Shown here piece by piece: positions 1 to 64,000 of a DNA stretch of 64,000 bases. The notes below the pieces were generated by a model that worked only from the letters and a program-made list of their open reading frames with translations, did not search any database and was not told where the DNA came from. The stretch is from Alkalitalea saponilacus (GTDB lineage Bacteria; Bacteroidota; Bacteroidia; Bacteroidales; Marinilabiliaceae). Every line of letters begins with the position of its first letter. Position 1 is the stretch's first letter. Made by a program: the position numbers and the translations under genes. Where the stretch lies: assembly GCF_900168165.1 (NCBI RefSeq), contig NZ_FUYV01000008.1, positions 78,183-142,182 on the forward strand, in the 5' to 3' direction.

Positions 1-2005
1 CGTCAAACGCCAATCCAATTAGCTCGCCATTGCCATTAATGACCGGGCTTCCGGAATTTCCTCCGGTTATGTCGTTGTTGGTAGTGAAATTGACGTACAT
101 ACGACCATCAGCTGCTGCGTAGCGACCATAATCTCTGTCGCGGTGCAACTGTTTGAGTTTTTCGGGAACGTAAAACTCGAAATTATCTGGATCTTCTTTC
201 TCCATCACTCCCTCCAATGTGGTGTAATGCTTGTATATGACGGCATCGCGAGGCTCGTAGTCGCCTACGGTTCCGTAACTAAGCCTCATGGTAAAATTGG
301 CATCGGGATAAAAAACTTTATCAGGTTTCATCTCTTTTAACCCGGCAATGAAAAGCCTGTTGGCTTCGCCCAGTTGACGTTCTGCTATCTGGTTCAGACG
401 CAATAGCTCACGGTATGTCTCAAAGGTTGAAATGCCAGCCTTGTAAGCAGGGTCGTTGAGCAGTCTTCTTAATCTTGGACGATCCAGGAATGCATTTAAA
501 TCATCCTGATTCACAAAAAATGATCTGGAGAAGAAATAGGAGGCCATCGCCTCATAATCGCCCTGGTGTCTGCGAGGAATCTCTTTGAAAAACTTCGGAT
601 GAAATTCTTCCGGGATATTTTCTGCATATTCCCTGAGCATGGCAGCCATCACTCTTTGGTCAAGTGGCGCATGGTAATCGCGGTAAAATTCCTCAGCCAT
701 ATTCCTTAAGTTTTCAATGGCCGACTGAATCTCCTCTTCATTTCCATCTTTCAGAGCATTTTCAAGTTCACGCGCGCCGGATGCAAACATAAACAATTCA
801 GTTCCTCTCAACAAAGTTTCACGCATGTAATTGTTTGCTTTGTAGTGGTCGGCTCTGTTTTCATAAGCCTGCTCCAGCAATGATAGTACTGCTCCATATC
901 TCTCTTTGCGTGATTCATCCTGATTAACCCATTGCGCAAATTCATTCTCTAATTCCCGTTTTTGAACCAAAACATTCAGTTCTTCAAGACCACGATTCAT
1001 CCCAATGCTGTTTTTCCAGTAATTGGAACTTCGCGAGAATTTAGTGGCATATTGAAGACGAACCCGATCACTTTTGGCCATGGCCTCAGCCCATATGTCC
1101 TGTTTAACACCACGCACATCTATCAATGTTTGGTTGAAAATATTCATTCTCTCTTCAATGCCCCATGATGAAAGATATCTCTGTGTGCTACCGGGATATC
1201 CCAATGTCATGGCAAAATCATCTTTTTCATAGCCCTTTATGGAGATGGGCAAATGGTGATCAGGTCGATATGGTACATTGTCGGGACTGAATTCTGCCGG
1301 ATTGCCATCTGCATCGGCATACACCCGGAATAGAGCAAAATCACCGGTGTGGCGTGGCCACATCCAATTGTCGGTGTCATATCCATATTTCCCAATACTG
1401 CTTGGTGGCACACCTACCATACGCACATCATTAAAAACTTCATAAGCCACCATGAAATATTGGTTACCGGCAAAAAAATCACGTATCTGAATTTGATAAC
1501 CACTCTCGTCCTGCTCTGCTTCTGTCAGTTCGTTAATTCTTTCCCGAATGGCAGTCTGCCGTGACTGCTCGTCCATACCCTCTTCCACAACTGAAAAAAC
1601 ATCATCGGTGACATCACGCATCCATTTCATGAAAGTAGCGGTTAGACCGGGAGCATAAAGTTCCTCCTCCAGATTTGCTGCCCAAAAACCATTATCGAGA
1701 TAGTTGTTCTCCAGCGTACTTAACTCCTGAATCTGTCCATAACCACAATGGTGGTTGGTCAGTAAAAGCCCCTTATTACTGATCATTTCGCCGGTACAGC
1801 CGCGACCAAAAATCACGATGGCATCTTTCAGCGACGATTCATTTACGCTGTAAATCTCTTCAGCTGATAATTGAAGCCCCATCTCCTGCATGGTCTCCAT
1901 ATTTAATTTTTCCAGGAGGGGAAGCACCCACATTCCTTCATCGGCTTTGACATTGCCTATGGCAATAATTGCCAGTATTATAAAACCTGTAAATATTTTT
2001 CTCAT
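1..2005 (-). CDS. S46 family dipeptidyl peptidase, DPP7-like (3' end beyond window)
   Basis: Exported serine dipeptidyl peptidase of MEROPS family S46, which removes dipeptides from peptide N-termini in the periplasm. The start at 2005 gives a signal peptide (MRKIFTGFIILAIIAIG) with likely cleavage after NVKA. The catalytic His lies in TNHHCGYG (His85/86), the Asp in WPRHTGDF, and the Ser in GGNSGSP (Ser651). The reading frame is open to the window edge, so about the last 50-60 residues are missing. In the family, the residue 18 positions after the Ser sets P1 preference (Arg in the acidic-specific DPP11, Gly in DPP7). That codon is cut by the edge, but its first base is G on the coding strand, which excludes Arg and fits Gly. 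A DPP7-like preference for hydrophobic P1 is therefore inferred. The family assignment is secure. Confidence 0.93.
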   Translation of the reverse strand, partial: MRKIFTGFIILAIIAIGNVKADEGMWVLPLLEKLNMETMQEMGLQLSAEEIYSVNESSLKDAIVIFGRGCTGEMISNKGLLLTNHHCGYGQIQELSTLENNYLDNGFWAANLEEELYAPGLTATFMKWMRDVTDDVFSVVEEGMDEQSRQTAIRERINELTEAEQDESGYQIQIRDFFAGNQYFMVAYEVFNDVRMVGVPPSSIGKYGYDTDNWMWPRHTGDFALFRVYADADGNPAEFSPDNVPYRPDHHLPISIKGYEKDDFAMTLGYPGSTQRYLSSWGIEERMNIFNQTLIDVRGVKQDIWAEAMAKSDRVRLQYATKFSRSSNYWKNSIGMNRGLEELNVLVQKRELENEFAQWVNQDESRKERYGAVLSLLEQAYENRADHYKANNYMRETLLRGTELFMFASGARELENALKDGNEEEIQSAIENLRNMAEEFYRDYHAPLDQRVMAAMLREYAENIPEEFHPKFFKEIPRRHQGDYEAMASYFFSRSFFVNQDDLNAFLDRPRLRRLLNDPAYKAGISTFETYRELLRLNQIAERQLGEANRLFIAGLKEMKPDKVFYPDANFTMRLSYGTVGDYEPRDAVIYKHYTTLEGVMEKEDPDNFEFYVPEKLKQLHRDRDYGRYAAADGRMYVNFTTNNDITGGNSGSPVINGNGELIGLAFD

Positions 2006-2251
2006 TTTTAAAAGTAAATTAGTCTTGAGTTTTAATGTCATTAAGGCTCTAAATATATATGTTTTTAAAAATAGTACAACTGAGAAATATTTGTTATCAG
2101 AATCAATCAATTCAAATTTGACATTTTTTAACCCTTTATCAACAAAATCATGACAAACGTCAAAGAAAAAACATGTTTAATAAAACAAAGCTTGGTGCTA
2201 AACATCAAAATATTCAACTTTATTAAATTATTAATCTTAAATCAAACTATA

Positions 2252-2722
2252 ATGAGAAAGAAAATTTTATTTGTATTGGCATTGGTGGTTATTGGTACTG
2301 CCACATCATTTGGACAATGGAGATTTGGTGGTGGATTGTCTTTGGGAACAGAAGCCGATGGCGGAGATTTGGGCTTCGGACTTAGCCCACGGGCTGACTA
2401 TACCATCAACGAAAATTTTAGAGTTGCAAGTAATTTTACTTATTGGTTTACTGACTCTGATTATACATCATGGGCATTCAACGGTGATGTACATTACACA
2501 TTTGCCGGCGATGAAGCTATGAATTTCTATGGACTTGCTGGTTTGAATTATTCAAAAGTTAGTTGGAATTTTGAATTTATGGGGATTAAAGAAAGTTATA
2601 GTAACAGTGAAATTGGCCTCAATCTTGGTGCAGGAGCCAATATGGGTATGTTTTTTGGAGAAATTAAATATGAAACGACTTGGAGCGGACAGCTTGTTTT
2701 GTCGGTAGGTGTTCTCTTTTAA
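2252..2722 (+). CDS. Small outer-membrane beta-barrel protein
   Basis: A 156-residue exported protein. The ATG at 2252 begins a clean signal peptide (MRKKILFVLALVVIGTATSFG) with Gln at the predicted +1 position. The in-frame ATG at 2150 would put 34 unlikely residues in front of it, so I reject that start. The mature part is rich in Gly and aromatic residues in alternating short strands (DYTINENFRVASNFTYWF, GLAGLNYSKVSWNFEFMG) and ends in a strand with hydrophobic alternation and a C-terminal Phe (LVLSVGVLF), typical of 8-stranded OmpW/OprF-like barrels. No specific ligand or partner can be inferred. It is a single-gene unit followed by a strong terminator. Confidence 0.8.
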   Translation: MRKKILFVLALVVIGTATSFGQWRFGGGLSLGTEADGGDLGFGLSPRADYTINENFRVASNFTYWFTDSDYTSWAFNGDVHYTFAGDEAMNFYGLAGLNYSKVSWNFEFMGIKESYSNSEIGLNLGAGANMGMFFGEIKYETTWSGQLVLSVGVLF

Positions 2723-2745
2723 AGAAAAACCCAGTTCAAATACTT

Positions 2746-2777
2746 AAAAATGCTGTCGTGAGACAGCATTTTTTTTT
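2746..2777 (+). terminator. Rho-independent terminator
   Basis: TGCTGTC (2751-2757) pairs with GACAGCA (2762-2768) around a GTGA loop. A-tract and T-tract flanks extend the stem, and a run of nine or more T follows. It ends the beta-barrel gene at 2252-2722. Confidence 0.88.
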
Positions 2778-2793
2778 GGTCAAAATACGGTTT

Positions 2794-3417
2794 CTAAATC
2801 CCCAAACTCAATTGCTCATCAGTAAGCCGAAACGATTTTCTGTGAAGCGGAGATATTCCATTGGCCGTAATTCCTGCCCTGTGCATTTTGGTAGGATAAC
2901 CTTTGTTTTTATCCCATCCGTAAAAGGGATATTCTAAATGGGCTTTATCCATCAGTTCATCCCGATGAGTTTTTGCCAGAATGCTGGCCGCAGCTATGGA
3001 AAGATAAGTGGCATCACCCTTAATTACGCACTGATGCGGAATGCCATCATAAGGATAAAAGCGATTTCCATCTATTAATAAAAACTCAGGTTTCACAGAA
3101 AGTTGCTCAACAGCTCTGTGCATGGCCAGTATGGAGGCTTTTAAAATATTGGTTTTGTCAATCTCTTCATTATCGACCAATGCAACAGCCCAGCTGACTG
3201 CCTCATTCTGTATTAGGTCACGTAATTCAACCCTTTTTTTATGAGAAAGCTGTTTGGAGTCGTTCAAAAATGGATGGTGAAAATCGTTTGGTAGAATTAC
3301 GGCAGCAGCCACCACCGGTCCGGCCAGGCAGCCCCGACCGGCTTCGTCACAACCCGCTTCAAGCCTTCCGGCCTGAAAGCAGGATTTCAAAGGATGATTT
3401 AATAACTTACCGGACAT
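2794..3417 (-). CDS. rnhB: Ribonuclease HII
   Basis: Cytoplasmic endonuclease that cuts the RNA strand of RNA-DNA hybrids and starts removal of misincorporated ribonucleotides. The 207-residue length is normal for bacterial RNase HII. The signature CDEAGRG is at residues 23-29, giving Asp24 and Glu25; the other two metal ligands are Asp116 (LLIDGN) and Asp135 (KGDATYLS). The IAAASILAK helix and the C-terminal PLHRKSF motif are present. The stop lies just beyond the terminator of the convergent beta-barrel gene. A dispersed repeat copy (3423-3442) sits directly upstream of the start. Confidence 0.97.
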
Positions 3418-3422
3418 GCTTT

Positions 3423-3442
3423 AACCACATAAGACACATAAG
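3423..3442. repeat. 20-nt dispersed repeat, copy 1
   Basis: AACCACATAAGACACATAAG on the plus strand, 6 bp upstream of the rnhB start codon. An exact inverted copy lies at 63307-63326, and the related form AACCACAAAGAGCACAAAG lies at 48138-48156. Confidence 0.8.
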
Positions 3443-3571
3443 GAGTCCAATTCAATGATCAGTCAATAATGATCAAATAATTAGATTGACTCTTTTCCAA
3501 TACTTTAAACTATAAAACTTCAAACACCTATACTTAAAACCTTGAACTTCGAAATCAAACCATTAATATCG

Positions 3572-3742
3572 AACCCCGAACTTTGAACTATAAACTTTAA
3601 ACCCTGAACTTTAAACCCTGAACTATAAACCTAAAACATCGAACTCCAAACTTAGAAAAACCATCAACTCTAAACCCTGAACATTAAACTTCAAACTTTG
3701 AACCCCGAACTTTGAACTTAAAACTCTAAACCCTGAACTATA
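3572..3742. repeat. Degenerate heptanucleotide tandem repeat array
   Basis: Twenty-three units of 7 bp with consensus AAC-Y-N-N-R (for example AACCCTG, AACTTTG, AACTATA, AACTTTA). There are twelve consecutive units at 3572-3655, a 10-base step, then eleven consecutive units at 3666-3742. Less regular units extend left to about 3500. The array fills the gap between rnhB and the glutaminyl-cyclase gene and stops 4 bp before the latter's stop codon. No protein, hairpin or spacer structure is seen in it. Confidence 0.88.
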
Positions 3743-3746
3743 TACA

Positions 3747-4745
3747 TTATTTCTCCCTATAAATCACCTCCATCACCGTTTGTCCCACCGCTTTTAATGT
3801 GGCTTTGTCAATGATGTCCATATTGTCGGCGTGGGTGTGCCAATAACTCCCAAAACTGGTTGGAGAGGTCGGGTCGTGCTGAATGATATTGACACTTGGG
3901 ATATTTAGATGCTTATAAACGTATACGTGATCGTCGGTTATAAGTCCACCAATTCCGAAATTAAACCAAGCACCGTATCCCAGTTCATGTGCGATGTTCC
4001 AGATGTGATCCACTAATCGTGGTGCGAAACGCAAACTGTGCTGTTCTCTGTAGAACTGTGCATCTTTGGCTCCAACCATGTCCAGCAGAATGCCAAAACG
4101 GGCGTAATAATTCCTCACATGGGGGTTTTGACCCCAATACTGGCTTCCCAGGCACCAGGTGTCTGGTTTGTATGGGACATGAAAATGATCTGGAATTCCG
4201 TAATCCTCGGCATCAAAAAAAATGATGTCGATGCCAGGATGGGTTGGGTTTTCTTGAAGATGTCTGGCTATTTCAAGCAGAACCCCTACTCCGCTACCTC
4301 CGTCGTTGGCTCCCAAAATTGGCGTGTTACGCATGGCCGGATCGGGGTCATGATCTGCAAAAGGCCTTGTATCCCAGTGCGCAAACAGCAATAACCTTTC
4401 ACTCTTTTCGGGTTGAAATTGGCCAATGATGTTTCTGATGTTTAATCGTGTATTATCGAAGGCTCTCACTTCGGCTTCCTGAACGATGACCTCCGCGCCG
4501 AAACGCTCTAAGGTTTCTGCAAGATACTCAGCACAGGCTATGTGCTCAGGTGTATTTGGAACTCTGGGCCCAAAACTCACCTGCTTTTCAATAAAATAAT
4601 AAGCAGAATCAGCATTGAATTCCGGAGTTATTAAATCAGGTTTTGCAATAGTTGTGGCAACAGAACGCTGCTGATTACCGGAACCCTGACCACAGGCTAT
4701 GAATAGCAGTGGGATAGCCATAAAACATAAAACACTATTTTTCAT
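3747..4745 (-). CDS. Glutaminyl-peptide cyclotransferase-like M28 lipoprotein
   Basis: Predicted glutaminyl cyclase (peptidase M28 fold), which converts N-terminal Gln to pyroglutamate outside the inner membrane. The 332 residues start with a lipoprotein signal ending LLFIAC, so Cys18 would be lipidated. Family motifs in order are AHWDTRPF (about 122-129), GANDGGSG (Zn ligand Asp148), FFDAEDYG (acidic pair Glu180/Asp181), TWCLGSQYW, LDMVGA, TDDHVYV and YWHTHADNMD (likely Zn ligand His303). DAEDYG with CLGSQYW separates the cyclase group from ordinary M28 aminopeptidases, which have two-metal sites. Bacteroidota use such a cyclase to cap signal-peptidase-I products that begin with Gln, and several such products are encoded in this window. 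An aminopeptidase role is the less likely alternative. Confidence 0.87.
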   Translation of the reverse strand: MKNSVLCFMAIPLLFIACGQGSGNQQRSVATTIAKPDLITPEFNADSAYYFIEKQVSFGPRVPNTPEHIACAEYLAETLERFGAEVIVQEAEVRAFDNTRLNIRNIIGQFQPEKSERLLLFAHWDTRPFADHDPDPAMRNTPILGANDGGSGVGVLLEIARHLQENPTHPGIDIIFFDAEDYGIPDHFHVPYKPDTWCLGSQYWGQNPHVRNYYARFGILLDMVGAKDAQFYREQHSLRFAPRLVDHIWNIAHELGYGAWFNFGIGGLITDDHVYVYKHLNIPSVNIIQHDPTSPTSFGSYWHTHADNMDIIDKATLKAVGQTVMEVIYREK

Positions 4746-4868
4746 CCTATAATTATTTTCTTGTTCTTAGGTACGATGTATAATCAGACATTTAGAACCG
4801 TGCGCACCTGGTGGGAACAAAGCCCTTGGCCCAAATTAATACCCTCAAAATATCTGATCAAAAGCATT

Positions 4869-4932
4869 CAACCTTCAGCAACCAATCAACAATCAACCCA
4901 AAACCTCAAGCTTTAAACCTCAAACTTTAAAC
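4869..4932. repeat. Second, shorter heptanucleotide repeat tract
   Basis: Seven-base units of the same family (AACAATC, AACCCAA, AACCTCA, AGCTTTA, AACCTCA, AACTTTA) lie between cysS and the cyclase gene, about 1.1 kb from the main array. It again abuts the 3' end of a minus-strand gene, here the cysS stop at 4935. Confidence 0.7.
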
Positions 4933-4934
4933 AG

Positions 4935-6404
4935 TTACTTAACCTCCCAACTCGCACCCTCTTTGCCATCTTTCACTACAATTCCCATGGCAAGCAGTTC
5001 ATCCCTTATTTTGTCGGCGGTAGCCCAGTCCTTATTGGCCTTTGCCTGCTGACGAATGTTCAAAACCAGATCCATTACCCCGGAAAGCGTTTCAGAGCTT
5101 TCTTCCGAAGCAGACTCCGACTTAAGACCAAGAATTTCGACAACCAATAAATCAAACTGCTTCTGCAATTGCTTAATGGCCTTTTCCGACATCTCAATTT
5201 TGCCTGCTGCAGCAGAATTAATAGCTTTAACAGCATCGAACAAATGAGCAATTAAAACAGGCGTATTCAAATCGTCGTTAAGTGCCTCATAACACTTAAG
5301 ACTCCATTCTTCAACATTGAACCCATCGTTTTTACCTGGTTTGATCTTTTCAATTTGTGCCATTCCTTCCATCAGGCGTTTCAACCCTTTACCTGCTGCC
5401 TCCAGTGCTTCATTAGAGAAATCAACAGTGCTGCGGTAGTGAGCCTGTAAAATGAAAAAACGAATGGTCATTGGTGACCATGCTTGCTTCAGCAACTCAT
5501 GGTTTCCGGTAAAAAACTCTTCAAGAGTAATAAAGTTTCCCAACGATTTGCCCATCTTTTGCCCGTTGATGGTAATCATGTTGTTATGCATCCAGTATTT
5601 TGCCGGACCATGTCCGTGGGCAATGACGCTTTGAGCTATTTCACATTCATGATGAGGGAAGAGCAAGTCCATTCCTCCGCCATGTATATCGAAAGTCTCA
5701 CCCAGATAGCGTGCACTCATGGCTGTACACTCCAGATGCCAGCCGGGAAATCCATCACTGTATTTAGACGGCCAACGCATGATATGCGTTGGACTGGCCT
5801 TTTTCCACAAGGCAAAATCAAAACTGTTCTTTTTCTCACTCTGCCCCTCCAGTTCCCGGGTCGAACTGTACAAATCCTCTAAAACACGCCCCGACAGAAT
5901 TCCGTATTTATGTTCCTGGTTATATTTCTCCACATCAAAATAAACCGAACCATTGCTCTCGTATGCATATCCCTTCTCAAGAATTTTTTCAACAATGCCC
6001 AACTGTTCAATAATATGTCCCGAGGCGCGTGGCTCAATGGACGGGCTTTTAACGTTCAGTAGCTTCATGAATTCATGGTAGCGGTCTGTATAGTACTGAA
6101 CCACCTCCATGGGCTCCAGTTGTTCCAATCGGGCTTTCTTTGCAATTTTATCCTCGCCCTCATCGGCATCATTTTCCAAATGGCCAACATCTGTAATGTT
6201 TCTAACGTAACGTACTTTATAACCAAGATGATTCAGGTAACGATATAGGATGTCAAACGTAATAGCCGGCCGTGCATGACCAAGATGCGGGTCTCCATAA
6301 ACTGTAGGGCCGCATACGTACAATCCCACATTTGGAGTATTTATAGGTTCGAAAAGTTCAGTTTTTCGGGATAGAGAATTGAATATTTTTAAATTTTTAT
6401 GCAT
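4935..6404 (-). CDS. cysS: Cysteinyl-tRNA synthetase
   Basis: Class I aminoacyl-tRNA synthetase that charges tRNA-Cys. At 489 residues it is of usual length. The N-terminal YVCGPTVYG includes the zinc-binding Cys, followed by the HIGH-type motif [19 protein letters not shown] and [11 protein letters not shown] supply further zinc ligands, and the KMSKS loop appears as QKMGKSLGN around residue 285. A C-terminal anticodon-binding helical region ends in [18 protein letters not shown], the usual family ending. The start at 6404 has no strong ribosome binding site, as is common in this phylum. It appears to be transcribed alone. Confidence 0.98.
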
Positions 6405-6716
6405 AACTTTATTAATGAAAATCTGATATAAGGCGCTAAGTTACAAAAAATGAAATGAAACCTGTATCAATAAGCGCCGACAAGATTTAATGTCTAACCG
6501 TTTTTTGTTCTATGCAGCATTACCAGAAAGGTAATATGTTTGATTATGCGTTGAGTCATATTGTTATCAGATGTTATCATCATTTGCGAACTCTGCCTGA
6601 TTTGTGAATGTCAAATTATGTGTAAAAACTATAACATTTTGGATTGTGATTACGTAATATTTTAGGTTGTATTTTTAAACCGTAATTTTTTTATTAAACC
6701 AAAACTTTAAAGCAAG
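6405..6716. other. Divergent intergenic region
   Basis: A 312-bp AT-rich gap between the divergent cysS and T9SS cargo genes. It should hold both promoters, but no full TTTG/TANNTTTG pair stands out. No RNA gene or ORF is supported. Confidence 0.5.
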
Positions 6717-9290
6717 ATGAAAAAACATCTACTGTTTACTGTTTCCGTGTTATTTCTTTTTATGCTCGGAAACATATTAACCAATGCGCAGTTTTCGCAA
6801 ATCCCCAATCATGATTTTTCAGAATGGGAAGATAAATTTCTAATGAGTAAACCACAGGGGTGGCTTACTGAAACCTCGCCTGATGCAATTGAGACTCGCA
6901 GAAAAAGTGAGAACGCAGTTGATGGAGACTATTCCATAGAGCTTGTAACCATTCCAAATGATGAAGATGATGATGAAGATGTAATAGTTGGATTTGTGAT
7001 AATGGGCAGTTTTTCGGAGGAAGGCTTAAAAGGTGAAGCTTGGGAGAATAGAGCCGATAAGCTACATTTCTCAGCGCGCCATAATATAGAAGATGGGGAT
7101 GCGGCTGTGGCAATGGTGATTTTATCCAATGACGGCAATAGGATTGGAGCCGGGTTAATCGAAATTACCGGATCTTCCAATGATCAATGGGACACTTTTG
7201 AGATTCCCATTACTTTCAATGGAGGCACGACTCTGGATGCAGATGAAATTGTTGTTGGCTTTATAAGCAGTGCTATTAGCGATGTTTACCAAATAGGAGG
7301 ATTTGAACCTGGGAGTTTTGTTCCGGCGGCAGGTTCCTTCTTTAATGTTGATAATGTATATCTAACTTTGGGTGATGACCCAACTCCTATTCAAATCGAA
7401 AACGGAAGTTTCGAAGACTGGGAGGATGTCTCTGTTTACGAGCCTATTGGTTGGGGTTCTTATAATTTGGAAGTATCCGATGGCCTTCTGCCTGTTACGA
7501 AGTTTGACGAAGATGGTGTATCAGGAGTTAAAATTACCAATGTAATGTCCGATTGGGGAGATCTGGTTGGAGTTCTCTTTTTGCAGGACAACGATTTTGT
7601 TAGAGGAGTTTCATACACTGCGGATGCGCCGCCTGCAATTCTTATTAGTTATAAATATGAACCAACAGGAGCACCTGAAGCAAGTCTGTTTGTTACTTTT
7701 GAAGGAATAAAAGACGGGGAAGAAGTAGAACAGGGAGGGGGTTGGTTTCCATTGGACCCGACCGCGGAATTTATTCAGAAAGGGTTTCAACTTCATGGTT
7801 TTGATCACGATTTCACACCCGAAAGACTTAGGATTAACCTATGGTTGGGAGAAAATAATGAAGGGAGTGTTCTTTATGTATCAAATCTTGAGTTTGCCGA
7901 AGTATATGATATCACATTCAGAGTAAACAATAATGACAACGGAGAACCTGTACAATGGGCAAACATCCATATTGATGGTTACCCATGGCCATGGCAAACA
8001 GGAGATGACGGCATTGCAGACATTTCTCTACCCATAGGCAGCTACAACTATTCTGTTTCGGCTATGGGATATAGCACATATACAGGAACTATTAATGTGA
8101 CTGAAAATGACGATGTATTTGTTTTAATGACCCCGTTTGAGCCGGATCCGGAAGAATTGTTTATAGACATTACCGATGGGGATGCCGACAAGGTCTATTT
8201 TGAAGGAAACTGGTTCAGTGCCAATATAACACTTCCACCCACCGATCCAGCAATTCCCAACAATTCGGACCTGGTTGTTTCTGTTGTGCTGTTTACCGGG
8301 CCTGATGCATATCTGGAGGAAGGTGATGCTCCTAATATTTTTGCCGATGCACCAGCTGTTTCTCCAATTAATGAAAATACTTTTTCAATAAGTGGGGACA
8401 TCGGCAACAACGATGTAACCGGTGTAATAGGATTGAAAATAACAGGAATCATGATTGACATGGGTCCGGGAGGGATGGTCGAGCAACCACTTCCCGAGCC
8501 AATTGCATTCCCCATTTTCGACACTTATGAGTATGCTTATTATTCTCAACAAGGAAGTGATCGAGGCATGGCCATTGTAGGCGTTTCAATTCCAGATGGA
8601 AATATTGTTTCACATCCTCAGTTTAGCCAGATCAATGATCTGTATAATACCGATGAAGGCATAACATTTATTCGGGAAGATCATGGAACCATCTATTTCC
8701 CATGGCTCAATATCATCGACAACAGAGATCAACTGGCACAACTAAACGATGGGCTCAACATAGCTGGCGACCCCAATGGTCAGGGCTTTTATGTAGAGGT
8801 TGATCTTAATATAGTACCATTCCTGCAATCTCATTGGGTGGATGTTGCTTTAGGGAACATTCCTGATGGGGTGAATGTGGAGGATGTATTAGTGGTTCGC
8901 ACTCAATTTGGTGAAACTGGCAGTCCTGCATCTGATAAGGCAGGTAATACCGATGACTATCAACTGGAAGACGGGGTGTTTTCATTCCGAATCCATGGTG
9001 GATTCAGCAGATACTCATTGGTTCTGGAGGATGAATCAGTTCAGGCTCGCACTTTTGAAATGGAGTCCGCAACTCTTTTCCCAAATCCCTTTAACAATCA
9101 GATAACAATTTCTGTAGCCGAAGCGGTTAAGGAGATAAGGATGACCTCGGTCAACGGACAAACACTGGTTCAGGAAATCATGAACGGAAAAAACAGTGTT
9201 AACACCAGCCTCTTGCCGGCAGGTTTTTACATTGTTACAGTTATTATGGAAGACGGTAGTGTAATTAAAAAACCTATGATTAAGAAGTAG
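6717..9290 (+). CDS. Large secreted protein with T9SS C-terminal sorting domain
   Basis: An 857-residue exported protein of unknown function. The signal peptide (residues 1-24, ending LTNA) leaves Gln25 at the new N-terminus. Two related modules follow: one starting FSQIPNHDFSEWED (about 26-220) and one starting QIENGSFEDWEDV (about 225-400), resembling the ligand-binding jelly-roll modules of surface glycan- or protein-binding proteins. Residues about 403-475 form a carboxypeptidase-regulatory-like/CnaB-type fold (PVQWANIHIDGYPW ... DGIADISLPIGSYNYSVSA). About 480-770 is unassigned. The last 80 residues are a type A T9SS sorting domain (ATLFPNPFNNQITISV, then a LVQE strand, LPAGFYIVTV and a basic KKPMIKK end). 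It is therefore expected to cross the outer membrane by T9SS and be surface-attached or released. It is a monocistronic unit followed by a hairpin. Confidence 0.85.
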   Translation: MKKHLLFTVSVLFLFMLGNILTNAQFSQIPNHDFSEWEDKFLMSKPQGWLTETSPDAIETRRKSENAVDGDYSIELVTIPNDEDDDEDVIVGFVIMGSFSEEGLKGEAWENRADKLHFSARHNIEDGDAAVAMVILSNDGNRIGAGLIEITGSSNDQWDTFEIPITFNGGTTLDADEIVVGFISSAISDVYQIGGFEPGSFVPAAGSFFNVDNVYLTLGDDPTPIQIENGSFEDWEDVSVYEPIGWGSYNLEVSDGLLPVTKFDEDGVSGVKITNVMSDWGDLVGVLFLQDNDFVRGVSYTADAPPAILISYKYEPTGAPEASLFVTFEGIKDGEEVEQGGGWFPLDPTAEFIQKGFQLHGFDHDFTPERLRINLWLGENNEGSVLYVSNLEFAEVYDITFRVNNNDNGEPVQWANIHIDGYPWPWQTGDDGIADISLPIGSYNYSVSAMGYSTYTGTINVTENDDVFVLMTPFEPDPEELFIDITDGDADKVYFEGNWFSANITLPPTDPAIPNNSDLVVSVVLFTGPDAYLEEGDAPNIFADAPAVSPINENTFSISGDIGNNDVTGVIGLKITGIMIDMGPGGMVEQPLPEPIAFPIFDTYEYAYYSQQGSDRGMAIVGVSIPDGNIVSHPQFSQINDLYNTDEGITFIREDHGTIYFPWLNIIDNRDQLAQLNDGLNIAGDPNGQGFYVEVDLNIVPFLQSHWVDVALGNIPDGVNVEDVLVVRTQFGETGSPASDKAGNTDDYQLEDGVFSFRIHGGFSRYSLVLEDESVQARTFEMESATLFPNPFNNQITISVAEAVKEIRMTSVNGQTLVQEIMNGKNSVNTSLLPAGFYIVTVIMEDGSVIKKPMIKK

Positions 9291-9333
9291 TGGTCACAGA
9301 GGCATATTGCCCTGAATCTGATTAAGTAAAATT

Positions 9334-9377
9334 AACCACAAAGATACCAAAGGAAATCCCTGGTGCTCTTTGTGGTT
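9334..9377. terminator. Hairpin terminator built from an AACCACAAAGA repeat
   Basis: AACCACAAAGA (9334-9344) pairs with TCTTTGTGGTT (9367-9377), with an inner ACCA/TGGT extension. AT-rich sequence and TTTTATATTTTT follow. It is placed 43 bp after the T9SS cargo gene. The arm matches the dispersed ACCACAAAG family also seen at 48138. Confidence 0.65.
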
Positions 9378-9792
9378 ATTTTATATTTTTGCATTCGTAC
9401 ACGTTGAGTTTTTTCCTGATCTGCTGGATTTGAGGGGCGTTAGCCCTGAAATCTGGATGGTATGTTATACATGAACATTTTTAGTTGCGGTGAGTTTTCT
9501 TTTATGCAGAAAGATGTCAGGGGTATGCCCCTACTTTAAATGGAATCATAAGCAAGCGCATAATCAGACCAGGGATGCATATCATCTGTCTATAATTTGT
9601 ATTAAGTAACCAGATAGCCTGCCGTGTGCTTTCGGGAGAACTCACCAAATAATCATTCCCTTTGTGTGAGAAATTTTTGACTTCCTGTATCCGCCGATAC
9701 TCATGACTTGTTTAATGGTAAAAAAGAGTATTTTTATAGCGGAATACGGAGTGTCGATTTCTATTCTTATTATATTTTATCAAGTTCTCAAT
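9378..9792. other. Intergenic region with two short GC hairpins
   Basis: No gene is supported here. It contains AGGGGCGTTAGCCCT (9433-9447) and AGGGGTATGCCCCT (9519-9532), isolated short palindromes of the kind that form the array at 36894-37146. The remainder is unremarkable. Confidence 0.5.
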
Positions 9793-10659
9793 ATGAAGAA
9801 ACCAAACATAAAAGAGATTCGCCTGAAATATTTGAGTGTTTCCGTTTTGGTAACCCTCTTTACATTAATTCTGTTGCAAACTGCAGGATATCTGGATCAG
9901 CAAAAAATCATTTGCATACCTAATGAGTTTCTGAAAATAATCAACAGCGTCAAGCTTGTAATAGCAACCATCTTCTTTACCACATTACTGTTAAGAATCT
10001 CCATTAAACGTGTTTATAACCTTTTCGATGAGGTTGAGGAGAGCATCTTTTATTCAAAAATTTACAGCTGGACGATATACAGTATAGGAGCGTTTGTAAT
10101 CTTGCACCATTTTGGGGTTTCATTGGGAAATATTACGCTGTTCATTGGGTTGTTGGCAACGGGATTGGCCTTTGCCATCAGGGATGTTCTGCTCTCGTTT
10201 TTCGGGTGGATGATACTTCTCAGAAAAAAGCCATTCAGAATTGGAGATTACATCAGAATTGGAGATGATGTGGGAAAAGTCCTGCATATAGGAACTTTCT
10301 ATGTACTTTTAGATAATACGGATCATCTTCCTGAAAATTTCACAAGAATACCCAACAGAATATTTTTGGAGAAGAGCATTGTGAAACTTGGCACGAATTT
10401 GTATCACGATAAGATCACTTTTCAGCTTTCGGCCATTCCCGAAAATCATAAAGAAATTCAAAGTTTGTTGGTAAAAGATATGCAGCGTATTACAAACAAA
10501 AACGAGTTACTCTCTGTTTATATTGATGTAATTAATGAGAAACTTTTGCTGGTGGTTGAATACATGGTTGATTTTGAAAATCGGCACGAAACTAGAGATT
10601 CTTTAATAGGCTTAGTAATCAATCACTTTAAAAATAACATTCATATTCCGGTTAAATGA
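9793..10659 (+). CDS. MscS-family mechanosensitive channel-like protein
   Basis: An integral inner-membrane protein of 288 residues from the ATG at 9793. An in-frame ATG at 9703 would add 30 hydrophobic residues, so the start is uncertain. Hydrophobic segments lie near residues 12-30, 45-65 and 85-105. The core pore-helix segment (VSLGNITLFIGLLATGLAFA) is followed by FFGWMILLRKKPFRIGDYIRIGDDVGKVLHIG, the MscS beta-domain signature. These proteins open under membrane tension and release solutes. The cytoplasmic C-terminal part is short compared with E. coli MscS relatives. It lies immediately upstream of two sensor kinases, but a 111-bp gap does not show an operon. Confidence 0.88.
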   Translation: MKKPNIKEIRLKYLSVSVLVTLFTLILLQTAGYLDQQKIICIPNEFLKIINSVKLVIATIFFTTLLLRISIKRVYNLFDEVEESIFYSKIYSWTIYSIGAFVILHHFGVSLGNITLFIGLLATGLAFAIRDVLLSFFGWMILLRKKPFRIGDYIRIGDDVGKVLHIGTFYVLLDNTDHLPENFTRIPNRIFLEKSIVKLGTNLYHDKITFQLSAIPENHKEIQSLLVKDMQRITNKNELLSVYIDVINEKLLLVVEYMVDFENRHETRDSLIGLVINHFKNNIHIPVK

Positions 10660-10770
10660 TATTTTGATGGTTCTGTAAGTCAATATTTTAACCCGTTCAT
10701 TTAAATCAGGCGGTATAACAGTCGGAAGCATGTTGTTGCGATTTTAAATAACTTTTGTTAAATTTAATTG

Positions 10771-13700
10771 ATGACGCGGTTAAGAATTGAACTCTCAGAA
10801 AGAGCCATCAAGAGCATTGCCGGGTTAATGCTTTCAGTGGCGTTGGCCATGACCATATTCAGTCTGTTAAACAACCTGCACAGCAGTATGGTTATTGCCT
10901 TTGGCTATTTTGTGACCGTATTAGCCGTTACCATTCTCTACTTATTTATAAAAAACAGAGAGTTCTGGAGTCATGCAGTTATATTGTTAACAGGAATTTT
11001 ATCAACTATTTTGTTTTTTTCGTGGGGCATAGAAGGAGCCGGGTTGCTATGGTCATTTCTATTTCCTTTTCTGGCTTTTCGTTTAAATCACTACCATGTT
11101 GGAGCTCTATATTCAGGGCTCTTATATATCGCACTCTTGGTTCTTTTTATTCTGTCACAATTCAATTTGGTGACTGCCCACTTCCCCGTCAATTATATGA
11201 CCGTTTACTTCATTGTTTTACTTGTAGCCATATTGTTTCTATATTGGTACGACAGGCAACATTATATTACTAAAAAAGAACTCACCTTAAGCAATGAAAA
11301 GTACAAATCCCTTTTCAATAACCTGACACAAGGGGTCGCGTTGATCTCTCCGGAGATGAAGGTGTTGGAAATAAATAAAGTGGCTCGCGACTGGTTCCCT
11401 AATGCTGATCCTGGAAAACAACCTTTCTGTTTTAAATGTCTCGATTTTCAGGAAAGGGAAGATGTTTGTCCGGGTTGTCAAACAAAGGATGCCTTTATTA
11501 AAGGCATCCCCCAATCACTCATCAAAACAAAGAAAACATCATTGGGGGATCGATATTTTAAAGTCATTTCCAGCCCGGTTTTCGATCCTGAGGGAAATGT
11601 CTCAGCAGTAATAGAAACCCTTGAGGATATTACAGAGCAGAAAAAAAATCTGGAATCCATTAAATTAGCAGAAGAAACCTATCGAAATATCTTTTTGAAC
11701 TCACAAATCGGTCTTTTTCGATCTGATCTGGAGAGCAGTATTCTTCTTGATGCAAACGAAGCATTTGCGAGGATGGCCGGATTTAAATCCCGTGAAGAAT
11801 TAATAAAATCCGGATTTGTAATAGCTGAAAGATACAGAAATATTAATGATCGGGATAAACTGCTTGCAGAGTTAAGGCTTAATGGAGAAGTGAATAACCG
11901 GGAGCTTGAATTTACAAAAGTTGACGGAGTCAATATCTGGATCAGACTTTCAATTAAATTGTTGAAAGATAAAAATTGGATAGAAGGTGTTATCGAAGAT
12001 ATCACCAGTCAAAAATTATCTGTGGATCTTTTGAAACAGAGTGAAGAACGCCACCGTCTGCTGACAGATAACTCTACGGATGTCATCTGGACGATGGATC
12101 TCAGCGGCAAATTTACTTACGTCAGTCCGTCGGTTAAAAAGCTCAGAGGGTTTGATCCAGAAGACGTTATGCAGCAGGAGCCGGAAGAGATGCTGACTCG
12201 GCGGTCTCTCATACATTTCACTCAAGGAATCCAGTTGGTTCAGGATGCCATTAAGCGGGGAGAGGCGTTTCCGAACACCCGCGTGGAGTTGGAACAACCA
12301 TGCAAAGATGGTTCCACTATTTGGACTGAAGCGACTATTTCCGGCATATATGATAAAAATAATCAGTTTATTGGAATCCTTGGGGTTTCTCGCGATATAT
12401 CCGAACAGAAAAAAGCCAGAGAGGTCATCTCTTTCCAAACCAATGCACAAAAATTGGTAGCAGATATTTCTTTTGACTTCATCAGTTCAAATACCGACAA
12501 CATTGATTCTAAGATAGAAAAAATGTTGCAGCAATCCGGTAATTTCTTTGGAGTTGATAGAGCATACGTGTTTTCATTAAGCAAAAAAAGAAGAACTCTA
12601 TCTAACACACATGAATGGTGTGCGGATGGCATCTCTTCTGAAATGATCCATCTGCAAAATATTGATTTTGTATACCTGCCTTGGTGGTCTGATCAGATTT
12701 TGAAGGGAGAGGATGTTATTATTCACAGCCTCGATGAAATTCCGGAAGAAGCACACAGCGAGAAAGCCGAGTTCAAACGCCAAAAGATACAATCCATGAT
12801 TACCGTACCCATCATATACAGAGAAAAAGTGGTGGGGATTATTGGCTATGATTCGGTAAAGAAGGAAAAGCAGTGGAATGAATATGAAGTCTCTTTAATC
12901 CACACCATCGCAAATTCTTTTGCAGATACACAATTGAAAATAAAAGCTGAACAGAGACTGATCAGCGCCAAAGAAGAGGCCATGGCTGCAAGTAAAGCCA
13001 AATCTGAGTTTTTAGCAAACATGAGCCACGAAATCCGGACTCCACTCAACGGGATTACAGGTTTCTCCGAGCTTCTTAAGAACACCCCATTATTAGGCAT
13101 TCAACGGAAGTATCTGGACAACACAATCACGGCATCCAATTCCCTGCTCAGTATTATTGATGATATTCTGGACTTTTCTAAAATTGAAGCGGGGAAACTT
13201 GATCTTGAAAGCATTGAGATGGATGTCTGTGAAATCGCGCAACAGGTGGCTGACATTGTTCAATTTCAGGCTTTCGAAAAGGATCTTGAACTGATTGTAA
13301 ACATTCAGCCGGGAATTCCCGAAATTATGGTTTCCGACCCTGTTCGTTTGCGGCAGGTTTTGCTAAACCTCATGAGTAATGCTGTGAAATTTACAAACCA
13401 TGGCGAAATTGAACTTGCGGTTTCTTTCGAGGAGAAAGAGAACAGCAAAGGATTATATGCCTTCAAAGTTAGAGACACAGGAATTGGGATTTCGAAAGAG
13501 CAGCAAGCAAAACTTTTCAAATCTTTTTCACAGGCCGACTCTTCAACTACCAGGGAGTATGGAGGTACCGGATTGGGGTTGGTTATTTCCAGTCTGATTG
13601 TTGAGAAAATGGGAGGAAAGATAGAGTTGGTGAGCGCTCCGGATGAAGGTTCCACTTTCTACTTTTCCATTGAAACTCCATTTAAATTCAAAGAGACAAC

Positions 13701-14886
13701 ATTTTCTGGGTTTGAAAACAGAACTGTTATGTTTATTGATGATAACATAACTCTTCTGGAAACCATGGAAACCCTGATGAATTATTATGGAGTCCGTTTT
13801 TACGGTTTAACAGATCCTGGTGAAGCACTAGCAGTTCTTCACCAGAACAAACATATTGATATAGTATTTGCAGACAATCATCTAATCAACTCCTCCAACA
13901 AGGAGGTGTTTGAGAACATTTTTCATCTGTGCAAAAAGAAGCAATTAGAAGTTATTAGCCTTATCTCTGAAAAAACCAGCACTGAAGCATATGAGGAGCC
14001 CTTATGCCAAAAAATTTCCAAACCCATAAAATATCAAGATATTTTAGGCATCATATCCCACGCTGGTTTTTATAGTCCAATTTCCTCCGATAGCCCATTG
14101 AAAGGAAAGCATCACAGCCTCCTGAACAGACAGAAACCTGTTATTTTAATAGCCGAAGACATTCAAATGAACCTAGAGTTGTTAACAGCTCTTATTAAGG
14201 GTCTTATTCCCGACTCATTGATTATTGAAGCGTTAAACGGAAAAGAAGTTGTTGAGAAATCCGAAAAACATCCGGTTGACATCATTTTAATGGACATTCA
14301 GATGCCACAAATCAGCGGTATTGAAGCAACCCGCATCATTCGGTCATCTGAGAAAAATCCCAATTGTAATACTCCAATTATTGCTTTGTCTGCCGGTGTT
14401 TTAAAAGAAGATCGGATTCTTTGCTTCAAGGCCGGAATGAATGAATTCCTCCCAAAACCAGTCAATACTTCAAAACTTGAAAATACTCTAATCAGATTCC
14501 TTTTATCTGAGAAGGTGGAAGACGAAACTGAATTGGCTGATGAATTCTCAGACATCGATAAACTGGTATCGTTTAATTATAAAGAATTGCTCGAGCGCAT
14601 AAATCAAAATCACTCTTTAATGCAAAGATTAATGCATTCCATTAGTTATCAACTTGGAGATTTTATTGACAAACTTGGAGACGCAGTTAGTAAAGGCAAT
14701 CTTAGAGAAATTAAAGACATCGCTCACACCATTAAGGGTGTGAGCATGAATCTGAGTTTTGACAGAATGGCATTTTTAACAAAAAAGATTGAAACAATTG
14801 ATGATTTAAAACTAGTATATACAGTATATAAAGAAATTGAATCGGAGTGGAATCGCATCAAAGAAATTTTTAGCGAAATGGAGTAA
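10771..14886 (+). CDS. Hybrid sensor histidine kinase (5-6 TM, three PAS, GAF, HisKA, HATPase, two REC, HPt)
   Basis: A 1371-residue membrane-bound phosphorelay kinase. The ATG at 10771 is used; the upstream in-frame TTG is unlikely. Residues about 12-158 form a cluster of membrane helices. PAS1 (about 177-295) carries four cysteines, C220-x2-C223-x9-C233-x2-C236. PAS2 (about 305-415), PAS3 (about 420-550) and a GAF domain (about 560-725) follow. HisKA holds the phospho-accepting His753 in [12 protein letters not shown]. HATPase motifs are [15 protein letters not shown] and GGTGLGL. REC1 is divergent but retains DD, Asp1035 and a late Lys. REC2 has Asp1175 (LMDIQMP) and KP. The C-terminal HPt has His1319 in AHTIKG. 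It contains no DNA-binding output, so phosphate would pass to an unlinked regulator. The ligand is unknown. The next gene is a paralogue. Confidence 0.93.
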
Positions 14887-14912
14887 TGTAAATCTTGATA
14901 ACCGTACCCGTA

Positions 14913-17900
14913 ATGAAACCTGTCCGCAATAACCACATTATAGAAAGTGCACCATACGCATATGCTCATCACAAAATTGTGTTGGATGAAGATGGGGTAC
15001 CGGTTGATTACATCATATTGGATGTGAACCCGGCTTTTGAGAAATTGACCGGTTTTTTAAAGAGAAAGGTGATCAATAAAAAAATTACTGAAGTTTTACC
15101 TGCCATAAAAAAGGATAAATTTAACTGGATTGAGTTTTATGGTGCACTGGCCTTAACCGGTGGACAAAAGGAGTTTGATCAGTACGCTGAACCTCTAAGA
15201 AAATGGTATCGTGTTCAAGCTGTTTCTAGTGAAAGACTATATTTTTCAACGTTTTTCACAGATATCACAGATCACTATGTTCTCTCGGAAGTTTCGGCAT
15301 ACTTAAACGGGCAGCACAATGAGATTGAAGCCTATGATTATCTCTGTCAGAAAATGGTTCAAATATGCAGTGCGTCATATGTTGCTCTGAATAAATATGA
15401 TAAATCTGGAAATTTTTACACAACTGTTGCATTTGCAGGTATTAAAAACCATATAATTAAAGGAGTTGAAATTTTAGGCTTTCAAGTAGTAAACAAGCAG
15501 TGGCCTTTTGATCCGCACCGGGAAGAACTCATCCAACATACAAAAACTACCTATTTTGATACTTTAGGCGACTTAATAGGTTTTGCTACACCGGCAAAGG
15601 CTGTCAGACTCATCGAAAAAACGTTTAAACTGGGTCAGTGTGCCGTTATTAAAGCAACCAATAAATCAGTTAAAATCGGAGATTACACACTTATTTTCAG
15701 GAAAGATGAAAAACTCACCAATCCTACACTAGCTGAAACATTGGCTGACATGACCGGGATGTTCATGCAGAGACTGGATGTGGAACAAAGTTTTAACCGG
15801 CAATTTGAGTTTCAGAAACTGATTGGTATAATTACCTCAGACTTTATAAGTTGTAATGTCTATAATTTTGAGGAAAAAATCAAAAGAATGCTTCATCTGA
15901 CCGGGTCTTTTCTTGATGCAGAACACGCTTTCCTTACATTGTTTCATAAAGATATTTGTAGCAATGCTTGCAATTGGTATCCGGGAAAGGTTGATGATGA
16001 AATGGCTAAAATTATACAATTTAGGTTTAACAACTGGGTATGGTGGAAGAATCAATTTAAAAAGAAAAATTACCTGATAGTTGAGGATGTTAAACAGTTG
16101 CCCGAAGAGGCTTCTATCGAAAGAAGCTCATTTCAAAACTTTAATATTCGCTCTGTTTTATCCATTGCTATAAAGTTTCACGATCTGACAATGGGATATC
16201 TTGTCTTCTCTACTTTTTCAAGAGCTAAAATCTGGAATCCGTCTGATATCAATAATCTTTTAATCATTTCCAATTCAATTGCAGATGCACTGATAAAATC
16301 AGAAGCGGAACAACAACTTCTGGAGAGTGAGACCAGGTACAAGCAACTCTCTGAAAGCATCCCTGTTGGGATTTTCCAATGTGAGATGGAGGAACTCAAG
16401 CTTTTCAGGTTCACATATGTGAGCGATAGAATTGAGGAATTTGTCAATATCCCGGTAAACGAGGTTCTCACACGACCTGAAAAAATACTTCATCGGGTAA
16501 AATCTGGTTACAAGAAGAGGTTGCTGCTGAACTTCCTGAAATCATTCAGAGATTATTCACTATTTACTTCAACCTTTGAGATAGAGAAGAATAATGAAGT
16601 CCTTTGGATTGAAACCCGTGCTTATCCTGAAAAACAATCCAGTGGATCCATCCGCTGGAATGGGGTTTTTATTGATGTAACGGAAAAGATCATGGCTGGT
16701 AAGGTGCTGGAAAAAGCAAAACAGGAGGCGGAAGCAGCCAATAGAGCAAAGTCTGAGTTCGTGGCCAATATGAGTCATGAAATAAGAACGCCTCTGAACG
16801 GGATTATAGGGTTTACTGAGTTGCTCAAAAAAACTCCGCTATCTGCGGTTCAGCAGCGATATGTGAACAACGTTCACTTGTCAGGTCATTCATTATTGCG
16901 CATCATCAATGATATTCTGGATCTTTCGAAAATTGAATCCGGTAAATTGGATATTGAAATCATCCCCGCGAGGATTTCAGATTTATTGGAACAAAGTATA
17001 GACACTGTCCGATATCAGGCCTTGAAAAATGATATAAAACTTGTTCTGGATGTCCCCGATGACCTTCCCGCTGTTATTTTTACCGATTCAAACAGGCTAA
17101 AGCAGGTGCTTTTAAACATATTGGGAAATGCCGTTAAATTTACCAAAGCAGGTGAGGTTGAGTTAAAAGTTAGGTTTAAACCGGAGGGAAAAGAATATGG
17201 CAAGTTCTTTTTTTCTGTTCGGGATACAGGTATTGGAATCACTCCCGAACAAGGGAAAAAGCTTTTTAAAGCTTTTTCCCAGGCTGACTCCTCCATAACA
17301 CGTGAATTTGGAGGAACCGGACTGGGATTGATCATATCCAATCTGATATTGGAAAAGCTTGGTAGTCAGATAGAATATGAAAGTGAGTATGGAGAAGGAT
17401 CACGTTTCTTTTTCTCTCTCAAAACAAAATATGAGTTCAAAGATGAATCACTCCCAGAGCCATCTAGGATTGATTTCGGATTTGAGAAAATGAGTCATCA
17501 GGTTGGTGTCGTAGAGGAGTTGTCAGGATCACAGATTAATAAAAATCCAAGCATCCTGCTGGCTGAGGATGTGGAAATGAATATGGAACTTTTGAAAAAT
17601 ATGATCATGAAGATGCTTCCTGAAGCGATATTCTTTGAGGCTTTTAACGGCGAAGAAGCCGTTGATCTTTTTACGCAAAATGAGATTGATTTGGTGTTAA
17701 TGGATATTCAGATGCCGGTTTTAGACGGAGTTGATGCTGCAAAGATAATTCGTGAAAAAGAAGTAGTAGGTAGCAAACAGACGCCAATTGTTGCAATTAC
17801 GGCGGGTGTGCTACAGCACGAGAAGGAGCGTGCGCTGGCTGCTGGCGTTAATGATTTTCTGACAAAACCTCTTAACTCCTCCGCCATGATGGCAGTTTTT

Positions 17901-18299
17901 AAAAAATATCTGTCTATTACCGAAGAAGTCAAAATTGAATACCCCGGCATTTCTGATGAAATTGATAGTCACTTTAACAGGAAGGCACTTTTAGAAAGGA
18001 TTAGGTACAATCAGATACTATATCAGAAAATAATCGCAAATCTGCCGGAGCAATTAAGAACTTATATCAACAGATTGTCCGAAGCAATTGAAAAGAGAGA
18101 CTTGTTTGAAACCGAAACCATTAGTCACAGTCTGAAAGGACTGGCGTTAAATATGGAGTTGAACAAGATGTCTGATCTGGCAGAGAAAATTCTGACCGAA
18201 AAAGGGTTAAACGATCAGGAAAAAGTTGTAATATTAGAAGAAATTAAAAAGGAATATTCATTCATTATTCAAAAATTAAATAGTGAACCGAAAGAGTAA
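14913..18299 (+). CDS. Hybrid sensor histidine kinase (PAS, two GAF, PAS, HisKA, HATPase, REC, HPt), cytoplasmic
   Basis: A 1128-residue kinase from the ATG at 14913, 26 bp after the previous kinase. No membrane segment is seen, so it is likely soluble. Order: PAS (about 15-125, ending FTDITDHY), GAF1 (about 130-290), GAF2 (about 300-460), PAS (about 470-590), HisKA with His622 in [12 protein letters not shown], HATPase (NAVKFT, DTGIG, GGTGLGL), REC with Asp931 (LMDIQMP) and KP, and HPt with His1072 in SHSLKG. GAF2 aligns with the GAF domain of the upstream kinase (shared DFIS, EEA and SxxF patterns and a WW pair), as do the kinase, REC and HPt parts, so the pair arose by duplication with sensor shuffling. 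Both are probably co-transcribed. No output regulator is adjacent. Confidence 0.92.
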   Translation: MKPVRNNHIIESAPYAYAHHKIVLDEDGVPVDYIILDVNPAFEKLTGFLKRKVINKKITEVLPAIKKDKFNWIEFYGALALTGGQKEFDQYAEPLRKWYRVQAVSSERLYFSTFFTDITDHYVLSEVSAYLNGQHNEIEAYDYLCQKMVQICSASYVALNKYDKSGNFYTTVAFAGIKNHIIKGVEILGFQVVNKQWPFDPHREELIQHTKTTYFDTLGDLIGFATPAKAVRLIEKTFKLGQCAVIKATNKSVKIGDYTLIFRKDEKLTNPTLAETLADMTGMFMQRLDVEQSFNRQFEFQKLIGIITSDFISCNVYNFEEKIKRMLHLTGSFLDAEHAFLTLFHKDICSNACNWYPGKVDDEMAKIIQFRFNNWVWWKNQFKKKNYLIVEDVKQLPEEASIERSSFQNFNIRSVLSIAIKFHDLTMGYLVFSTFSRAKIWNPSDINNLLIISNSIADALIKSEAEQQLLESETRYKQLSESIPVGIFQCEMEELKLFRFTYVSDRIEEFVNIPVNEVLTRPEKILHRVKSGYKKRLLLNFLKSFRDYSLFTSTFEIEKNNEVLWIETRAYPEKQSSGSIRWNGVFIDVTEKIMAGKVLEKAKQEAEAANRAKSEFVANMSHEIRTPLNGIIGFTELLKKTPLSAVQQRYVNNVHLSGHSLLRIINDILDLSKIESGKLDIEIIPARISDLLEQSIDTVRYQALKNDIKLVLDVPDDLPAVIFTDSNRLKQVLLNILGNAVKFTKAGEVELKVRFKPEGKEYGKFFFSVRDTGIGITPEQGKKLFKAFSQADSSITREFGGTGLGLIISNLILEKLGSQIEYESEYGEGSRFFFSLKTKYEFKDESLPEPSRIDFGFEKMSHQVGVVEELSGSQINKNPSILLAEDVEMNMELLKNMIMKMLPEAIFFEAFNGEEAVDLFTQNEIDLVLMDIQMPVLDGVDAAKIIREKEVVGSKQTPIVAITAGVLQHEKERALAAGVNDFLTKPLNSSAMMAVFKKYLSITEEVKIEYPGISDEIDSHFNRKALLERIRYNQILYQKIIANLPEQLRTYINRLSEAIEKRDLFETETISHSLKGLALNMELNKMSDLAEKILTEKGLNDQEKVVILEEIKKEYSFIIQKLNSEPKE

Positions 18300-18319
18300 G
18301 ATGTCATTAACCAAGCAGA

Positions 18320-19588
18320 ATGTATAGATCCCTTCAGATAATTTTCCTATGTACAACTCTTGTCTCCAATATCGCCGGAAGTCAGGAATATCTTGTGACT
18401 TTTTCTGCATCAGGTGCCGTGGGGCATATTGATTATATTGAAGTTCAGAATTTGACCAGCAGGCAGACTGTCACAATTGATGGAACTGAGGTTCTTATTT
18501 TAACGAGTGCCGACAGATTATCAGCCGATGAGTTAGCACCGGAGTTGGTCATTACTCCGAATATGCAGGCCGGATCATGTTCTGTTGAAATGACCATAAA
18601 TTATCCGGGAAACAGCTCTGTGGAAGTTTATAATGCCGGAGATATTTTAGTTGCCGAATACAGAACTTTTCTGACAAGAGGAACTCATCGTTTCAAGATT
18701 TCAGGATTAAAATCCGGCGCTCATAAAGTGGTTGTAAACACTCCTAATCATGACCACACCCATTGGGTGATGTCGTCTGCGAATCATGCCAATGGCAACG
18801 CTTCTGTCCTGTTTGTTGACAATAGCGGAAATGGTAAAACCGGGGAGCTGATTTCCGAACCGGTACCTATGCGGTTTTTGCAGGGTGAGTCGCTCTTATT
18901 TAAGGCCTTCGCCGATAATCATTCACGTATAAAAGTCGTGTCACCCGTTCAAACTACTCATCTTGATTTTAAATTCATTCCATGCATGGATTTTGATGAG
19001 AATCATTATGCCGTGGTTTCAATTGGAGATCAGGTTTGGATGGCGCAAAACCTGCGAACCACCAGCTTTAATGACGGAACTCAAATCAGACACATCCAAA
19101 ACAGTTTGCTTTGGAGAGAACTTAACAGCCCGGCCTATTCATGGTATGAACACAATGAAAACTACAGCGCCACCCACGGGGCGCTTTATAACTGGTATAC
19201 AGTAAGCGATTCACGACTTTGCCCCTATGGCTGGCGAATGCCTCTTGATGAAGACTGGTATCTGCTTGAAAGTTATATCGACCCTGAAATCAATAACCCT
19301 ACTGCAACAGGGTGGAGGGGAGTAAACGCTGGTATGCACCTAAAATCAATCTCAGGATGGGGTGGTCATCCGGGTTCAAATATTCATGGCTTTTCTGCCA
19401 CACCTGCAGGCCGAAGAAGTTTCGACGGGTCATACAATAGCTTGGGAGATTATTCTTACTGGTGGTCCATGTCGCAACAAGATGAAACATCAGCCTGGAG
19501 CCGCTATATCCTTCCCCGGTTCGAGTATCTCTATCGTGGTGCTTTTAGTAAGAATTATGGTTTTTCTGTACGGTGTATTAAGGAGTGA
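18320..19588 (+). CDS. Exported FISUMP-domain protein
   Basis: A 422-residue secreted or surface protein. The signal peptide (MYRSLQIIFLCTTLVSNIAG) is followed by SQEY, so Gln is near the mature N-terminus. Residues about 25-210 look like beta-rich repeats of unknown role. Residues about 220-422 match the FISUMP domain (Fibrobacter succinogenes major paralogous domain): VSIGDQVWMAQNLRTTSFNDG, a YNWYTV segment, CPYGWRMPLDEDWYLLE, GFSATPAG, YWWSMSQ and the ending GFSVRCIKE. The fold belongs to the formylglycine/C-type-lectin-like group. Its role in Bacteroidota is not established. It starts 20 bp after the second kinase and may be part of that transcript; a link in function is only inferred from position. 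Confidence 0.85.
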   Translation: MYRSLQIIFLCTTLVSNIAGSQEYLVTFSASGAVGHIDYIEVQNLTSRQTVTIDGTEVLILTSADRLSADELAPELVITPNMQAGSCSVEMTINYPGNSSVEVYNAGDILVAEYRTFLTRGTHRFKISGLKSGAHKVVVNTPNHDHTHWVMSSANHANGNASVLFVDNSGNGKTGELISEPVPMRFLQGESLLFKAFADNHSRIKVVSPVQTTHLDFKFIPCMDFDENHYAVVSIGDQVWMAQNLRTTSFNDGTQIRHIQNSLLWRELNSPAYSWYEHNENYSATHGALYNWYTVSDSRLCPYGWRMPLDEDWYLLESYIDPEINNPTATGWRGVNAGMHLKSISGWGGHPGSNIHGFSATPAGRRSFDGSYNSLGDYSYWWSMSQQDETSAWSRYILPRFEYLYRGAFSKNYGFSVRCIKE

Positions 19589-19641
19589 TAATGTTTTTCA
19601 ATGCGCTGTTTCCAAAACAGCTGCTAATCTGGCCAAAAAAC

Positions 19642-20466
19642 CTATCTCTCCAGAACCCGATCCAGTTCAGTCCCGGATTTGATATTTACAACTCTGCCGG
19701 CTTCATAAACCCTTATCTGCCGGAGAACATTGTTGTCATCGTATACAAATTCTTCACCCTTTTCCAACTCTCCCTGTCGGAAATACCCCCTCCGGTAAAC
19801 CTCTCCATTCATTCGATAGATGGTGTGGAACCCGGTTCCTTTAAATGGAACAAGTCCGCTTTCAACCGGTGTAGAAACATTAACCGTTGAGCTGCTTGCA
19901 AATTGACCGCCTTCGTAATTTCTAACCTGAACCATCATGCCAGTGGAGTCATAGACTTCTACATGTCCGCTGATGCTTCCGTCCATCCATTTTCCCTGGT
20001 ACATTTTGTTTCCATTGGCGTAAAAGTAGCGTTGTTCTCCCTCCCGTCGTCCGGAATCATTGTATGACCACTCGTAAAATAGCTGGCCGTTTGGATGGTA
20101 AAAGCGGTACTCACCAATCCAGAATAGCTCCTGCCAGTTTCCTTCCTCACGAAGAGTTCCGTCTGAATAATACATTCTGGCAGGTCCGCGTGCCGATCCG
20201 TTTTCATAAGTTATCTCGTATCTCATGTTGCCATTGGCATACCAACCAGTCCAGATGCCATGTTTTTGTCCGTTTTTAAACTCCCCGGCCTTCTCCGGTA
20301 GACCGTTGTCGTAATAAAAAATCCAGGAACCGGCTTTCTGGCCGGTTTCATTGTATGAATTAACCGAGTCATCTTGTGCAGATAATCCCGAAAAAACAAG
20401 CAAAAAGCAGGCAAGTGCCAAGTATTTATATGTGATGTTTTTCTTAATTGCTATCATCATGATCAT
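19642..20466 (-). CDS. Exported MORN-like repeat protein
   Basis: A 274-residue protein with a signal peptide ending GLSA, then QDDS, so Gln is at +1. The body is a string of MORN/YwqK-type repeats of about 23 residues with consensus Y-x-NG-x4-G-x-W: SWIFYYDNGLPEKAGEFKNG, IWTGWYANGNMRYEITYENG, RMYYSDGTLREEGNW, YRFYHPNGQLFYEW and RYFYANGNKMYQGKW. A further pair lies near residues 205-255. Such proteins are often named YwqK-family antitoxins, but no toxin gene is next to it, so I use the repeat name only. A periplasmic or outer-membrane scaffold role is possible. Initiation at the second or third Met of MIMMIAIKKN cannot be excluded. It converges on the FISUMP gene with 53 bp between them. Confidence 0.82.
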   Translation of the reverse strand: MIMMIAIKKNITYKYLALACFLLVFSGLSAQDDSVNSYNETGQKAGSWIFYYDNGLPEKAGEFKNGQKHGIWTGWYANGNMRYEITYENGSARGPARMYYSDGTLREEGNWQELFWIGEYRFYHPNGQLFYEWSYNDSGRREGEQRYFYANGNKMYQGKWMDGSISGHVEVYDSTGMMVQVRNYEGGQFASSSTVNVSTPVESGLVPFKGTGFHTIYRMNGEVYRRGYFRQGELEKGEEFVYDDNNVLRQIRVYEAGRVVNIKSGTELDRVLER

Positions 20467-20540
20467 TAAATCATTTGTTCGGAATGGGTGTTCATCTCTG
20501 TTATTAAGGTATTCGTAATAAACTAAATAAGGTTACGTTT

Positions 20541-20586
20541 TAAATGCATTTTAACCACGTATGTGGTTAAAATTACCATGCATTTA
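20541..20586. repeat. Nested inverted repeat with AACCAC/GTGGTT arms
   Basis: TTTTAACCAC (20549-20558) and GTGGTTAAAA (20563-20572) pair around GTAT. Outside them, TAAATGCA (20541-20548) and TGCATTTA (20579-20586) form a second pair. The same arms occur at 37007-37022. Confidence 0.75.
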
Positions 20587-20969
20587 GAAATTTCGATAAA
20601 CTGTTTCGTTCCTGAAATAATCGCACCATTTTCTCTGTTTTGTAATGCTAAAAATTACGAAAGACTCATCTCAGTAGCATCTTTATAAAGTTATCGCGTT
20701 CGAAATTGCAATGATCTGATAAGCAATGATTAAAATTGTTTTGTGTAGTTTTTTTTATTCGAATGTTCGATGTTAGGTCAGAATATTTGTTATATTTGAT
20801 ATAATTAAATTACATTTCGGAATAAATATTACCCGAACTCTTCTTTAAATGTAATCCTTAATCCCTATTTAATTAAGCATATAGATTTTGATCGATGTGA
20901 AAAATTGAAAGCTTGTGGGAGGAATTATTTTAGATTATTATTAAACGTTCCAATGGAAGGAATGTGATA

Positions 20970-20994
20970 AATCGAAATGATTCTCATTTCGATT
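20970..20994. promoter_or_regulatory. Perfect 10-bp inverted repeat upstream of rnr
   Basis: AATCGAAATG (20970-20979) and CATTTCGATT (20985-20994) surround ATTCT, 52 bp before the rnr start. The centre, AATGATTCTCATT, resembles a Fur box in 11 of 13 positions against AATGATAATCATT. It may be an operator or an mRNA leader hairpin; neither is shown. Confidence 0.5.
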
Positions 20995-21046
20995 ATATTC
21001 AAAATAGAGCAAGTAGGCATACATCAAACATAGAAAAATCAAGGAA

Positions 21047-23203
21047 ATGCCAAAAAAAGAAAAAAAACGACTAAAAAGGTCGGAAATAAAAGCGCTGATA
21101 CAGGAGATCTTTTTCAATAACCCCAAGAAAACCTTTAATTATAAGCAGATTGCAACAATGATTGGGGTGCAGAAGAAAAGCAGCAAACAACTGATAGAAG
21201 TCCTGTTGTTCGAACTTCAGGAAACAGGTTTTCTAAGTTCTGTCGCTGCCGGCCGATTTAAATTACTCTCACGCGGATCTCACCTTACCGGTATCGTGGA
21301 CATGACTGCTTCAGGAGCAGCTTATATTGTACCTGAGGATGGAGGGCAAGATATCTTTGTTTCGCAATCAAACCTGAAACACGCGCTGAATGGCGATCAG
21401 GTGAGGATTTTGCAATATGCACGGCGGAAAGGACACCAACCAGAGGGAGAAGTGATTGAGATCCTAAAACGAGGAAGAGACCTTTTCGTGGGAACTTTGG
21501 AAGTGAGTAGCAAGTTTGCTTTTCTTGTAGCTGATTCAAGAGTCATCAACAGAGATATTTTTATTCCTTTAGAACAACTTAGGGGAGCTAAAAACGGACA
21601 AAAGGCCGTTGTTAGAATTGTTGAATGGCCGGAAAAAGCAAAAAATCCGGTTGGAGAAATTGTTGATGTACTGGGAGATACCGGTAATAATAATGCTGAG
21701 ATGCATGCCATCCTGGCCGAATTTAATCTGCCTTATACTTACCCACAAAAAGTGATTGACGCGGCAGAGAAAATTCCGGACAAAATTCCATCTGAAGAAA
21801 TTAAGAAAAGAAGAGATTTTAGAGAAGTTCCAACCTTTACCATAGATCCGGCTGATGCCAAGGATTTTGATGATGCGCTGTCCTTGCAAAAAACACCTGA
21901 CGGATTTTGGGAAATCGGGGTTCATATTGCTGACGTTACCCATTACGTTCAACCCGACACTCTCATTGATGAGGAAGGATACAACCGTGCCACTTCTGTG
22001 TATCTTGTCGACAGGGTTGTGCCAATGCTTCCCGAACGCTTAAGCAATTTCCTTTGCTCTCTGCGACCCAATGAGGATAAGCTCTGCTTCTCGGTGGTTT
22101 TTAAAATGGATGACAGTGGTCAGATACATGATTCCTGGGTGGGAAGAACTGTCATAAACTCCGACCGCAGATTTTCATATGAAGAGGCGCAGGAGGTTAT
22201 TGAGTCCGGACAGGGTGATTTTGCAGATGAGATAAAAACCATGAACCAAATTGCCTTAAAACTTCGTGAAAAAAGATACAAGAAAGGTGCCATCAGTTTT
22301 GAAAGAATTGAAGTAAAATTTGATATTGATGAAAACGGGAAACCTCTGGGGGTATTCTTTAAAGAGTCCAAGGACGCCAATAAACTCATCGAGGAGTTTA
22401 TGCTGGCAGCCAACAAGCGTGTTGCTGAATTGATAGGCAAAAATGAATTGGATCCGGGTAAGCGTAAAGATGCGAAAACCTTTGTTTATCGAATTCATGA
22501 TGTGCCGGATCCCGATAAATTTGAGAATTTCAGTCGTTTTGTCCGCAAGTTTGGTCTGGAAGCAAATCCTGAGGGTAAGGAGAGTGTTAGTCAGGCTCTG
22601 AACAGACTGTTAAAACAGGTTCAGGGTAAAGCTGAACAAAATATTGTTGAAACTCTGGCCGTCAGAACCATGGCCAAGGCCATTTATTCAACGCATAATA
22701 TTGGTCATTATGGACTGGCATTCAAGCACTATTCGCATTTCACATCTCCTATTCGACGGTATCCTGATATGATGGTACACAGGCTGCTTCAAAGATATCT
22801 GGATGGCGGAAAATCAGTTGATACCGATAAATACGAGGAAATGTGCGAACACAGTTCCGATATGGAACAACGAGCTGCTAATGCCGAAAGAGCCTCAATT
22901 AAGTACAAGCAGGTGGAATTTCTAAAAGCTCATGAGGGAGAGGTTTTTGCAGGTGTAATTTCGGGAGTTACCGAGTGGGGTTTATATGTTGAACTCATCG
23001 ACAATAAATGCGAAGGGATGATTCCAATCCGTGATTTAGATGATGACTTCTATCGATTCGATGAAGAGAACTACTGCCTGATTGGGAAGAAATCGAGAAA
23101 AGTATATCAGTTGGGTGACAAGCTTAACATTCAAGTGGCACGTGCTAATCTTGAAAAGAGACAACTTGACTTTGTTCTTGCTAATGAAGAGCAAATAAAT
23201 TAA
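21047..23203 (+). CDS. rnr: Ribonuclease R
   Basis: A 3'-5' exoribonuclease of the RNB/RNase II family (718 residues) that degrades structured RNA. It begins with a Lys-rich tail and a helix-turn-helix-like N-terminus (NYKQIATMIGVQKKSSKQLI). Cold-shock/OB segments come next (GIVDMTASGAAYIVPEDGG). The RNB catalytic core has DPADAKDFDDALS at residues 267-279, with four Asp ligands, and later HYSHFTSPIRRYPDMMVHR. An S1 domain follows at about 632-712 (GEVFAGVISGVTEWGLYVEL). The start is preceded by AAGGA. It likely heads a unit with the TetR-like gene 49 bp downstream. Confidence 0.97.
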   Translation: MPKKEKKRLKRSEIKALIQEIFFNNPKKTFNYKQIATMIGVQKKSSKQLIEVLLFELQETGFLSSVAAGRFKLLSRGSHLTGIVDMTASGAAYIVPEDGGQDIFVSQSNLKHALNGDQVRILQYARRKGHQPEGEVIEILKRGRDLFVGTLEVSSKFAFLVADSRVINRDIFIPLEQLRGAKNGQKAVVRIVEWPEKAKNPVGEIVDVLGDTGNNNAEMHAILAEFNLPYTYPQKVIDAAEKIPDKIPSEEIKKRRDFREVPTFTIDPADAKDFDDALSLQKTPDGFWEIGVHIADVTHYVQPDTLIDEEGYNRATSVYLVDRVVPMLPERLSNFLCSLRPNEDKLCFSVVFKMDDSGQIHDSWVGRTVINSDRRFSYEEAQEVIESGQGDFADEIKTMNQIALKLREKRYKKGAISFERIEVKFDIDENGKPLGVFFKESKDANKLIEEFMLAANKRVAELIGKNELDPGKRKDAKTFVYRIHDVPDPDKFENFSRFVRKFGLEANPEGKESVSQALNRLLKQVQGKAEQNIVETLAVRTMAKAIYSTHNIGHYGLAFKHYSHFTSPIRRYPDMMVHRLLQRYLDGGKSVDTDKYEEMCEHSSDMEQRAANAERASIKYKQVEFLKAHEGEVFAGVISGVTEWGLYVELIDNKCEGMIPIRDLDDDFYRFDEENYCLIGKKSRKVYQLGDKLNIQVARANLEKRQLDFVLANEEQIN

Positions 23204-23252
23204 ATAGATCAACAACCAAACTAAAGGAAGTTAAATTTTAAAATTAAAAACC

Positions 23253-23861
23253 ATGACACTGGAAAATAATGCATTAACCCCCTCCCAGGATGCAACACGC
23301 AATGCCATACTAGACGCTTCCCGTGATCTGTTTGCACGATTTGGGTATAAAAAAACCACCATGGAAGATATTGCTATGGCACTTCGGAAAGGTAAAAGTT
23401 CACTTTATTATTATTTCAAAAATAAAGAGGAAATCTTTCAGGCAGTTATAGAAACCGAATCTGATACATTATTTACCCGTTTGCAGGAGGTGGTGCGTTC
23501 AGACCGTGATCCCAAAACCAAGCTCCGGGATTATGTGATTATCAGAATGGAAACCATCAGTGGTCTGGAGAACTACCAAAAGGTGATGAAAGAATCCCTT
23601 TACGAAGGTTACGAATATCTTGAATCCATAAAAAGAAAAGGTGAATTGTTGGAGGAGGATCTGTTGCTTTCCATTATCAATGAGGGTATTATGTCTGAGG
23701 TGTTTCAGATTAAAAACCCAAAGATGGGAGCCATTGGAATTGCGACTGCGCTCAGAGGGCTTGAAATTCCCCTATTTAAAGGCGATACAAAAAGGGAAGA
23801 TTTAAACGAGCAACTTGAGAATATTCTTAATATTCTTTTCTATGGCGTAATCAAACGATAA
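23253..23861 (+). CDS. TetR/AcrR family transcriptional regulator
   Basis: A 202-residue DNA-binding protein. The N-terminal TetR helix-turn-helix spans about residues 16-62: AILDASRDLFARFGYKKTTM, then EDIAMALRKGKSSLYYYFKN, with the canonical YYYFKNKEEIF recognition helix. The remaining helices form the variable ligand and dimer domain, with a C-terminal segment of the kind seen in fatty-acid or stress responsive members. The ligand and targets cannot be read from the sequence. Neighbours are rnr upstream and metA downstream; metA has its own candidate -7 box, so control of metA is only a possibility. Confidence 0.92.
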   Translation: MTLENNALTPSQDATRNAILDASRDLFARFGYKKTTMEDIAMALRKGKSSLYYYFKNKEEIFQAVIETESDTLFTRLQEVVRSDRDPKTKLRDYVIIRMETISGLENYQKVMKESLYEGYEYLESIKRKGELLEEDLLLSIINEGIMSEVFQIKNPKMGAIGIATALRGLEIPLFKGDTKREDLNEQLENILNILFYGVIKR

Positions 23862-23865
23862 ATAG

Positions 23866-23873
23866 TAACTTTG
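23866..23873 (+). promoter_or_regulatory. Candidate Bacteroidota -7 box (TAACTTTG) for metA
   Basis: TAACTTTG matches TANNTTTG, 78 bp before the metA ATG. No TTTG is seen at the expected upstream spacing, so support is partial. Confidence 0.4.
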
Positions 23874-23950
23874 TAGGTTCAAGAAAATTAATTTATACCT
23901 ACAATAGGTGTGCGTAAGATTATAGTGAGTTGATTTATAACCAATTGAAT

Positions 23951-24865
23951 ATGCCAGTCAATATTCCTGATACTCTTCCGGCTAAGGCGCTGCTGGAAGC
24001 TGAAAATGTATTTGTAATGGGAGAGAGCAGGGCGATGACACAGGACATCCGCCCGCTTAAAATTCTCATTTTAAATTTAATGCCCTTAAAAATCGTAACT
24101 GAATCACAACTTTTAAGGGTTCTGTCAAATACTCCTTTGCAAGTAGAGGTTGAGTTGTTAATGACCTCAACCCATGCTCCACGAAATACACCACAGGAGC
24201 ATTTGGTGGCTTTTTACAAGACATTTAACGAGATTAAACACCTTTATTTTGATGGCTTAATCATTACCGGGGCACCTGTGGAGTTGATTGATTTTGAAAA
24301 GGTTACCTATTGGCCTGAGTTATGCGAAATCATGGACTGGAGCAAAAAACATGTCACTTCCACATTTCATATTTGCTGGGGTGCACAGGCAGGTCTTTAT
24401 CACCATTACGGCATAAAAAAATATGAGTTGGGAAAGAAAATGTTTGGCGTATTCAATCATCAGGTTCTTACCCCAAAGGAACCTCTGTTAAGAGGTTTCG
24501 ATGATCATTATCAGGCACCTCATTCAAGATATACTGAAGTCAGACAAACGGAGATTGATGCTCATCCGGGACTGATTACGCTTAGCACATCCCCCGAAGC
24601 CGGAGTTTACATCGTGGCATCTGAAGATCGCAAGCAGATTTTTGTTACCGGACATCCTGAATATGAAGAAAGTACTTTGGGAGAAGAGTATTGGCGAGAC
24701 ATCAACAAAGGAATGGAGATCGCAGTTCCCGAGAACTATTACCCACAAAACGATGCGGAGAAGAAGCCCCTTGTAACATGGAGAAGTCACGCACATTTAA
24801 TTTACTCCAACTGGTTAAACTACTACGTTTACCAGTCAACACCATATTCTTTAGGAGAATTATAG
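23951..24865 (+). CDS. metA: Homoserine O-acyltransferase (predicted acetyl-CoA specific)
   Basis: First committed step of methionine synthesis from homoserine. It has 304 residues from the ATG at 23951, giving the canonical [11 protein letters not shown] start; an in-frame TTG at 23930 is rejected. The nucleophile Cys142 lies in [15 protein letters not shown], and the His-Glu pair in VTGHPEYE. Residue 111 is Glu ([12 protein letters not shown]). Published work on MetA enzymes links Glu111 with acetyl-CoA use and Gly111 with succinyl-CoA use, so O-acetylhomoserine is the likely product. The gene converges with rnhA, one base apart, and its terminator-like hairpin lies inside rnhA. Confidence 0.95.
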
Positions 24866-24866
24866 C

Positions 24867-25493
24867 TTATTTCCGGCCAAAATCGGCCGGAATTTCTCCC
24901 CATTTTTCAGTGTCCCATTTTAAAAGTGGCTGTTCCCAAGTGTTTTCTTGTAGCCATTTTTCAGCTCTTCGCACCAGTTCAAACATGTTTTTTGTGGAAG
25001 CATCTTCGGGTAGCTTTGAACCACATTTTTTCTTTTTTATCCAACTAAGCGCTGTCATGGAGTCGGTGTAAACTGGGATGTTTAAACGCCGTCGCTTCAG
25101 TTCGGCCAACCCATGTACTATGGCCAAAAACTCTCCAATATTGTTGGTTCCCAAATCGAATTGCATTAAAAACCATTCTTCACCGGTTTCCACATGTACA
25201 CCTCGATATTCCATTTTGCCGGGATTTCCGCTGCAAGCAGCATCTACCGAAAGGCTGTTTTTGATGATGGAGCTGTTTTTCTGAATATTTGATGCAGAGT
25301 TTTTCTTTTTGGCTGCTCCCTGAAACACGATGTGAGAAGGTTGCTTAAAGGCAACCTTCGCCTCTACCTCAGTTTTGTAACTTTTATATCTGGCACCTTC
25401 AAAACCATCGGTTTGTTGACGGCACTCATCCCAAGAGTTATAGATCCCGGGTTTTCGTCCCTTCCAAACCACATAGTATTTTTGAGCTGGCAT
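24867..25493 (-). CDS. rnhA: Ribonuclease HI with N-terminal viroplasmin-like domain
   Basis: Degrades RNA in RNA-DNA hybrids. This is the two-domain form of 208 residues. The N-terminal caulimovirus VI/viroplasmin hybrid-binding domain (about 4-50) reads YYVVWKGRKPGIYNSWDECR. The RNase H fold (about 75-208) follows, with SVDAACSGNPG (first Asp), NNIGEFLAIVHGL (Glu) and VYTDSMTALSWIKKK (Asp). The C-terminus, ADFGRK, is encoded by a GC-rich inverted repeat that probably also terminates metA. It lies 3 bp after marC on the same strand, so the two are likely co-transcribed. Confidence 0.95.
   Translation of the reverse strand: MPAQKYYVVWKGRKPGIYNSWDECRQQTDGFEGARYKSYKTEVEAKVAFKQPSHIVFQGAAKKKNSASNIQKNSSIIKNSLSVDAACSGNPGKMEYRGVHVETGEEWFLMQFDLGTNNIGEFLAIVHGLAELKRRRLNIPVYTDSMTALSWIKKKKCGSKLPEDASTKNMFELVRRAEKWLQENTWEQPLLKWDTEKWGEIPADFGRK
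24871..24897 (+). terminator. Likely metA terminator inside the rnhA coding end
   Basis: TTCCGGCC (24871-24878) and GGCCGGAA (24885-24892) pair perfectly around AAAATC and are followed by TTTCT. It starts 6 bp after the metA stop and overlaps the last codons of rnhA. The T-run is short. Confidence 0.55.
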
Positions 25494-25496
25494 ATT

Positions 25497-26096
25497 CTAT
25501 CTTATTTTTGGTAAGAAATCGATAAGCAAATTGGCGAAATTTGACATGAAAAGCCTGATGGCCATGGCCATCAGGATGATGCCGAAGAACTTTTTTAGTA
25601 CATAAACACCGCCTGCACCAATTAATCGTTCAATTTTATCGGTATAGTTTAAAACCAGAAATACCACAACGATATTTAAAAACAATGCCAATATGATATT
25701 CGCCAGAGCAAACTCTGCGCGCAATGCCAACAGTGTAGTAAATGAACCAGCTCCGGCAATAAGTGGAAATGCTACAGGAACAATGGATGCACCCGCAGGG
25801 GAGTCGTGCTTGAAAATTTGAACCCCTAAGATCATCTCAATGGCCATCAGCATCAGAACGAAGGAGCCGGCAATGGCAAATGATGAAATATCCACACCGA
25901 ATAACCCGAGAAGAGCCTCTCCCAGGAAAAGGAATATGAAGAGGATGACAAAGGAAATAGAGGATGCCTGAAATGATTTTATAACCCCTCCTTGCTCACG
26001 GATGTTGATGATGATGGGAATGGATCCCAAAATATCAATGACGGCAAATAATACGATAAATGCCGACAATATTTCCAGAAAACTTAAATCAGCCAT
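25497..26096 (-). CDS. MarC family integral membrane protein
   Basis: A 199-residue inner-membrane protein with about six hydrophobic helices and the family pattern: FIVLFAVIDILGSIPIIINI at the first helix, the LLGLFGVDISSFAIAGS region, MLMAIEMILG, VPVAFPLIAGAGSFTTLLAL and IILMAMAIRLFMSN at the end. MarC/UPF0056 proteins were once linked to multiple antibiotic resistance, but that was not upheld. Some relatives have been proposed as small amino-acid transporters, so the substrate stays open. It heads a probable marC-rnhA unit with a TACTTTTG box just upstream. Confidence 0.93.
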   Translation of the reverse strand: MADLSFLEILSAFIVLFAVIDILGSIPIIINIREQGGVIKSFQASSISFVILFIFLFLGEALLGLFGVDISSFAIAGSFVLMLMAIEMILGVQIFKHDSPAGASIVPVAFPLIAGAGSFTTLLALRAEFALANIILALFLNIVVVFLVLNYTDKIERLIGAGGVYVLKKFFGIILMAMAIRLFMSNFANLLIDFLPKIR

Positions 26097-26117
26097 ATTT
26101 TAATCTGTTTAGTTCTG

Positions 26118-26125
26118 CAAAAGTA
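26118..26125 (-). promoter_or_regulatory. Candidate -7 box for marC
   Basis: On the minus strand this reads TACTTTTG, matching TANNTTTG, about 21 bp before the marC start. No clear -33 TTTG is visible. Confidence 0.35.
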
Positions 26126-26268
26126 GTAATTTTAAACCTTGGAATTTGATAATACCGTTTAGATTTAATTTCGGACAATAAAACAAACGGGCTGGTCTGT
26201 TACTCGATATCTATTTTCCGTTTTTGTCGCACACTGAGAAACTCAACCAGTCTCACAAAGATTTGTAT

Positions 26269-27909
26269 ATGAGAAAATTCATCGCCTCAATGGCTTTTAT
26301 TGCTTTTGCAGGATCAACAGAAACCATTGCTGCTGAACCGGAGTTTTCCGGTTCGGTTGCCAGCTCTGTAATTATGAGTAGTGGCAACTCCAATCCTTTT
26401 TGGTTTCATTCCAGGGAGCAGGGTAGATGGAATCATACCAAAAATGATCAGCTTTTATCAACCGCTACCGGTTTAATGAATTATTCTCCACATAGGAACT
26501 GGAATCTGAAAGCCGAGGCTGAAATCAACTACAACACTGCCTTTGAAGAATTGATTCTGCACACCGGTTACTTATCTGCCTCCTGGCGATTTATGGAATT
26601 GACAGCAGGACGACATATATTTGATCCAATTTTTACAGAATCCAACAGCGGACATGGGGCTTATCTTTTTGGCGACAACAACCGACCTATAACAAGAGTT
26701 ACAGCAGGAATTCCTCAATATACTAAATTGCCTTTCCCGTTCGGAAGAATTGAAATACGAGGAGGAATTAGCCATGGATGGCTCGATGACGATAACGACT
26801 TCAGGTATCACAAAGAGGTGGTTCTTCATGAAAAATTTGCCTATATCCGTTGGGATGCCAATAAAATTAAACCGTATGCTGGAATCAACCACTCTGCGCT
26901 TATGGGAGGCTATTACTGGAGAGACGGAACCTATACCGATTCAAAAATACCGATGGATTTTATGGCCACCTTTTTTGCTTCAGGTTCGGAAAAGATTGGA
27001 GGTGGAGAGGAAACCAATGCTGCCGGAGCACACATGGGACTGTACGATTTTGGACTCTACTGGAGAAGTCCGGTTGGCCGTTTTCATATTTACTATCAGG
27101 CACCATTTGCTGACGGCTCTGGCATGAGGGTGCTGCAACGCAACATTGATCAGGTAGCAGGGGTTAACTGGCATCCCAGAAACAGTGCTTTTTTGAAGAA
27201 TCTTACCGTTGAGTGGATAAACACCCGCCATCAATCGGGCAATGGCATGCCGGATCCTTTGGATCCCCGACCTCGTGACCAACGACCTGAAGGGAGAGAG
27301 AATGTGAACATTATTGTTTACGCCGATCTTGCCGATGAGACTTTCAGAAATGATCTGATGGAGTATCTGGGGTATAATCAAGCCGGGGGATACTCCCAAA
27401 GTGAAGCCAATTATATCCTCAGGCAGGAACTCAACAATGGAAATAAATTTGGGGGGCGCGACGGTTACATGAGTAATGGTCATTATCCTGCAGGCTGGAC
27501 TTACTATGATTTTATCATGGGTTCTCCGTTGAACCTTACTTATAATCAGGTGTCACATCTGAATCCAAATTTAGGAACATATAACCGGAACAATATTATT
27601 AACGACCGGATGCAAGCCATTCATGTAGGTGCACAAGGCGTTATTTCCGAACAGGTTTCATGGAAGACCATGATCACCCTTAGCCGAAACTATGGCTCCT
27701 ATTTCCATCAATATCCCGGCAGATATACATGGGCCGAAACCGAGAACTACTACTTTAAAGGTGGACGCAATCAGCTTTATTCATTGATTGAAATGACATG
27801 GAGCCCACCTGTATTAAATAATCTCACTTTTAATGGTGCGATTGCTATTGACCGTGGCGAAATCTTTGATGCAACTGGCATGAAAATTGGAGCACAATGG
27901 CGGTTTTAG
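26269..27909 (+). CDS. Capsule assembly Wzi-like outer-membrane protein
   Basis: A 546-residue exported beta-barrel. The ATG at 26269 starts a signal peptide (MRKFIASMAFIAFAGSTETIAA); the longer in-frame start at 26224 is TTG and lacks support. The Wzi/capsule assembly signature is spread over the chain: SGNSNPFWFHSREQGRW near the N-terminus, AGRHIFDP, GHGAYLFGDNNRP, RIEIRGGISHGWLDDD, YWRSPVGRFHIYYQ and a late IHVGAQG strand. It ends in Phe as barrels do. E. coli Wzi is an outer-membrane lectin that anchors capsule, so a role in surface polysaccharide is expected. The next gene is a polyprenyl-phosphate sugar transferase, which fits, but a terminator separates them. Confidence 0.85.
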   Translation: MRKFIASMAFIAFAGSTETIAAEPEFSGSVASSVIMSSGNSNPFWFHSREQGRWNHTKNDQLLSTATGLMNYSPHRNWNLKAEAEINYNTAFEELILHTGYLSASWRFMELTAGRHIFDPIFTESNSGHGAYLFGDNNRPITRVTAGIPQYTKLPFPFGRIEIRGGISHGWLDDDNDFRYHKEVVLHEKFAYIRWDANKIKPYAGINHSALMGGYYWRDGTYTDSKIPMDFMATFFASGSEKIGGGEETNAAGAHMGLYDFGLYWRSPVGRFHIYYQAPFADGSGMRVLQRNIDQVAGVNWHPRNSAFLKNLTVEWINTRHQSGNGMPDPLDPRPRDQRPEGRENVNIIVYADLADETFRNDLMEYLGYNQAGGYSQSEANYILRQELNNGNKFGGRDGYMSNGHYPAGWTYYDFIMGSPLNLTYNQVSHLNPNLGTYNRNNIINDRMQAIHVGAQGVISEQVSWKTMITLSRNYGSYFHQYPGRYTWAETENYYFKGGRNQLYSLIEMTWSPPVLNNLTFNGAIAIDRGEIFDATGMKIGAQWRF

Positions 27910-27930
27910 TTCATTATTGAGTTTATACTT

Positions 27931-27955
27931 CCAATGTTTTATCATTGGTTTTTTT
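27931..27955 (+). terminator. Terminator after the wzi-like gene
   Basis: CCAATG (27931-27936) and CATTGG (27943-27948) form a short stem with a TTTTAT loop, followed by seven T. The stem is short, so read-through into the sugar transferase is possible. Confidence 0.6.
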
Positions 27956-27997
27956 AGATAATAGAAGTATATTCGCAAACACAAACCACACACAAAA

Positions 27998-29392
27998 ATG
28001 CTCAAAGAGAAAGCGAAAGCTATCAACACTTTAATGACAATGGTTGACATTATTTTGGCCATTGTCTGTTTTAATCTGGCTTTATACCTGGAGTTTGGCC
28101 GGGTTTCGCTGCTTCATCATAAAGACAGCATCATTCTTCAACTACTGATTATTATTTTCTGGACACTTTTGAGTAATGGAATGGGAACGAACATCATGTA
28201 TCGTTCGCGTCCATATTCTGCTGTTCTTTTTAATTGCCTTGGATTAACCATCGCAGGAACACTGCTCCTTATATTATCTGCATGGGCATTTAATCTTTTT
28301 TATTTGGGAGTAAAGATTTTTCTGATTTTTGCGGTTATTAATCTGGTTTTAACATTTGGCATAAAGACAATCACTTATCAAATGCTAAAGTCAGCCCGAA
28401 AGAAAGGGCTTAATTATTTGAATTTGATAATAGTAGGCGATCGGTCTGCTGTTCCGTTTATTCGACAGCTTATGAAACATCCCGAGTGGGGTTACCGAAT
28501 TGCAGCAATCATTGGCACAAATGATTTAGAGAATCAATGTGGAACAGTTGCTCCATTTTTACCGGATGATACAGATATTGAAAACCTTCTGAGGGAGAAA
28601 ACCATCGACGAGGTAGTTGTTTGCAAAGAATCTCCAAATTTGGGCGAAATTGAAGAGTTGGCGCAAATATGTTCAGATGTGGGAGTGATATTTAGAATGT
28701 ATTCATCATTTTTTAACATGCTTGCCAACAAAACTCAGTTGCATTTTTTTGGCACTACACCTTTCCTTACTATATCAAACTCTCCAACCAACTACCTTGA
28801 ATTAAAAGGCAAAGAGATTTTTGACAGGCTTTTCTCCTTCGGTGTTTTGCTTTTTTTGTCTCCAGTTTATTTGGCAATTGCTTTAGCCATTAAGTTGGAC
28901 TCAAAGGGGCCTGTCTTTTTTAAGCAAAAGAGAGTTGGGTTAAGGGGACGAAAGTTTTTGGTATATAAATTCCGAACCATGGTTGTTAATGCCGAGGAGC
29001 TGCGTCAACAATTGATGGAGAAAAACGAAATGGACGGCCCTGTTTTTAAAATTACTGACGACCCAAGAATTACAAAAGTCGGCAGGTTTCTGCGTAAAAC
29101 AAGCCTGGATGAGCTGCCTCAGTTTTTTAATGTTTTGTTGGGAGAAATGTCGGTGGTTGGACCTCGCCCCCCGTTGCCCGATGAAGTGAAAGAATATGAG
29201 CGCTGGCAACTCAGAAGACTCTCCATGAAGCCCGGGATAACCTGCATATGGCAGGTTTCAGGTCGTAATAATATTCCTTTTGAGGAGTGGATGAAAATGG
29301 ATCTTCAATACATTGACAACTGGTCTCTTAAACTGGATTTTATTATTTTTCTGAAAACCATAAGAACTATGATAAAGGGAGATGGCAAATAA
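27998..29392 (+). CDS. Polyprenyl-phosphate sugar-1-phosphate transferase (WbaP/WcaJ-like)
   Basis: An initiating transferase that moves a sugar-1-phosphate from a nucleotide sugar to undecaprenyl phosphate, starting exopolysaccharide or O-antigen units. At 464 residues, it has four to five N-terminal membrane helices (about 12-135), a CoA-binding-like Rossmann domain (about 140-260, LIIVGDRSAVPFIRQLM), one more hydrophobic helix (about 275-295) and the bacterial sugar transferase domain. Motifs: KQKRVGLRGRKFLVYKFRTM, TKVGRFLRKTSLDELPQFF, GEMSVVGPRPPLPDEV and KPGITCIWQVSGRNN. The sugar is not predictable; related enzymes use glucose or galactose. No other polysaccharide genes follow, so it may act for a cluster elsewhere. 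Confidence 0.94.
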   Translation: MLKEKAKAINTLMTMVDIILAIVCFNLALYLEFGRVSLLHHKDSIILQLLIIIFWTLLSNGMGTNIMYRSRPYSAVLFNCLGLTIAGTLLLILSAWAFNLFYLGVKIFLIFAVINLVLTFGIKTITYQMLKSARKKGLNYLNLIIVGDRSAVPFIRQLMKHPEWGYRIAAIIGTNDLENQCGTVAPFLPDDTDIENLLREKTIDEVVVCKESPNLGEIEELAQICSDVGVIFRMYSSFFNMLANKTQLHFFGTTPFLTISNSPTNYLELKGKEIFDRLFSFGVLLFLSPVYLAIALAIKLDSKGPVFFKQKRVGLRGRKFLVYKFRTMVVNAEELRQQLMEKNEMDGPVFKITDDPRITKVGRFLRKTSLDELPQFFNVLLGEMSVVGPRPPLPDEVKEYERWQLRRLSMKPGITCIWQVSGRNNIPFEEWMKMDLQYIDNWSLKLDFIIFLKTIRTMIKGDGK

Positions 29393-29439
29393 GTGACAAA
29401 TCCCGTGGAAAATTATTTACTGAAATTAATTAATGGCAG

Positions 29440-30312
29440 ATGAGAGAAATCAAACTAACTATAGTATTATTCACCCTCATAATTGCTGCTGTTGCATGCT
29501 CCGGCCCTAAGGTTCCGCGTGGTTTTCCCAAGCCGGATAAAATGGCTGAAATTCTGGCCGACATTCATATCGCTGAAAGTACTCTGACGCATGCTCCTAC
29601 GATGACAGGAGCCAGAGAGGACAGGAATATCCCCGGACATTATAAGTTTATACTGGAACGACATAATCTTACTCCGTCAGAGTTCGACACCATAAGAAAA
29701 TGGTATGTGCAACATCCGCAAATTTATCAGAGAACTTATGAAAAGGTAATCACCAAATTAAGTGAACGAGAAGCGGAAGTTCGTATAATGATTGAAAGAG
29801 AACGGGAGCGGCAGCAACAGTTAGCTGAACTCCAAAGGGAGATGGAGAAAAGGCAAAATCTCTGGAAGGATACAACCTTTATAAAACTGTCCCCATCAGA
29901 TACCCTCTGGAAAAAGCGACCTTTCCATTATAATGTTGATACGTTGGAACTGGAAGGTTCTGTAAAACTTACAGCGTTCTATCGGTTTCTTAAAGAAGAT
30001 CTGAGTAAATCGCCCCGGGTGATGTTGTCGGCTTTTTATCCCGACAGCACAGCCGATACCATATACGCCGATGTTCCGCATTCCTTTCAAAGAAAAGGGG
30101 TGGAGTTGGAATTGGCTCTAAAGGAAAATATGCATCCACATTCTATTTACGGTTTTCTGCTAAAACAGGATACCCTGCTGAATATTTCTGTGGAAATTTC
30201 AGATATAAAACTTAGAAATATTCCGTCCGATACCGTTAAAAATGCACGAAGAGCGATTGAGGGGGAACGCCTTCTTCCATTGGAAATGATGGAGCAGGAA
30301 CTCTTTGACTGA
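29440..30312 (+). CDS. DUF4296 lipoprotein
   Basis: A 290-residue predicted lipoprotein of unknown function. The signal ends IIAAVAC, so Cys20 would be lipidated. The DUF4296 core is at about 28-110: FPKPDKMAEILADIHIAEST, then the ILERHNLTPSEFDTIRKWY and HPQIYQRTYEKV helices. A strongly charged coiled coil follows (about 110-145, rich in Glu, Arg and Gln), then a beta-rich C-terminal half with no recognised domain. The family is largely confined to Bacteroidota. It starts 47 bp after the sugar transferase and lies 21 bp before the amidohydrolase-like gene, so all three may be one transcript. Confidence 0.87.
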   Translation: MREIKLTIVLFTLIIAAVACSGPKVPRGFPKPDKMAEILADIHIAESTLTHAPTMTGAREDRNIPGHYKFILERHNLTPSEFDTIRKWYVQHPQIYQRTYEKVITKLSEREAEVRIMIERERERQQQLAELQREMEKRQNLWKDTTFIKLSPSDTLWKKRPFHYNVDTLELEGSVKLTAFYRFLKEDLSKSPRVMLSAFYPDSTADTIYADVPHSFQRKGVELELALKENMHPHSIYGFLLKQDTLLNISVEISDIKLRNIPSDTVKNARRAIEGERLLPLEMMEQELFD

Positions 30313-30333
30313 AAATTGATTAACTTTGGAGAA

Positions 30334-30942
30334 ATGTCCAATCGTTTTTTTTCATCTCATTATATTCTTTTGCCAGGAGGTCAGATTGGCCGATGGCCAA
30401 TCATTCATTTTGACGATCATGGCACCATCATTCAGATAGAATCGGATTTTGAGAAATTCAAGGAGAGACCGGGGCTTGAATTTCAAAGTGGAATGATGAT
30501 TCCGGCCTTTATTGATATCGCTCCAACCAATATTCATTTTAATCCCGATGTCAAATTAATAAACAGACATTTTTCGCGTGGAACCATCATTCTTGGAGTT
30601 TCCGATGTTGCCTCATGTGAGCAATCAGGTTTTCCTTTGCTTGTGAAATCACTGGATGACGGTTCCAGTCTTCCCCAAGAAGCCGGAAGAGATGCTGCTC
30701 AAGTTAATACCCCGCTGTTCGAAAGGGTTAGAAGCCGTTCAGGTTTCCCTATTTCCAAACTTGCACACATTTGTGAGCAAGCATCTGAAGCAGGAAGATT
30801 CAGAAGTTTAGGACAACTTGCAACTGGGAAATCACCAGGAGTTCTTTTGCTAAAAAATTTTGATAATACAAATTGGACATTGTTGCCGCATTCTGAGATA
30901 AAATGGCTGATTAAACCTCATGTTGACGTCAGCAACAGATAA
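30334..30942 (+). CDS. Shortened amidohydrolase-like protein lacking the catalytic barrel
   Basis: A 202-residue protein. The start is taken as the ATG at 30334, preceded by GGAGA; an in-frame TTG at 30316 is less likely. The N-terminal part (YILLPGGQIG, IIHFDDHGTIIQIES, GLEFQSGMMIPAFID) looks like the beta-sandwich and entry to the barrel of metal-dependent amidohydrolases (aminofutalosine- or guanine-deaminase type), where PGFVNAHCHLE would come next; here it reads PAFIDIAPTNIHFNP, with no HxH. The C-terminal part (ISKLAHICEQASEAG, LATGKSPGVLLLKNFD, LLPHSEIKWLI) matches the usual amidohydrolase ending. The central roughly 200 residues with the other metal ligands are absent. It is therefore probably not an active hydrolase. 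Similarity is judged by eye and moderate. Confidence 0.65.
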   Translation: MSNRFFSSHYILLPGGQIGRWPIIHFDDHGTIIQIESDFEKFKERPGLEFQSGMMIPAFIDIAPTNIHFNPDVKLINRHFSRGTIILGVSDVASCEQSGFPLLVKSLDDGSSLPQEAGRDAAQVNTPLFERVRSRSGFPISKLAHICEQASEAGRFRSLGQLATGKSPGVLLLKNFDNTNWTLLPHSEIKWLIKPHVDVSNR

Positions 30943-31044
30943 GATGAATAGGGTTACGGTTGAAATCTGTTATGCTTATTTTGTTAGGAAATCAATAATT
31001 ATTATTGGCTAACTTGTTTCAAAAAATTGAAAATATTTTTTTAG

Positions 31045-31878
31045 ATGGATTTTATAAGCACATATCGAACAGCATTTATTGCTGCTCTGGAAGCAGGCGC
31101 AGCCATTCTTGAAGTATATAACTCCAATGAGTTCAATGTTACGCGTAAGTCCGATGACACACCCGTCACTCTGGCTGACATGAAAAGCCATCAAATCATT
31201 CATTCACTTTTAGAGTCAACTAATATCCCTGTTTTAAGCGAGGAAGATTCCCCTGAACATCAAAAGAAAATCAAAACTGAGGGAAAATACTGGCTTATTG
31301 ATCCGTTGGATGGGACTCGTGAATTCATAAGCCGGAATGGTGAGTTTACAGTAAACATTGCTTTAGTTGAAAACAAACAACCGGTTTTTGGTATTATTTA
31401 CATTCCATGCAATAATCTGTTGTTCGCCGGAGCCAAAAATCAGGGAGCATATATGTGGGAGGAAATTGCTCCTGGAAACGCACCTTCCGTATCATTCTTC
31501 ATGAGTAACAAGATAAAATTACCGCTTTCAAAATCAAATGATGTATTGACCGTTGTAGCCAGCAAAAGTCATCTATCTCCCGAAACCATCGATTTCATAA
31601 AATCTATTGATCAGAAATTCAAACCAGTACAGATACTACAGTCCGGGAGTTCAATTAAATTTTGTAAAATTGCTACCGGTGAAGCTGACCTTTATCCCCG
31701 TATGGATAGTATTATGGAATGGGATACTGCAGCAGGCCAGGCAATTATTGAAGCAGCCGGGGGATGTGTGTTAACATGGCCTGATGGAGATACTTTGCGT
31801 TGTATCCATACTGATTTTAGAAATCCAAATTTCTTGGCAGTGGCACCAGGCAGGGAGTGCAAACAATTCTTCCCGTAG
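31045..31878 (+). CDS. cysQ: 3'(2'),5'-bisphosphate nucleotidase (inositol monophosphatase superfamily)
   Basis: Hydrolyses PAP, a by-product of sulfate assimilation, to AMP and phosphate. It has 277 residues. Metal-binding motifs are in order: PVLSEED (Glu pair), YWLIDPLDGTREFI (DPLDGT signature) and the C-terminal EWDTAAGQAIIEAAGG. The intermediate SGSSIKFCKIATGEADLYPR also fits CysQ. A general inositol monophosphatase is less likely because of the EEDSPEHQ and REFI context. A bidirectional terminator separates it from the convergent pgk. Confidence 0.93.
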   Translation: MDFISTYRTAFIAALEAGAAILEVYNSNEFNVTRKSDDTPVTLADMKSHQIIHSLLESTNIPVLSEEDSPEHQKKIKTEGKYWLIDPLDGTREFISRNGEFTVNIALVENKQPVFGIIYIPCNNLLFAGAKNQGAYMWEEIAPGNAPSVSFFMSNKIKLPLSKSNDVLTVVASKSHLSPETIDFIKSIDQKFKPVQILQSGSSIKFCKIATGEADLYPRMDSIMEWDTAAGQAIIEAAGGCVLTWPDGDTLRCIHTDFRNPNFLAVAPGRECKQFFP

Positions 31879-31900
31879 TATTTGCATATCAATGAATTAA

Positions 31901-31930
31901 AAAAGGATTGCCCATGAAGGCAATCCTTTT
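31901..31930. terminator. Bidirectional terminator between cysQ and pgk
   Basis: AAAAGGATTGCC (31901-31912) pairs perfectly with GGCAATCCTTTT (31919-31930) around CATGAA. A on one side and T on the other give a U-tract in both directions. Confidence 0.9.
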
Positions 31931-31949
31931 AAAAATATGCTTATTGTGG

Positions 31950-33209
31950 TTATCCACGAATGGCTTTGATTCCCGGAAGTTCTTTCCCTTCAAGGTATTC
32001 AAGAAGAGCTCCACCGGCCGTTGAGATATAACTTACACCATCAGCTAAGCCAAACTTATTAATACAAGCCACAGAGTCTCCTCCTCCAATAAGAGAGAAT
32101 GCTCCTTTTTTGGTGCCGGCTACAATGGCATCAGCAACCGCTCGTGAACCTTTTGCAAAAGTATCCATTTCAAAAACACCAACAGGCCCGTTCCATAAAA
32201 TGGTTGCGGAGTTTTCAATAACATGGCAAAACTCTTTCACAGAGTTAGGACCTGCATCTAAACCTTCCCAACCTTCAGGAATGTCATCTGCAGAAACAAT
32301 TTGTGTGTTTGCGTCGTTTGAGAAGCTGTCACCAGCAACAACATCTGATGCTAACAACAGGTTTACACCTTTCTCTTTGGCTTTTTTCTCAATTTCTTTG
32401 GCAAGATCCAGATATTCGTCCTCGCAAATAGAATTGCCAACCTTTCCTCCACGTGCCTTCATAAAGGTAAAGGTCATTCCACCGCCAAGAATCAGGTTGT
32501 CAACCTTATCAAGCAGATTTTCGATGATGGTGATTTTGGAAGAAACTTTTGCTCCACCCATGATGGCAGTAAAGGGGCGCTTTGGCTCTTTTACCACTTT
32601 GTCAAGGCTTTGCACTTCACTTTCAATCAAGAAACCGAACATTTTGCTGTCGGTATCAAAGTAATCGGCTATAACAGCGGTGGAAGCATGTGCACGATGC
32701 GCAGTTCCAAAAGCATCGTTCACATATACATCAGCTAAAGATGCCAGTTCCTTTGAGAACGCTTTCTGCTTCTCTTTCATTTCTGCTTTGGCAACCTTGG
32801 TCTCTTCATCAGAGGCGCCTTCAGGCAATTTAGGCTTGCCTTCTTCCTCAAGATAGAAGCGAAGGTTTTCAAGCAACAAAATCTGTCCGGGTTTGAGAGA
32901 TTCAGCTTTGGCTTTGACTTCTGAGCCAACACAATCACCTGCAAAAATCACATCTGTTCCCACTGTTTTTGCAAGATGAGCCTTAATGTGATTCAGAGAG
33001 AAATCGGGATTAACCTTACCTTTAGGTCTCCCTAAGTGTGACATGATGATAGCAGATCCTCCATCTTTCAGGATTTTCTGAATTGTTGGCATCGCTGCAC
33101 GAATCCGGGTGTCATCGGTAATTTCAAATTTCTCATTAAAAGGAACATTGAAATCCACGCGAACAATGGCTTTCTTTCCCGAAAAATTGTAGTTTTCAAT
33201 TTTCGACAT
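31950..33209 (-). CDS. pgk: Phosphoglycerate kinase
   Basis: Glycolytic enzyme that transfers phosphate between 1,3-bisphosphoglycerate and ADP. It has 419 residues, about 20 longer than many bacterial forms because of a charged insert near residues 125-150 ([20 protein letters not shown]). Signature motifs: RVDFNVPF near the N-terminus, [61 protein letters not shown] and the nucleotide-binding [13 protein letters not shown]. It is monocistronic. The upstream 293-bp region includes TATCTTTA in the minus direction. Confidence 0.98.
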
Positions 33210-33449
33210 GCTGTTTTATTTATTTAGGTTATTTATTTTTATATCAGGAAGTGAAAAAAACGAATTTTTATTCGTTATTTTCAAGATTGTAAAGATACAA
33301 AAAAAATGACCGTGATCATTCTTTATCCTAGCCTGTTAAATCTTATTCACTTGCATTAACAATCACTTGCGAAATATCAGCGAATTAAACTCCTGATTAT
33401 TCTTTCTTATGCAATATAACAACATTTTTGTCTCAGATCAAATAATGCA

Positions 33450-33481
33450 TTTGTAGCAACTGATCGGAAGCATTATCTTTG
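33450..33481 (+). promoter_or_regulatory. Bacteroidota-type promoter for folB (TTTG-N20-TATCTTTG)
   Basis: TTTG at 33450-33453 and TATCTTTG at 33474-33481, spaced by 20 bp, match the -33/-7 consensus of the phylum's housekeeping sigma factor. The -7 box ends 21 bp before the folB ATG, so the leader would be about 15 nt. Confidence 0.72.
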
Positions 33482-33502
33482 TGGTTTTATATCTTAGGAA
33501 AA

Positions 33503-33871
33503 ATGAGCTATTTAGATCAGACAGCCATTATTGAGCTGGAAAAAATGGATTTTTATGCCTACCACGGATGTTATAAGGAGGAACAGGTGGTTGGTAATAA
33601 ATTTGTGGTTAACATCTCACTTGAAACCAACATAGCAACGCCAGCCGCTTCAGATAAAATTCAGGATGCTCTCAACTATGTTGAGGTTTACAATGTTGTT
33701 AAAGAAGAGATGATGAAAACATCTCATCTGCTTGAGCATGTAACAAGGCGTATTATTGACAGACTTTTTATCGACTTCCCGGCTATCATTCATGCCACGG
33801 TTAAGGTATCGAAAATGAATCCTCCAATGGGTGGACAAATGAAAGCGGTAAGCGTTCTGTTGAAAAGATAG
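33503..33871 (+). CDS. folB: Dihydroneopterin aldolase
   Basis: Folate-pathway enzyme that splits 7,8-dihydroneopterin to 6-hydroxymethyl-dihydropterin and glycolaldehyde. It has 122 residues from the ATG at 33503, preceded by TAGGA. Typical motifs: MDFYAYHGCYKEEQVVGNKF near the N-terminus, with the substrate-binding Tyr/His/Gly loop, then the EVYNVVKEEM helix, LLEHVTRRII (binding Glu) and the C-terminal VSKMNPPMGGQMKAVSV with a conserved Lys. It acts as a homo-octamer in the family. Confidence 0.95.
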   Translation: MSYLDQTAIIELEKMDFYAYHGCYKEEQVVGNKFVVNISLETNIATPAASDKIQDALNYVEVYNVVKEEMMKTSHLLEHVTRRIIDRLFIDFPAIIHATVKVSKMNPPMGGQMKAVSVLLKR

Positions 33872-34022
33872 AAGACTGGTTCTCGATAACTCTCATCGGT
33901 ACTTTTTTACTTTTGCGACATATTCAATCAAACATTTTTCAGGTTGATTTTTTGGCTGGATAGATTTTATGATTTTCGTATATTTGACAGAATTAATATA
34001 GTTATAATTTAGATTCGAAAAT

Positions 34023-35147
34023 ATGCGATTCAGTGATATTGCAGGACAAAAAACCATTAAGGATCATTTAATCCGCACTGTAAAAGAGGATAGGGTAGGG
34101 CATGCCCAACTTTTTGCAGGAGGAGAAGGTACCGGCTCTCTGTTGCTTGCAATCGCATATGCTGGGTATCTAAATTGTAAAAACCCCGGGGACGATGATG
34201 CTTGTGGCGTGTGTTCGTCTTGCTTGAAAATTAAAAAACTGGTACATCCCGATTTGCATTTCGTGTTTCCAGTTATCAAGGAGAAAAGTGGACAGGCGGC
34301 TGTAAGTGATGATAAAATCAACGAGTGGCGAGCCTTCCTTTTAGAATACAATTACTTCAACGCCGGGCAATGGTTTGAACATATTTCGGATGGGAAGAAA
34401 TCAGGGATGATTTATGCAGACGAAAGTGAAGTTATTGTGAAAAAGCTCAGTTTGAGAAATTTTGAGGGGAAATATAAAATAATGATCATCTGGTTGCCAG
34501 AGAGGATGAACGATACCGGATCGAACAAGCTTTTGAAGATTCTGGAAGAGCCTCCTCAGAACACTGTGTTTTTGTTAGTTTCAGAAAATCCAGCTACATT
34601 GCTACCTACAATCCTTTCCCGAACCCAGCAATTAAATATCCCGCCCATTGATGTTGATAGTTTAACCCAGGCAATAAGCAAAAGGCTCGAACTCCCGGTT
34701 GAAGAGGCACGTGTTGCCGCTCGCTTGTCTCGTGGTAATTATGTGAAGGCCATCTCCGTGTTGGATAGTTCGAGAGATAATTCCGGGTATTTTGATTTGT
34801 TTGGGGATATGATGAGAGCTATTTATACGCGGAAGATTTTCGAGATCATAAAATGGTCTGATTCTTTGGCCGCCATGTCTCGTGATAAAATTAAAGGCTT
34901 TTTTGATTATGCTGTGAGCATGTTGCGCGAGAGTTATGTGTATAATTTTAAACAGCCTGAATTGGTTTATCTTACACCTGATGAAGAGGGGTTTGTTGCT
35001 AAGTTTGCACCTTTTGTAAATGAAGGGAATATTGGTACGATGGTTGAAGAACTGCAATTAGCTCATGCACACATTGAACAAAATGGGAATTCACGCATTG
35101 TTTTGTTTGATATGGCTGTGAAATTAACCATATGTTTTAAAAAATAG
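34023..35147 (+). CDS. holB: DNA polymerase III clamp-loader subunit delta'
   Basis: Non-ATPase AAA+ subunit of the clamp loader (374 residues). The segment HAQLFAGGEGTGSLLLAIAY is where the Walker A should be, but the Lys is replaced, as expected for delta' and unlike DnaX. The four-Cys zinc module is at about 57-70 (NCKNPGDDDACGVCSSCLKI), followed by HPDLHFVFPV. NKLLKILEEPPQNTVFLLVS and TILSRTQQLNIPP match the SRC-type sensor region. The C-terminal helical collar domain is present. It begins a holB-ricT-gldH run on the plus strand. Confidence 0.95.
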   Translation: MRFSDIAGQKTIKDHLIRTVKEDRVGHAQLFAGGEGTGSLLLAIAYAGYLNCKNPGDDDACGVCSSCLKIKKLVHPDLHFVFPVIKEKSGQAAVSDDKINEWRAFLLEYNYFNAGQWFEHISDGKKSGMIYADESEVIVKKLSLRNFEGKYKIMIIWLPERMNDTGSNKLLKILEEPPQNTVFLLVSENPATLLPTILSRTQQLNIPPIDVDSLTQAISKRLELPVEEARVAARLSRGNYVKAISVLDSSRDNSGYFDLFGDMMRAIYTRKIFEIIKWSDSLAAMSRDKIKGFFDYAVSMLRESYVYNFKQPELVYLTPDEEGFVAKFAPFVNEGNIGTMVEELQLAHAHIEQNGNSRIVLFDMAVKLTICFKK

Positions 35148-35205
35148 TAATTTTATATATATCCGGGTTGCACATAGTTGTACCCTGTCATTCAAAAATA
35201 CCGCG

Positions 35206-36354
35206 ATGGAACAAAATATATCAAGTGCCCCAAAAAGTAAATGTGATTCATGTGGAGACCGGTGTGGAAAACTGGAAGTCTATGATTGGCTTGGTGATTT
35301 GCCGGAGATTCCTGATCCAACTGATATTGTTGAGGTTCAGTTTAAAAATACCCGTAAAGGGTTTTATCGTAATACGAGTCAGACCAGACTTCAAAAAGGT
35401 GATGTGGTTGCCGTTGAGGCATCTCCGGGTCACGACATTGGAATTGTGACTCTTACCGGCGAGTTGGTGTTGTTGCAAATGAAAAAGAACAACATCGCTC
35501 CATCCTCTTACGAGTTCAAAAGAGTCTACCGGAAAGCAAAACCTGTTGACATAGAAAAATGGGATGAAGCTAAAGCATTGGAACGGGAAACCATGCTGGA
35601 ATCACGTACGATGGCATGGAATCTTGGTTTAAATATGAAAATTGGCGATGTAGAATACCAGGGCGATAGAACCAAAGCCATTTTTTACTACATAGCTGAT
35701 GAACGGGTAGATTTTCGTGAGCTGATCAAGGTGTTGGCGGACAGATTTAAAGTGCGCATTGAGATGCGTCAGATTGGAGCTCGCCAGGAAGCAGGGCGTA
35801 TAGGAGGAATCGGTCCGTGTGGACGAGAGTTATGCTGTTCCACATGGATGACCAATTTTGTATCGGTAACAACCAATGCGGCACGTTATCAGGAGATTTC
35901 GTTAAACCCTCAAAAGCTTGCCGGACAGTGTGGAAAGCTAAAGTGTTGTCTTAACTATGAATTGGATGCTTACCTTGATGCGCAACAAGATTTTCCAAAT
36001 ACCTCAATCTCCCTGGAGACAGAGGAAGCCACCTATTATCACTTCAAAACAGATGTTTTTAAACGTTTGATGTGGTATGTGCCTTCCAGAGATCATTCCG
36101 GTAACCCTGTCATGCTGGATGTTGACACGGTGAAGGAGGTCATCGCTCTGAACAAGAATGGAAAAAAAGCGCCTAAGTTTGGAAACCAATCTGCCGTTCA
36201 AAGTAATGCGAATAAAGAGGTGGGTTACGAAAACGTAGTGGAGGAGGACAGCATCACCAGATTTGATGACAAAACTAAGAAACCTACGAAACGAAGGAAA
36301 AAGAAAAAATACAACAAAAACAGAAACAACAATCGTGGAGATGGTAATAACTAA
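35206..36354 (+). CDS. ricT: RicT/YaaT-like PSP1-domain protein
   Basis: A 382-residue Cys-rich protein of the PSP1 family. In Bacillus, RicT (YaaT) works with RicA and RicF in an Fe-S-containing complex affecting RNA processing and development; its role in Bacteroidota is not defined. Visible: an N-terminal cluster SKCDSCGDRCGKLE, the PSP1 core (EVQFKNTRKGFYRNTS, GDVVAVEASPGHDIGIVTLTG, FYYIADERVDFRELIKVLA), then IGPCGRELCCSTW and QCGKLKCCLNYE, cysteine groups suited to metal binding. It ends with a Lys/Arg/Asn-rich low-complexity tail (KRRKKKKYNKNRNNNRG). It overlaps the gldH start by 14 bp. Confidence 0.93.
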   Translation: MEQNISSAPKSKCDSCGDRCGKLEVYDWLGDLPEIPDPTDIVEVQFKNTRKGFYRNTSQTRLQKGDVVAVEASPGHDIGIVTLTGELVLLQMKKNNIAPSSYEFKRVYRKAKPVDIEKWDEAKALERETMLESRTMAWNLGLNMKIGDVEYQGDRTKAIFYYIADERVDFRELIKVLADRFKVRIEMRQIGARQEAGRIGGIGPCGRELCCSTWMTNFVSVTTNAARYQEISLNPQKLAGQCGKLKCCLNYELDAYLDAQQDFPNTSISLETEEATYYHFKTDVFKRLMWYVPSRDHSGNPVMLDVDTVKEVIALNKNGKKAPKFGNQSAVQSNANKEVGYENVVEEDSITRFDDKTKKPTKRRKKKKYNKNRNNNRGDGNN

Positions 36355-36817
36355 AAGTTATATCAAATGGCTCGCTCTGTTTTTTGCGATAATGACTGTG
36401 TCCTGCGCTGACAGGGTCGTGTTTGAAGAGAGGCTGGAAATGGACATAAGAGGTTGGCATAAAGATGAACCTGCCAGTTTTACTGTGGAAATAGCCGATA
36501 CTTCTCAGATATTGGATATGGGGCTGACTTTTAATCATACAGATGGATATCCCTACAGTAATTTGTGGTTGTTTTTAACCATTAAGGGACCCGATCAGGT
36601 TCAAATAACTGATACTTTGGAATTGTTTTTGGCTGAGCCATCTGGTAGATGGCTGGGACGAAGGAAAAAAGGCAATTATGAAATATCTGCCTTATACCGT
36701 CATGAGATAAAAATGGCTCACCCGGGTGAATATCAGTTTTCTGTTGTACACGGTATGCGACGGGAGTTACTACCACATTTAAAGTCTGTTGAGTTTTGGG
36801 TGCAGTCTAGCCGATAG
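36341..36817 (+). CDS. gldH: Gliding motility/T9SS-associated lipoprotein GldH
   Basis: A 158-residue lipoprotein from the ATG at 36341, preceded by GGAG; longer in-frame starts would bury the signal. The signal ends MTVSC, with Cys22 as lipid site. The mature chain carries the GldH pattern: DIRGWHKDEPASFTVEIAD, then LTFNHTDGYPYSNLWLFLTI, TDTLELFLAEPSGRWLGRR and EYQFSVVHGMRRELLPHLKS, with a C-terminal VEFWV. GldH is needed for gliding in Flavobacterium; in non-gliding Bacteroidota it persists with an unclear role. It is translationally coupled to ricT. Confidence 0.93.
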   Translation: MVITKSYIKWLALFFAIMTVSCADRVVFEERLEMDIRGWHKDEPASFTVEIADTSQILDMGLTFNHTDGYPYSNLWLFLTIKGPDQVQITDTLELFLAEPSGRWLGRRKKGNYEISALYRHEIKMAHPGEYQFSVVHGMRRELLPHLKSVEFWVQSSR

Positions 36818-36893
36818 AGTCTTCTTGTTGCGAATAGGAACAAAAGGAGGAATCGATTGAAGGGGTAATTTGCTTGTGCGAATAAAATAATTC

Positions 36894-37146
36894 AAGTTTC
36901 GCATTATAGCTAATTTGTTGTAAATTGAACAAGTTGAACCCTTTAAGGGTTCTGAATCCGTTGATTATTAGTCAACCGTAAATTCCATTTATGGTTATTC
37001 AAGATCAACCACATTCGTGGTTAAAAGCCTGAAAGGCTTAAATGTATTTAGTCGCGGGTGCTAACCCGGGGGTAAAGGTAGATTTTATATTCAGGGGCAA
37101 CCCTGAAAAGGGTTGAATATAGAGAGAATTAGCAAGTGCGAAACTT
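36894..37146. mobile_element. MITE-like hairpin array with terminal inverted repeats
   Basis: A 253-bp non-coding block between gldH and trmB. The left end (AAGTTTCGCA at 36894-36903, then GCTAATT at 36909-36915) is matched in inverse orientation by AATTAGC (37127-37133) and TGCGAAACTT (37137-37146). Between them are six hairpins in a row: GAACCCTT/AAGGGTTC (36936-36952), ACCGTAAAT/ATTTATGGT (36975-36995), AACCAC/GTGGTT (37007-37022), AAGCCT/AGGCTT (37025-37039), CGGGT/ACCCG (37055-37068) and AACCCT/AGGGTT (37099-37114). No ORF and no clear target duplication is seen. A REP/RAYT-type array or a structured RNA is an alternative. Confidence 0.62.
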
Positions 37147-37170
37147 AAGTAAATAACATTTAAACACCAC

Positions 37171-37953
37171 ATGGGTAAGAATAAGCTTCAAAAATTTGAA
37201 GAGATGGATGGATTTCCGCATGTAATACAGGCGGAATTTGATGAGGTTTTTCAAAAAGACTACAAATTAAAAGGGAAGTGGAGTTCCGATTTCTTTGGAA
37301 ATCTGAACCCTCTGGTATTGGAGTTGGGATGTGGAAAAGGCGAATATACTGTTGGTTTGGCACGAAGATATCCACAAAAGAATTTTATAGGAGTTGATAT
37401 CAAAGGGTCAAGAATGCATGCGGGGGCATCAGCATCTTTTAAGGAGGAATTAAAAAATGTGGGGTTTATTCGAACGCACATTGAAATGATTAACTCTTTT
37501 TTTGCATCAAACGAGGTTGATGAGATATGGCTGACTTTTCCAGATCCGCAAATGAACAAAACCCGAAAGAGACTTACTTCAACTCGTTTTCTGGATCTTT
37601 ATGCCCGATTTCTGAAGCCCGGAGGTCAAATTCATTTAAAAACCGACAGCTGGTTCCAATATTCATATACAAAAGCAGTATGCGAGGCTAACAACCTAGC
37701 GGTCATTCATGATTACATGGATTTGCACAATGATGATGCACCCTTAGAACTTAAAGATATAAAAACTTATTATGAGGAGAGATTTATGGCGCACTCTGTT
37801 CCCATAAAATATCTCTGTTTTATTCTGCCTGAGCGGCATCAGTTGGCTGAACCTGAAATTGATATTCCAAAAGACATTTATCACAATGCCGGACGAGGTG
37901 TAAAATTGTACCACAATGACGAAAAAGCACCGCCAAAACTTGATGTCAGATAA
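37171..37953 (+). CDS. trmB: tRNA (guanine-N7-)-methyltransferase
   Basis: SAM-dependent enzyme that makes m7G46 in tRNA. It has 260 residues; the core is at about 40-215. Motif I is LVLELGCGKGEYTVGLA. FIGVDIKGSRMHAGA, then EIWLTFPDPQMNKTRKRLTS (the PDPxxKxRHxKRR-like catalytic and tRNA-binding stretch) and PGGQIHLKTDSWFQY follow. About 35 extra residues at the N-terminus and a C-terminal tail (GRGVKLYHNDEKAPPKLDVR) extend the usual length of about 220. The last 11 bp overlap the next gene. Confidence 0.96.
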   Translation: MGKNKLQKFEEMDGFPHVIQAEFDEVFQKDYKLKGKWSSDFFGNLNPLVLELGCGKGEYTVGLARRYPQKNFIGVDIKGSRMHAGASASFKEELKNVGFIRTHIEMINSFFASNEVDEIWLTFPDPQMNKTRKRLTSTRFLDLYARFLKPGGQIHLKTDSWFQYSYTKAVCEANNLAVIHDYMDLHNDDAPLELKDIKTYYEERFMAHSVPIKYLCFILPERHQLAEPEIDIPKDIYHNAGRGVKLYHNDEKAPPKLDVR

Positions 37954-38275
37954 CGACGATTTTTTTGATAGGGTTTATTCAGTTACACGGTTAATCCCAT
38001 TTGGCAAAGTTACTTCCTATGGAGCCATTGCTGCGGCTATTGGTTCGCCGGGAGCAGCACGTATGGTTGGATGGGCTTTAAATAAGAGCCTATCCCAAAC
38101 TCCATTTGTTCCGGCACACCGTGTTGTTAATCGAAACGGCATTTTATCGGGAAAACACTATTTCGGAGGCAGCAATACCATGCAGGAGTTGCTGGAAAAT
38201 GAAGGGGTGAAAGTCGTTGATGATAAGATTGTTGACTTCAAATTGATCTTTTGGGATCCAAAGAGTGAATTGTGA
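37943..38275 (+). CDS. Alkyltransferase-like (ATL) DNA-binding protein
   Basis: A 110-residue MGMT-family protein, starting at the ATG at 37943 inside the end of trmB; an earlier in-frame ATG at 37916 is possible. The fold motifs of O6-alkylguanine transferases are present (RLIPFGKVTSYGAIAAAIG, ARMVGWAL, VVNRNGILSGK), but the active site PCHR reads PAHR, so the alkyl-accepting Cys is missing. Such ATL proteins bind O6-alkylguanine and hand it to nucleotide excision repair. Coupling to trmB suggests co-translation. Confidence 0.9.
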   Translation: MSDNDDFFDRVYSVTRLIPFGKVTSYGAIAAAIGSPGAARMVGWALNKSLSQTPFVPAHRVVNRNGILSGKHYFGGSNTMQELLENEGVKVVDDKIVDFKLIFWDPKSEL

Positions 38276-38298
38276 AACAGCAGCTTCATTTTTTTTTG

Positions 38299-38306
38299 TA
38301 TCTTTG
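38299..38306 (+). promoter_or_regulatory. Candidate -7 box (TATCTTTG) for mrp
   Basis: TATCTTTG fits TANNTTTG, 34 bp before the mrp ATG. The upstream TTTG is not at the expected spacing. Confidence 0.45.
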
Positions 38307-38340
38307 TGCTTAAGTTTAAAGAGTTTAAATTAATATAACA

Positions 38341-39450
38341 ATGAGTTTTTATCCTAGTTTGGTGTTGGATGCCTTGCGGCACGTGGTTCATCCCGGAAAG
38401 GGAACAGATATTGTGACGTTGGGGATGGTTGAAGATGATATCAGAATTGATGGCAAACGCATTAGTTTTTCACTTTTGTTTGATCGAGCCAATGATCCAA
38501 TGGTTGGAGCGATTAAGTCAGCCTGTCTACAGGCGGTGAAAACATATGTTGGCGAAGATGCCGAAATAGAAGGAAATATATATGTTAAAGTAAAACCCCG
38601 TCAGGTAAAAGAGCAGGCACCTGTTCTTCCCGGTGTTGAATGCGTCATTGCAATTGCTTCCGGAAAGGGAGGTGTTGGTAAGTCAACAGTTTCAAGTAAT
38701 TTGGCTGTTTCGCTTACACGTTTGGGGTATCGGGTAGGTTTGCTGGATGCAGATATTTTTGGCCCTTCCGTACCAAAAATGTTTGCCACCGAGGATGCTC
38801 GTCCCGTTGTTCAAAAAGTTGATGGGAAAGACAGAATAGTTCCGGTTGAAAAGTACGGAGTGAAGTTGTTGAGTATTGGGTATTTTGTGAATCCGGATGA
38901 TGCTTTGGTTTGGCGTGGAGCTATGGCTACCAATGCGCTCAAACAACTCATAAATGATGCATTGTGGGGCGAATTGGATTATTTGCTGATTGATTTACCT
39001 CCCGGAACCAGTGACATCCATTTGACCCTTGTGCAAACGGTGCCTTTAACAGGTGCTGTAGTGGTTAGCACTCCTCAGGAAGTTGCGCTTGCCGATGCAC
39101 GAAAAGGCATCAGCATGTTTACCGGAAAGCAGATCAGTGTTCCGGTACTTGGATTGGTTGAGAATATGGCGTGGTTTACACCAAAGGAGATTCCTGAAAA
39201 CCGCTATTATATTTTTGGCAAGGATGGATGTAAGAAACTTGCTGAAACGCTCAATGTGCCATTGTTGGGTCAGATACCAATCGTTCAGGGCATTCGCGAA
39301 GGAGGTGATGAAGGTGTGCCGGCTGCAATGGAAGATAGTACTATGACTTCGGTGGCTTTTGCCAAATTGGCAGAGGCAGTGGTTAATTCGGTAAAGAAGC
39401 GCAACGAGCAGTTACCACCGACAAAAATTGTGGAAATAACCAAGAAGTAG
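38341..39450 (+). CDS. Mrp/ApbC-type Fe-S cluster carrier ATPase
   Basis: A 369-residue P-loop protein of the Mrp/NBP35 group, which carries Fe-S clusters to target proteins. The N-terminal MIP18/DUF59 domain (about 1-90) is followed by the deviant Walker A SGKGGVGKST with G108-K109 and K114-S115, then LLDADIFGPSVPKMF, DYLLIDLPPGTSDIHLT and VVVSTPQEVALADARKG. Most ApbC proteins have CxxC in the segment after NM (for example FxCPxC); here it reads NMAWFTPKEIPENRYYIFG and there is no CxxC anywhere. This variant may be usual in Bacteroidota. The next gene encodes a NifU-type scaffold. Confidence 0.93.
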   Translation: MSFYPSLVLDALRHVVHPGKGTDIVTLGMVEDDIRIDGKRISFSLLFDRANDPMVGAIKSACLQAVKTYVGEDAEIEGNIYVKVKPRQVKEQAPVLPGVECVIAIASGKGGVGKSTVSSNLAVSLTRLGYRVGLLDADIFGPSVPKMFATEDARPVVQKVDGKDRIVPVEKYGVKLLSIGYFVNPDDALVWRGAMATNALKQLINDALWGELDYLLIDLPPGTSDIHLTLVQTVPLTGAVVVSTPQEVALADARKGISMFTGKQISVPVLGLVENMAWFTPKEIPENRYYIFGKDGCKKLAETLNVPLLGQIPIVQGIREGGDEGVPAAMEDSTMTSVAFAKLAEAVVNSVKKRNEQLPPTKIVEITKK

Positions 39451-39614
39451 TTTGAATAAATTTATAAGAACTGGTTTAGAAGAACGCAAAGAGAAGAGGT
39501 CTGATAGGTGTTTGGGTTGAACAACAGTTTGTTGTGTTTTTTGGAACACGATTTGATGATTAAGTTGTTGGAGAGAGAGAATGTAGATGTTAAACTTATC
39601 AGATTTTAATAGTT

Positions 39615-39872
39615 ATGATTACAGAATATTATACTATGGAGAAGCAAGAGGTAATGGAGCAGGTAAAGATTGCTCTTGAAGGAATCCGTCCCTATTTGCA
39701 GGCCGATGGAGGTGATATTTCCATCGTGGAGTTGACTGACGATATGGTTGTCAAAGTTCGGTTACAGGGCGCTTGCGAAGGATGTCCTATGAGTGTTCAA
39801 ACCCTTAAGAACGGGGTTGAGATGGTCATCAAAAGCAACGTACCCGTTATAAAGGAAGTGGTGGCCGTTTAA
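39615..39872 (+). CDS. NifU C-terminal domain-like Fe-S scaffold protein
   Basis: An 85-residue protein consisting of a single NifU C-terminal (NFU) domain: VKIALEGIRPYLQADGGDIS, then VKVRLQGACEGCPMSVQTLKNG, with the cluster-binding CEGC. Two such chains would bind one [4Fe-4S] cluster for delivery to apoproteins. Initiation at the ATG at 39636 would give a 78-residue form that still holds the whole domain. It follows mrp after 164 bp and converges with the alanine dehydrogenase gene, with only 3 bp between their ends. Confidence 0.93.
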   Translation: MITEYYTMEKQEVMEQVKIALEGIRPYLQADGGDISIVELTDDMVVKVRLQGACEGCPMSVQTLKNGVEMVIKSNVPVIKEVVAV

Positions 39873-39875
39873 ACC

Positions 39876-41102
39876 TTAAAAAGCTGCAAGAAGCAGTCCA
39901 ATATCTTTAAAGGGAATTCCCAGCTGGTTCCCGATATGGCTATTGGTAAGTATACCTTTGTATATATAAGTGCCGCTACTTACACCGGTATCTGATTTAA
40001 TTAGCTGATGAACACCCCCTGATTCAGCAAGCCTCAATAATATTGGGGCAAAAATATTGCTCAGAGCAATGGATGCAGTTCGAGCCACTCTTGATGCAAT
40101 GTTAGGCACAAAATAGTGAATAACACCACGCTCATCAACAAATGGGTGGCCGGGCGAATTGCTTGCTTGGCTTGTCTCAAAACACCCACCGTTGCCAACA
40201 CTCAAATCAACTATTACCGATCCTTTTTTCATTTTATTCACCTGTTCCCGGGTGATAAAGAATCCATGATCACAATCAAAACACCTAAGGCTTGCAACAA
40301 CTGCATCGGCTGATTTTAAAGCCTTTGTTAGTACTTTGGGATGAAGTATGGAGGTGAAAAGTCGTTGTCCAACGTTGCGTTCCAACTCCTTAAGGTTTTG
40401 GTATGAGTTATCGAATACTTTTACCTGACAACCCAGTCCAAGTGCTGCTCGTGCAGCAAACTCGCCGGCTGTGCCGGCTCCTATAATCACCACCTCGGTA
40501 GGTGAAATGCCGGTGATGCCTCCTAAAAGGACTCCTTTACCACCATGCGCCTTGCTCAGATATTCCGATGCAATGGTTATGGCTGCGTATCCTTCAATCT
40601 CGCTCATGCTACGAATCACAGGGTAGCAGCCGCTTTCATCTTTCAGAAATTCATACGCAATGGCATTTATCCTTCTGTCCATTAACTGTCTGATGGTATC
40701 TCTTGATTGATGAGGCATGTAAAGAAAAGACAACAATAACTGATAAGGATGCATCAGGTTGATCTCTTCACTGGAGGGAGGTGCAATTTTTAAGATGATC
40801 TCACTTTTAAAAACCTCTTCTTTGGATTTTACTATGGTTGCACCTGCTTCGGAGAAATCTTTATCGAAATAGTTCGCCGCATCTCCGGCGCCGCTTTCCA
40901 TGGTTACTTTATGACCGTTTTCGCAAAGCAGTTCAACTCCTTGGGGAGTTAATGATACTCGGTTTTCAGACGGATCCGTCTCTTTGGGTATTCCGATTGA
41001 AATGGAGCGTTGTTGCCTTCCTGTTTCCAGCATTTCTTCGCGTGGAATCATCTGTGTTTGCCGGATGGCAAAGTAGGATACGCGTTTTTCTATTTTGGTC
41101 AT
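39876..41102 (-). CDS. ald: Alanine dehydrogenase-like protein
   Basis: A 408-residue NAD-dependent enzyme of the alanine dehydrogenase/transhydrogenase fold, converting L-alanine to pyruvate and ammonia. About 30 residues precede the core, which starts ISIGIPKETDPSENRVSLTP. The catalytic Lys/His region reads EIILKIAPPS ... FLYMPHQSRD, more divergent than in Bacillus Ald. The NAD-binding motif is VVIIGAGTAGEFAARAALGL, ending on VKVFDNSY. DLSVGNGGCFETS and HYFVPNIASRVARTASIALS complete the pattern. Because of this divergence, another 2-oxo/amino acid substrate is possible. It is the last gene of a sprE-porX-tsaE-ald run. Confidence 0.85.
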   Translation of the reverse strand: MTKIEKRVSYFAIRQTQMIPREEMLETGRQQRSISIGIPKETDPSENRVSLTPQGVELLCENGHKVTMESGAGDAANYFDKDFSEAGATIVKSKEEVFKSEIILKIAPPSSEEINLMHPYQLLLSFLYMPHQSRDTIRQLMDRRINAIAYEFLKDESGCYPVIRSMSEIEGYAAITIASEYLSKAHGGKGVLLGGITGISPTEVVIIGAGTAGEFAARAALGLGCQVKVFDNSYQNLKELERNVGQRLFTSILHPKVLTKALKSADAVVASLRCFDCDHGFFITREQVNKMKKGSVIVDLSVGNGGCFETSQASNSPGHPFVDERGVIHYFVPNIASRVARTASIALSNIFAPILLRLAESGGVHQLIKSDTGVSSGTYIYKGILTNSHIGNQLGIPFKDIGLLLAAF

Positions 41103-41164
41103 AATGCTAAAGTCTGGTTATTGGCAACTTATCCGGTTTGAAATTAATAAATAATTCAGATATT

Positions 41165-41599
41165 TTAAAGTGTTTTTGATATGGTTATTTTTCTAGAACC
41201 ATCGGGAAGTTCCTCAATGGTCAGATTAACTCGCTGCTCAGGGAGCAGCGAGCCTGCCTTATTTGGCCATTCAATAAGGCAAACATCTCCGCTGTCAAAA
41301 TATTCCTCACATCCAATGTCCAGTAACTCCTCTTCATCATCCAGCCTATAGAGATCAAAATGAAAAACCGGAAGGTTTTTATCTGTTCTGTACTCATTGA
41401 TGATGGCAAAACTCGGACTGGTAACTTCATCTTCTACACCCAATTGTTCGCACAAAACTTTTATAAATGTGGTTTTACCTGCACCCATTTCACCATAAAA
41501 TGCAACAACAGGTGTCTCTTTCAATAATTTTATCAGTTCGTTGGCAATTGGGTTGAGCTCAGATATTGATTTGGCAATAAATGTGTTCATTTTTATCAA
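41165..41599 (-). CDS. tsaE: tRNA t6A-biosynthesis ATPase TsaE
   Basis: P-loop ATPase that works with TsaB and TsaD in making N6-threonylcarbamoyladenosine at position 37 of ANN-decoding tRNAs. It has 144 residues. Walker A is FYGEMGAGKTTFIKVLCEQLG; then EVTSPSFAIINEY (switch region) and FHFDLYRLDDEEEL, and CLIEWPNKAGSLLP. Initiation at the ATG at 41593 (MNTFIAK) is also possible. Only 4 bp separate it from the porX stop, so the two are probably co-transcribed. Confidence 0.96.
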   Translation of the reverse strand: MIKMNTFIAKSISELNPIANELIKLLKETPVVAFYGEMGAGKTTFIKVLCEQLGVEDEVTSPSFAIINEYRTDKNLPVFHFDLYRLDDEEELLDIGCEEYFDSGDVCLIEWPNKAGSLLPEQRVNLTIEELPDGSRKITISKTL

Positions 41600-41603
41600 A
41601 TGG

Positions 41604-43163
41604 TTATTTTACCGGTTCGAGAACTGCAAACGGAATCATCATCTCTTCCATGGAAATTCCTCCATGTTGAAAGGTATCCTTGTAATAACTCACGTAGTAA
41701 TTATAGTTGTTGGGATAGGCAAAAAAATCAGTTCCTGTGGCAAAAATATATGTGGTAGATACATTTGGCTTTGGTAAAAAAACCTGTTCAGGTTTTTTTA
41801 CTTCGAAGACATCCTTTTCATCATAAGCCAGATTTTTACCTTGCTTAAAACGTAAATTGGTATTTACGTTCTTGTCGCCAACCACTTTCAAGGGATTTTG
41901 AACTCTTATGGTTCCATGGTCGGTGGTAATGACAACAGTGACATCTTCCTGAGATAGTTTTTTTAGCAGATCAAACAAGGGAGAGTGCCTGAACCACGAA
42001 AGGGTGAGAGATCTGTAAGATGATTCATCTGAAATAAGCTCCCTGAACATCTTCATTTCAGTACGTGCATGCGACAGCATGTCTACAAAATTGACCACCA
42101 CCACCGATAGTTGATAGTCTTTTAATTTTTTATAGTTGTCAAGCAGCTTTTTCCCACTTTCAATGTTGTTTATTTTTTCATAAAATACCTTGGTGTCCTG
42201 TCGTGTTCTTTTGAAATAGTCGTTCAAAAGCTCTTCCTCGTATTGATTTTTACTTCCTTCTTCGTCATCATCAACCCATAAATCGGGTCTTATTTTGGCA
42301 ATGTTTGAAGGCATAAGCCCGGCAAAAATGGAGTTGCGACAAAACTGAGTGGCTGTTGGCAAAATGCTGAAATAGAGTTCGTCACTTTTTACTGTATAGT
42401 ATGGATTTATCTCTTTTTGGATGATCTCCCATTGGTCGTATCTAAAATTGTCAATAACAATAAAAACCACCGGTTTTTTCTCTTTTAATAGGGGGGTGAT
42501 TCTTTTTTTTAGGATGGTATGCGACATCAATGGTGCATCATCCTCATTTTGGAGCCAGTCGGTATAATTATCTTTAACGAACCGGGTGAATTGATTGTTG
42601 GCTTCGTTTTTTTGCATTAAAAGCACCTCGTTCATATGGCTGTCGGTACTTTGAAGCTCCAATTCCCAAAAAACAAGATTCTTATAAACCTCCCGCCACT
42701 CTTCATGGTTGAGTCTGTCATTTAATCTCATGCCGATTTTCGAAAACGCCGACTGGTAATCCGTGGTGGCTTTTTTTGATATCAGAGATTCTCTGGCAAG
42801 AGTTTTTTTTATGGAAGACCAAATTTGGTTGGGATTTACCGGTTTGATTAGGTAATCGGCTATTTTACTTCCAATGGCCTGATCCATGATGGACTCTTCT
42901 TCACTTTTGGTTACCATGATAACCGGCAGATTGGGTTTTAGCTCTTTTATCCTGGTCAATGTCTCCAACCCACTTAATCCCGGCATGTTTTCATCCAGAA
43001 ATATGAGGTTATAGTTTTGTTTTTCGATTAAACCAATGGCATCTTTGCCATTGGTTGCAGTTTCTATCTGGAAGCCTTTTTCTTTGAGGAAAAATATATG
43101 TGGTTTTAGATGTTCAATTTCATCATCTACCCATAAAAGTTTGATCCTGGTAGTGTCATCCAT
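41604..43163 (-). CDS. porX: T9SS response regulator PorX (REC + PglZ phosphatase-like domain)
   Basis: A 519-residue two-domain regulator. The REC domain (1-120) has the acidic pair in WVDDE, phospho-acceptor Asp57 (LIFLDENMPG) and a late Lys in LIKPVNP. A three-helix linker joins it to the PglZ/alkaline-phosphatase-like domain (about 200-519), with VIDNFRYDQW, the SILPTATQFCRNS nucleophile region (Thr270/Thr272) and VITTDHGTIRV metal ligands. In Porphyromonas and Flavobacterium, PorX controls T9SS gene expression and gliding, and its PglZ domain acts as an oligonucleotide phosphodiesterase. It lies 155 bp downstream of sprE/porW. Confidence 0.96.
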   Translation of the reverse strand: MDDTTRIKLLWVDDEIEHLKPHIFFLKEKGFQIETATNGKDAIGLIEKQNYNLIFLDENMPGLSGLETLTRIKELKPNLPVIMVTKSEEESIMDQAIGSKIADYLIKPVNPNQIWSSIKKTLARESLISKKATTDYQSAFSKIGMRLNDRLNHEEWREVYKNLVFWELELQSTDSHMNEVLLMQKNEANNQFTRFVKDNYTDWLQNEDDAPLMSHTILKKRITPLLKEKKPVVFIVIDNFRYDQWEIIQKEINPYYTVKSDELYFSILPTATQFCRNSIFAGLMPSNIAKIRPDLWVDDDEEGSKNQYEEELLNDYFKRTRQDTKVFYEKINNIESGKKLLDNYKKLKDYQLSVVVVNFVDMLSHARTEMKMFRELISDESSYRSLTLSWFRHSPLFDLLKKLSQEDVTVVITTDHGTIRVQNPLKVVGDKNVNTNLRFKQGKNLAYDEKDVFEVKKPEQVFLPKPNVSTTYIFATGTDFFAYPNNYNYYVSYYKDTFQHGGISMEEMMIPFAVLEPVK

Positions 43164-43318
43164 ATTCTAAAAATTTAGGAATTTGGTTACAACTAAAATT
43201 TGATTTTGCCTAAGCAAATCGGGTTTAGGTAAAAGTTTATAATACTTATAGGCGGGTGTGTCAGAGCCGCAGTGCTTGTTTTTTGAAATTCAGTTTCCTG
43301 ATACTTTACCACCTCGGG

Positions 43319-46300
43319 CTATTCTTTGTAAAACTTGATGTATTCTAAAGTTGTTCCTTCTTGTTCTATTATATTAAAGTTTTCAGGACTTACTGAAGCC
43401 ATTACCCAATTGGAAGCTCTCAGCTGGTTGTTCCAGAAATTGTTGACATTTAATGAGGTCGTGAACTCTTCGGCTTGACTCGCAGATTGGAATGCTTCCA
43501 CTAACAAAACAGTTTCTCCGCCGGAAAGGTTTATGGTTCGGGTGTTTAATCGGAGGTTAAAGCTGTTTAATGCATGGCTGGTCAGGAATCCACTGACTCT
43601 TCCGGTGTTTGTGCGTGGAGGTAAAACAACCATTACCCAATGGGTGCCATCGCTTGTGGTAAAGGATCTTGCTCCTGTTGCAGCAGCATCTTCCGGCTCT
43701 TGATCTACAAATGCCATTTGCATGGTGATTCCTCCTCCGCCACCAAGATAGTTTTTAGAAAAGAAATCTCTGTACTCCGTTGTTTCTCCGGTTGATATTA
43801 GGGTGTTTTTATTTGATTCTGATCCGGCCATGAGCATCGGAGCGTTTACATTTTCGGCACGAAGCAGGCCGGGATTTGACCGGAGCCCGTAATAATAATC
43901 CATAGCTTCCCGGTTATTGGCAAAAGAGCCAATACTTAAAAGTCTTCGGGAATCTGGAAGTGTTCTGCTTTCTATTTCGTAGTCGGCCAACAGAAATCTG
44001 CTGAAATTGTAATCTGCCAGGTTGAACAACAGCCGGTTGATGTCAGCATCTTCTTCAACTACAATAAGAATAAAGTGTTCATGGCTGGGTTCGAATTTAA
44101 ACCGGTCAACAGGAACCACTTCCTCAATAGGTGTTTCTGGTGTATCTGGTTCATCTGTTGTTGCGGTCAGTTGACGGGTAACCGGACCAATAGCCGGAAG
44201 TTTACCATCAGCCATCATGGCCAACCATCGCTCTGCTAATTTTCCTTCCCGCGTTGTTCCGAAATCATTGGTTAAGATGTTTAGCTCACTTTCAAAGTTT
44301 GTCACGTTGCCTTGCCGGGCATAAGCTGCTGCTTTAAGAAGCCTGGCTTTACGAAGCAACTCTTCCTCTTCTGTTTCAAGAATTATCAGGGTGGATTTGC
44401 TGATTGAGGAATTAAACCTGTTGTTTATATAAGCATTAAATGCGTCATTGTAGAGTTCATTCAATTCTTGTCTCCTTTGGCGTTTGGCTTCTGCGTATTG
44501 AGGATTTCTTGCAAACTCAGCATATTGCCCATCCGGAAAATGTCTGATTAGCCCCTCTCTCATTTGTGATGCCCCGGTTTCATTTTCCAGTTGATTGTAT
44601 GCCATGTACGCCCAGAACCATGCTTGCTCCGCAAGTGCATGGGTTGGGAAATCGTTGAGAAACATTCTGAACATTTCGATGGCTCTTGTCGGGTCGTTGA
44701 AATGATCAAGGAATATGATTCCTGATTGGAACCAGGCGTTGGCCAATCGCTCTTTTGTTATTGCTTTTTGCTCCTCCGTGAGGGGGATGTCTGCCATTAA
44801 CTCTTCTTTGGTAGGCAGTTCTATCAGTTGAGCCCGGGGGCCTGATTCACGTTGGCCTTCAACCGGTAAGGCTCCATTTCCAAAGTCTGGTTCTCCAGGT
44901 TGGGTGGGAGTCATTCCATAGTCTAAAGGCTCTACGGTTCCTTTATCAGCACGTCGCCAGTTATCTTCATTGCCTCGGCGTCCCCATCGGCGTTCAAAAT
45001 CCATTTTTCCCAAACTTACGGTGGATTGGTTGTAAAAATACCATTGTCCCTGACTGTCTGTTGCTCTGCTTAGCTGGCTGCCGAAATCTCTCTGGAACAT
45101 TTGGTCACCTCCCGTTCTACGCTGGTCGTCTCTTGCACCGACTGACAGGTTTAACTGAGCCTGTCTCTCTTCTTCTATCAGTGCCAAAATAAAATCTTCC
45201 AAATCGGCCTCGGGCATCTGCGCCAATCGCATAAGGCTGTCTTCTCTGGTGATGGTTTCAAAATGAGTTGATAGGTTTTTTAGCCCTGCATGGCGGTGAT
45301 GGATTTTTCTGTAGCGGGGATCGGTATCGCGAATGGAGACAATTGTACTGTCATAATAGGCGTAGGAAGGAATAAACGCTGGTAATTCAAAGTAGAGTTC
45401 TGCCAGTTGTAAGTAGGTCTCCGTTTTCAGGGACTGGTTTCCAAAATTATAGCCAGAGGATAACCTAAGGTTTGTAATGGCCATAATGGTGTCCCCTTCA
45501 CTGAGATAGCTTTGTGCAAGCACGTAATAAATTCGATCCCTGAACTCACGATTATTGGCCTGATTAACTTGTCTGTAAAGTTGTTGACGGGCGCGGTCGT
45601 GATTACCATCAAGATGTCCCTGTAGCATTAAGTAATTGATTCTGGCATTAAGTTCCATTTCATAATTGGGACTGGATCTTATTACCCTTCGAAATGTGTT
45701 TGCTGCAAGATCATGATAACCTGTTTGTTTGTAGAGCTGTGCAAGGATGTATGCCCGGCGGGTTCTGTTCCATCTGCCGCTGGCCTCATCGGCGGCCACC
45801 TTCATATATGGGATGGCCTCCCGAAGATTCCCACTTCTGATATGAAACTCGGCAAAAGTTGCCATATATTCGCCGTACAACCCGTCAGGAGCTTGTCCCA
45901 TCGCGTCATAACGGTCAAGAAGTATCGCTGCGTTTTCAAGGTCTCCCATTTCGATACGCGTTCTTGCCATCCAAATAAGCGCATCAAAACGTGTGGATTG
46001 ATTGGGGAATTCACGTAAAATATAGTCAAGCATTACGAGCGCATCGTTGAACTCGTGATTGTAAAGATGCGCCTTTCCTACCAGAAGAAAAGCATCGTCC
46101 ATGTATCTGTTAAATTCCCTGCGATTGTAGAAATTATGATATCTGGGGCTGTTTCGGGGAGGCCTGCGCCGGGGTCTGGCTGTGATGGATTTATTGGCAA
46201 TGATTTTATGTCCCTTGCTGATGGCTCGATCCATATCTCCCTTTACAGCTCCGGCTTTTTCTTCACCTGAGTATGGAAACATACTTAGTATGTAAGTGAA

Positions 46301-46483
46301 GTTATCCTGATGATTGCGCATTAATTGCTGCTCTCCTCTTTTAAAACTTTGTTCACCATTGAACAAAGTGTTGTACTTAGAGGTAATGCTATGGTAGTTC
46401 CTGCTTAACCATGTGTTGTTTTGAGTGGAACATGATACAAGCAGAAAAGCAGCAATCGATATGTAAACTATTCTTAAAGTCAT
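43319..46483 (-). CDS. sprE: T9SS/gliding TPR lipoprotein SprE/PorW
   Basis: A 1054-residue lipoprotein from the ATG at 46483 (an earlier start at 46528 would hide the signal), with signal end LLVSC and Cys18 as lipid site. The N-terminal family signature is NNTWLSRNYHSITSKYNTLF, then a GEQSFKRGEQQL helix. TPR-type helical repeats fill much of residues 60-750, interrupted by an Arg- and Gln-rich unstructured region (about 440-540). The C-terminal quarter holds two copies of one alpha-beta module, starting HFILIVVEEDAD (about 800) and HWVMVVLPPRTN (about 945). SprE/PorW is needed for T9SS function and PorW stability in Porphyromonas. Placement next to porX is notable. Confidence 0.93.
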   Translation of the reverse strand: MTLRIVYISIAAFLLVSCSTQNNTWLSRNYHSITSKYNTLFNGEQSFKRGEQQLMRNHQDNFTYILSMFPYSGEEKAGAVKGDMDRAISKGHKIIANKSITARPRRRPPRNSPRYHNFYNRREFNRYMDDAFLLVGKAHLYNHEFNDALVMLDYILREFPNQSTRFDALIWMARTRIEMGDLENAAILLDRYDAMGQAPDGLYGEYMATFAEFHIRSGNLREAIPYMKVAADEASGRWNRTRRAYILAQLYKQTGYHDLAANTFRRVIRSSPNYEMELNARINYLMLQGHLDGNHDRARQQLYRQVNQANNREFRDRIYYVLAQSYLSEGDTIMAITNLRLSSGYNFGNQSLKTETYLQLAELYFELPAFIPSYAYYDSTIVSIRDTDPRYRKIHHRHAGLKNLSTHFETITREDSLMRLAQMPEADLEDFILALIEEERQAQLNLSVGARDDQRRTGGDQMFQRDFGSQLSRATDSQGQWYFYNQSTVSLGKMDFERRWGRRGNEDNWRRADKGTVEPLDYGMTPTQPGEPDFGNGALPVEGQRESGPRAQLIELPTKEELMADIPLTEEQKAITKERLANAWFQSGIIFLDHFNDPTRAIEMFRMFLNDFPTHALAEQAWFWAYMAYNQLENETGASQMREGLIRHFPDGQYAEFARNPQYAEAKRQRRQELNELYNDAFNAYINNRFNSSISKSTLIILETEEEELLRKARLLKAAAYARQGNVTNFESELNILTNDFGTTREGKLAERWLAMMADGKLPAIGPVTRQLTATTDEPDTPETPIEEVVPVDRFKFEPSHEHFILIVVEEDADINRLLFNLADYNFSRFLLADYEIESRTLPDSRRLLSIGSFANNREAMDYYYGLRSNPGLLRAENVNAPMLMAGSESNKNTLISTGETTEYRDFFSKNYLGGGGGITMQMAFVDQEPEDAAATGARSFTTSDGTHWVMVVLPPRTNTGRVSGFLTSHALNSFNLRLNTRTINLSGGETVLLVEAFQSASQAEEFTTSLNVNNFWNNQLRASNWVMASVSPENFNIIEQEGTTLEYIKFYKE

Positions 46484-46792
46484 TTTCAATTGAAAGACGT
46501 TCGTAATGATAAAACATGCTTTTGACAAAATTATTTTATTCTAACACAAAAAATGCCAAAAGGAACAAAAACATTTTTATATTTTTACAAGAGGTTGGAA
46601 ATTCCGAATGGTTCAAAGCCGAAGATGCAAACAAATTAATTATAAAAGATTATCATGGATTTCACAATAATACAAAGTTATGTGATAATAAATTTTTTTA
46701 GTTCTTTTTGCTTTTGTTTTTTTGTGCTTTGAGGTTCAGATTAAATTTGAAGACTTAACAAAGGTAGTTGCTTATAATAACGATAAAATGTG
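46484..46792. other. Divergent intergenic region, sprE/NtrC-like regulator
   Basis: About 309 bp, strongly AT-rich, with no supported ORF or RNA. It must carry both start regions; no complete -33/-7 pair and no -24/-12 (GG/GC) sigma-54 promoter was recognised. Confidence 0.5.
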
Positions 46793-48130
46793 ATGAAGGT
46801 TTTTGTTGTAGAAGACGATCCGTTGTTCAGAAAAATAATTGAACATACTTTGAAATCCAATGAGGATGTTGAAGTGGTATTGTTCTCCAACGGGTCTGAT
46901 TTCTTACGACAAATGGTCGATCTTCCTGATGTTGTAACTTTGGATCTCGGGCTACCTGATTTTTCGGGGGAAGATGTTTTTAATCAGATAGTCAGATTTA
47001 ATCCAAACATCCGGGTTATTATTATCTCCGGAAAGGACGATATACGTACAGCTGTAGAACTGCTTAAACAAGGTGCTTACGATTATATCACCAAGGATGA
47101 AAGTACCCGGGAACGATTACAGAAGGCTATAGATAATATTTTTAGACAGTTAAATTTACAAAAGGAGTTATCCTTTTTTAAAAATCAGGTGGCACAAAAA
47201 TATGATTATCAACATGCAATCATTGGTGAAAGCAAGGCCATAAAGGAGGTGTCCGCTTTGGTTGATAAAGCTTTGAAAATCCCTAACATAAATGTGAGCA
47301 TCCGTGGAGAAGCCGGAACAGGGAAGGAATTAATGGCTAAGATCATCCATTATAACTCAAACAGAAGGGAAAGAGCGTTTGTGTCCCTTAATTTAACAAC
47401 ACTGCCCCCTGAAATGATTGAGGGAGAGCTTTTTGGTTTTGAACAAACCGGGATTAATGGCAATGTTGTTATGCGCCAGGGAAAAATAGAGGAAGCCAAT
47501 GAAGGAACCATTTATCTGGAAGAGATTCAGGAAATGGGGGAGGAGGTTCAACTGAGGCTTTTAAATCTGTTGCAACATGGATTTATGCAAAGGGTGGGAG
47601 GTTCAAAGAAAATTCATGTAAATGTGAGGGTTATCTCAGCTTCATGTGTTGATTTGTCTGAAATGGTTAGAGAGCAAACCTTTCGTGAGGATTTGTATTT
47701 CAGGCTTATGGGGTTGCCAGTGGTGTTACCTTCATTGAAGGAAAGGCAAAAGGATATTCTGTTGCTTGCTGATTATTTTCTAAAACAATTTTGTCATCAA
47801 AATGGGATTTCTGAGCGAGAAATAGCATCAAAAGCAAGACGAAAGCTACTCAGTTATTCATTCCCGGGAAATGTGCGTGAACTAAAAGCCATCATAGAAC
47901 TTGCTGCAGTATTGTCAAATAACGGAAAGATAGAAGAAGAGGATATCGTTTTTAATTCAGTTAATGAGGTGCCTGATATATTAACCGAGGAGATGACTTT
48001 GAGGCAGTATAATGAAAAAATCATCAGATACTATCTGGATAAGTATGGAAATGTTATGAAAGTGGCTGAAAAGCTGGATATTGGGAAATCTACAATATAC
48101 AATTTGCTAAAAGATAAGGAGTTGAGATAA
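46793..48130 (+). CDS. NtrC-like response regulator lacking the GAFTGA motif
   Basis: A 445-residue regulator from the ATG at 46793. The REC domain (1-120) has VVEDDP, phospho-acceptor Asp51 (VVTLDLGLPD) and the late Lys in YITKDES. The AAA+ domain (about 145-370) has Walker A GEAGTGKE, a Walker B-like GTIYLEEIQEMGEEVQL with Glu in place of the usual first Asp, and the Arg-finger region FREDLYFRL. The loop that should read GAFTGA, and that contacts sigma-54, reads TGINGN (in FGFEQTGINGNV). The C-terminal Fis-like HTH is YLDKYGNVMKVAEKLDIGKS. It could act without sigma-54. It is divergent from sprE. Confidence 0.9.
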   Translation: MKVFVVEDDPLFRKIIEHTLKSNEDVEVVLFSNGSDFLRQMVDLPDVVTLDLGLPDFSGEDVFNQIVRFNPNIRVIIISGKDDIRTAVELLKQGAYDYITKDESTRERLQKAIDNIFRQLNLQKELSFFKNQVAQKYDYQHAIIGESKAIKEVSALVDKALKIPNINVSIRGEAGTGKELMAKIIHYNSNRRERAFVSLNLTTLPPEMIEGELFGFEQTGINGNVVMRQGKIEEANEGTIYLEEIQEMGEEVQLRLLNLLQHGFMQRVGGSKKIHVNVRVISASCVDLSEMVREQTFREDLYFRLMGLPVVLPSLKERQKDILLLADYFLKQFCHQNGISEREIASKARRKLLSYSFPGNVRELKAIIELAAVLSNNGKIEEEDIVFNSVNEVPDILTEEMTLRQYNEKIIRYYLDKYGNVMKVAEKLDIGKSTIYNLLKDKELR

Positions 48131-48137
48131 ACTAATT

Positions 48138-48156
48138 AACCACAAAGAGCACAAAG
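48138..48156. repeat. Dispersed AACCACAAAG repeat
   Basis: AACCACAAAGAGCACAAAG, 7 bp after the NtrC-like gene. It is related to the terminator arm at 9334 and to the 20-nt repeats at 3423 and 63307. A degraded inverse partner, ATTTGTGGCGTG, lies near 48280. Confidence 0.55.
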
Positions 48157-48315
48157 TAATCGTAAACAACTTAACCTGCATTATTCACAAATTATCTCAT
48201 AACGTCAATTCATGAATAAAGCAGGTAAAAAATTGGTAACTTAAATAGGTTTTTCTGTGCCTATAGAAACTCTTAGTGATATTTGTGGCGTGAAAAACAT
48301 CAGTATTTTAAAGAG

Positions 48316-48693
48316 CTAGTTAATAAGTTCTTTGTACTGCGCCGCTGTAATGAGTGTTTCGATTTCAGATTTATCCCGAATTTCGATTTTAACCATCCAC
48401 CCGCCATCGTAGGGTTCTTTGTTAACCAGATCAGGCTGGGACTCGAGGTTTTCATTTACTTCAATGATTTTACCGGATAATGGCATGTAAAGATCTGAAA
48501 CAGTTTTTACGGCTTCAATTGTACCAAATACCTCTTCTTTGTCGAGGTCTTCGTCTTCAGTTTCAATTTCCACAAATACAATATCGCCCAACTCTCCCTG
48601 TGCAAATTCAGTGATGCCAACGGTAGCTATATTGCCTTCAATGCGCACCCATTCATGGTCTTTGGTGTACTTTAAGCTTTCAGGTAAATTCAT
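48316..48693 (-). CDS. gcvH: Glycine cleavage system H protein
   Basis: Lipoyl carrier of the glycine cleavage complex (125 residues), moving the aminomethyl group from P to T protein. The lipoylated Lys63 lies in FGTIEAVKTVSDLYMPLSGK, which matches the family (ESVKxVSD). The N-terminal YTKDHEWVRIEGNIATVGIT and the acidic loop before the lipoyl hairpin are typical. No other gcv genes are in the window, so the complex is encoded elsewhere. Confidence 0.97.
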   Translation of the reverse strand: MNLPESLKYTKDHEWVRIEGNIATVGITEFAQGELGDIVFVEIETEDEDLDKEEVFGTIEAVKTVSDLYMPLSGKIIEVNENLESQPDLVNKEPYDGGWMVKIEIRDKSEIETLITAAQYKELIN

Positions 48694-48991
48694 GATGCTT
48701 TTTTTATAAAAGGTTATGCATCAAAATTAGCGAAATTTTTATAAGAATGCATTGGTGTTGACTAAAAACTGTGAAAAATCATAATATTAATTAACGTTGA
48801 TTGATGTCCGGGTCAAAGAAGGTTCGTTAAATTAGTGAATCTTCTTATAGTAGAATAATAGCTCCGAAATTTATGGAAAATGCTCTACATTCTTTTTGTA
48901 TGTTAATCTTTAAATAAATGATGTTCCCCTTTCTATAAAATGATTAAATTAGACAAATGATTAGTAATTGATTTTTATAAAAAGGAAATAT

Positions 48992-49753
48992 ATGCTTTTA
49001 GATTCAGTTCTTGGAATAATACCTGCACGTTACGCATCCACACGTTTTCCCGGAAAGCCATTAGTTGATATAGGTGGCAAACCAATGATTCAACGTGTTT
49101 ATGAACAGGCTGCAAAAATTCTAAAACATGTATATGTTGCTACTGACGATGAGCGGATTTTTGATGCCGTACTAAGTTTTAATGGCAAGGTTGTGATGAC
49201 CTCTCCTGAGCATCAAAGCGGAACGGACAGATGCACGGAAGCTTTAAGCCTGGTTGAATCGGAAGAGAAAAGAAGTTATGATGTGGTTATCAACATTCAG
49301 GGAGATGAACCTTTTATTGAGCCTGAAATATTAGAAACTTTAACCGGTTGTTTTATGAGTTCAATGACAGAGATCGCGACACTGGTGAAACCTTTGAAAG
49401 AAGCCGAAGACCTGTTTGATTCAAACAAACCGAAAGTTGTTATCAATCCAAAGTACGAAGCGATTTATTTCTCCCGTTCCCCAATCCCATATTTGCGCCA
49501 ATATCCCCAGAAGGAATGGCACTTAAAGCACCCTTATTTTTTACACATCGGTTTATATGGATATCGCAGCGATATTTTAAGAGAGATAACAAGTTTAAAA
49601 CCTTCGTCCCTTGAACTTGCCGAGTCTCTTGAGCAACTGAGATGGCTGGAAAACGGGTATAAAATCAGTGTGCGAACCGTAAATCACGAAACCATCGGAA
49701 TAGATACTCCTGAAGACTTGGAGAGAGTAAAAAAATCCGGATTAATCTCTTGA
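48992..49753 (+). CDS. kdsB: 3-deoxy-manno-octulosonate cytidylyltransferase
   Basis: Makes CMP-Kdo, the activated Kdo for lipid A inner core. It has 253 residues from the ATG at 48992, with AGGA just upstream; an earlier TTG at 48968 is rejected. Motifs: GIIPARYASTRFPGKPLVDI at the start, VYVATDDERIFDAV, TSPEHQSGTDRCTEAL, VINIQGDEPFIEPE, YFSRSPIPYLR and the ending GIDTPEDLERVKK. The presence of Kdo activation supports a Gram-negative outer membrane. It lies 7 bp before glgB, so the two are probably co-transcribed although in different pathways. Confidence 0.97.
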   Translation: MLLDSVLGIIPARYASTRFPGKPLVDIGGKPMIQRVYEQAAKILKHVYVATDDERIFDAVLSFNGKVVMTSPEHQSGTDRCTEALSLVESEEKRSYDVVINIQGDEPFIEPEILETLTGCFMSSMTEIATLVKPLKEAEDLFDSNKPKVVINPKYEAIYFSRSPIPYLRQYPQKEWHLKHPYFLHIGLYGYRSDILREITSLKPSSLELAESLEQLRWLENGYKISVRTVNHETIGIDTPEDLERVKKSGLIS

Positions 49754-49760
49754 ATTTGTT

Positions 49761-51776
49761 ATGGCAAAACGTTTAACCGAAATTGACCCTTGGCTTGCAC
49801 CGTATGAAGGTCATATGATCAGGAGAAGAAGCTTGCTAAACGATACAGTGGATGTTATTGAAAATAGGTATGGAACGCTGAAAAATTTTGCTGATCGACA
49901 TCTGTTTTATGGGTTGCATAAAACAAACGATCAGTGGGTTTTTCGGGAATGGGCACCGAGTGCGTCAGCCATATACTTGGTGGGAGCCTTTTCGGGGTGG
50001 CAGCCACAGCAGGAATTCAAACTTCAGAAATCGTCAGGTGGAAATTGGGAAATTGCATTGCCCGAATCAATATTTAAACACGGCGATTACTATAAATTAT
50101 GGATTGAATGGGATGGTACCGGTGGAATGCGCTTACCGGCTTACGCCACGCGTGTTGTTCAGGATCCTGAAACTCTTTTATTCAGTGCTCAGGTATGGCA
50201 ACCTGAACCTTTCATCTGGACTGATCAGAATTTTAGAGTTGCAGATGAGCCGGTATTAATTTATGAGGCTCACACCGGTATGGCTCAAGAAGAACCGATG
50301 GTAGGTTCATACATAGAATTTGCAGATAAAATACTACCTCGCATAAAAGCAGCCGGTTATAATACTCTTCAACTTATGGCTGTGCAGGAGCATCCATATT
50401 ATGGGAGTTTTGGATACCATGTGTCTAATTTTTTTGCTCCGTCCGGTCGTTTCGGAACACCTGAAGATCTGAAATTTCTGATTAACTCAGCCCATAATCT
50501 AGGTATAAGTGTTATAATGGACATCGTTCACAGCCATTCTGTTAGAAACGAAGAGGAAGGGCTCAGTAGATTTGATGGTTCATACGATCAGTATTTTCAT
50601 AGTGGCGACAGGGGAAATCATCCGGCATGGGATTCACGATGTTTTGATTATGGAAAGGAAGAGGTACAGAGGTTTCTTTTATCAAACTGCAGATATTGGA
50701 TTGAAGAGTTTCATTTTGATGGCTTCAGGTTTGATGGGGTTACCAGTATGTTATATACGCATCATGGGCTGGAAAAGGCTTTCACCAGCTATGACGATTA
50801 TTTTGACGGGAGTTTGGATGATGATGCGGTATTGTATTTAACGTTGGCCAATAAACTTATTCACGAGATTCATCCAAAGGCCATATCTGTAGCTGAGGAG
50901 ATGAGCGGGTTGCCTGGAATTACAGCTGCTCCCAATGATGATGGCCTCGGTTTTGATTATAGGTTATCAATGGGTGTGCCTGATTTCTGGATAAAATTGA
51001 TAAAAGAGAAGGCAGATGAGGAGTGGCAGGTTGGAACTCTTTTTCATGAATTAACCCAACATCGTCCTGAAGAGAAGGTCATCTCCTACGCTGAATCGCA
51101 CGATCAGGCTTTGGTAGGTGATAAAACCATTATTTTCAGGTTGGCAGATAAGGAGATGTATGACCATATGGCCATTGATCATAAAAGTCTTGTCATTGAC
51201 AGAGCCATTGCTTTGCATAAAATGATCAGACTATTGACTCTAAGTACGGCCTATGGCGGGTATCTGAATTTTATGGGAAACGAGTTTGGCCATCCTGAAT
51301 GGATTGACTTCCCGAGGGAAGGAAATAACTGGTCATACCATTATGCACGCAGGCAATGGAGTCTATTTGATAATGAAAAATTGAAATTTCGTTGGCTGGG
51401 AATGTTCGATAAAGCAATGATTGGTCTTGCTCGGAAGCATTCGTTAAATGGAATTCCTGAAATATACCTGAAGATGGATAATGAAACAGATCAGGTATTA
51501 GCCTTTGAGAGAGGGTCTCTTCTTTTTGTTTTTAACTTTAACCCTTCAGTTTCCTATACTGACTATGGGATTCCCGTTTACCCCGGAAAGTTTAGAAATA
51601 TTCTGTCAGCAGATAACCCCGTGTACGGAGGTTTTGACAGGGTTAATGAGAACACCGTTCACTTTTCCCAACCAGTGCCTCTCAACAAAAGTCATCACCA
51701 GGTAAAACTCTATATCCCGGCCAGAACTGCATTTGTTCTTGAACGACAAAAGGTAAGAAGTGTTTATGATGTATAG
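49761..51776 (+). CDS. glgB: 1,4-alpha-glucan branching enzyme (GH13)
   Basis: Forms alpha-1,6 branches in glycogen. It has 671 residues, shorter than E. coli GlgB (about 730) and similar in length to the GH13_8 eukaryotic-type enzymes. The N-terminal CBM48 region (about 40-150) has FREWAPSASAIYLVGAFSGW. In the GH13 barrel, DIVHSHS is region I, FDGFRFDGVTSMLY contains the nucleophile Asp, SVAEEMSG the acid Glu, and SYAESHDQALVGD the third acid. A C-terminal beta domain follows. A strong terminator follows, facing the convergent glycogen operon. Confidence 0.95.
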   Translation: MAKRLTEIDPWLAPYEGHMIRRRSLLNDTVDVIENRYGTLKNFADRHLFYGLHKTNDQWVFREWAPSASAIYLVGAFSGWQPQQEFKLQKSSGGNWEIALPESIFKHGDYYKLWIEWDGTGGMRLPAYATRVVQDPETLLFSAQVWQPEPFIWTDQNFRVADEPVLIYEAHTGMAQEEPMVGSYIEFADKILPRIKAAGYNTLQLMAVQEHPYYGSFGYHVSNFFAPSGRFGTPEDLKFLINSAHNLGISVIMDIVHSHSVRNEEEGLSRFDGSYDQYFHSGDRGNHPAWDSRCFDYGKEEVQRFLLSNCRYWIEEFHFDGFRFDGVTSMLYTHHGLEKAFTSYDDYFDGSLDDDAVLYLTLANKLIHEIHPKAISVAEEMSGLPGITAAPNDDGLGFDYRLSMGVPDFWIKLIKEKADEEWQVGTLFHELTQHRPEEKVISYAESHDQALVGDKTIIFRLADKEMYDHMAIDHKSLVIDRAIALHKMIRLLTLSTAYGGYLNFMGNEFGHPEWIDFPREGNNWSYHYARRQWSLFDNEKLKFRWLGMFDKAMIGLARKHSLNGIPEIYLKMDNETDQVLAFERGSLLFVFNFNPSVSYTDYGIPVYPGKFRNILSADNPVYGGFDRVNENTVHFSQPVPLNKSHHQVKLYIPARTAFVLERQKVRSVYDV

Positions 51777-51781
51777 CCAAA

Positions 51782-51815
51782 AGCCGGTTGCTGCAACGCA
51801 GCAACCGGCTTTTTT
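51782..51815. terminator. Strong bidirectional terminator between glgB and the glycogen operon
   Basis: AGCCGGTTGCTGC (51782-51794) and GCAGCAACCGGCT (51798-51810) form a perfect 13-bp stem with an AAC loop. Six T follow in the plus direction, and four in the minus direction. Confidence 0.95.
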
Positions 51816-51833
51816 CAACAACTATACTTACTT

Positions 51834-54800
51834 TTAAATCCATTTGATTAAAGCGAAATCCTGTTTGTGTGGAAGCACCTCATTGAATGGAAACAATCTT
51901 AATCCAAACTTATACACGCCCGGAAGATTTAGTTTATAATCCAGACTGAAGTGAACAATTGATCCTTCCTTTTTAAGGATTTTAAACGGTTCGATGTGCA
52001 CAATGGAGGGATTGTGTTCATCTTTCGAGGGGTCAGCAATAACTATTTCCAATCCTATATCAACGCCTGCAAGTCTTTTCAGATCAACAACGACATCTAC
52101 CTTGTAGTTGTCTCCGATTCCAAGCTCTTGTTTGGCAATGTCGGGCATGTTGCATGATAATACCTGCACATACTCCCAACCTGCATAAACCCTTCTTTTC
52201 CATGCAGCCAACTCTCTTGCCTGTCGGTGATCGTTCTCGTTCATCTTTTTGATGCGTTCATACATAGGCTCATAGAAACGGGTGCCGTAATCGTTGATCA
52301 TACGGCGGGTAGTAAATTCAGGAGCAATTTTGGCAATGGAGTTTTTTATGTATTTTATCCATCCTGTTGGAATTCCTTTTTCGTTTTTGTCAAAGAAAAG
52401 CGGAATAACCTCATTCTCAAAAATACTGTAGATAGTGGTTGCGTCCAACTCGTCCTGATAGTTGTTGTTATCGAAGGTTTGTTTGTCCGTCAGCGCCCAT
52501 CCTGCGCCTTCCTTGTATCCTTCGTACCACCAGCCATCCAGTACGCTGAAATTCAATACCCCGTTTAATTCAGCTTTTTGTCCGCTGGTTCCGGAAGCCT
52601 CCAGAGGGCGCGTTGGAGTATTAAGCCATACATCTACACCGCTTATCAGTCTTTTTCCAAGATCCATATCGTAGTTTTCCAGGAAAATAATTTTCCCAAC
52701 AAACTCAGGCCTTTTTGAAATATCAACAATGCTCTTGATGAGCCCTTGTCCTGCCCCATCTGCGGGGTGAGCTTTACCTGCAAAGATAAATTGAACGGGT
52801 TTTTCCGGATTGTTTATAATCCTTCGGAGTCTGTCCAAATCCTTAAACAATAAATGTGCTCTTTTGTATGTGGCAAATCTGCGGGCAAACCCAATGGTCA
52901 ACGCATCTTCTCTGATGATATCAAGAACATCAACTATATGAGACGGGTCTTCATGTCGTTCTATCATGCCCGTACCCATTCTCCATCGTATATAATCTAT
53001 CAGTTTTTTCCTAAGTTCTTTTCTTACTTCCCATATATCCTCATCGGGAATCTTGTATATCTCTTCCCATTTAGACTTATCTGATACATCCTCAAGAAAA
53101 TTCTCCCCAAATTTTGACTCGTAGAGTTTTCTGAATGCGGATGCTGTCCAGGTGCCGTAATGAACACCGTTGGTGACATAGTTTATGTGAAGCTCTTCAG
53201 GGAAGTAACCTTTCCATAAATGACGAAACATTTTCTTTGTCACTTCTCCGTGAAGCCAGCTTACACCATTTACTTCGTGCGAAGTTTTGGCTGCCAGTAC
53301 GCTCATGGAGAACATTTCATCAGGATTATTGAATTCACGCCCCATCTCCATAAAATCTTCCCAGGATATATTTAACTTTTCAGGGATGTGGCGCATGTAT
53401 ACTCTGAACATATCCTCGTCAAATTTGTCGTGACCAGCTGGAACAGGTGTGTGAGTTGTGAACAGGGACGATACTTTAACCAGTTCCATTGCCTCAGCAA
53501 AGCTGAACTTTTTCTCCACCAGATCAATCAGCCTTTCTACATTAATTAGCGCTGCATGCCCTTCGTTACAATGGTACAGATCAATCTTCTCATCTATCTC
53601 TTCCAGTAGGCGAATTCCCCCAATACCCAGGAGAATCTCCTGTTTTAGACGATTTTCCCAATCACCACCATATAGCATATGAGTAATTTCTCTGTCCTGC
53701 ATATTATTGGCCGGAATGTCGGTATCCATGAGGTAGAGAGGGATTCTTCCTATTTGCGCTTTCCAAACGGCGGCTACAACTTCACGCCCCGGCATGTCAA
53801 CTTTAATATGTACTTGTTCACCGTTTGGATAGCGTACCTCTTCGATGGGAAGATTTGAGAACTCCTGTATATCATAATTGGCTACTTGTTCTCCATTCAT
53901 GGTGAGTGATTGCTTGAAATAGCCAAAGCGATATAAAAGCCCAATGGCTTTTATATTTATGCCTTTATCACTGGCCTCTTTAAGATAATCACCCGCAAGA
54001 ATACCAAGCCCGCCACTGTATATCTTCAATACATCATTGAGCCCATATTCCATGCTGAAGTATGCAATGGATGCACCATCGCGCATGGGTTTATCCATGT
54101 AAGTTCTAAACAGGTGGTATACAGCATCGAGCTTGTCTGTAAAATGCTGATCATCGGCCAACTCTGTGAGTCTTTTAAAGGATACTTTTTCCAGAAGCAG
54201 TACAGGATTCTTTCTTACATCTTCCCATAAGTCTTCATCAATCATTTCAAAAAGTTCCACAGCCTGATAGTTCCATGTCCACCACATATTTCGTGTCAGT
54301 TCATGAAGAACAGCCAGGCGGTCAGGTAATCTGGATTTAACGATCAGTTTTTTCCATGAGGGGGTGGTGATGGTATCTGGAATTGCTCTCACTTTTGGCT
54401 CATCCTGAACAACAGCAAAGGAATCCTTACGATTGTTTACTTCTTTAAGAGCAATGTCATAGGCCTGAAAATAATGTTTAATAAGATTGTTCCACTCCAG
54501 TTTTCCGGCCAATTTAAAAGAGCTGTCCCTGATGGTTTGATGATCACGATCTGACAATTCTGAAAAAGTGGTAATAACGGATGCAATTTTTGAAATTGCA
54601 TCCTGGTTGTTGGAGTCGGTTCTCTCAATGACTTCTATTCCATTTTTTATTGATTTTGAAAAATCCTTCGCCCAAATTCCAAAGCCAGCCAATGTTGTTG
54701 TAATAGTGGGAATTCCAAAAGCAATGCTTTCCAGAGGAGTATACCCCCATGGTTCGTAGTAGGATGGAAAAACAGTGAGATCCATTCCAATGAGAAGATC

Positions 54801-56069
54801 ATAGTATGGAATATTGAAAATTCCATCATCACCATTGAGATAACTAGGTACGAATATTAACTTAACTTTTTCCTCTTTGTTGTTACTAAGATGTATTTCC
54901 TGAATTTTATTAATGATTGGGTCATAACCCAGATCATTGAGCCCGTGAGTCAGAAATGGGTTGGGGAGAGCTGAGTTGTATTTGTCTCCGGATAGCCTAT
55001 CGATGAGGTCTTTGCGAGGGCCATAGGTGTTTGCCGGAATCAAAACAAAGAAAATGATCTCCTGTTTTTGCTGTGGATTGTCATTAATTAGTTTTAAACC
55101 ATCCAGCATGATGTCGGCTCCTTTATTTCTGAATTCATATCTGCCGCTGCTGGCAACCAGAAGCGCGGATTCATTCACCTGATATCCAAGGACTGCTGAA
55201 GCCACTGTTCGGAGTTTTTCTCTTGCCGACTCTCTTTTTTCTGTGTATTGATCTCCCTGAGGAACAAAATTATTCTCAAAACCATTTGGAGTTACTACAT
55301 CCACACCTCTTTTGAGAAAATGAGCACATTCATTGGCAGTAATATCCGACACAGTTGTAAAACAATCGACATGGGTTGCGGCATTTTTCTCCAATGAGTG
55401 TTTTGCCATAACACCAAGTTCACGAGCCTTTACATCCGGTTCGTACTGATCCATATTGTCGTAAAGCGGGAATCCATTACTGGCCAGAGACCGTCCAAGG
55501 GTGGTGCTGTGTGTGGTAAAAATAGTCCCTATCTGGGGCATTTTATCCTTGAGGTATAGGGCACCACTTCCTGTCATCCACTCATTGTAATGAGCAACAA
55601 CCTTATCTGCAACCGTTAAATGGAATTTATAGAAACTCTCAATGACCAGTCCTGACGCATAACCGAAGAGAGCAGGTTCTATGTAATCCCACTGACCGGA
55701 AATGCTATCTACTTTGTAGGTTTCCCAAAGATATGATAGTATCTCATTTTTTTTGGAAACAAACTGAGTAAAGTCAACCAGAATTACCAGTGGTTTACCC
55801 GGTACGTTCCATCTTCCAACTTTAACTCTGAGCCCTTCATACTGAAGAACATTTTGCCAATCGGCAAACATTTTTTCTTCGGGAATGAATTCGGGATTTT
55901 TATGAGGTGATCGCCACACATCCGGCCCTATAAAAATCAGTTTGTCGTGAAACTGCTGAACCAACGTACTTGCTTTTGAAGCAAGTACTGTATGGATTCC
56001 TCCCATCTTATTGCATACTTCCCAACTCGTTTCGAACAAGTAGTCCGGTTTTAAATAGCTGTCAACCAT
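51834..56069 (-). CDS. Glycogen synthase-glycogen phosphorylase fusion
   Basis: A 1411-residue fusion. Residues about 1-555 are a GT3-type (animal/yeast-like) glycogen synthase: FETSWEVCNKMGGIHTVLAS, HYNEWMTGSGALYLK, TIFTTHSTTLGRSLASNGF, VTPNGFENNF and PSYYEPWGYTPLESIAFGIP. Residues about 577-1411 are a GT35 alpha-glucan phosphorylase of the short MalP-like type: ELTRNMWWTWNYQAVELFEM, AYFSMEYGLNDVLKIYSGGLG, VTNGVHYGTW and EASGTSGQKAELNGVLN, where Lys1165 should bind PLP. One chain thus carries opposite activities. GT3 enzymes use UDP-glucose. It is the last gene of a minus-strand operon. Confidence 0.93.
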   Translation of the reverse strand: MVDSYLKPDYLFETSWEVCNKMGGIHTVLASKASTLVQQFHDKLIFIGPDVWRSPHKNPEFIPEEKMFADWQNVLQYEGLRVKVGRWNVPGKPLVILVDFTQFVSKKNEILSYLWETYKVDSISGQWDYIEPALFGYASGLVIESFYKFHLTVADKVVAHYNEWMTGSGALYLKDKMPQIGTIFTTHSTTLGRSLASNGFPLYDNMDQYEPDVKARELGVMAKHSLEKNAATHVDCFTTVSDITANECAHFLKRGVDVVTPNGFENNFVPQGDQYTEKRESAREKLRTVASAVLGYQVNESALLVASSGRYEFRNKGADIMLDGLKLINDNPQQKQEIIFFVLIPANTYGPRKDLIDRLSGDKYNSALPNPFLTHGLNDLGYDPIINKIQEIHLSNNKEEKVKLIFVPSYLNGDDGIFNIPYYDLLIGMDLTVFPSYYEPWGYTPLESIAFGIPTITTTLAGFGIWAKDFSKSIKNGIEVIERTDSNNQDAISKIASVITTFSELSDRDHQTIRDSSFKLAGKLEWNNLIKHYFQAYDIALKEVNNRKDSFAVVQDEPKVRAIPDTITTPSWKKLIVKSRLPDRLAVLHELTRNMWWTWNYQAVELFEMIDEDLWEDVRKNPVLLLEKVSFKRLTELADDQHFTDKLDAVYHLFRTYMDKPMRDGASIAYFSMEYGLNDVLKIYSGGLGILAGDYLKEASDKGINIKAIGLLYRFGYFKQSLTMNGEQVANYDIQEFSNLPIEEVRYPNGEQVHIKVDMPGREVVAAVWKAQIGRIPLYLMDTDIPANNMQDREITHMLYGGDWENRLKQEILLGIGGIRLLEEIDEKIDLYHCNEGHAALINVERLIDLVEKKFSFAEAMELVKVSSLFTTHTPVPAGHDKFDEDMFRVYMRHIPEKLNISWEDFMEMGREFNNPDEMFSMSVLAAKTSHEVNGVSWLHGEVTKKMFRHLWKGYFPEELHINYVTNGVHYGTWTASAFRKLYESKFGENFLEDVSDKSKWEEIYKIPDEDIWEVRKELRKKLIDYIRWRMGTGMIERHEDPSHIVDVLDIIREDALTIGFARRFATYKRAHLLFKDLDRLRRIINNPEKPVQFIFAGKAHPADGAGQGLIKSIVDISKRPEFVGKIIFLENYDMDLGKRLISGVDVWLNTPTRPLEASGTSGQKAELNGVLNFSVLDGWWYEGYKEGAGWALTDKQTFDNNNYQDELDATTIYSIFENEVIPLFFDKNEKGIPTGWIKYIKNSIAKIAPEFTTRRMINDYGTRFYEPMYERIKKMNENDHRQARELAAWKRRVYAGWEYVQVLSCNMPDIAKQELGIGDNYKVDVVVDLKRLAGVDIGLEIVIADPSKDEHNPSIVHIEPFKILKKEGSIVHFSLDYKLNLPGVYKFGLRLFPFNEVLPHKQDFALIKWI

Positions 56070-56094
56070 GGTTGTAAGAATTATTATTTGTTAA

Positions 56095-57432
56095 TCAGGT
56101 TTTGGATTTTACTGTCAGCGTTTTTTTTGCTGATGTTCTTCTTTTCCTGAGTTTTTTTATTTCATCCTCAAGTTTCTTTATTGTTTCATCCTTTTTGTAA
56201 AGGATGTCAGTAAGATTGGATATTTCCTGATCCATGTTGGATTCCGGAACAGACGCATTCAGCCGAATGGAGAAATCGCTTAATACATTCATATAGTTTA
56301 TGAATGCTTCGTAGGGAGTTTCGTAAGGATTAAAATATGCATGAACATCTCCATCGGAGAAAAACTTGGTACACATATAGTAAAAATGGTCGCTGCATTG
56401 CAAATAGTTCCAGTCCTTAAGGATTTTTGGATCAGTACATTGTTGAATTTTGGGTAGAAGTGCATAGAGTTTCTTAAATGCTTCCTGTTGCATTTCGTTA
56501 CCCAGCCAGGCCGTTAAATCCCTCTCTTCGTCAGCCCATGAAATGGGGTGAGGAACACTAACAGGAGCCACCACCTGATGTGATTCAATTATTTCAGAAG
56601 GTGTTGCGAAACCGATGCCTTTATGTTTAAAAGCCTCAGAGGGTAAATTTTCAAGAAACTGGAATATGCCGGTGGATCTATGTTGATGTTCCCCAAATGT
56701 TTCATAATCCATAAACAGGTTAATAATCTCTTCACGAGGCTCCATGTCTTTTATCCAACTTATGTACTTTGAGGCTGTCAGTGGCCATTCGCACCAGTTG
56801 CGATTCCCAAATCTGAAGGCAATATCATCACTGAGCTTAAAATTCTTAAGAAGAATTTTAAGACGCGGATTTGCTGCGTTGCAGTAAAGAAAATTGGGAC
56901 TTTTCCATCCGAGGATGTGTTTTGCTCCTTCGGTTAGCATGGCTTTATATCCCATCTTTGAAACCATTTCGCCAATGTGGTCAGAGTATATTAATTCTGT
57001 ATTTCGAAATATCGCAGGTTTACTGCCGAATAGTTCCACCATAAGATTTGCATGTGCATCTACCTGCGATTTAAAAGCTTCTTCATCCGTGAGGGAGACC
57101 AAAGAGTGAGAATAGGTTTCGTTGAGAAACTCTACCATGCCCGTTTCGGATAGCTTTTTGAAACTGTCAATAACTTCAGGTGCATATAGTTTAAATTGTT
57201 CAATAGCCAGCCCTGAGATTGAGAATGTTACTTTGAATTTCCCTTTATGCTTTTTTAGCATTTTTAAGAGCAGATCATTGGTCGGAATGTAGCAATCATT
57301 TGCTACTTTATTCATGATGCTTTCATTGGAGTAGTCATCAAAATAGTAATGGTCGTTACCTATATCAAAAAAGCGGTATCTACGAAACCTGAAAGGTTGG
57401 TGAACCTGGAAGTATAAACAGATGGTTTTCAT
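56095..57432 (-). CDS. GH57 glycoside hydrolase (alpha-amylase/4-alpha-glucanotransferase type)
   Basis: A 445-residue cytoplasmic enzyme acting on alpha-glucans. GH57 motifs: region 1 ICLYFQVHQPFRF, a GLAIEQFKLYAPEVI helix, AIFRNTELIYSDHIG with the likely nucleophile Glu, and NLFMDYETFGEHQ with the acid Asp. WCEWPLTASKYISWI follows. The C-terminal about 50 residues form a charged coiled coil ending in a Lys/Arg-rich tail (KKLRKRRTSAKKTL). It could be an amylase or glucan-transferring enzyme; the sequence does not decide. It lies 34 bp after the GT4 gene and 25 bp before the fusion gene. Confidence 0.93.
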   Translation of the reverse strand: MKTICLYFQVHQPFRFRRYRFFDIGNDHYYFDDYSNESIMNKVANDCYIPTNDLLLKMLKKHKGKFKVTFSISGLAIEQFKLYAPEVIDSFKKLSETGMVEFLNETYSHSLVSLTDEEAFKSQVDAHANLMVELFGSKPAIFRNTELIYSDHIGEMVSKMGYKAMLTEGAKHILGWKSPNFLYCNAANPRLKILLKNFKLSDDIAFRFGNRNWCEWPLTASKYISWIKDMEPREEIINLFMDYETFGEHQHRSTGIFQFLENLPSEAFKHKGIGFATPSEIIESHQVVAPVSVPHPISWADEERDLTAWLGNEMQQEAFKKLYALLPKIQQCTDPKILKDWNYLQCSDHFYYMCTKFFSDGDVHAYFNPYETPYEAFINYMNVLSDFSIRLNASVPESNMDQEISNLTDILYKKDETIKKLEDEIKKLRKRRTSAKKTLTVKSKT

Positions 57433-57466
57433 AGTGCAAAAGTTTTTATGGTGTGAGGTTGTGTTT

Positions 57467-58762
57467 TTATTTAGGAATGTTCAATGTTTTATCGTAAACA
57501 CGTTTTACATGAAGTGCAGAGTTTTCCCATTTTAAGGAGTCTACCTCTTTTTTTCCATGTTTTACAAACATTTTAGCCATCCCGGGGTAGTTGAGCACCC
57601 CGTAAATGGCATCAGCCATGGCATCAACATCCCAAAAATTGGTTTTTATGGCATAGGTCAATATCTCTGCTACCCCTGACTGATGCGAGATTAAAACCGG
57701 AACGTTGCTTTGCATAGCTTCTAGCGGGCTGATTCCAAATGGTTCAGAGACAGAAGGCATCACATAGAGGTCGCTCATTTTTAACATTTCAAAAACATCA
57801 TCACCCCGCAGAAATCCTGTAAAATGAAACCTGTCGGTAATTTTAAGCTGGGCGGCGCGTCGGATCATTTTTTCCATCATATCACCACTTCCAGCCATCA
57901 CAAATCTAACATTGTCCATTTTTTGAAGCACCCTGTGGGCTGCTTCAATAAAATATTCGGGGCCCTTTTGCATGGTGATCCTTCCAAGAAAAGTTACAAT
58001 TTTTTCGTTTACCCCTTTCTTAAAAAACTGGCTTTTGACATTTTCATAGGGCTCAACGGCGTTATAAACTGTTTCAACTTTATCTGGTGAGATTCCATAT
58101 TTCTCTATCACAATTTTTCGGGTCAGGTTGCTCACAGTAATGATTCTGTCCGCAGCATTCATTCCCCGCTTTTCAATTTCGTATACCGCCGGGTTCACGC
58201 TGCCTCCGCTTCTGTCGAAATCGGTGGCATGAACATGAATAACAAGAGGCTTGCCGGTGGCCTCTTTTGCGGCGATGCCTGCAGGATAAGCCAACCAATC
58301 ATGTGCATGAATCAGGTCAAACGCATAATCTTGTGCGATAACATTGGCAACCAGAGCGTAGTCTCTTATTTCTTGTAATAAATTTGCGCCATATTTACCA
58401 GTGAATTCAACCTTGCCGTGCTGATTCGTACTTAGGAGTTTTAATTGACTAATCTTTTCGGAACGGGTGTGTTTCCAAAACTCTTCAGGATTCATGTAGG
58501 GAACAAGTTTTGAACCCACTTCGATATAATCCAATGCACTGCTGAATTGTTTGATTTTAAGCTGTCGTTTTGTGATTGGTATCTGATTGGCTCCAACCAG
58601 TTTTACGCCGGTTTGATCTTCATCGCCATAAGCTTTGGGAACCACAAACAATACCTGAAGACCCGGGATTTGTGACAACCCTCGGGTTAATCCATAGCAG
58701 GCAGTTCCCAAACCGCCCGATATATAGGGAGGGAATTCCCACCCGAACATGAGTACCCTCAT
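57467..58762 (-). CDS. GT4 family glycosyltransferase of the glycogen operon
   Basis: A 431-residue GT-B glycosyltransferase. The N-terminus MRVLMFGWEFPPYISGGLGT resembles the KxGGL substrate loop of GlgA-like and GT4 enzymes. LIHAHDWLAYPAGIAAKEAT, VIHVHATDFDRSGG and the C-terminal nucleotide-sugar site VTFLGRITMQKGPEYFIEAA, then MPSVSEPFGISPLEAMQSNVPVL with the E-x7-E motif, are clear. It is placed between the debranching enzyme and GH57 genes, so a role in glucan synthesis or priming is inferred. The donor is not predictable. Confidence 0.92.
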   Translation of the reverse strand: MRVLMFGWEFPPYISGGLGTACYGLTRGLSQIPGLQVLFVVPKAYGDEDQTGVKLVGANQIPITKRQLKIKQFSSALDYIEVGSKLVPYMNPEEFWKHTRSEKISQLKLLSTNQHGKVEFTGKYGANLLQEIRDYALVANVIAQDYAFDLIHAHDWLAYPAGIAAKEATGKPLVIHVHATDFDRSGGSVNPAVYEIEKRGMNAADRIITVSNLTRKIVIEKYGISPDKVETVYNAVEPYENVKSQFFKKGVNEKIVTFLGRITMQKGPEYFIEAAHRVLQKMDNVRFVMAGSGDMMEKMIRRAAQLKITDRFHFTGFLRGDDVFEMLKMSDLYVMPSVSEPFGISPLEAMQSNVPVLISHQSGVAEILTYAIKTNFWDVDAMADAIYGVLNYPGMAKMFVKHGKKEVDSLKWENSALHVKRVYDKTLNIPK

Positions 58763-58765
58763 AAA

Positions 58766-60706
58766 TCAACTGTTTTTTTCAATGAGTTTAATAATTCTTA
58801 TTACTGCAGCCACATTCCAGGCCATACTTATGGCTCCGCGCCCATGATGTGGAGGATTCCCGTTAAAGTATTCTGATATGGTGCTGATACAGTGAGCCGT
58901 CATCTCTTCTTCAAAATTTTCAACCATATTTTTTATGAATGAAATTCCTCCTTTTTTGTGAACTTTTATGTAAGCTTCAGCAAAAAAAGCAGCCAGCCAT
59001 GGATATACTGCCCCCTGATGTATGGCCAGATTTCTCTGTTCAGTTGTTCCTTCAATAACTCCTTTGTAATATGGAGATGAAGGCGACAATGTCCTGAGGC
59101 CTTTTGGGGTCAGTAATTCTTTTTTTGCAATGTCCACAACCAGCTTTTGCTGTTCAATGGTTAGCGGCGAAAAATCCAGCGCTGCGGCAATTATTTGGTT
59201 TGGGCGAATGGCGTTGTCGTTATAATCTCCATGTACATAGTCGTACAGATACTGTTCGTCATTGTTCCAGAATGTATCAATGAATGATCTTTTTACGGTT
59301 TCAGCCAGTTTTTCGGCGTCTCGTGAGTTTTTGCCTTTGTTTCTTTTTTTGCAGTTTGCAGCATAATAGCAAAGTGCGTTATACCAAAGAGCATTTACTT
59401 CAACAGTATATCCCGGTCGCCAGGTCACAGATTCACCGTTGATGGTGGCATCCATCCATGTCAGGGGTAGGTTTTCTTGCTGAGCAAATAGTAGTCCATT
59501 TTCATGGATTTGCACTGATCCTTCTTTAAGGTGGGTGTAATATTTAATTATTTCGGTCATTACTTCTCCATAAATTCCGCAGATGTCAGATTCAGGAAAC
59601 ATTTTTTCTATTTCCTGAATTGTGAAGAATAACCAAAGCGGTATATCCACACCTTTGTTTATTTCCGCAGATATTTGACCTTCTAATTTCAGGTGGGTTG
59701 TTCTGATATCTTTGATGGCCTGGTTCAAAATTTCCAGATAAATTTCTTTTTCTTCCTGGTAGGCCATTAGTCCGGGTAAGGCAATCAGAGTGTCTCTTAA
59801 TCGTTCCTTATACCAATGGTATCCTGAAATCAGATGTGCGGAATTTTCCTTCTTTAGGATAAATTGTTGCGCGGAATTGAGCAGGTTATTAAGTAGTGTG
59901 TCCCGTGGTGTTCTTTTCTTTAGCTCTTTGGTGAATCTTGCTTTTAGGCCTCCTGTTTTAATTTCTGAGGTAGATGCTGAAAAGACGATGGATTCGCCTT
60001 TCGAGATGTCCATCTCGAAATATCCTGGTACAAACAGATCTTCTTTAAATTCGTAACCTCTCTGCTGTTCTTTTATATATTCAATGCCCCTGAACCAGTC
60101 GGGTGCAGCAATAAATTCGTTCGACTTGTTAAACTGCATATGAAGATATGGAAAGCCCTCGTACATACTGATCTTTATGCCCTGGTCGCATGTTTCGTAT
60201 CGGGTGTTTGCCTCCATGTTTTGATGGGTCAGTTCATGTACATTTCTGAAGGCTAAAAATGGCTTAAATCTGATTAAAGTGGGAGAATGAGCTTCAACAA
60301 GAGTCACTTTCAGGAGAAGCTGCTCTTCATTGTCTGACAATATAATTTCGGTTGACAACAACATGCCGCCAACCCGGTAAGTCCTCTTAGGCGTTAGATC
60401 CAGCTCAAAATCTGTAAGGTATTTATGGCCTTTGGGGTCATAGTGGTTTCCCTGGTATTTATGAATGCCCAGATTAAAGACCTGTTCGTGCTGCACCAAA
60501 GATATATCCAGGGCAGATAGCAGCACAAAACGTTCATAATTAAACCTGGCAATAGGGCATACCAGCATGCCATGGTATTTTCTTGTGTTACATCCAATGA
60601 TGGTTGTACTGGAGTATGATCCGGCTCTGTTGGTCCGAATAACTTCCCGGTCAAGAGAGTATTCCAGATTTACCAATTTGGATTTGTCAAGGTTTAAGTA
60701 AGCCAT
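58766..60706 (-). CDS. Amylo-alpha-1,6-glucosidase/glycogen debranching enzyme (GH133)
   Basis: A 646-residue enzyme that removes alpha-1,6 branches from glycogen. The N-terminal beta-sandwich (about 1-270) begins LEYSLDREVIRTNRAGSYSS and includes TRKYHGMLVCPIARF and NEEQLLLKVTLVEA. The C-terminal (alpha/alpha)6 barrel has ISGYHWYKERLRDTLIALPG, LPLTWMDATINGESVTWRPG (catalytic acid region), VEVNALWYNALCYYA, IRPNQIIAAALDFSPL and REQ-like EGTTEQRNLAIHQGAVYPWL. It is the first gene of the operon, 3 bp from the GT4 gene, so coupled translation is likely. Confidence 0.94.
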   Translation of the reverse strand: MAYLNLDKSKLVNLEYSLDREVIRTNRAGSYSSTTIIGCNTRKYHGMLVCPIARFNYERFVLLSALDISLVQHEQVFNLGIHKYQGNHYDPKGHKYLTDFELDLTPKRTYRVGGMLLSTEIILSDNEEQLLLKVTLVEAHSPTLIRFKPFLAFRNVHELTHQNMEANTRYETCDQGIKISMYEGFPYLHMQFNKSNEFIAAPDWFRGIEYIKEQQRGYEFKEDLFVPGYFEMDISKGESIVFSASTSEIKTGGLKARFTKELKKRTPRDTLLNNLLNSAQQFILKKENSAHLISGYHWYKERLRDTLIALPGLMAYQEEKEIYLEILNQAIKDIRTTHLKLEGQISAEINKGVDIPLWLFFTIQEIEKMFPESDICGIYGEVMTEIIKYYTHLKEGSVQIHENGLLFAQQENLPLTWMDATINGESVTWRPGYTVEVNALWYNALCYYAANCKKRNKGKNSRDAEKLAETVKRSFIDTFWNNDEQYLYDYVHGDYNDNAIRPNQIIAAALDFSPLTIEQQKLVVDIAKKELLTPKGLRTLSPSSPYYKGVIEGTTEQRNLAIHQGAVYPWLAAFFAEAYIKVHKKGGISFIKNMVENFEEEMTAHCISTISEYFNGNPPHHGRGAISMAWNVAAVIRIIKLIEKNS

Positions 60707-61165
60707 ATTTTGGTTATTTAGTTGGTTCTTTCCAGAATGAGGTTAGAAAATTATGTATTAACTATCATTTTCCAGTATCTCTGTCGGATGCCCATAAAAA
60801 AGGCAAAAACTGATGTTTTTGGTTAAGTTTTGCTCTCGGTTATTTAAGTGATGTTTGCTAATATTTTTGATAATTCATTCTAAAATAAATCATAAATACA
60901 ATTTAATACATCAGGAATATCCTGTGCTCTATAAGTTCAAACATTCCTGAGAGAAATAATCTGATGGAAATGTTCGTGATGAGGTTTAACTCCGGATTTT
61001 TTTTGAGGAGAAAACAACTCTTTATTTCTTGTAGTAAATTACTGATAAAATAGGGCAATTTCAAATGTTTAACAATAATTTAATTTACCACTGTAGATAA
61101 CAAAAAAGTGTTAACAATAATCTTTTAGGAATCTGTGTGTTATGAATGGTTCTGTTCTGGGTTTT
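60707..61165. other. Upstream region of the glycogen operon
   Basis: A 459-bp AT-rich gap. One 13-bp palindrome, CAGGAATATCCTG (60913-60925), is present. No ORF, RNA gene or complete promoter pair is recognised. It should hold the promoter of the minus-strand glycogen operon. Confidence 0.5.
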
Positions 61166-62185
61166 CTAGTCATCGCTTGAATGGCGAGAGCTACTGGCGA
61201 GCAATTTATCAAAATGTTCTTTATCCTTTTCGATGAGGGTTTCGGGATAGCGGGTAGCGATGGAGTTTATCTGTTCCAGTGTGGATCTTAAAAAATTGAG
61301 ATAGTCCGGAGTCATATTCCCTGATGGTTTATGCTGACGTGCTCGTTGTATTTTTATCGCCTCGCGATAAAAATTTTGTGCAGAACGGCTGAGTTGACTC
61401 TCAGCAAATCTTTTCCAGATATAATCAATGGCAACCTGATTTGGTTGTAGCATATCTCCATCATAAAACCTGTAATCCCTAAGTTCATCCATCATAATTT
61501 CATAGGCAGGAAAATACCATGCCTGCTCGAAAAGCGATGTGAGTTTTTCGATGGCCAGAAGCAATGTGGATTTGCTTAATTGATTTCCGTGTGCACCGTC
61601 CTTCCAATGTCTTACGGGGCTTAAAGTGAAGATGAGTTTAATTGAAGGGTTGAATACGCGAAGATTAATGATGAGATTTTTCCATTCTTCAACAATTTCA
61701 TCACTGTTAAGCAGATATCTGTTGAAATAGTTTGATGGGAATTTGTGACAATTTGCGACCACCTGTTTAAGTTCCTTATGTTGGTAAACAAAGGCAGTTC
61801 CGAAGGTGACGATAATAAAATCTGTTTTTTGCAAAAACAGATGCGCTTTTAATGTAGAATTGTTGATTTCTTCAATGGATTTTTCGGGAGTTGTTTTGCT
61901 GAACTTTCCATGATGGTGAAAGCTGTGCCAAAGATGATTGTGAAGAAAAAGATCATTCTCTTCTGTTTTCTTGTTGGATAGGATGTTGTTGAAGGCTTGT
62001 AAAATTGAAATTGGATTGTATAGCACCCCGAAAGGATTGGTGATAGCTTTGAAGCGTGATTCCACCATTTGTTTGCCAATATTATCGGCAAAGCATGATC
62101 CCATGAAAAGTACTCGCGATTCCGGTCGTATTGGAATTTCTGCCGGATCAATTTTTACGATGGTTCTGAAAACATCGTTACTCAT
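61166..62185 (-). CDS. GSCFA domain protein
   Basis: A 339-residue protein of the GSCFA family (named for the motif seen here as LFMGSCFADNIGKQM, residues 29-43). The family is related to SGNH/GDSL hydrolases: Ser in GSCFA as nucleophile, TFGTAFVYQHKE as the block II/III region, FTLSPVRHWKDGAHGNQLSK, and PAYEIMMDELRDYRFYDGDMLQPNQ with the late Asp-x-x-(His-like) region. The substrate is unknown. The last 4 bp of the preceding alpha/beta hydrolase gene overlap its start, so the two are translationally coupled. Confidence 0.93.
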   Translation of the reverse strand: MSNDVFRTIVKIDPAEIPIRPESRVLFMGSCFADNIGKQMVESRFKAITNPFGVLYNPISILQAFNNILSNKKTEENDLFLHNHLWHSFHHHGKFSKTTPEKSIEEINNSTLKAHLFLQKTDFIIVTFGTAFVYQHKELKQVVANCHKFPSNYFNRYLLNSDEIVEEWKNLIINLRVFNPSIKLIFTLSPVRHWKDGAHGNQLSKSTLLLAIEKLTSLFEQAWYFPAYEIMMDELRDYRFYDGDMLQPNQVAIDYIWKRFAESQLSRSAQNFYREAIKIQRARQHKPSGNMTPDYLNFLRSTLEQINSIATRYPETLIEKDKEHFDKLLASSSRHSSDD

Positions 62186-63036
62186 TTTGGTAACCGGTTT
62201 AATATTATTTGTGACATCCAGTTGTTTATATCTTCAAAAGCCTGGTCTGCAATAGGTTCGTTATGGATTTCGTGTAGCGTGTTTTCGTAACCAATAAATT
62301 TATATAATTGTGTATTCTTATTGGCAATTGATTCAGATGCCTCAGGTTTTGTGAGCGGATCTGATATGCCATGCAAAAATAGCAGTGGGGTTCTTACCGG
62401 ATTCTGCCATTCTATAAGACTTTCCGTGCATTTGTTTATCTCATTGAACATTCTGATGGATATGCGTCCATGCATCAAAGGGTCTTTGTCCGCATTCTCC
62501 TTTTTTTGGGGAAGGCTGGTCATATGAGTTGATTTAATGCCTGTTGAAAAGGTTACTTCCGGGCAGATTGGGTCGAGCCATTTGCCGGCATTTTGGATAA
62601 ATCGTGAAGGTGGTTTTATTAGTTTCAGCCAGGGTGAAGAGATGATGGCTCCTGCAAAGTCCTGTCGTCTTTTAACCAAAAATTCCAGAACAAGAGTTCC
62701 TCCCATACTGTGACCATAAAGGAATGCTGGTATTTCTCCAAAATTTCGCTTACTTCGACGTACCAGAGCCCCAATATCGTCTAAAAGGTCGCTGATGTGG
62801 TCAATGTGTCCTTTATTTCCTTCAGAAAGACCATGGCCCCGATAGTCCAATGCATAAATCATGAATCCCGCATCGCAAAACCGGCGCGCCCATGTATCGT
62901 ATCGCAAAGCATGTTCTCCAATGCCGTGAATCAGACATACCGTTGCAATTGGTGATTGTCCCGGTTTCCAGTATCTGCCTTGCAGAACAGTTCCGTCGCG
63001 GGAAACGAGATTAAAAGTTTGATGACTTATTGCCAT
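62182..63036 (-). CDS. Alpha/beta hydrolase, monoacylglycerol lipase-like
   Basis: A 284-residue cytoplasmic hydrolase of the serine aminopeptidase S33/monoglyceride lipase type. LIHGIGEHALRYD is the oxyanion loop; ALDYRGHGLSEGNKGHIDH follows. The nucleophile lies in FLYGHSMGGTLVLEFL (GHSMG), the Asp in PLLFLHGISDPLTKPEAS, and the His in YENTLHEIHNEP. This motif set matches MGL-like lipases (HG-x-GEH ... GHSMGG). A role in lysolipid or monoglyceride turnover is inferred. It is paired with the GSCFA gene. Confidence 0.93.
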   Translation of the reverse strand: MAISHQTFNLVSRDGTVLQGRYWKPGQSPIATVCLIHGIGEHALRYDTWARRFCDAGFMIYALDYRGHGLSEGNKGHIDHISDLLDDIGALVRRSKRNFGEIPAFLYGHSMGGTLVLEFLVKRRQDFAGAIISSPWLKLIKPPSRFIQNAGKWLDPICPEVTFSTGIKSTHMTSLPQKKENADKDPLMHGRISIRMFNEINKCTESLIEWQNPVRTPLLFLHGISDPLTKPEASESIANKNTQLYKFIGYENTLHEIHNEPIADQAFEDINNWMSQIILNRLPK

Positions 63037-63298
63037 TGATAATTTCTGTAACTTGTGAATGAACTGTTACAAATCTAAATATATTTTCCATTCTTGGAAA
63101 GATATTTTTAAAAGAGAATAAAAGGAGATTAAATATTGTGTTTTTGAAATATCAGATATAAGAAGCTATTGTTGATTACAGCCTTATAGGGTTTGATATG
63201 TTTGCATTTGATTTTTAGTGTAAATTGAAGATCTAAAGTGTGCGCTTGTTTTTGCAATCAATATTTTTATCTGCGCTGGCATAGTTATATCCTCGCTC
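63037..63298. other. Intergenic region downstream of queG
   Basis: 262 bp of AT-rich sequence with no supported gene, terminator or strong promoter. Confidence 0.45.
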
Positions 63299-64000
63299 CT
63301 AAATTTTCTTATGTGTCTTATGTGGTTCGGCAATGAAATTGTGATTCCGCATAAAACCATTGAATTTTGTCCGTTTTACAGCAGATCCTCTGAAAAGTTC
63401 AGAGAACTTTTCGGGTGTAAGTTTTTCCCATTCTACTGGAGTCATTTTCAGTAGTTGTTCCGAAGGCCTAAAATCCGGTTCGTCAGTGTCTTTTGCTTTT
63501 CGATTCCAGGGGCAAACTTCCTGACAAATATCACAGCCAAATACCCAGCCATCCAATTTCCCTTCAAAGTTTTCGGGTATGTCATCTCTGTTTTCAATGG
63601 TAAGATAAGAGATGCAGCGGTTGGAATCAATTTGCCTATGAGGCAGAATGGCTTGTGTAGGGCAGGCATCGATGCATCGGGTACATCCGCCACAACCGTC
63701 GTTTACAGTTGTTTGATTGTAGGGTAGCTCCAAATTAACTACCAGTTCTGCAATGAACACCCATGAACCAAGTTTCCGGTTTATCAGCATGCTGTTTTTT
63801 CCAATCCAACCCAAACCTGCTTTTACGGCAAGAGTTCTTTCCAGAAGGGGGGCGGAGTCCACGAAGTATCTTCCCTGTAAATCCGGGTAGATGTGTTCGC
63901 GTATATAATCGAAAAGAACAGATAGTTTTTTACGAATGGTGTCGTGGTAGTCTTTCCCGTAGGCGTATCGTGAGATTTTTGGAAAGTTAGTTGAAAGCTG
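63299..64000 (-). CDS. queG: Epoxyqueuosine reductase QueG (5' end beyond window)
   Basis: Cobalamin- and Fe-S-dependent enzyme that reduces epoxyqueuosine to queuosine in tRNA. The frame is open to the window edge, so the N-terminus is missing; 233 residues are visible. Seen: SRYAYGKDYHDTIRKKL, FVDSAPLLERTLAVKAGLGW, IGKNSMLINRKLGSW, then two [4Fe-4S] motifs: CGGCTRCIDACPTQAI and CDICQEVCPWN. The C-terminus ends FNGFMRNHNFIAEPHKTHKKI; the last nine residues are encoded by a dispersed repeat (63307-63326). There is no HEAT-repeat domain after the Fe-S region, so this is the short form. Confidence 0.96.
   Translation of the reverse strand, partial: QLSTNFPKISRYAYGKDYHDTIRKKLSVLFDYIREHIYPDLQGRYFVDSAPLLERTLAVKAGLGWIGKNSMLINRKLGSWVFIAELVVNLELPYNQTTVNDGCGGCTRCIDACPTQAILPHRQIDSNRCISYLTIENRDDIPENFEGKLDGWVFGCDICQEVCPWNRKAKDTDEPDFRPSEQLLKMTPVEWEKLTPEKFSELFRGSAVKRTKFNGFMRNHNFIAEPHKTHKKI
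63307..63326. repeat. 20-nt dispersed repeat, copy 2, inside the queG 3' end
   Basis: CTTATGTGTCTTATGTGGTT, the exact reverse complement of 3423-3442. It encodes PHKTHK near the QueG C-terminus. Confidence 0.8.

Follow-up and report, generated by a model that had tools for sequence, protein, structure and literature searches.

The window, as we call the whole 64,000-nucleotide stretch of Alkalitalea saponilacus DNA (genome G000) that was analyzed, contains a 259-bp element (36891 to 37149) in the gap between a gldH-like gene, whose stop codon ends at 36817, and trmB, which starts at 37171, leaving 21 bp between the end of the element and the trmB start. (The two gene names are those of the first-pass annotation and are consistent with the reading frames seen.) The block had been described there as lacking an open reading frame (ORF) that would explain it and as bounded by inverted ends, and both descriptions held. 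The ORF list of the window has no entry of at least 60 amino acids overlapping the block, and the ends carry a perfect 10-bp inverted repeat, AAGTTTCGCA/TGCGAAACTT (36894 to 36903 and 37137 to 37146), which matches at 11 of 13 bases when 3 outer base pairs are added on each side, together with a further inverted pair, GCTAATT/AATTAGC, lying inward of it. Directly outside the element is a 7-bp target duplication that is not exact, with 6 of 7 bases equal. In its size (under ~500 bp), its lack of a transposase ORF, and its terminal inverted repeats (10/10 bases, or 11/13 with the outer bases), the element has the form of a MITE. Its parts are listed in Table 1.

Table 1. Parts of the element and its immediate flanks (positions are those of the window)
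Feature	Position	Strand	Remark
Left target-site copy AAAATAA	36884–36890	.	6/7 bases equal to 37150–37156; the empty site of genome G041 has a single ATAAATAAC
Left terminal inverted repeat TTCAAGTTTCGCA	36891–36903	+	Similar ends in other genomes
Inner inverted repeat GCTAATT	36909–36915	+	Pairs with 37127–37133
Left arm of hairpin unit	36934–37044	+	Covariance model R1, 113 bits; included among the training rows of R1
Hairpin h1 GAACCC/GGGTTC	36936–36952	+	
Hairpin h2 GTTGA/TCAAC	36960–36976	+	Weak, 5-bp arms, read from sequence; stretch not conserved in other genera in the alignment
Hairpin h3 CCGTAAAT/ATTTATGG	36976–36994	+	Includes one G-T pair; covaries most among the stems
Right arm of unit, mirror image	37002–37117	-	R1, 38.5 bits, E 8.6e-5; overlaps the left arm at h4-h5
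Hairpin h4 AACCAC/GTGGTT	37007–37022	+	
Hairpin h5 AAGCCT/AGGCTT	37025–37039	+	
Hairpin h6 CGGGT/ACCCG	37055–37068	+	5-bp arms; read from sequence
Hairpin h7, two overlapping alternatives	37090–37115	+	TTCAGGG/CCCTGAA, 37090–37107; CAACCC/GGGTTG, 37098–37115
Inner inverted repeat AATTAGC	37127–37133	-	
Right terminal inverted repeat TGCGAAACTTAAG	37137–37149	-	
Right target-site copy TAAATAA	37150–37156	.	

Six perfect or near-perfect hairpins had been claimed for the block. Six or seven are indeed present, but not all are strong; h2 and h6 have 5-bp arms. Four pass a strict test (perfect arms of at least 6, loop of 3 to 6), compared with a mean of 0.5 and a maximum of 2 in 40 shuffles. Folding of 36885 to 37155 gave z scores of −6.8 as DNA, −7.5 as plus-strand RNA, and −7.0 as minus-strand RNA, and in each of the three cases none of 200 shuffles folded as well. 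No match at gathering score to any of 4227 Rfam families was found in the window.

The interior of the block consists of two mirrored hairpin arms, with h1-h3-h4 facing h5-h6-h7. We aligned 22 copies over the stems h1, h3, h4, and h5 (alignment A1) and built from this alignment a covariance model of one arm, R1. In A1, 92% of cells were paired and 46 cells had two-sided changes, against 18 ± 4 in shuffled alignments (0 of 500 shuffles reached 46) and at most 10 in slid versions, with h3 accounting for the bulk of these changes; the fold used was that of the window row, and the same picture could arise if entire hairpins had been exchanged. Two other measures were not outstanding: the number of pairs with two-sided changes in A1 was 8, against 6.1 in shuffles (reached by 47 of 500), and the count of pair types was reached by 248 of 500. 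The order h1-h3-h4 and a TATTCA-TTnAA linker were kept across several genera in the alignment. In the window, the plus- and minus-arm matches to R1 are both helped by the h4-h5 overlap because h4-h5 is palindromic. In contig C446 of genome G030, however, the two arms lie apart (for example, at locus L265, 1067 to 1174 on the plus strand and 1303 to 1403 on the minus strand), and thus the mirror image is real there. Of 393 genomes drawn from the order, 83 had an R1 match at E ≤ 0.001, as did 64 of the 206 genera, in a search with strict filters that scored 9 candidates per genome; 3 of the 83 genomes (G000, G041, and G047) had supplied training rows.

It had also been proposed that single hairpins at 9433, 9519, and 20549 are modules of the element spread through the genome, a proposal to which the R1 scan lent no support. 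The hairpins near 9433 and 9519 are weak and have no R1 match at E ≤ 1, and we dropped them as modules. The AACCAC hairpin does exist (at 20548), with only a partial R1 match (E = 0.14), and other isolated AACCAC hairpins occur elsewhere in G000 (L002, L003, and L007). The one in the window (20548 to 20573) is an isolated, perfect 11-bp hairpin, ATTTTAACCACGTATGTGGTTAAAAT; similar ones at L002 and L007 are, like it, perhaps terminators. R1 also matches 30729 to 30806 of the window, with an E value of 0.025.

The first-pass annotation had suggested looking for an empty site in a relative and for further copies, and both were found. In G041, the only other genome of the genus examined, whose trmB product is 93% identical to that of the window, the gldH-trmB gap is an empty site reading ...GCTTGTGCGAAATAAATAACTTAACACACCAC-ATG, whereas in the window the element stands between ...GCTTGTGCGAATAAAATAA and TAAATAACATTTAAACACCAC-ATG. 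The target AAATAA thus occurs once in the empty site and twice around the element. A reciprocal case is provided by copy L060 in contig C16 of G041, whose flanks are contiguous, and hence empty, in G000; for another G041 copy, L059, no joined flanks were found in G000, and it therefore yields no empty site. Long similarity to the element occurs at five places in G041 (79 to 94% identity, several truncated), and of three G041 copies that we aligned (alignment A2), one is interrupted and one truncated. G000 has a single full copy, and the presence of several copies in one genome applies to G041. An insert of ~84 bp interrupts L060 (~1672 to 1755) and has TGAAAGG on both sides; some 45 bp of it match, in whole or in part, 20 places in G000 among the matches listed and represent another short dispersed repeat.

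The hairpin unit, as detected by R1, was absent from all 29 of the other trmB loci examined, including that of the sister genome (trmB matches were found in 69 other genomes, and at a few of the 29 loci the upstream gene is not gldH). The result argues against a structured RNA fixed at this locus, one of the readings offered at first pass. Nor did we encounter either of the outcomes named in that annotation as contrary to a mobile element, namely the lack of any second copy together with a lack of compensatory changes, and an unbroken alignment of the gap across distant species.

Similar ends occur well beyond the genus. A scan of 84,980 species, each represented by one genome, for the paired ends CAAGTTTCGCA...TGCGAAACTTRAG at a distance of 220 to 250 bp gave 17 stretches of other genomes. 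They come from Segatella copri; several Prevotella or Prevotellaceae, Bacteroidaceae, and Bacteroidales or Bacteroidia MAGs; a Marinilabiliaceae MAG (three stretches); Cloacimonadota (two, one a MAG); and single MAGs labeled Deltaproteobacteria, Caldithrix, and Selenomonadales. MAG labels may be wrong; the Selenomonadales stretch (L314) is nearly identical to one from a Bacteroidaceae MAG (L315). The like ends outside Bacteroidota could possibly reflect either transfer between phyla or MAG contamination. Most of the 17 interiors are, by eye, again rows of hairpins of other sequence, that of S. copri having mirrored hairpins, three against three, and R1 matched 5 of the 17 at E ≤ 0.001 (L314, L315, L317, L325, and L327). 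Two Cloacimonadota stretches (L319 and L321) and the Deltaproteobacteria-labeled one (L318) have like ends with exact 8-bp duplications and other hairpins inside.

For statistics we used 49 pairs of window-like (type-1) ends. Exact 7-bp duplications flank 10 of the 49 (shuffled pairing, mean of 0.24 and maximum of 3 in 500) and exact 8-bp duplications flank 6 (mean of 0.17, maximum of 2), and mean flank identity at length 7 is 0.57, against 0.40 ± 0.02 when shuffled; in the other 33 pairs neither length is exactly duplicated, and some chance pairs are among the set. Among 29 elements selected from the 49 for a length of 200 to 350 and near-perfect ends (L314 being left out as a near-duplicate of L315), the interiors have a mean of 2.21 strict hairpins, compared with 0.30 in shuffles, and a median folding z of −9.3. 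Six of these elements lack any strict hairpin, and the folds of L133 (z = −0.1; a probable chance pair), L318 (−1.2), and L120 (−2.5) barely stand out.

One 2.2-Mb genome, G068, has 338 matches to a 19-base end pattern (at most 3 mismatches), whereas the same pattern reversed has 2. Its type-1 end matches often lie near contig ends (L070 to L077 and L153 to L160), which suggests a burst of such elements that broke the assembly. End-like matches occur also in G035. Those in G038 were rejected because they belong to another repeat, a dispersed one (L144 to L147) with inverted self-similarity around TAAGTAAAGTTTCTCAAGT and nine exact copies among the matches listed. Plasmid records held no match to the window element; matches to the S. 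copri element occur in three Segatella records, of which one covers 81% of that element and has matches at 4 places. No viral contig had either paired-end pattern. Single ends were found in 45 viral stretches, 3 of them with a partner within 3.5 kb; these three (L409 and L419, near-identical stretches from phage-like contigs that encode an exonuclease domain, and L397, which has a tail tube protein) were judged to be chance pairs within phage genes.

A RAYT (Y1_Tnp) or DDE transposase with matching ends had been named at first pass as something to look for. On the DDE side, no such ends were found for the family searched. PF01609, the DDE family that we searched, gave 59 matches in 9 genomes; at none of the 30 loci examined did matching ends surround the gene, and the family had no match at all in G041 and G068, both of which carry type-1 elements. 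Neither these loci nor the long end-pairs contained an autonomous element with window-like ends. A 2.96-kb end-pair (L358) considered as a parent turned out to be two MITEs around two glycosyltransferase-8 genes.

The hairpin unit is linked to a different class of enzyme. At E ≤ 0.001, R1 matched 7 of 35 Y1_Tnp (IS200-like transposase) loci, none of them a training row, which count as 6 distinct places because L265 and L270 overlap, and it matched none of 59 control loci (29 trmB and 30 PF01609), even at E ≤ 1. All 7 belong to the 25 loci whose protein has a Y..Q..HH motif; at the same threshold, there was no match at the 8 loci with a YIH.NP motif or the 2 with neither. Conversely, a Y..Q..HH motif lies within 1.5 kb of 7 of the 28 best order-level R1 loci (the best of their genomes, with the window locus L281 and training row L282 excluded). 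Six of these seven proteins were scanned, and all are PF01797 proteins of 148 amino acids; the seventh (L308) is a fragment. At L298, L305, L306, and L310, the Y1 gene sits between a minus arm and a plus arm, 8 to 75 bp from each, as at L298, where the minus arm spans 926 to 1035, the gene 1050 to 1493, and the plus arm 1501 to 1611. A hairpin resembling the CAACCC/GGGTTG alternative of h7 occupies the corresponding position in units near Y1 genes. On contig C446 of G030 (L265 and L270), the units form a tandem row that includes two identical Y1 genes, with gene-less units beside them.

Hairpin density was 5.79 per kb at the 25 Y..Q..HH loci (4.58 without the 7 matched by R1) and 4.75 at the 8 YIH.NP loci (L259, L267, L273 to L275, and L278 to L280), compared with 1.77 around trmB and 1.70 around PF01609 genes. 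Since it is raised with both Y1 types, density alone is not specific to Y..Q..HH, and only the R1 unit is; the YIH.NP loci, with raised density though without an R1 match, may therefore have repeats of their own. In the portion of a survey of Y1 enzymes that was available (PMC6006769), subclass 1.2 has the motif YIKNQKEHH, a median length of 148 amino acids, and the REP entry “no,” and is said to be “generally without typical terminal IS200 secondary structure features,” while atypical structures are given for subclass 2.6. By motif and length only, the unit-flanked Y..Q..HH genes would belong to subclass 1.2. The first-pass idea of a REP/RAYT-type array was thus borne out in one respect, that the interior unit flanks Y1 genes (the window copy does not), though no GT[AG]G foot was seen, by eye, 0 to 2 nt 5′ of h1, h3, h4, or h5 on the plus strand.

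Similar units recur within other kinds of ends. In genera g7, g10, and g18 they lie inside CACGGCAATYGCATTTAA-like ends with 10-bp duplications; across 19 such pairs, mean flank identity at length 10 was 0.73, against 0.29 ± 0.04, and 5 were exact (shuffled mean of 0.25, maximum of 3). At L232 to L234, CACGGCAATYGCATTTAA-like ends enclose other palindromic DNA. At three order-level loci (L285 to L287), the unit is enclosed by perfect or near-perfect GAAACTGTTTAAATTT-like ends of 15 to 20 bp with TTA or TAA (TWA) flanks, ends that we take to be IS5-like. The remaining 21 of the 24 order-level units tested showed no clear terminal repeats (L291 was marginal and of low complexity); 4 of the 28 loci (L294, L298, L308, and L310) were left out of this test, and units with only one arm had their far end assumed.

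With its terminal inverted repeats, duplicated target, empty sites, and dispersed copies, the block is very probably a non-autonomous MITE of 259 bp, inserted just upstream of trmB and carrying a mirrored hairpin unit inside, as its first description as MITE-like and non-autonomous had proposed. If the empty site is ancestral, the insertion is later than the split from the nearest relative examined. A DDE-type transposase encoded elsewhere would bind the YTYAAGTTTCGCA-like ends and cut and paste the element, and its staggered cut would leave the AT-rich duplication of 7 to 8 bp. The unit lies on both sides of Y..Q..HH Y1 genes in several genomes and recurs within other terminal repeats, and it may be a REPIN-like repeat belonging to those Y1 enzymes, with the MITE as its carrier. 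The insertion signature and the position of the unit around Y1 genes, taken together, therefore make the element look like a DDE-type MITE carrying the REPIN-like unit of another transposase class. In gldH-trmB transcripts it would probably fold, and it may serve there as a putative terminator or mRNA stabilizer. Why MITEs with different ends should hold the doublet is a matter for guesses, among them capture near palindromes, dual mobility, and terminator-like insulation. A bolder version, which we consider rather unlikely, is that the six-hairpin unit represents the right end of a Y1 subclass 1.2 transposon fused to its left end, the REP that this subclass was missing, and that several unrelated DDE-type MITE families enclosed it independently. 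Such elements may therefore be movable by two chemistries, which, if true, would be cut-and-paste of double-stranded DNA at the outer ends and processing of single strands at the hairpins.

That a Y1 transposase moves the whole block through single-stranded DNA, as in a pure REPIN/RAYT system, the inverted ends being just the outer stem of the fold, is improbable. The flanking of Y1 genes by the interior unit fits this account, as do the 21 of 24 order-level units (the window aside) without a clear terminal repeat, from which it follows that the unit may spread without one. Yet duplications of 7 to 8 and of 10 bp accompany two kinds of ends, and identical ends enclose quite different interiors; to our knowledge, Y1 elements of the IS200/IS605 kind do not make target duplications. 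Still less likely, and by a long way, is a structured noncoding RNA or cis-regulatory leader of trmB. The strong plus-strand RNA fold (z = −7.5), the end of the element 21 bp before trmB, and stems that covary across copies would agree with such a leader, but the block folds well on both strands, has no Rfam match, and is represented by no unit before trmB in the sister species or at 28 further trmB loci. A chance accumulation, between two inverted repeats, of separate terminators or of single REP-like insertions is hardly credible, since the isolated similar hairpins in the genome (20548 to 20573, L002, L003, and L007) have to be set against an h1-h3-h4 order and linker kept across several genera and against the G041 empty site, which shows that the array was inserted as one piece.

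Among titles and abstract openings of the open-licence literature, we found no description of such a MITE or of this repeat beside subclass 1.2 enzymes. The unit is a candidate cognate repeat for a Y1 subclass that has none in the part of the survey consulted (PMC6006769). As far as the available portions of their descriptions go, QMITE2, Chunjie, and MITECca01 (Cardinium) share with the window element its size, terminal inverted repeats, target duplication, noncoding and mostly intergenic nature, and a stably folding transcript, which here is a predicted fold (PMC10969869, PMC9769881). MITECca01 has been traced to an IS982 element (PMC10969869, PMC9769881), whereas for the window element no parent IS was found and the interior is a mirrored hairpin unit common to Y1 loci. 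BrickBuilt of Porphyromonas gingivalis is likewise a Bacteroidales MITE with a repeated interior, but that interior is a direct-repeat minisatellite and its ends are GAGACCTTTGCA-like, and the accessible part of its description mentions no hairpin unit (PMC4596501). With REPIN/RAYT systems, the unit has in common an inverted doublet of hairpin repeats beside a Y1 gene and scattered elsewhere; it differs in having three hairpins per arm, a conserved linker, no GTAG foot that we could see, and enclosing terminal repeats with a target duplication. Nonautonomous derivatives of IS200/IS605 elements (PATEs) also have hairpins near their ends and a Y1 enzyme supplied elsewhere. They are not known to have terminal inverted repeats or to make target duplications, whereas the window element has both. 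The element appears to link DDE-type MITEs and Y1-associated hairpin repeats, which are usually treated apart, and since elements with the same ends occur in S. copri, a cultivable gut bacterium, the idea is testable there.
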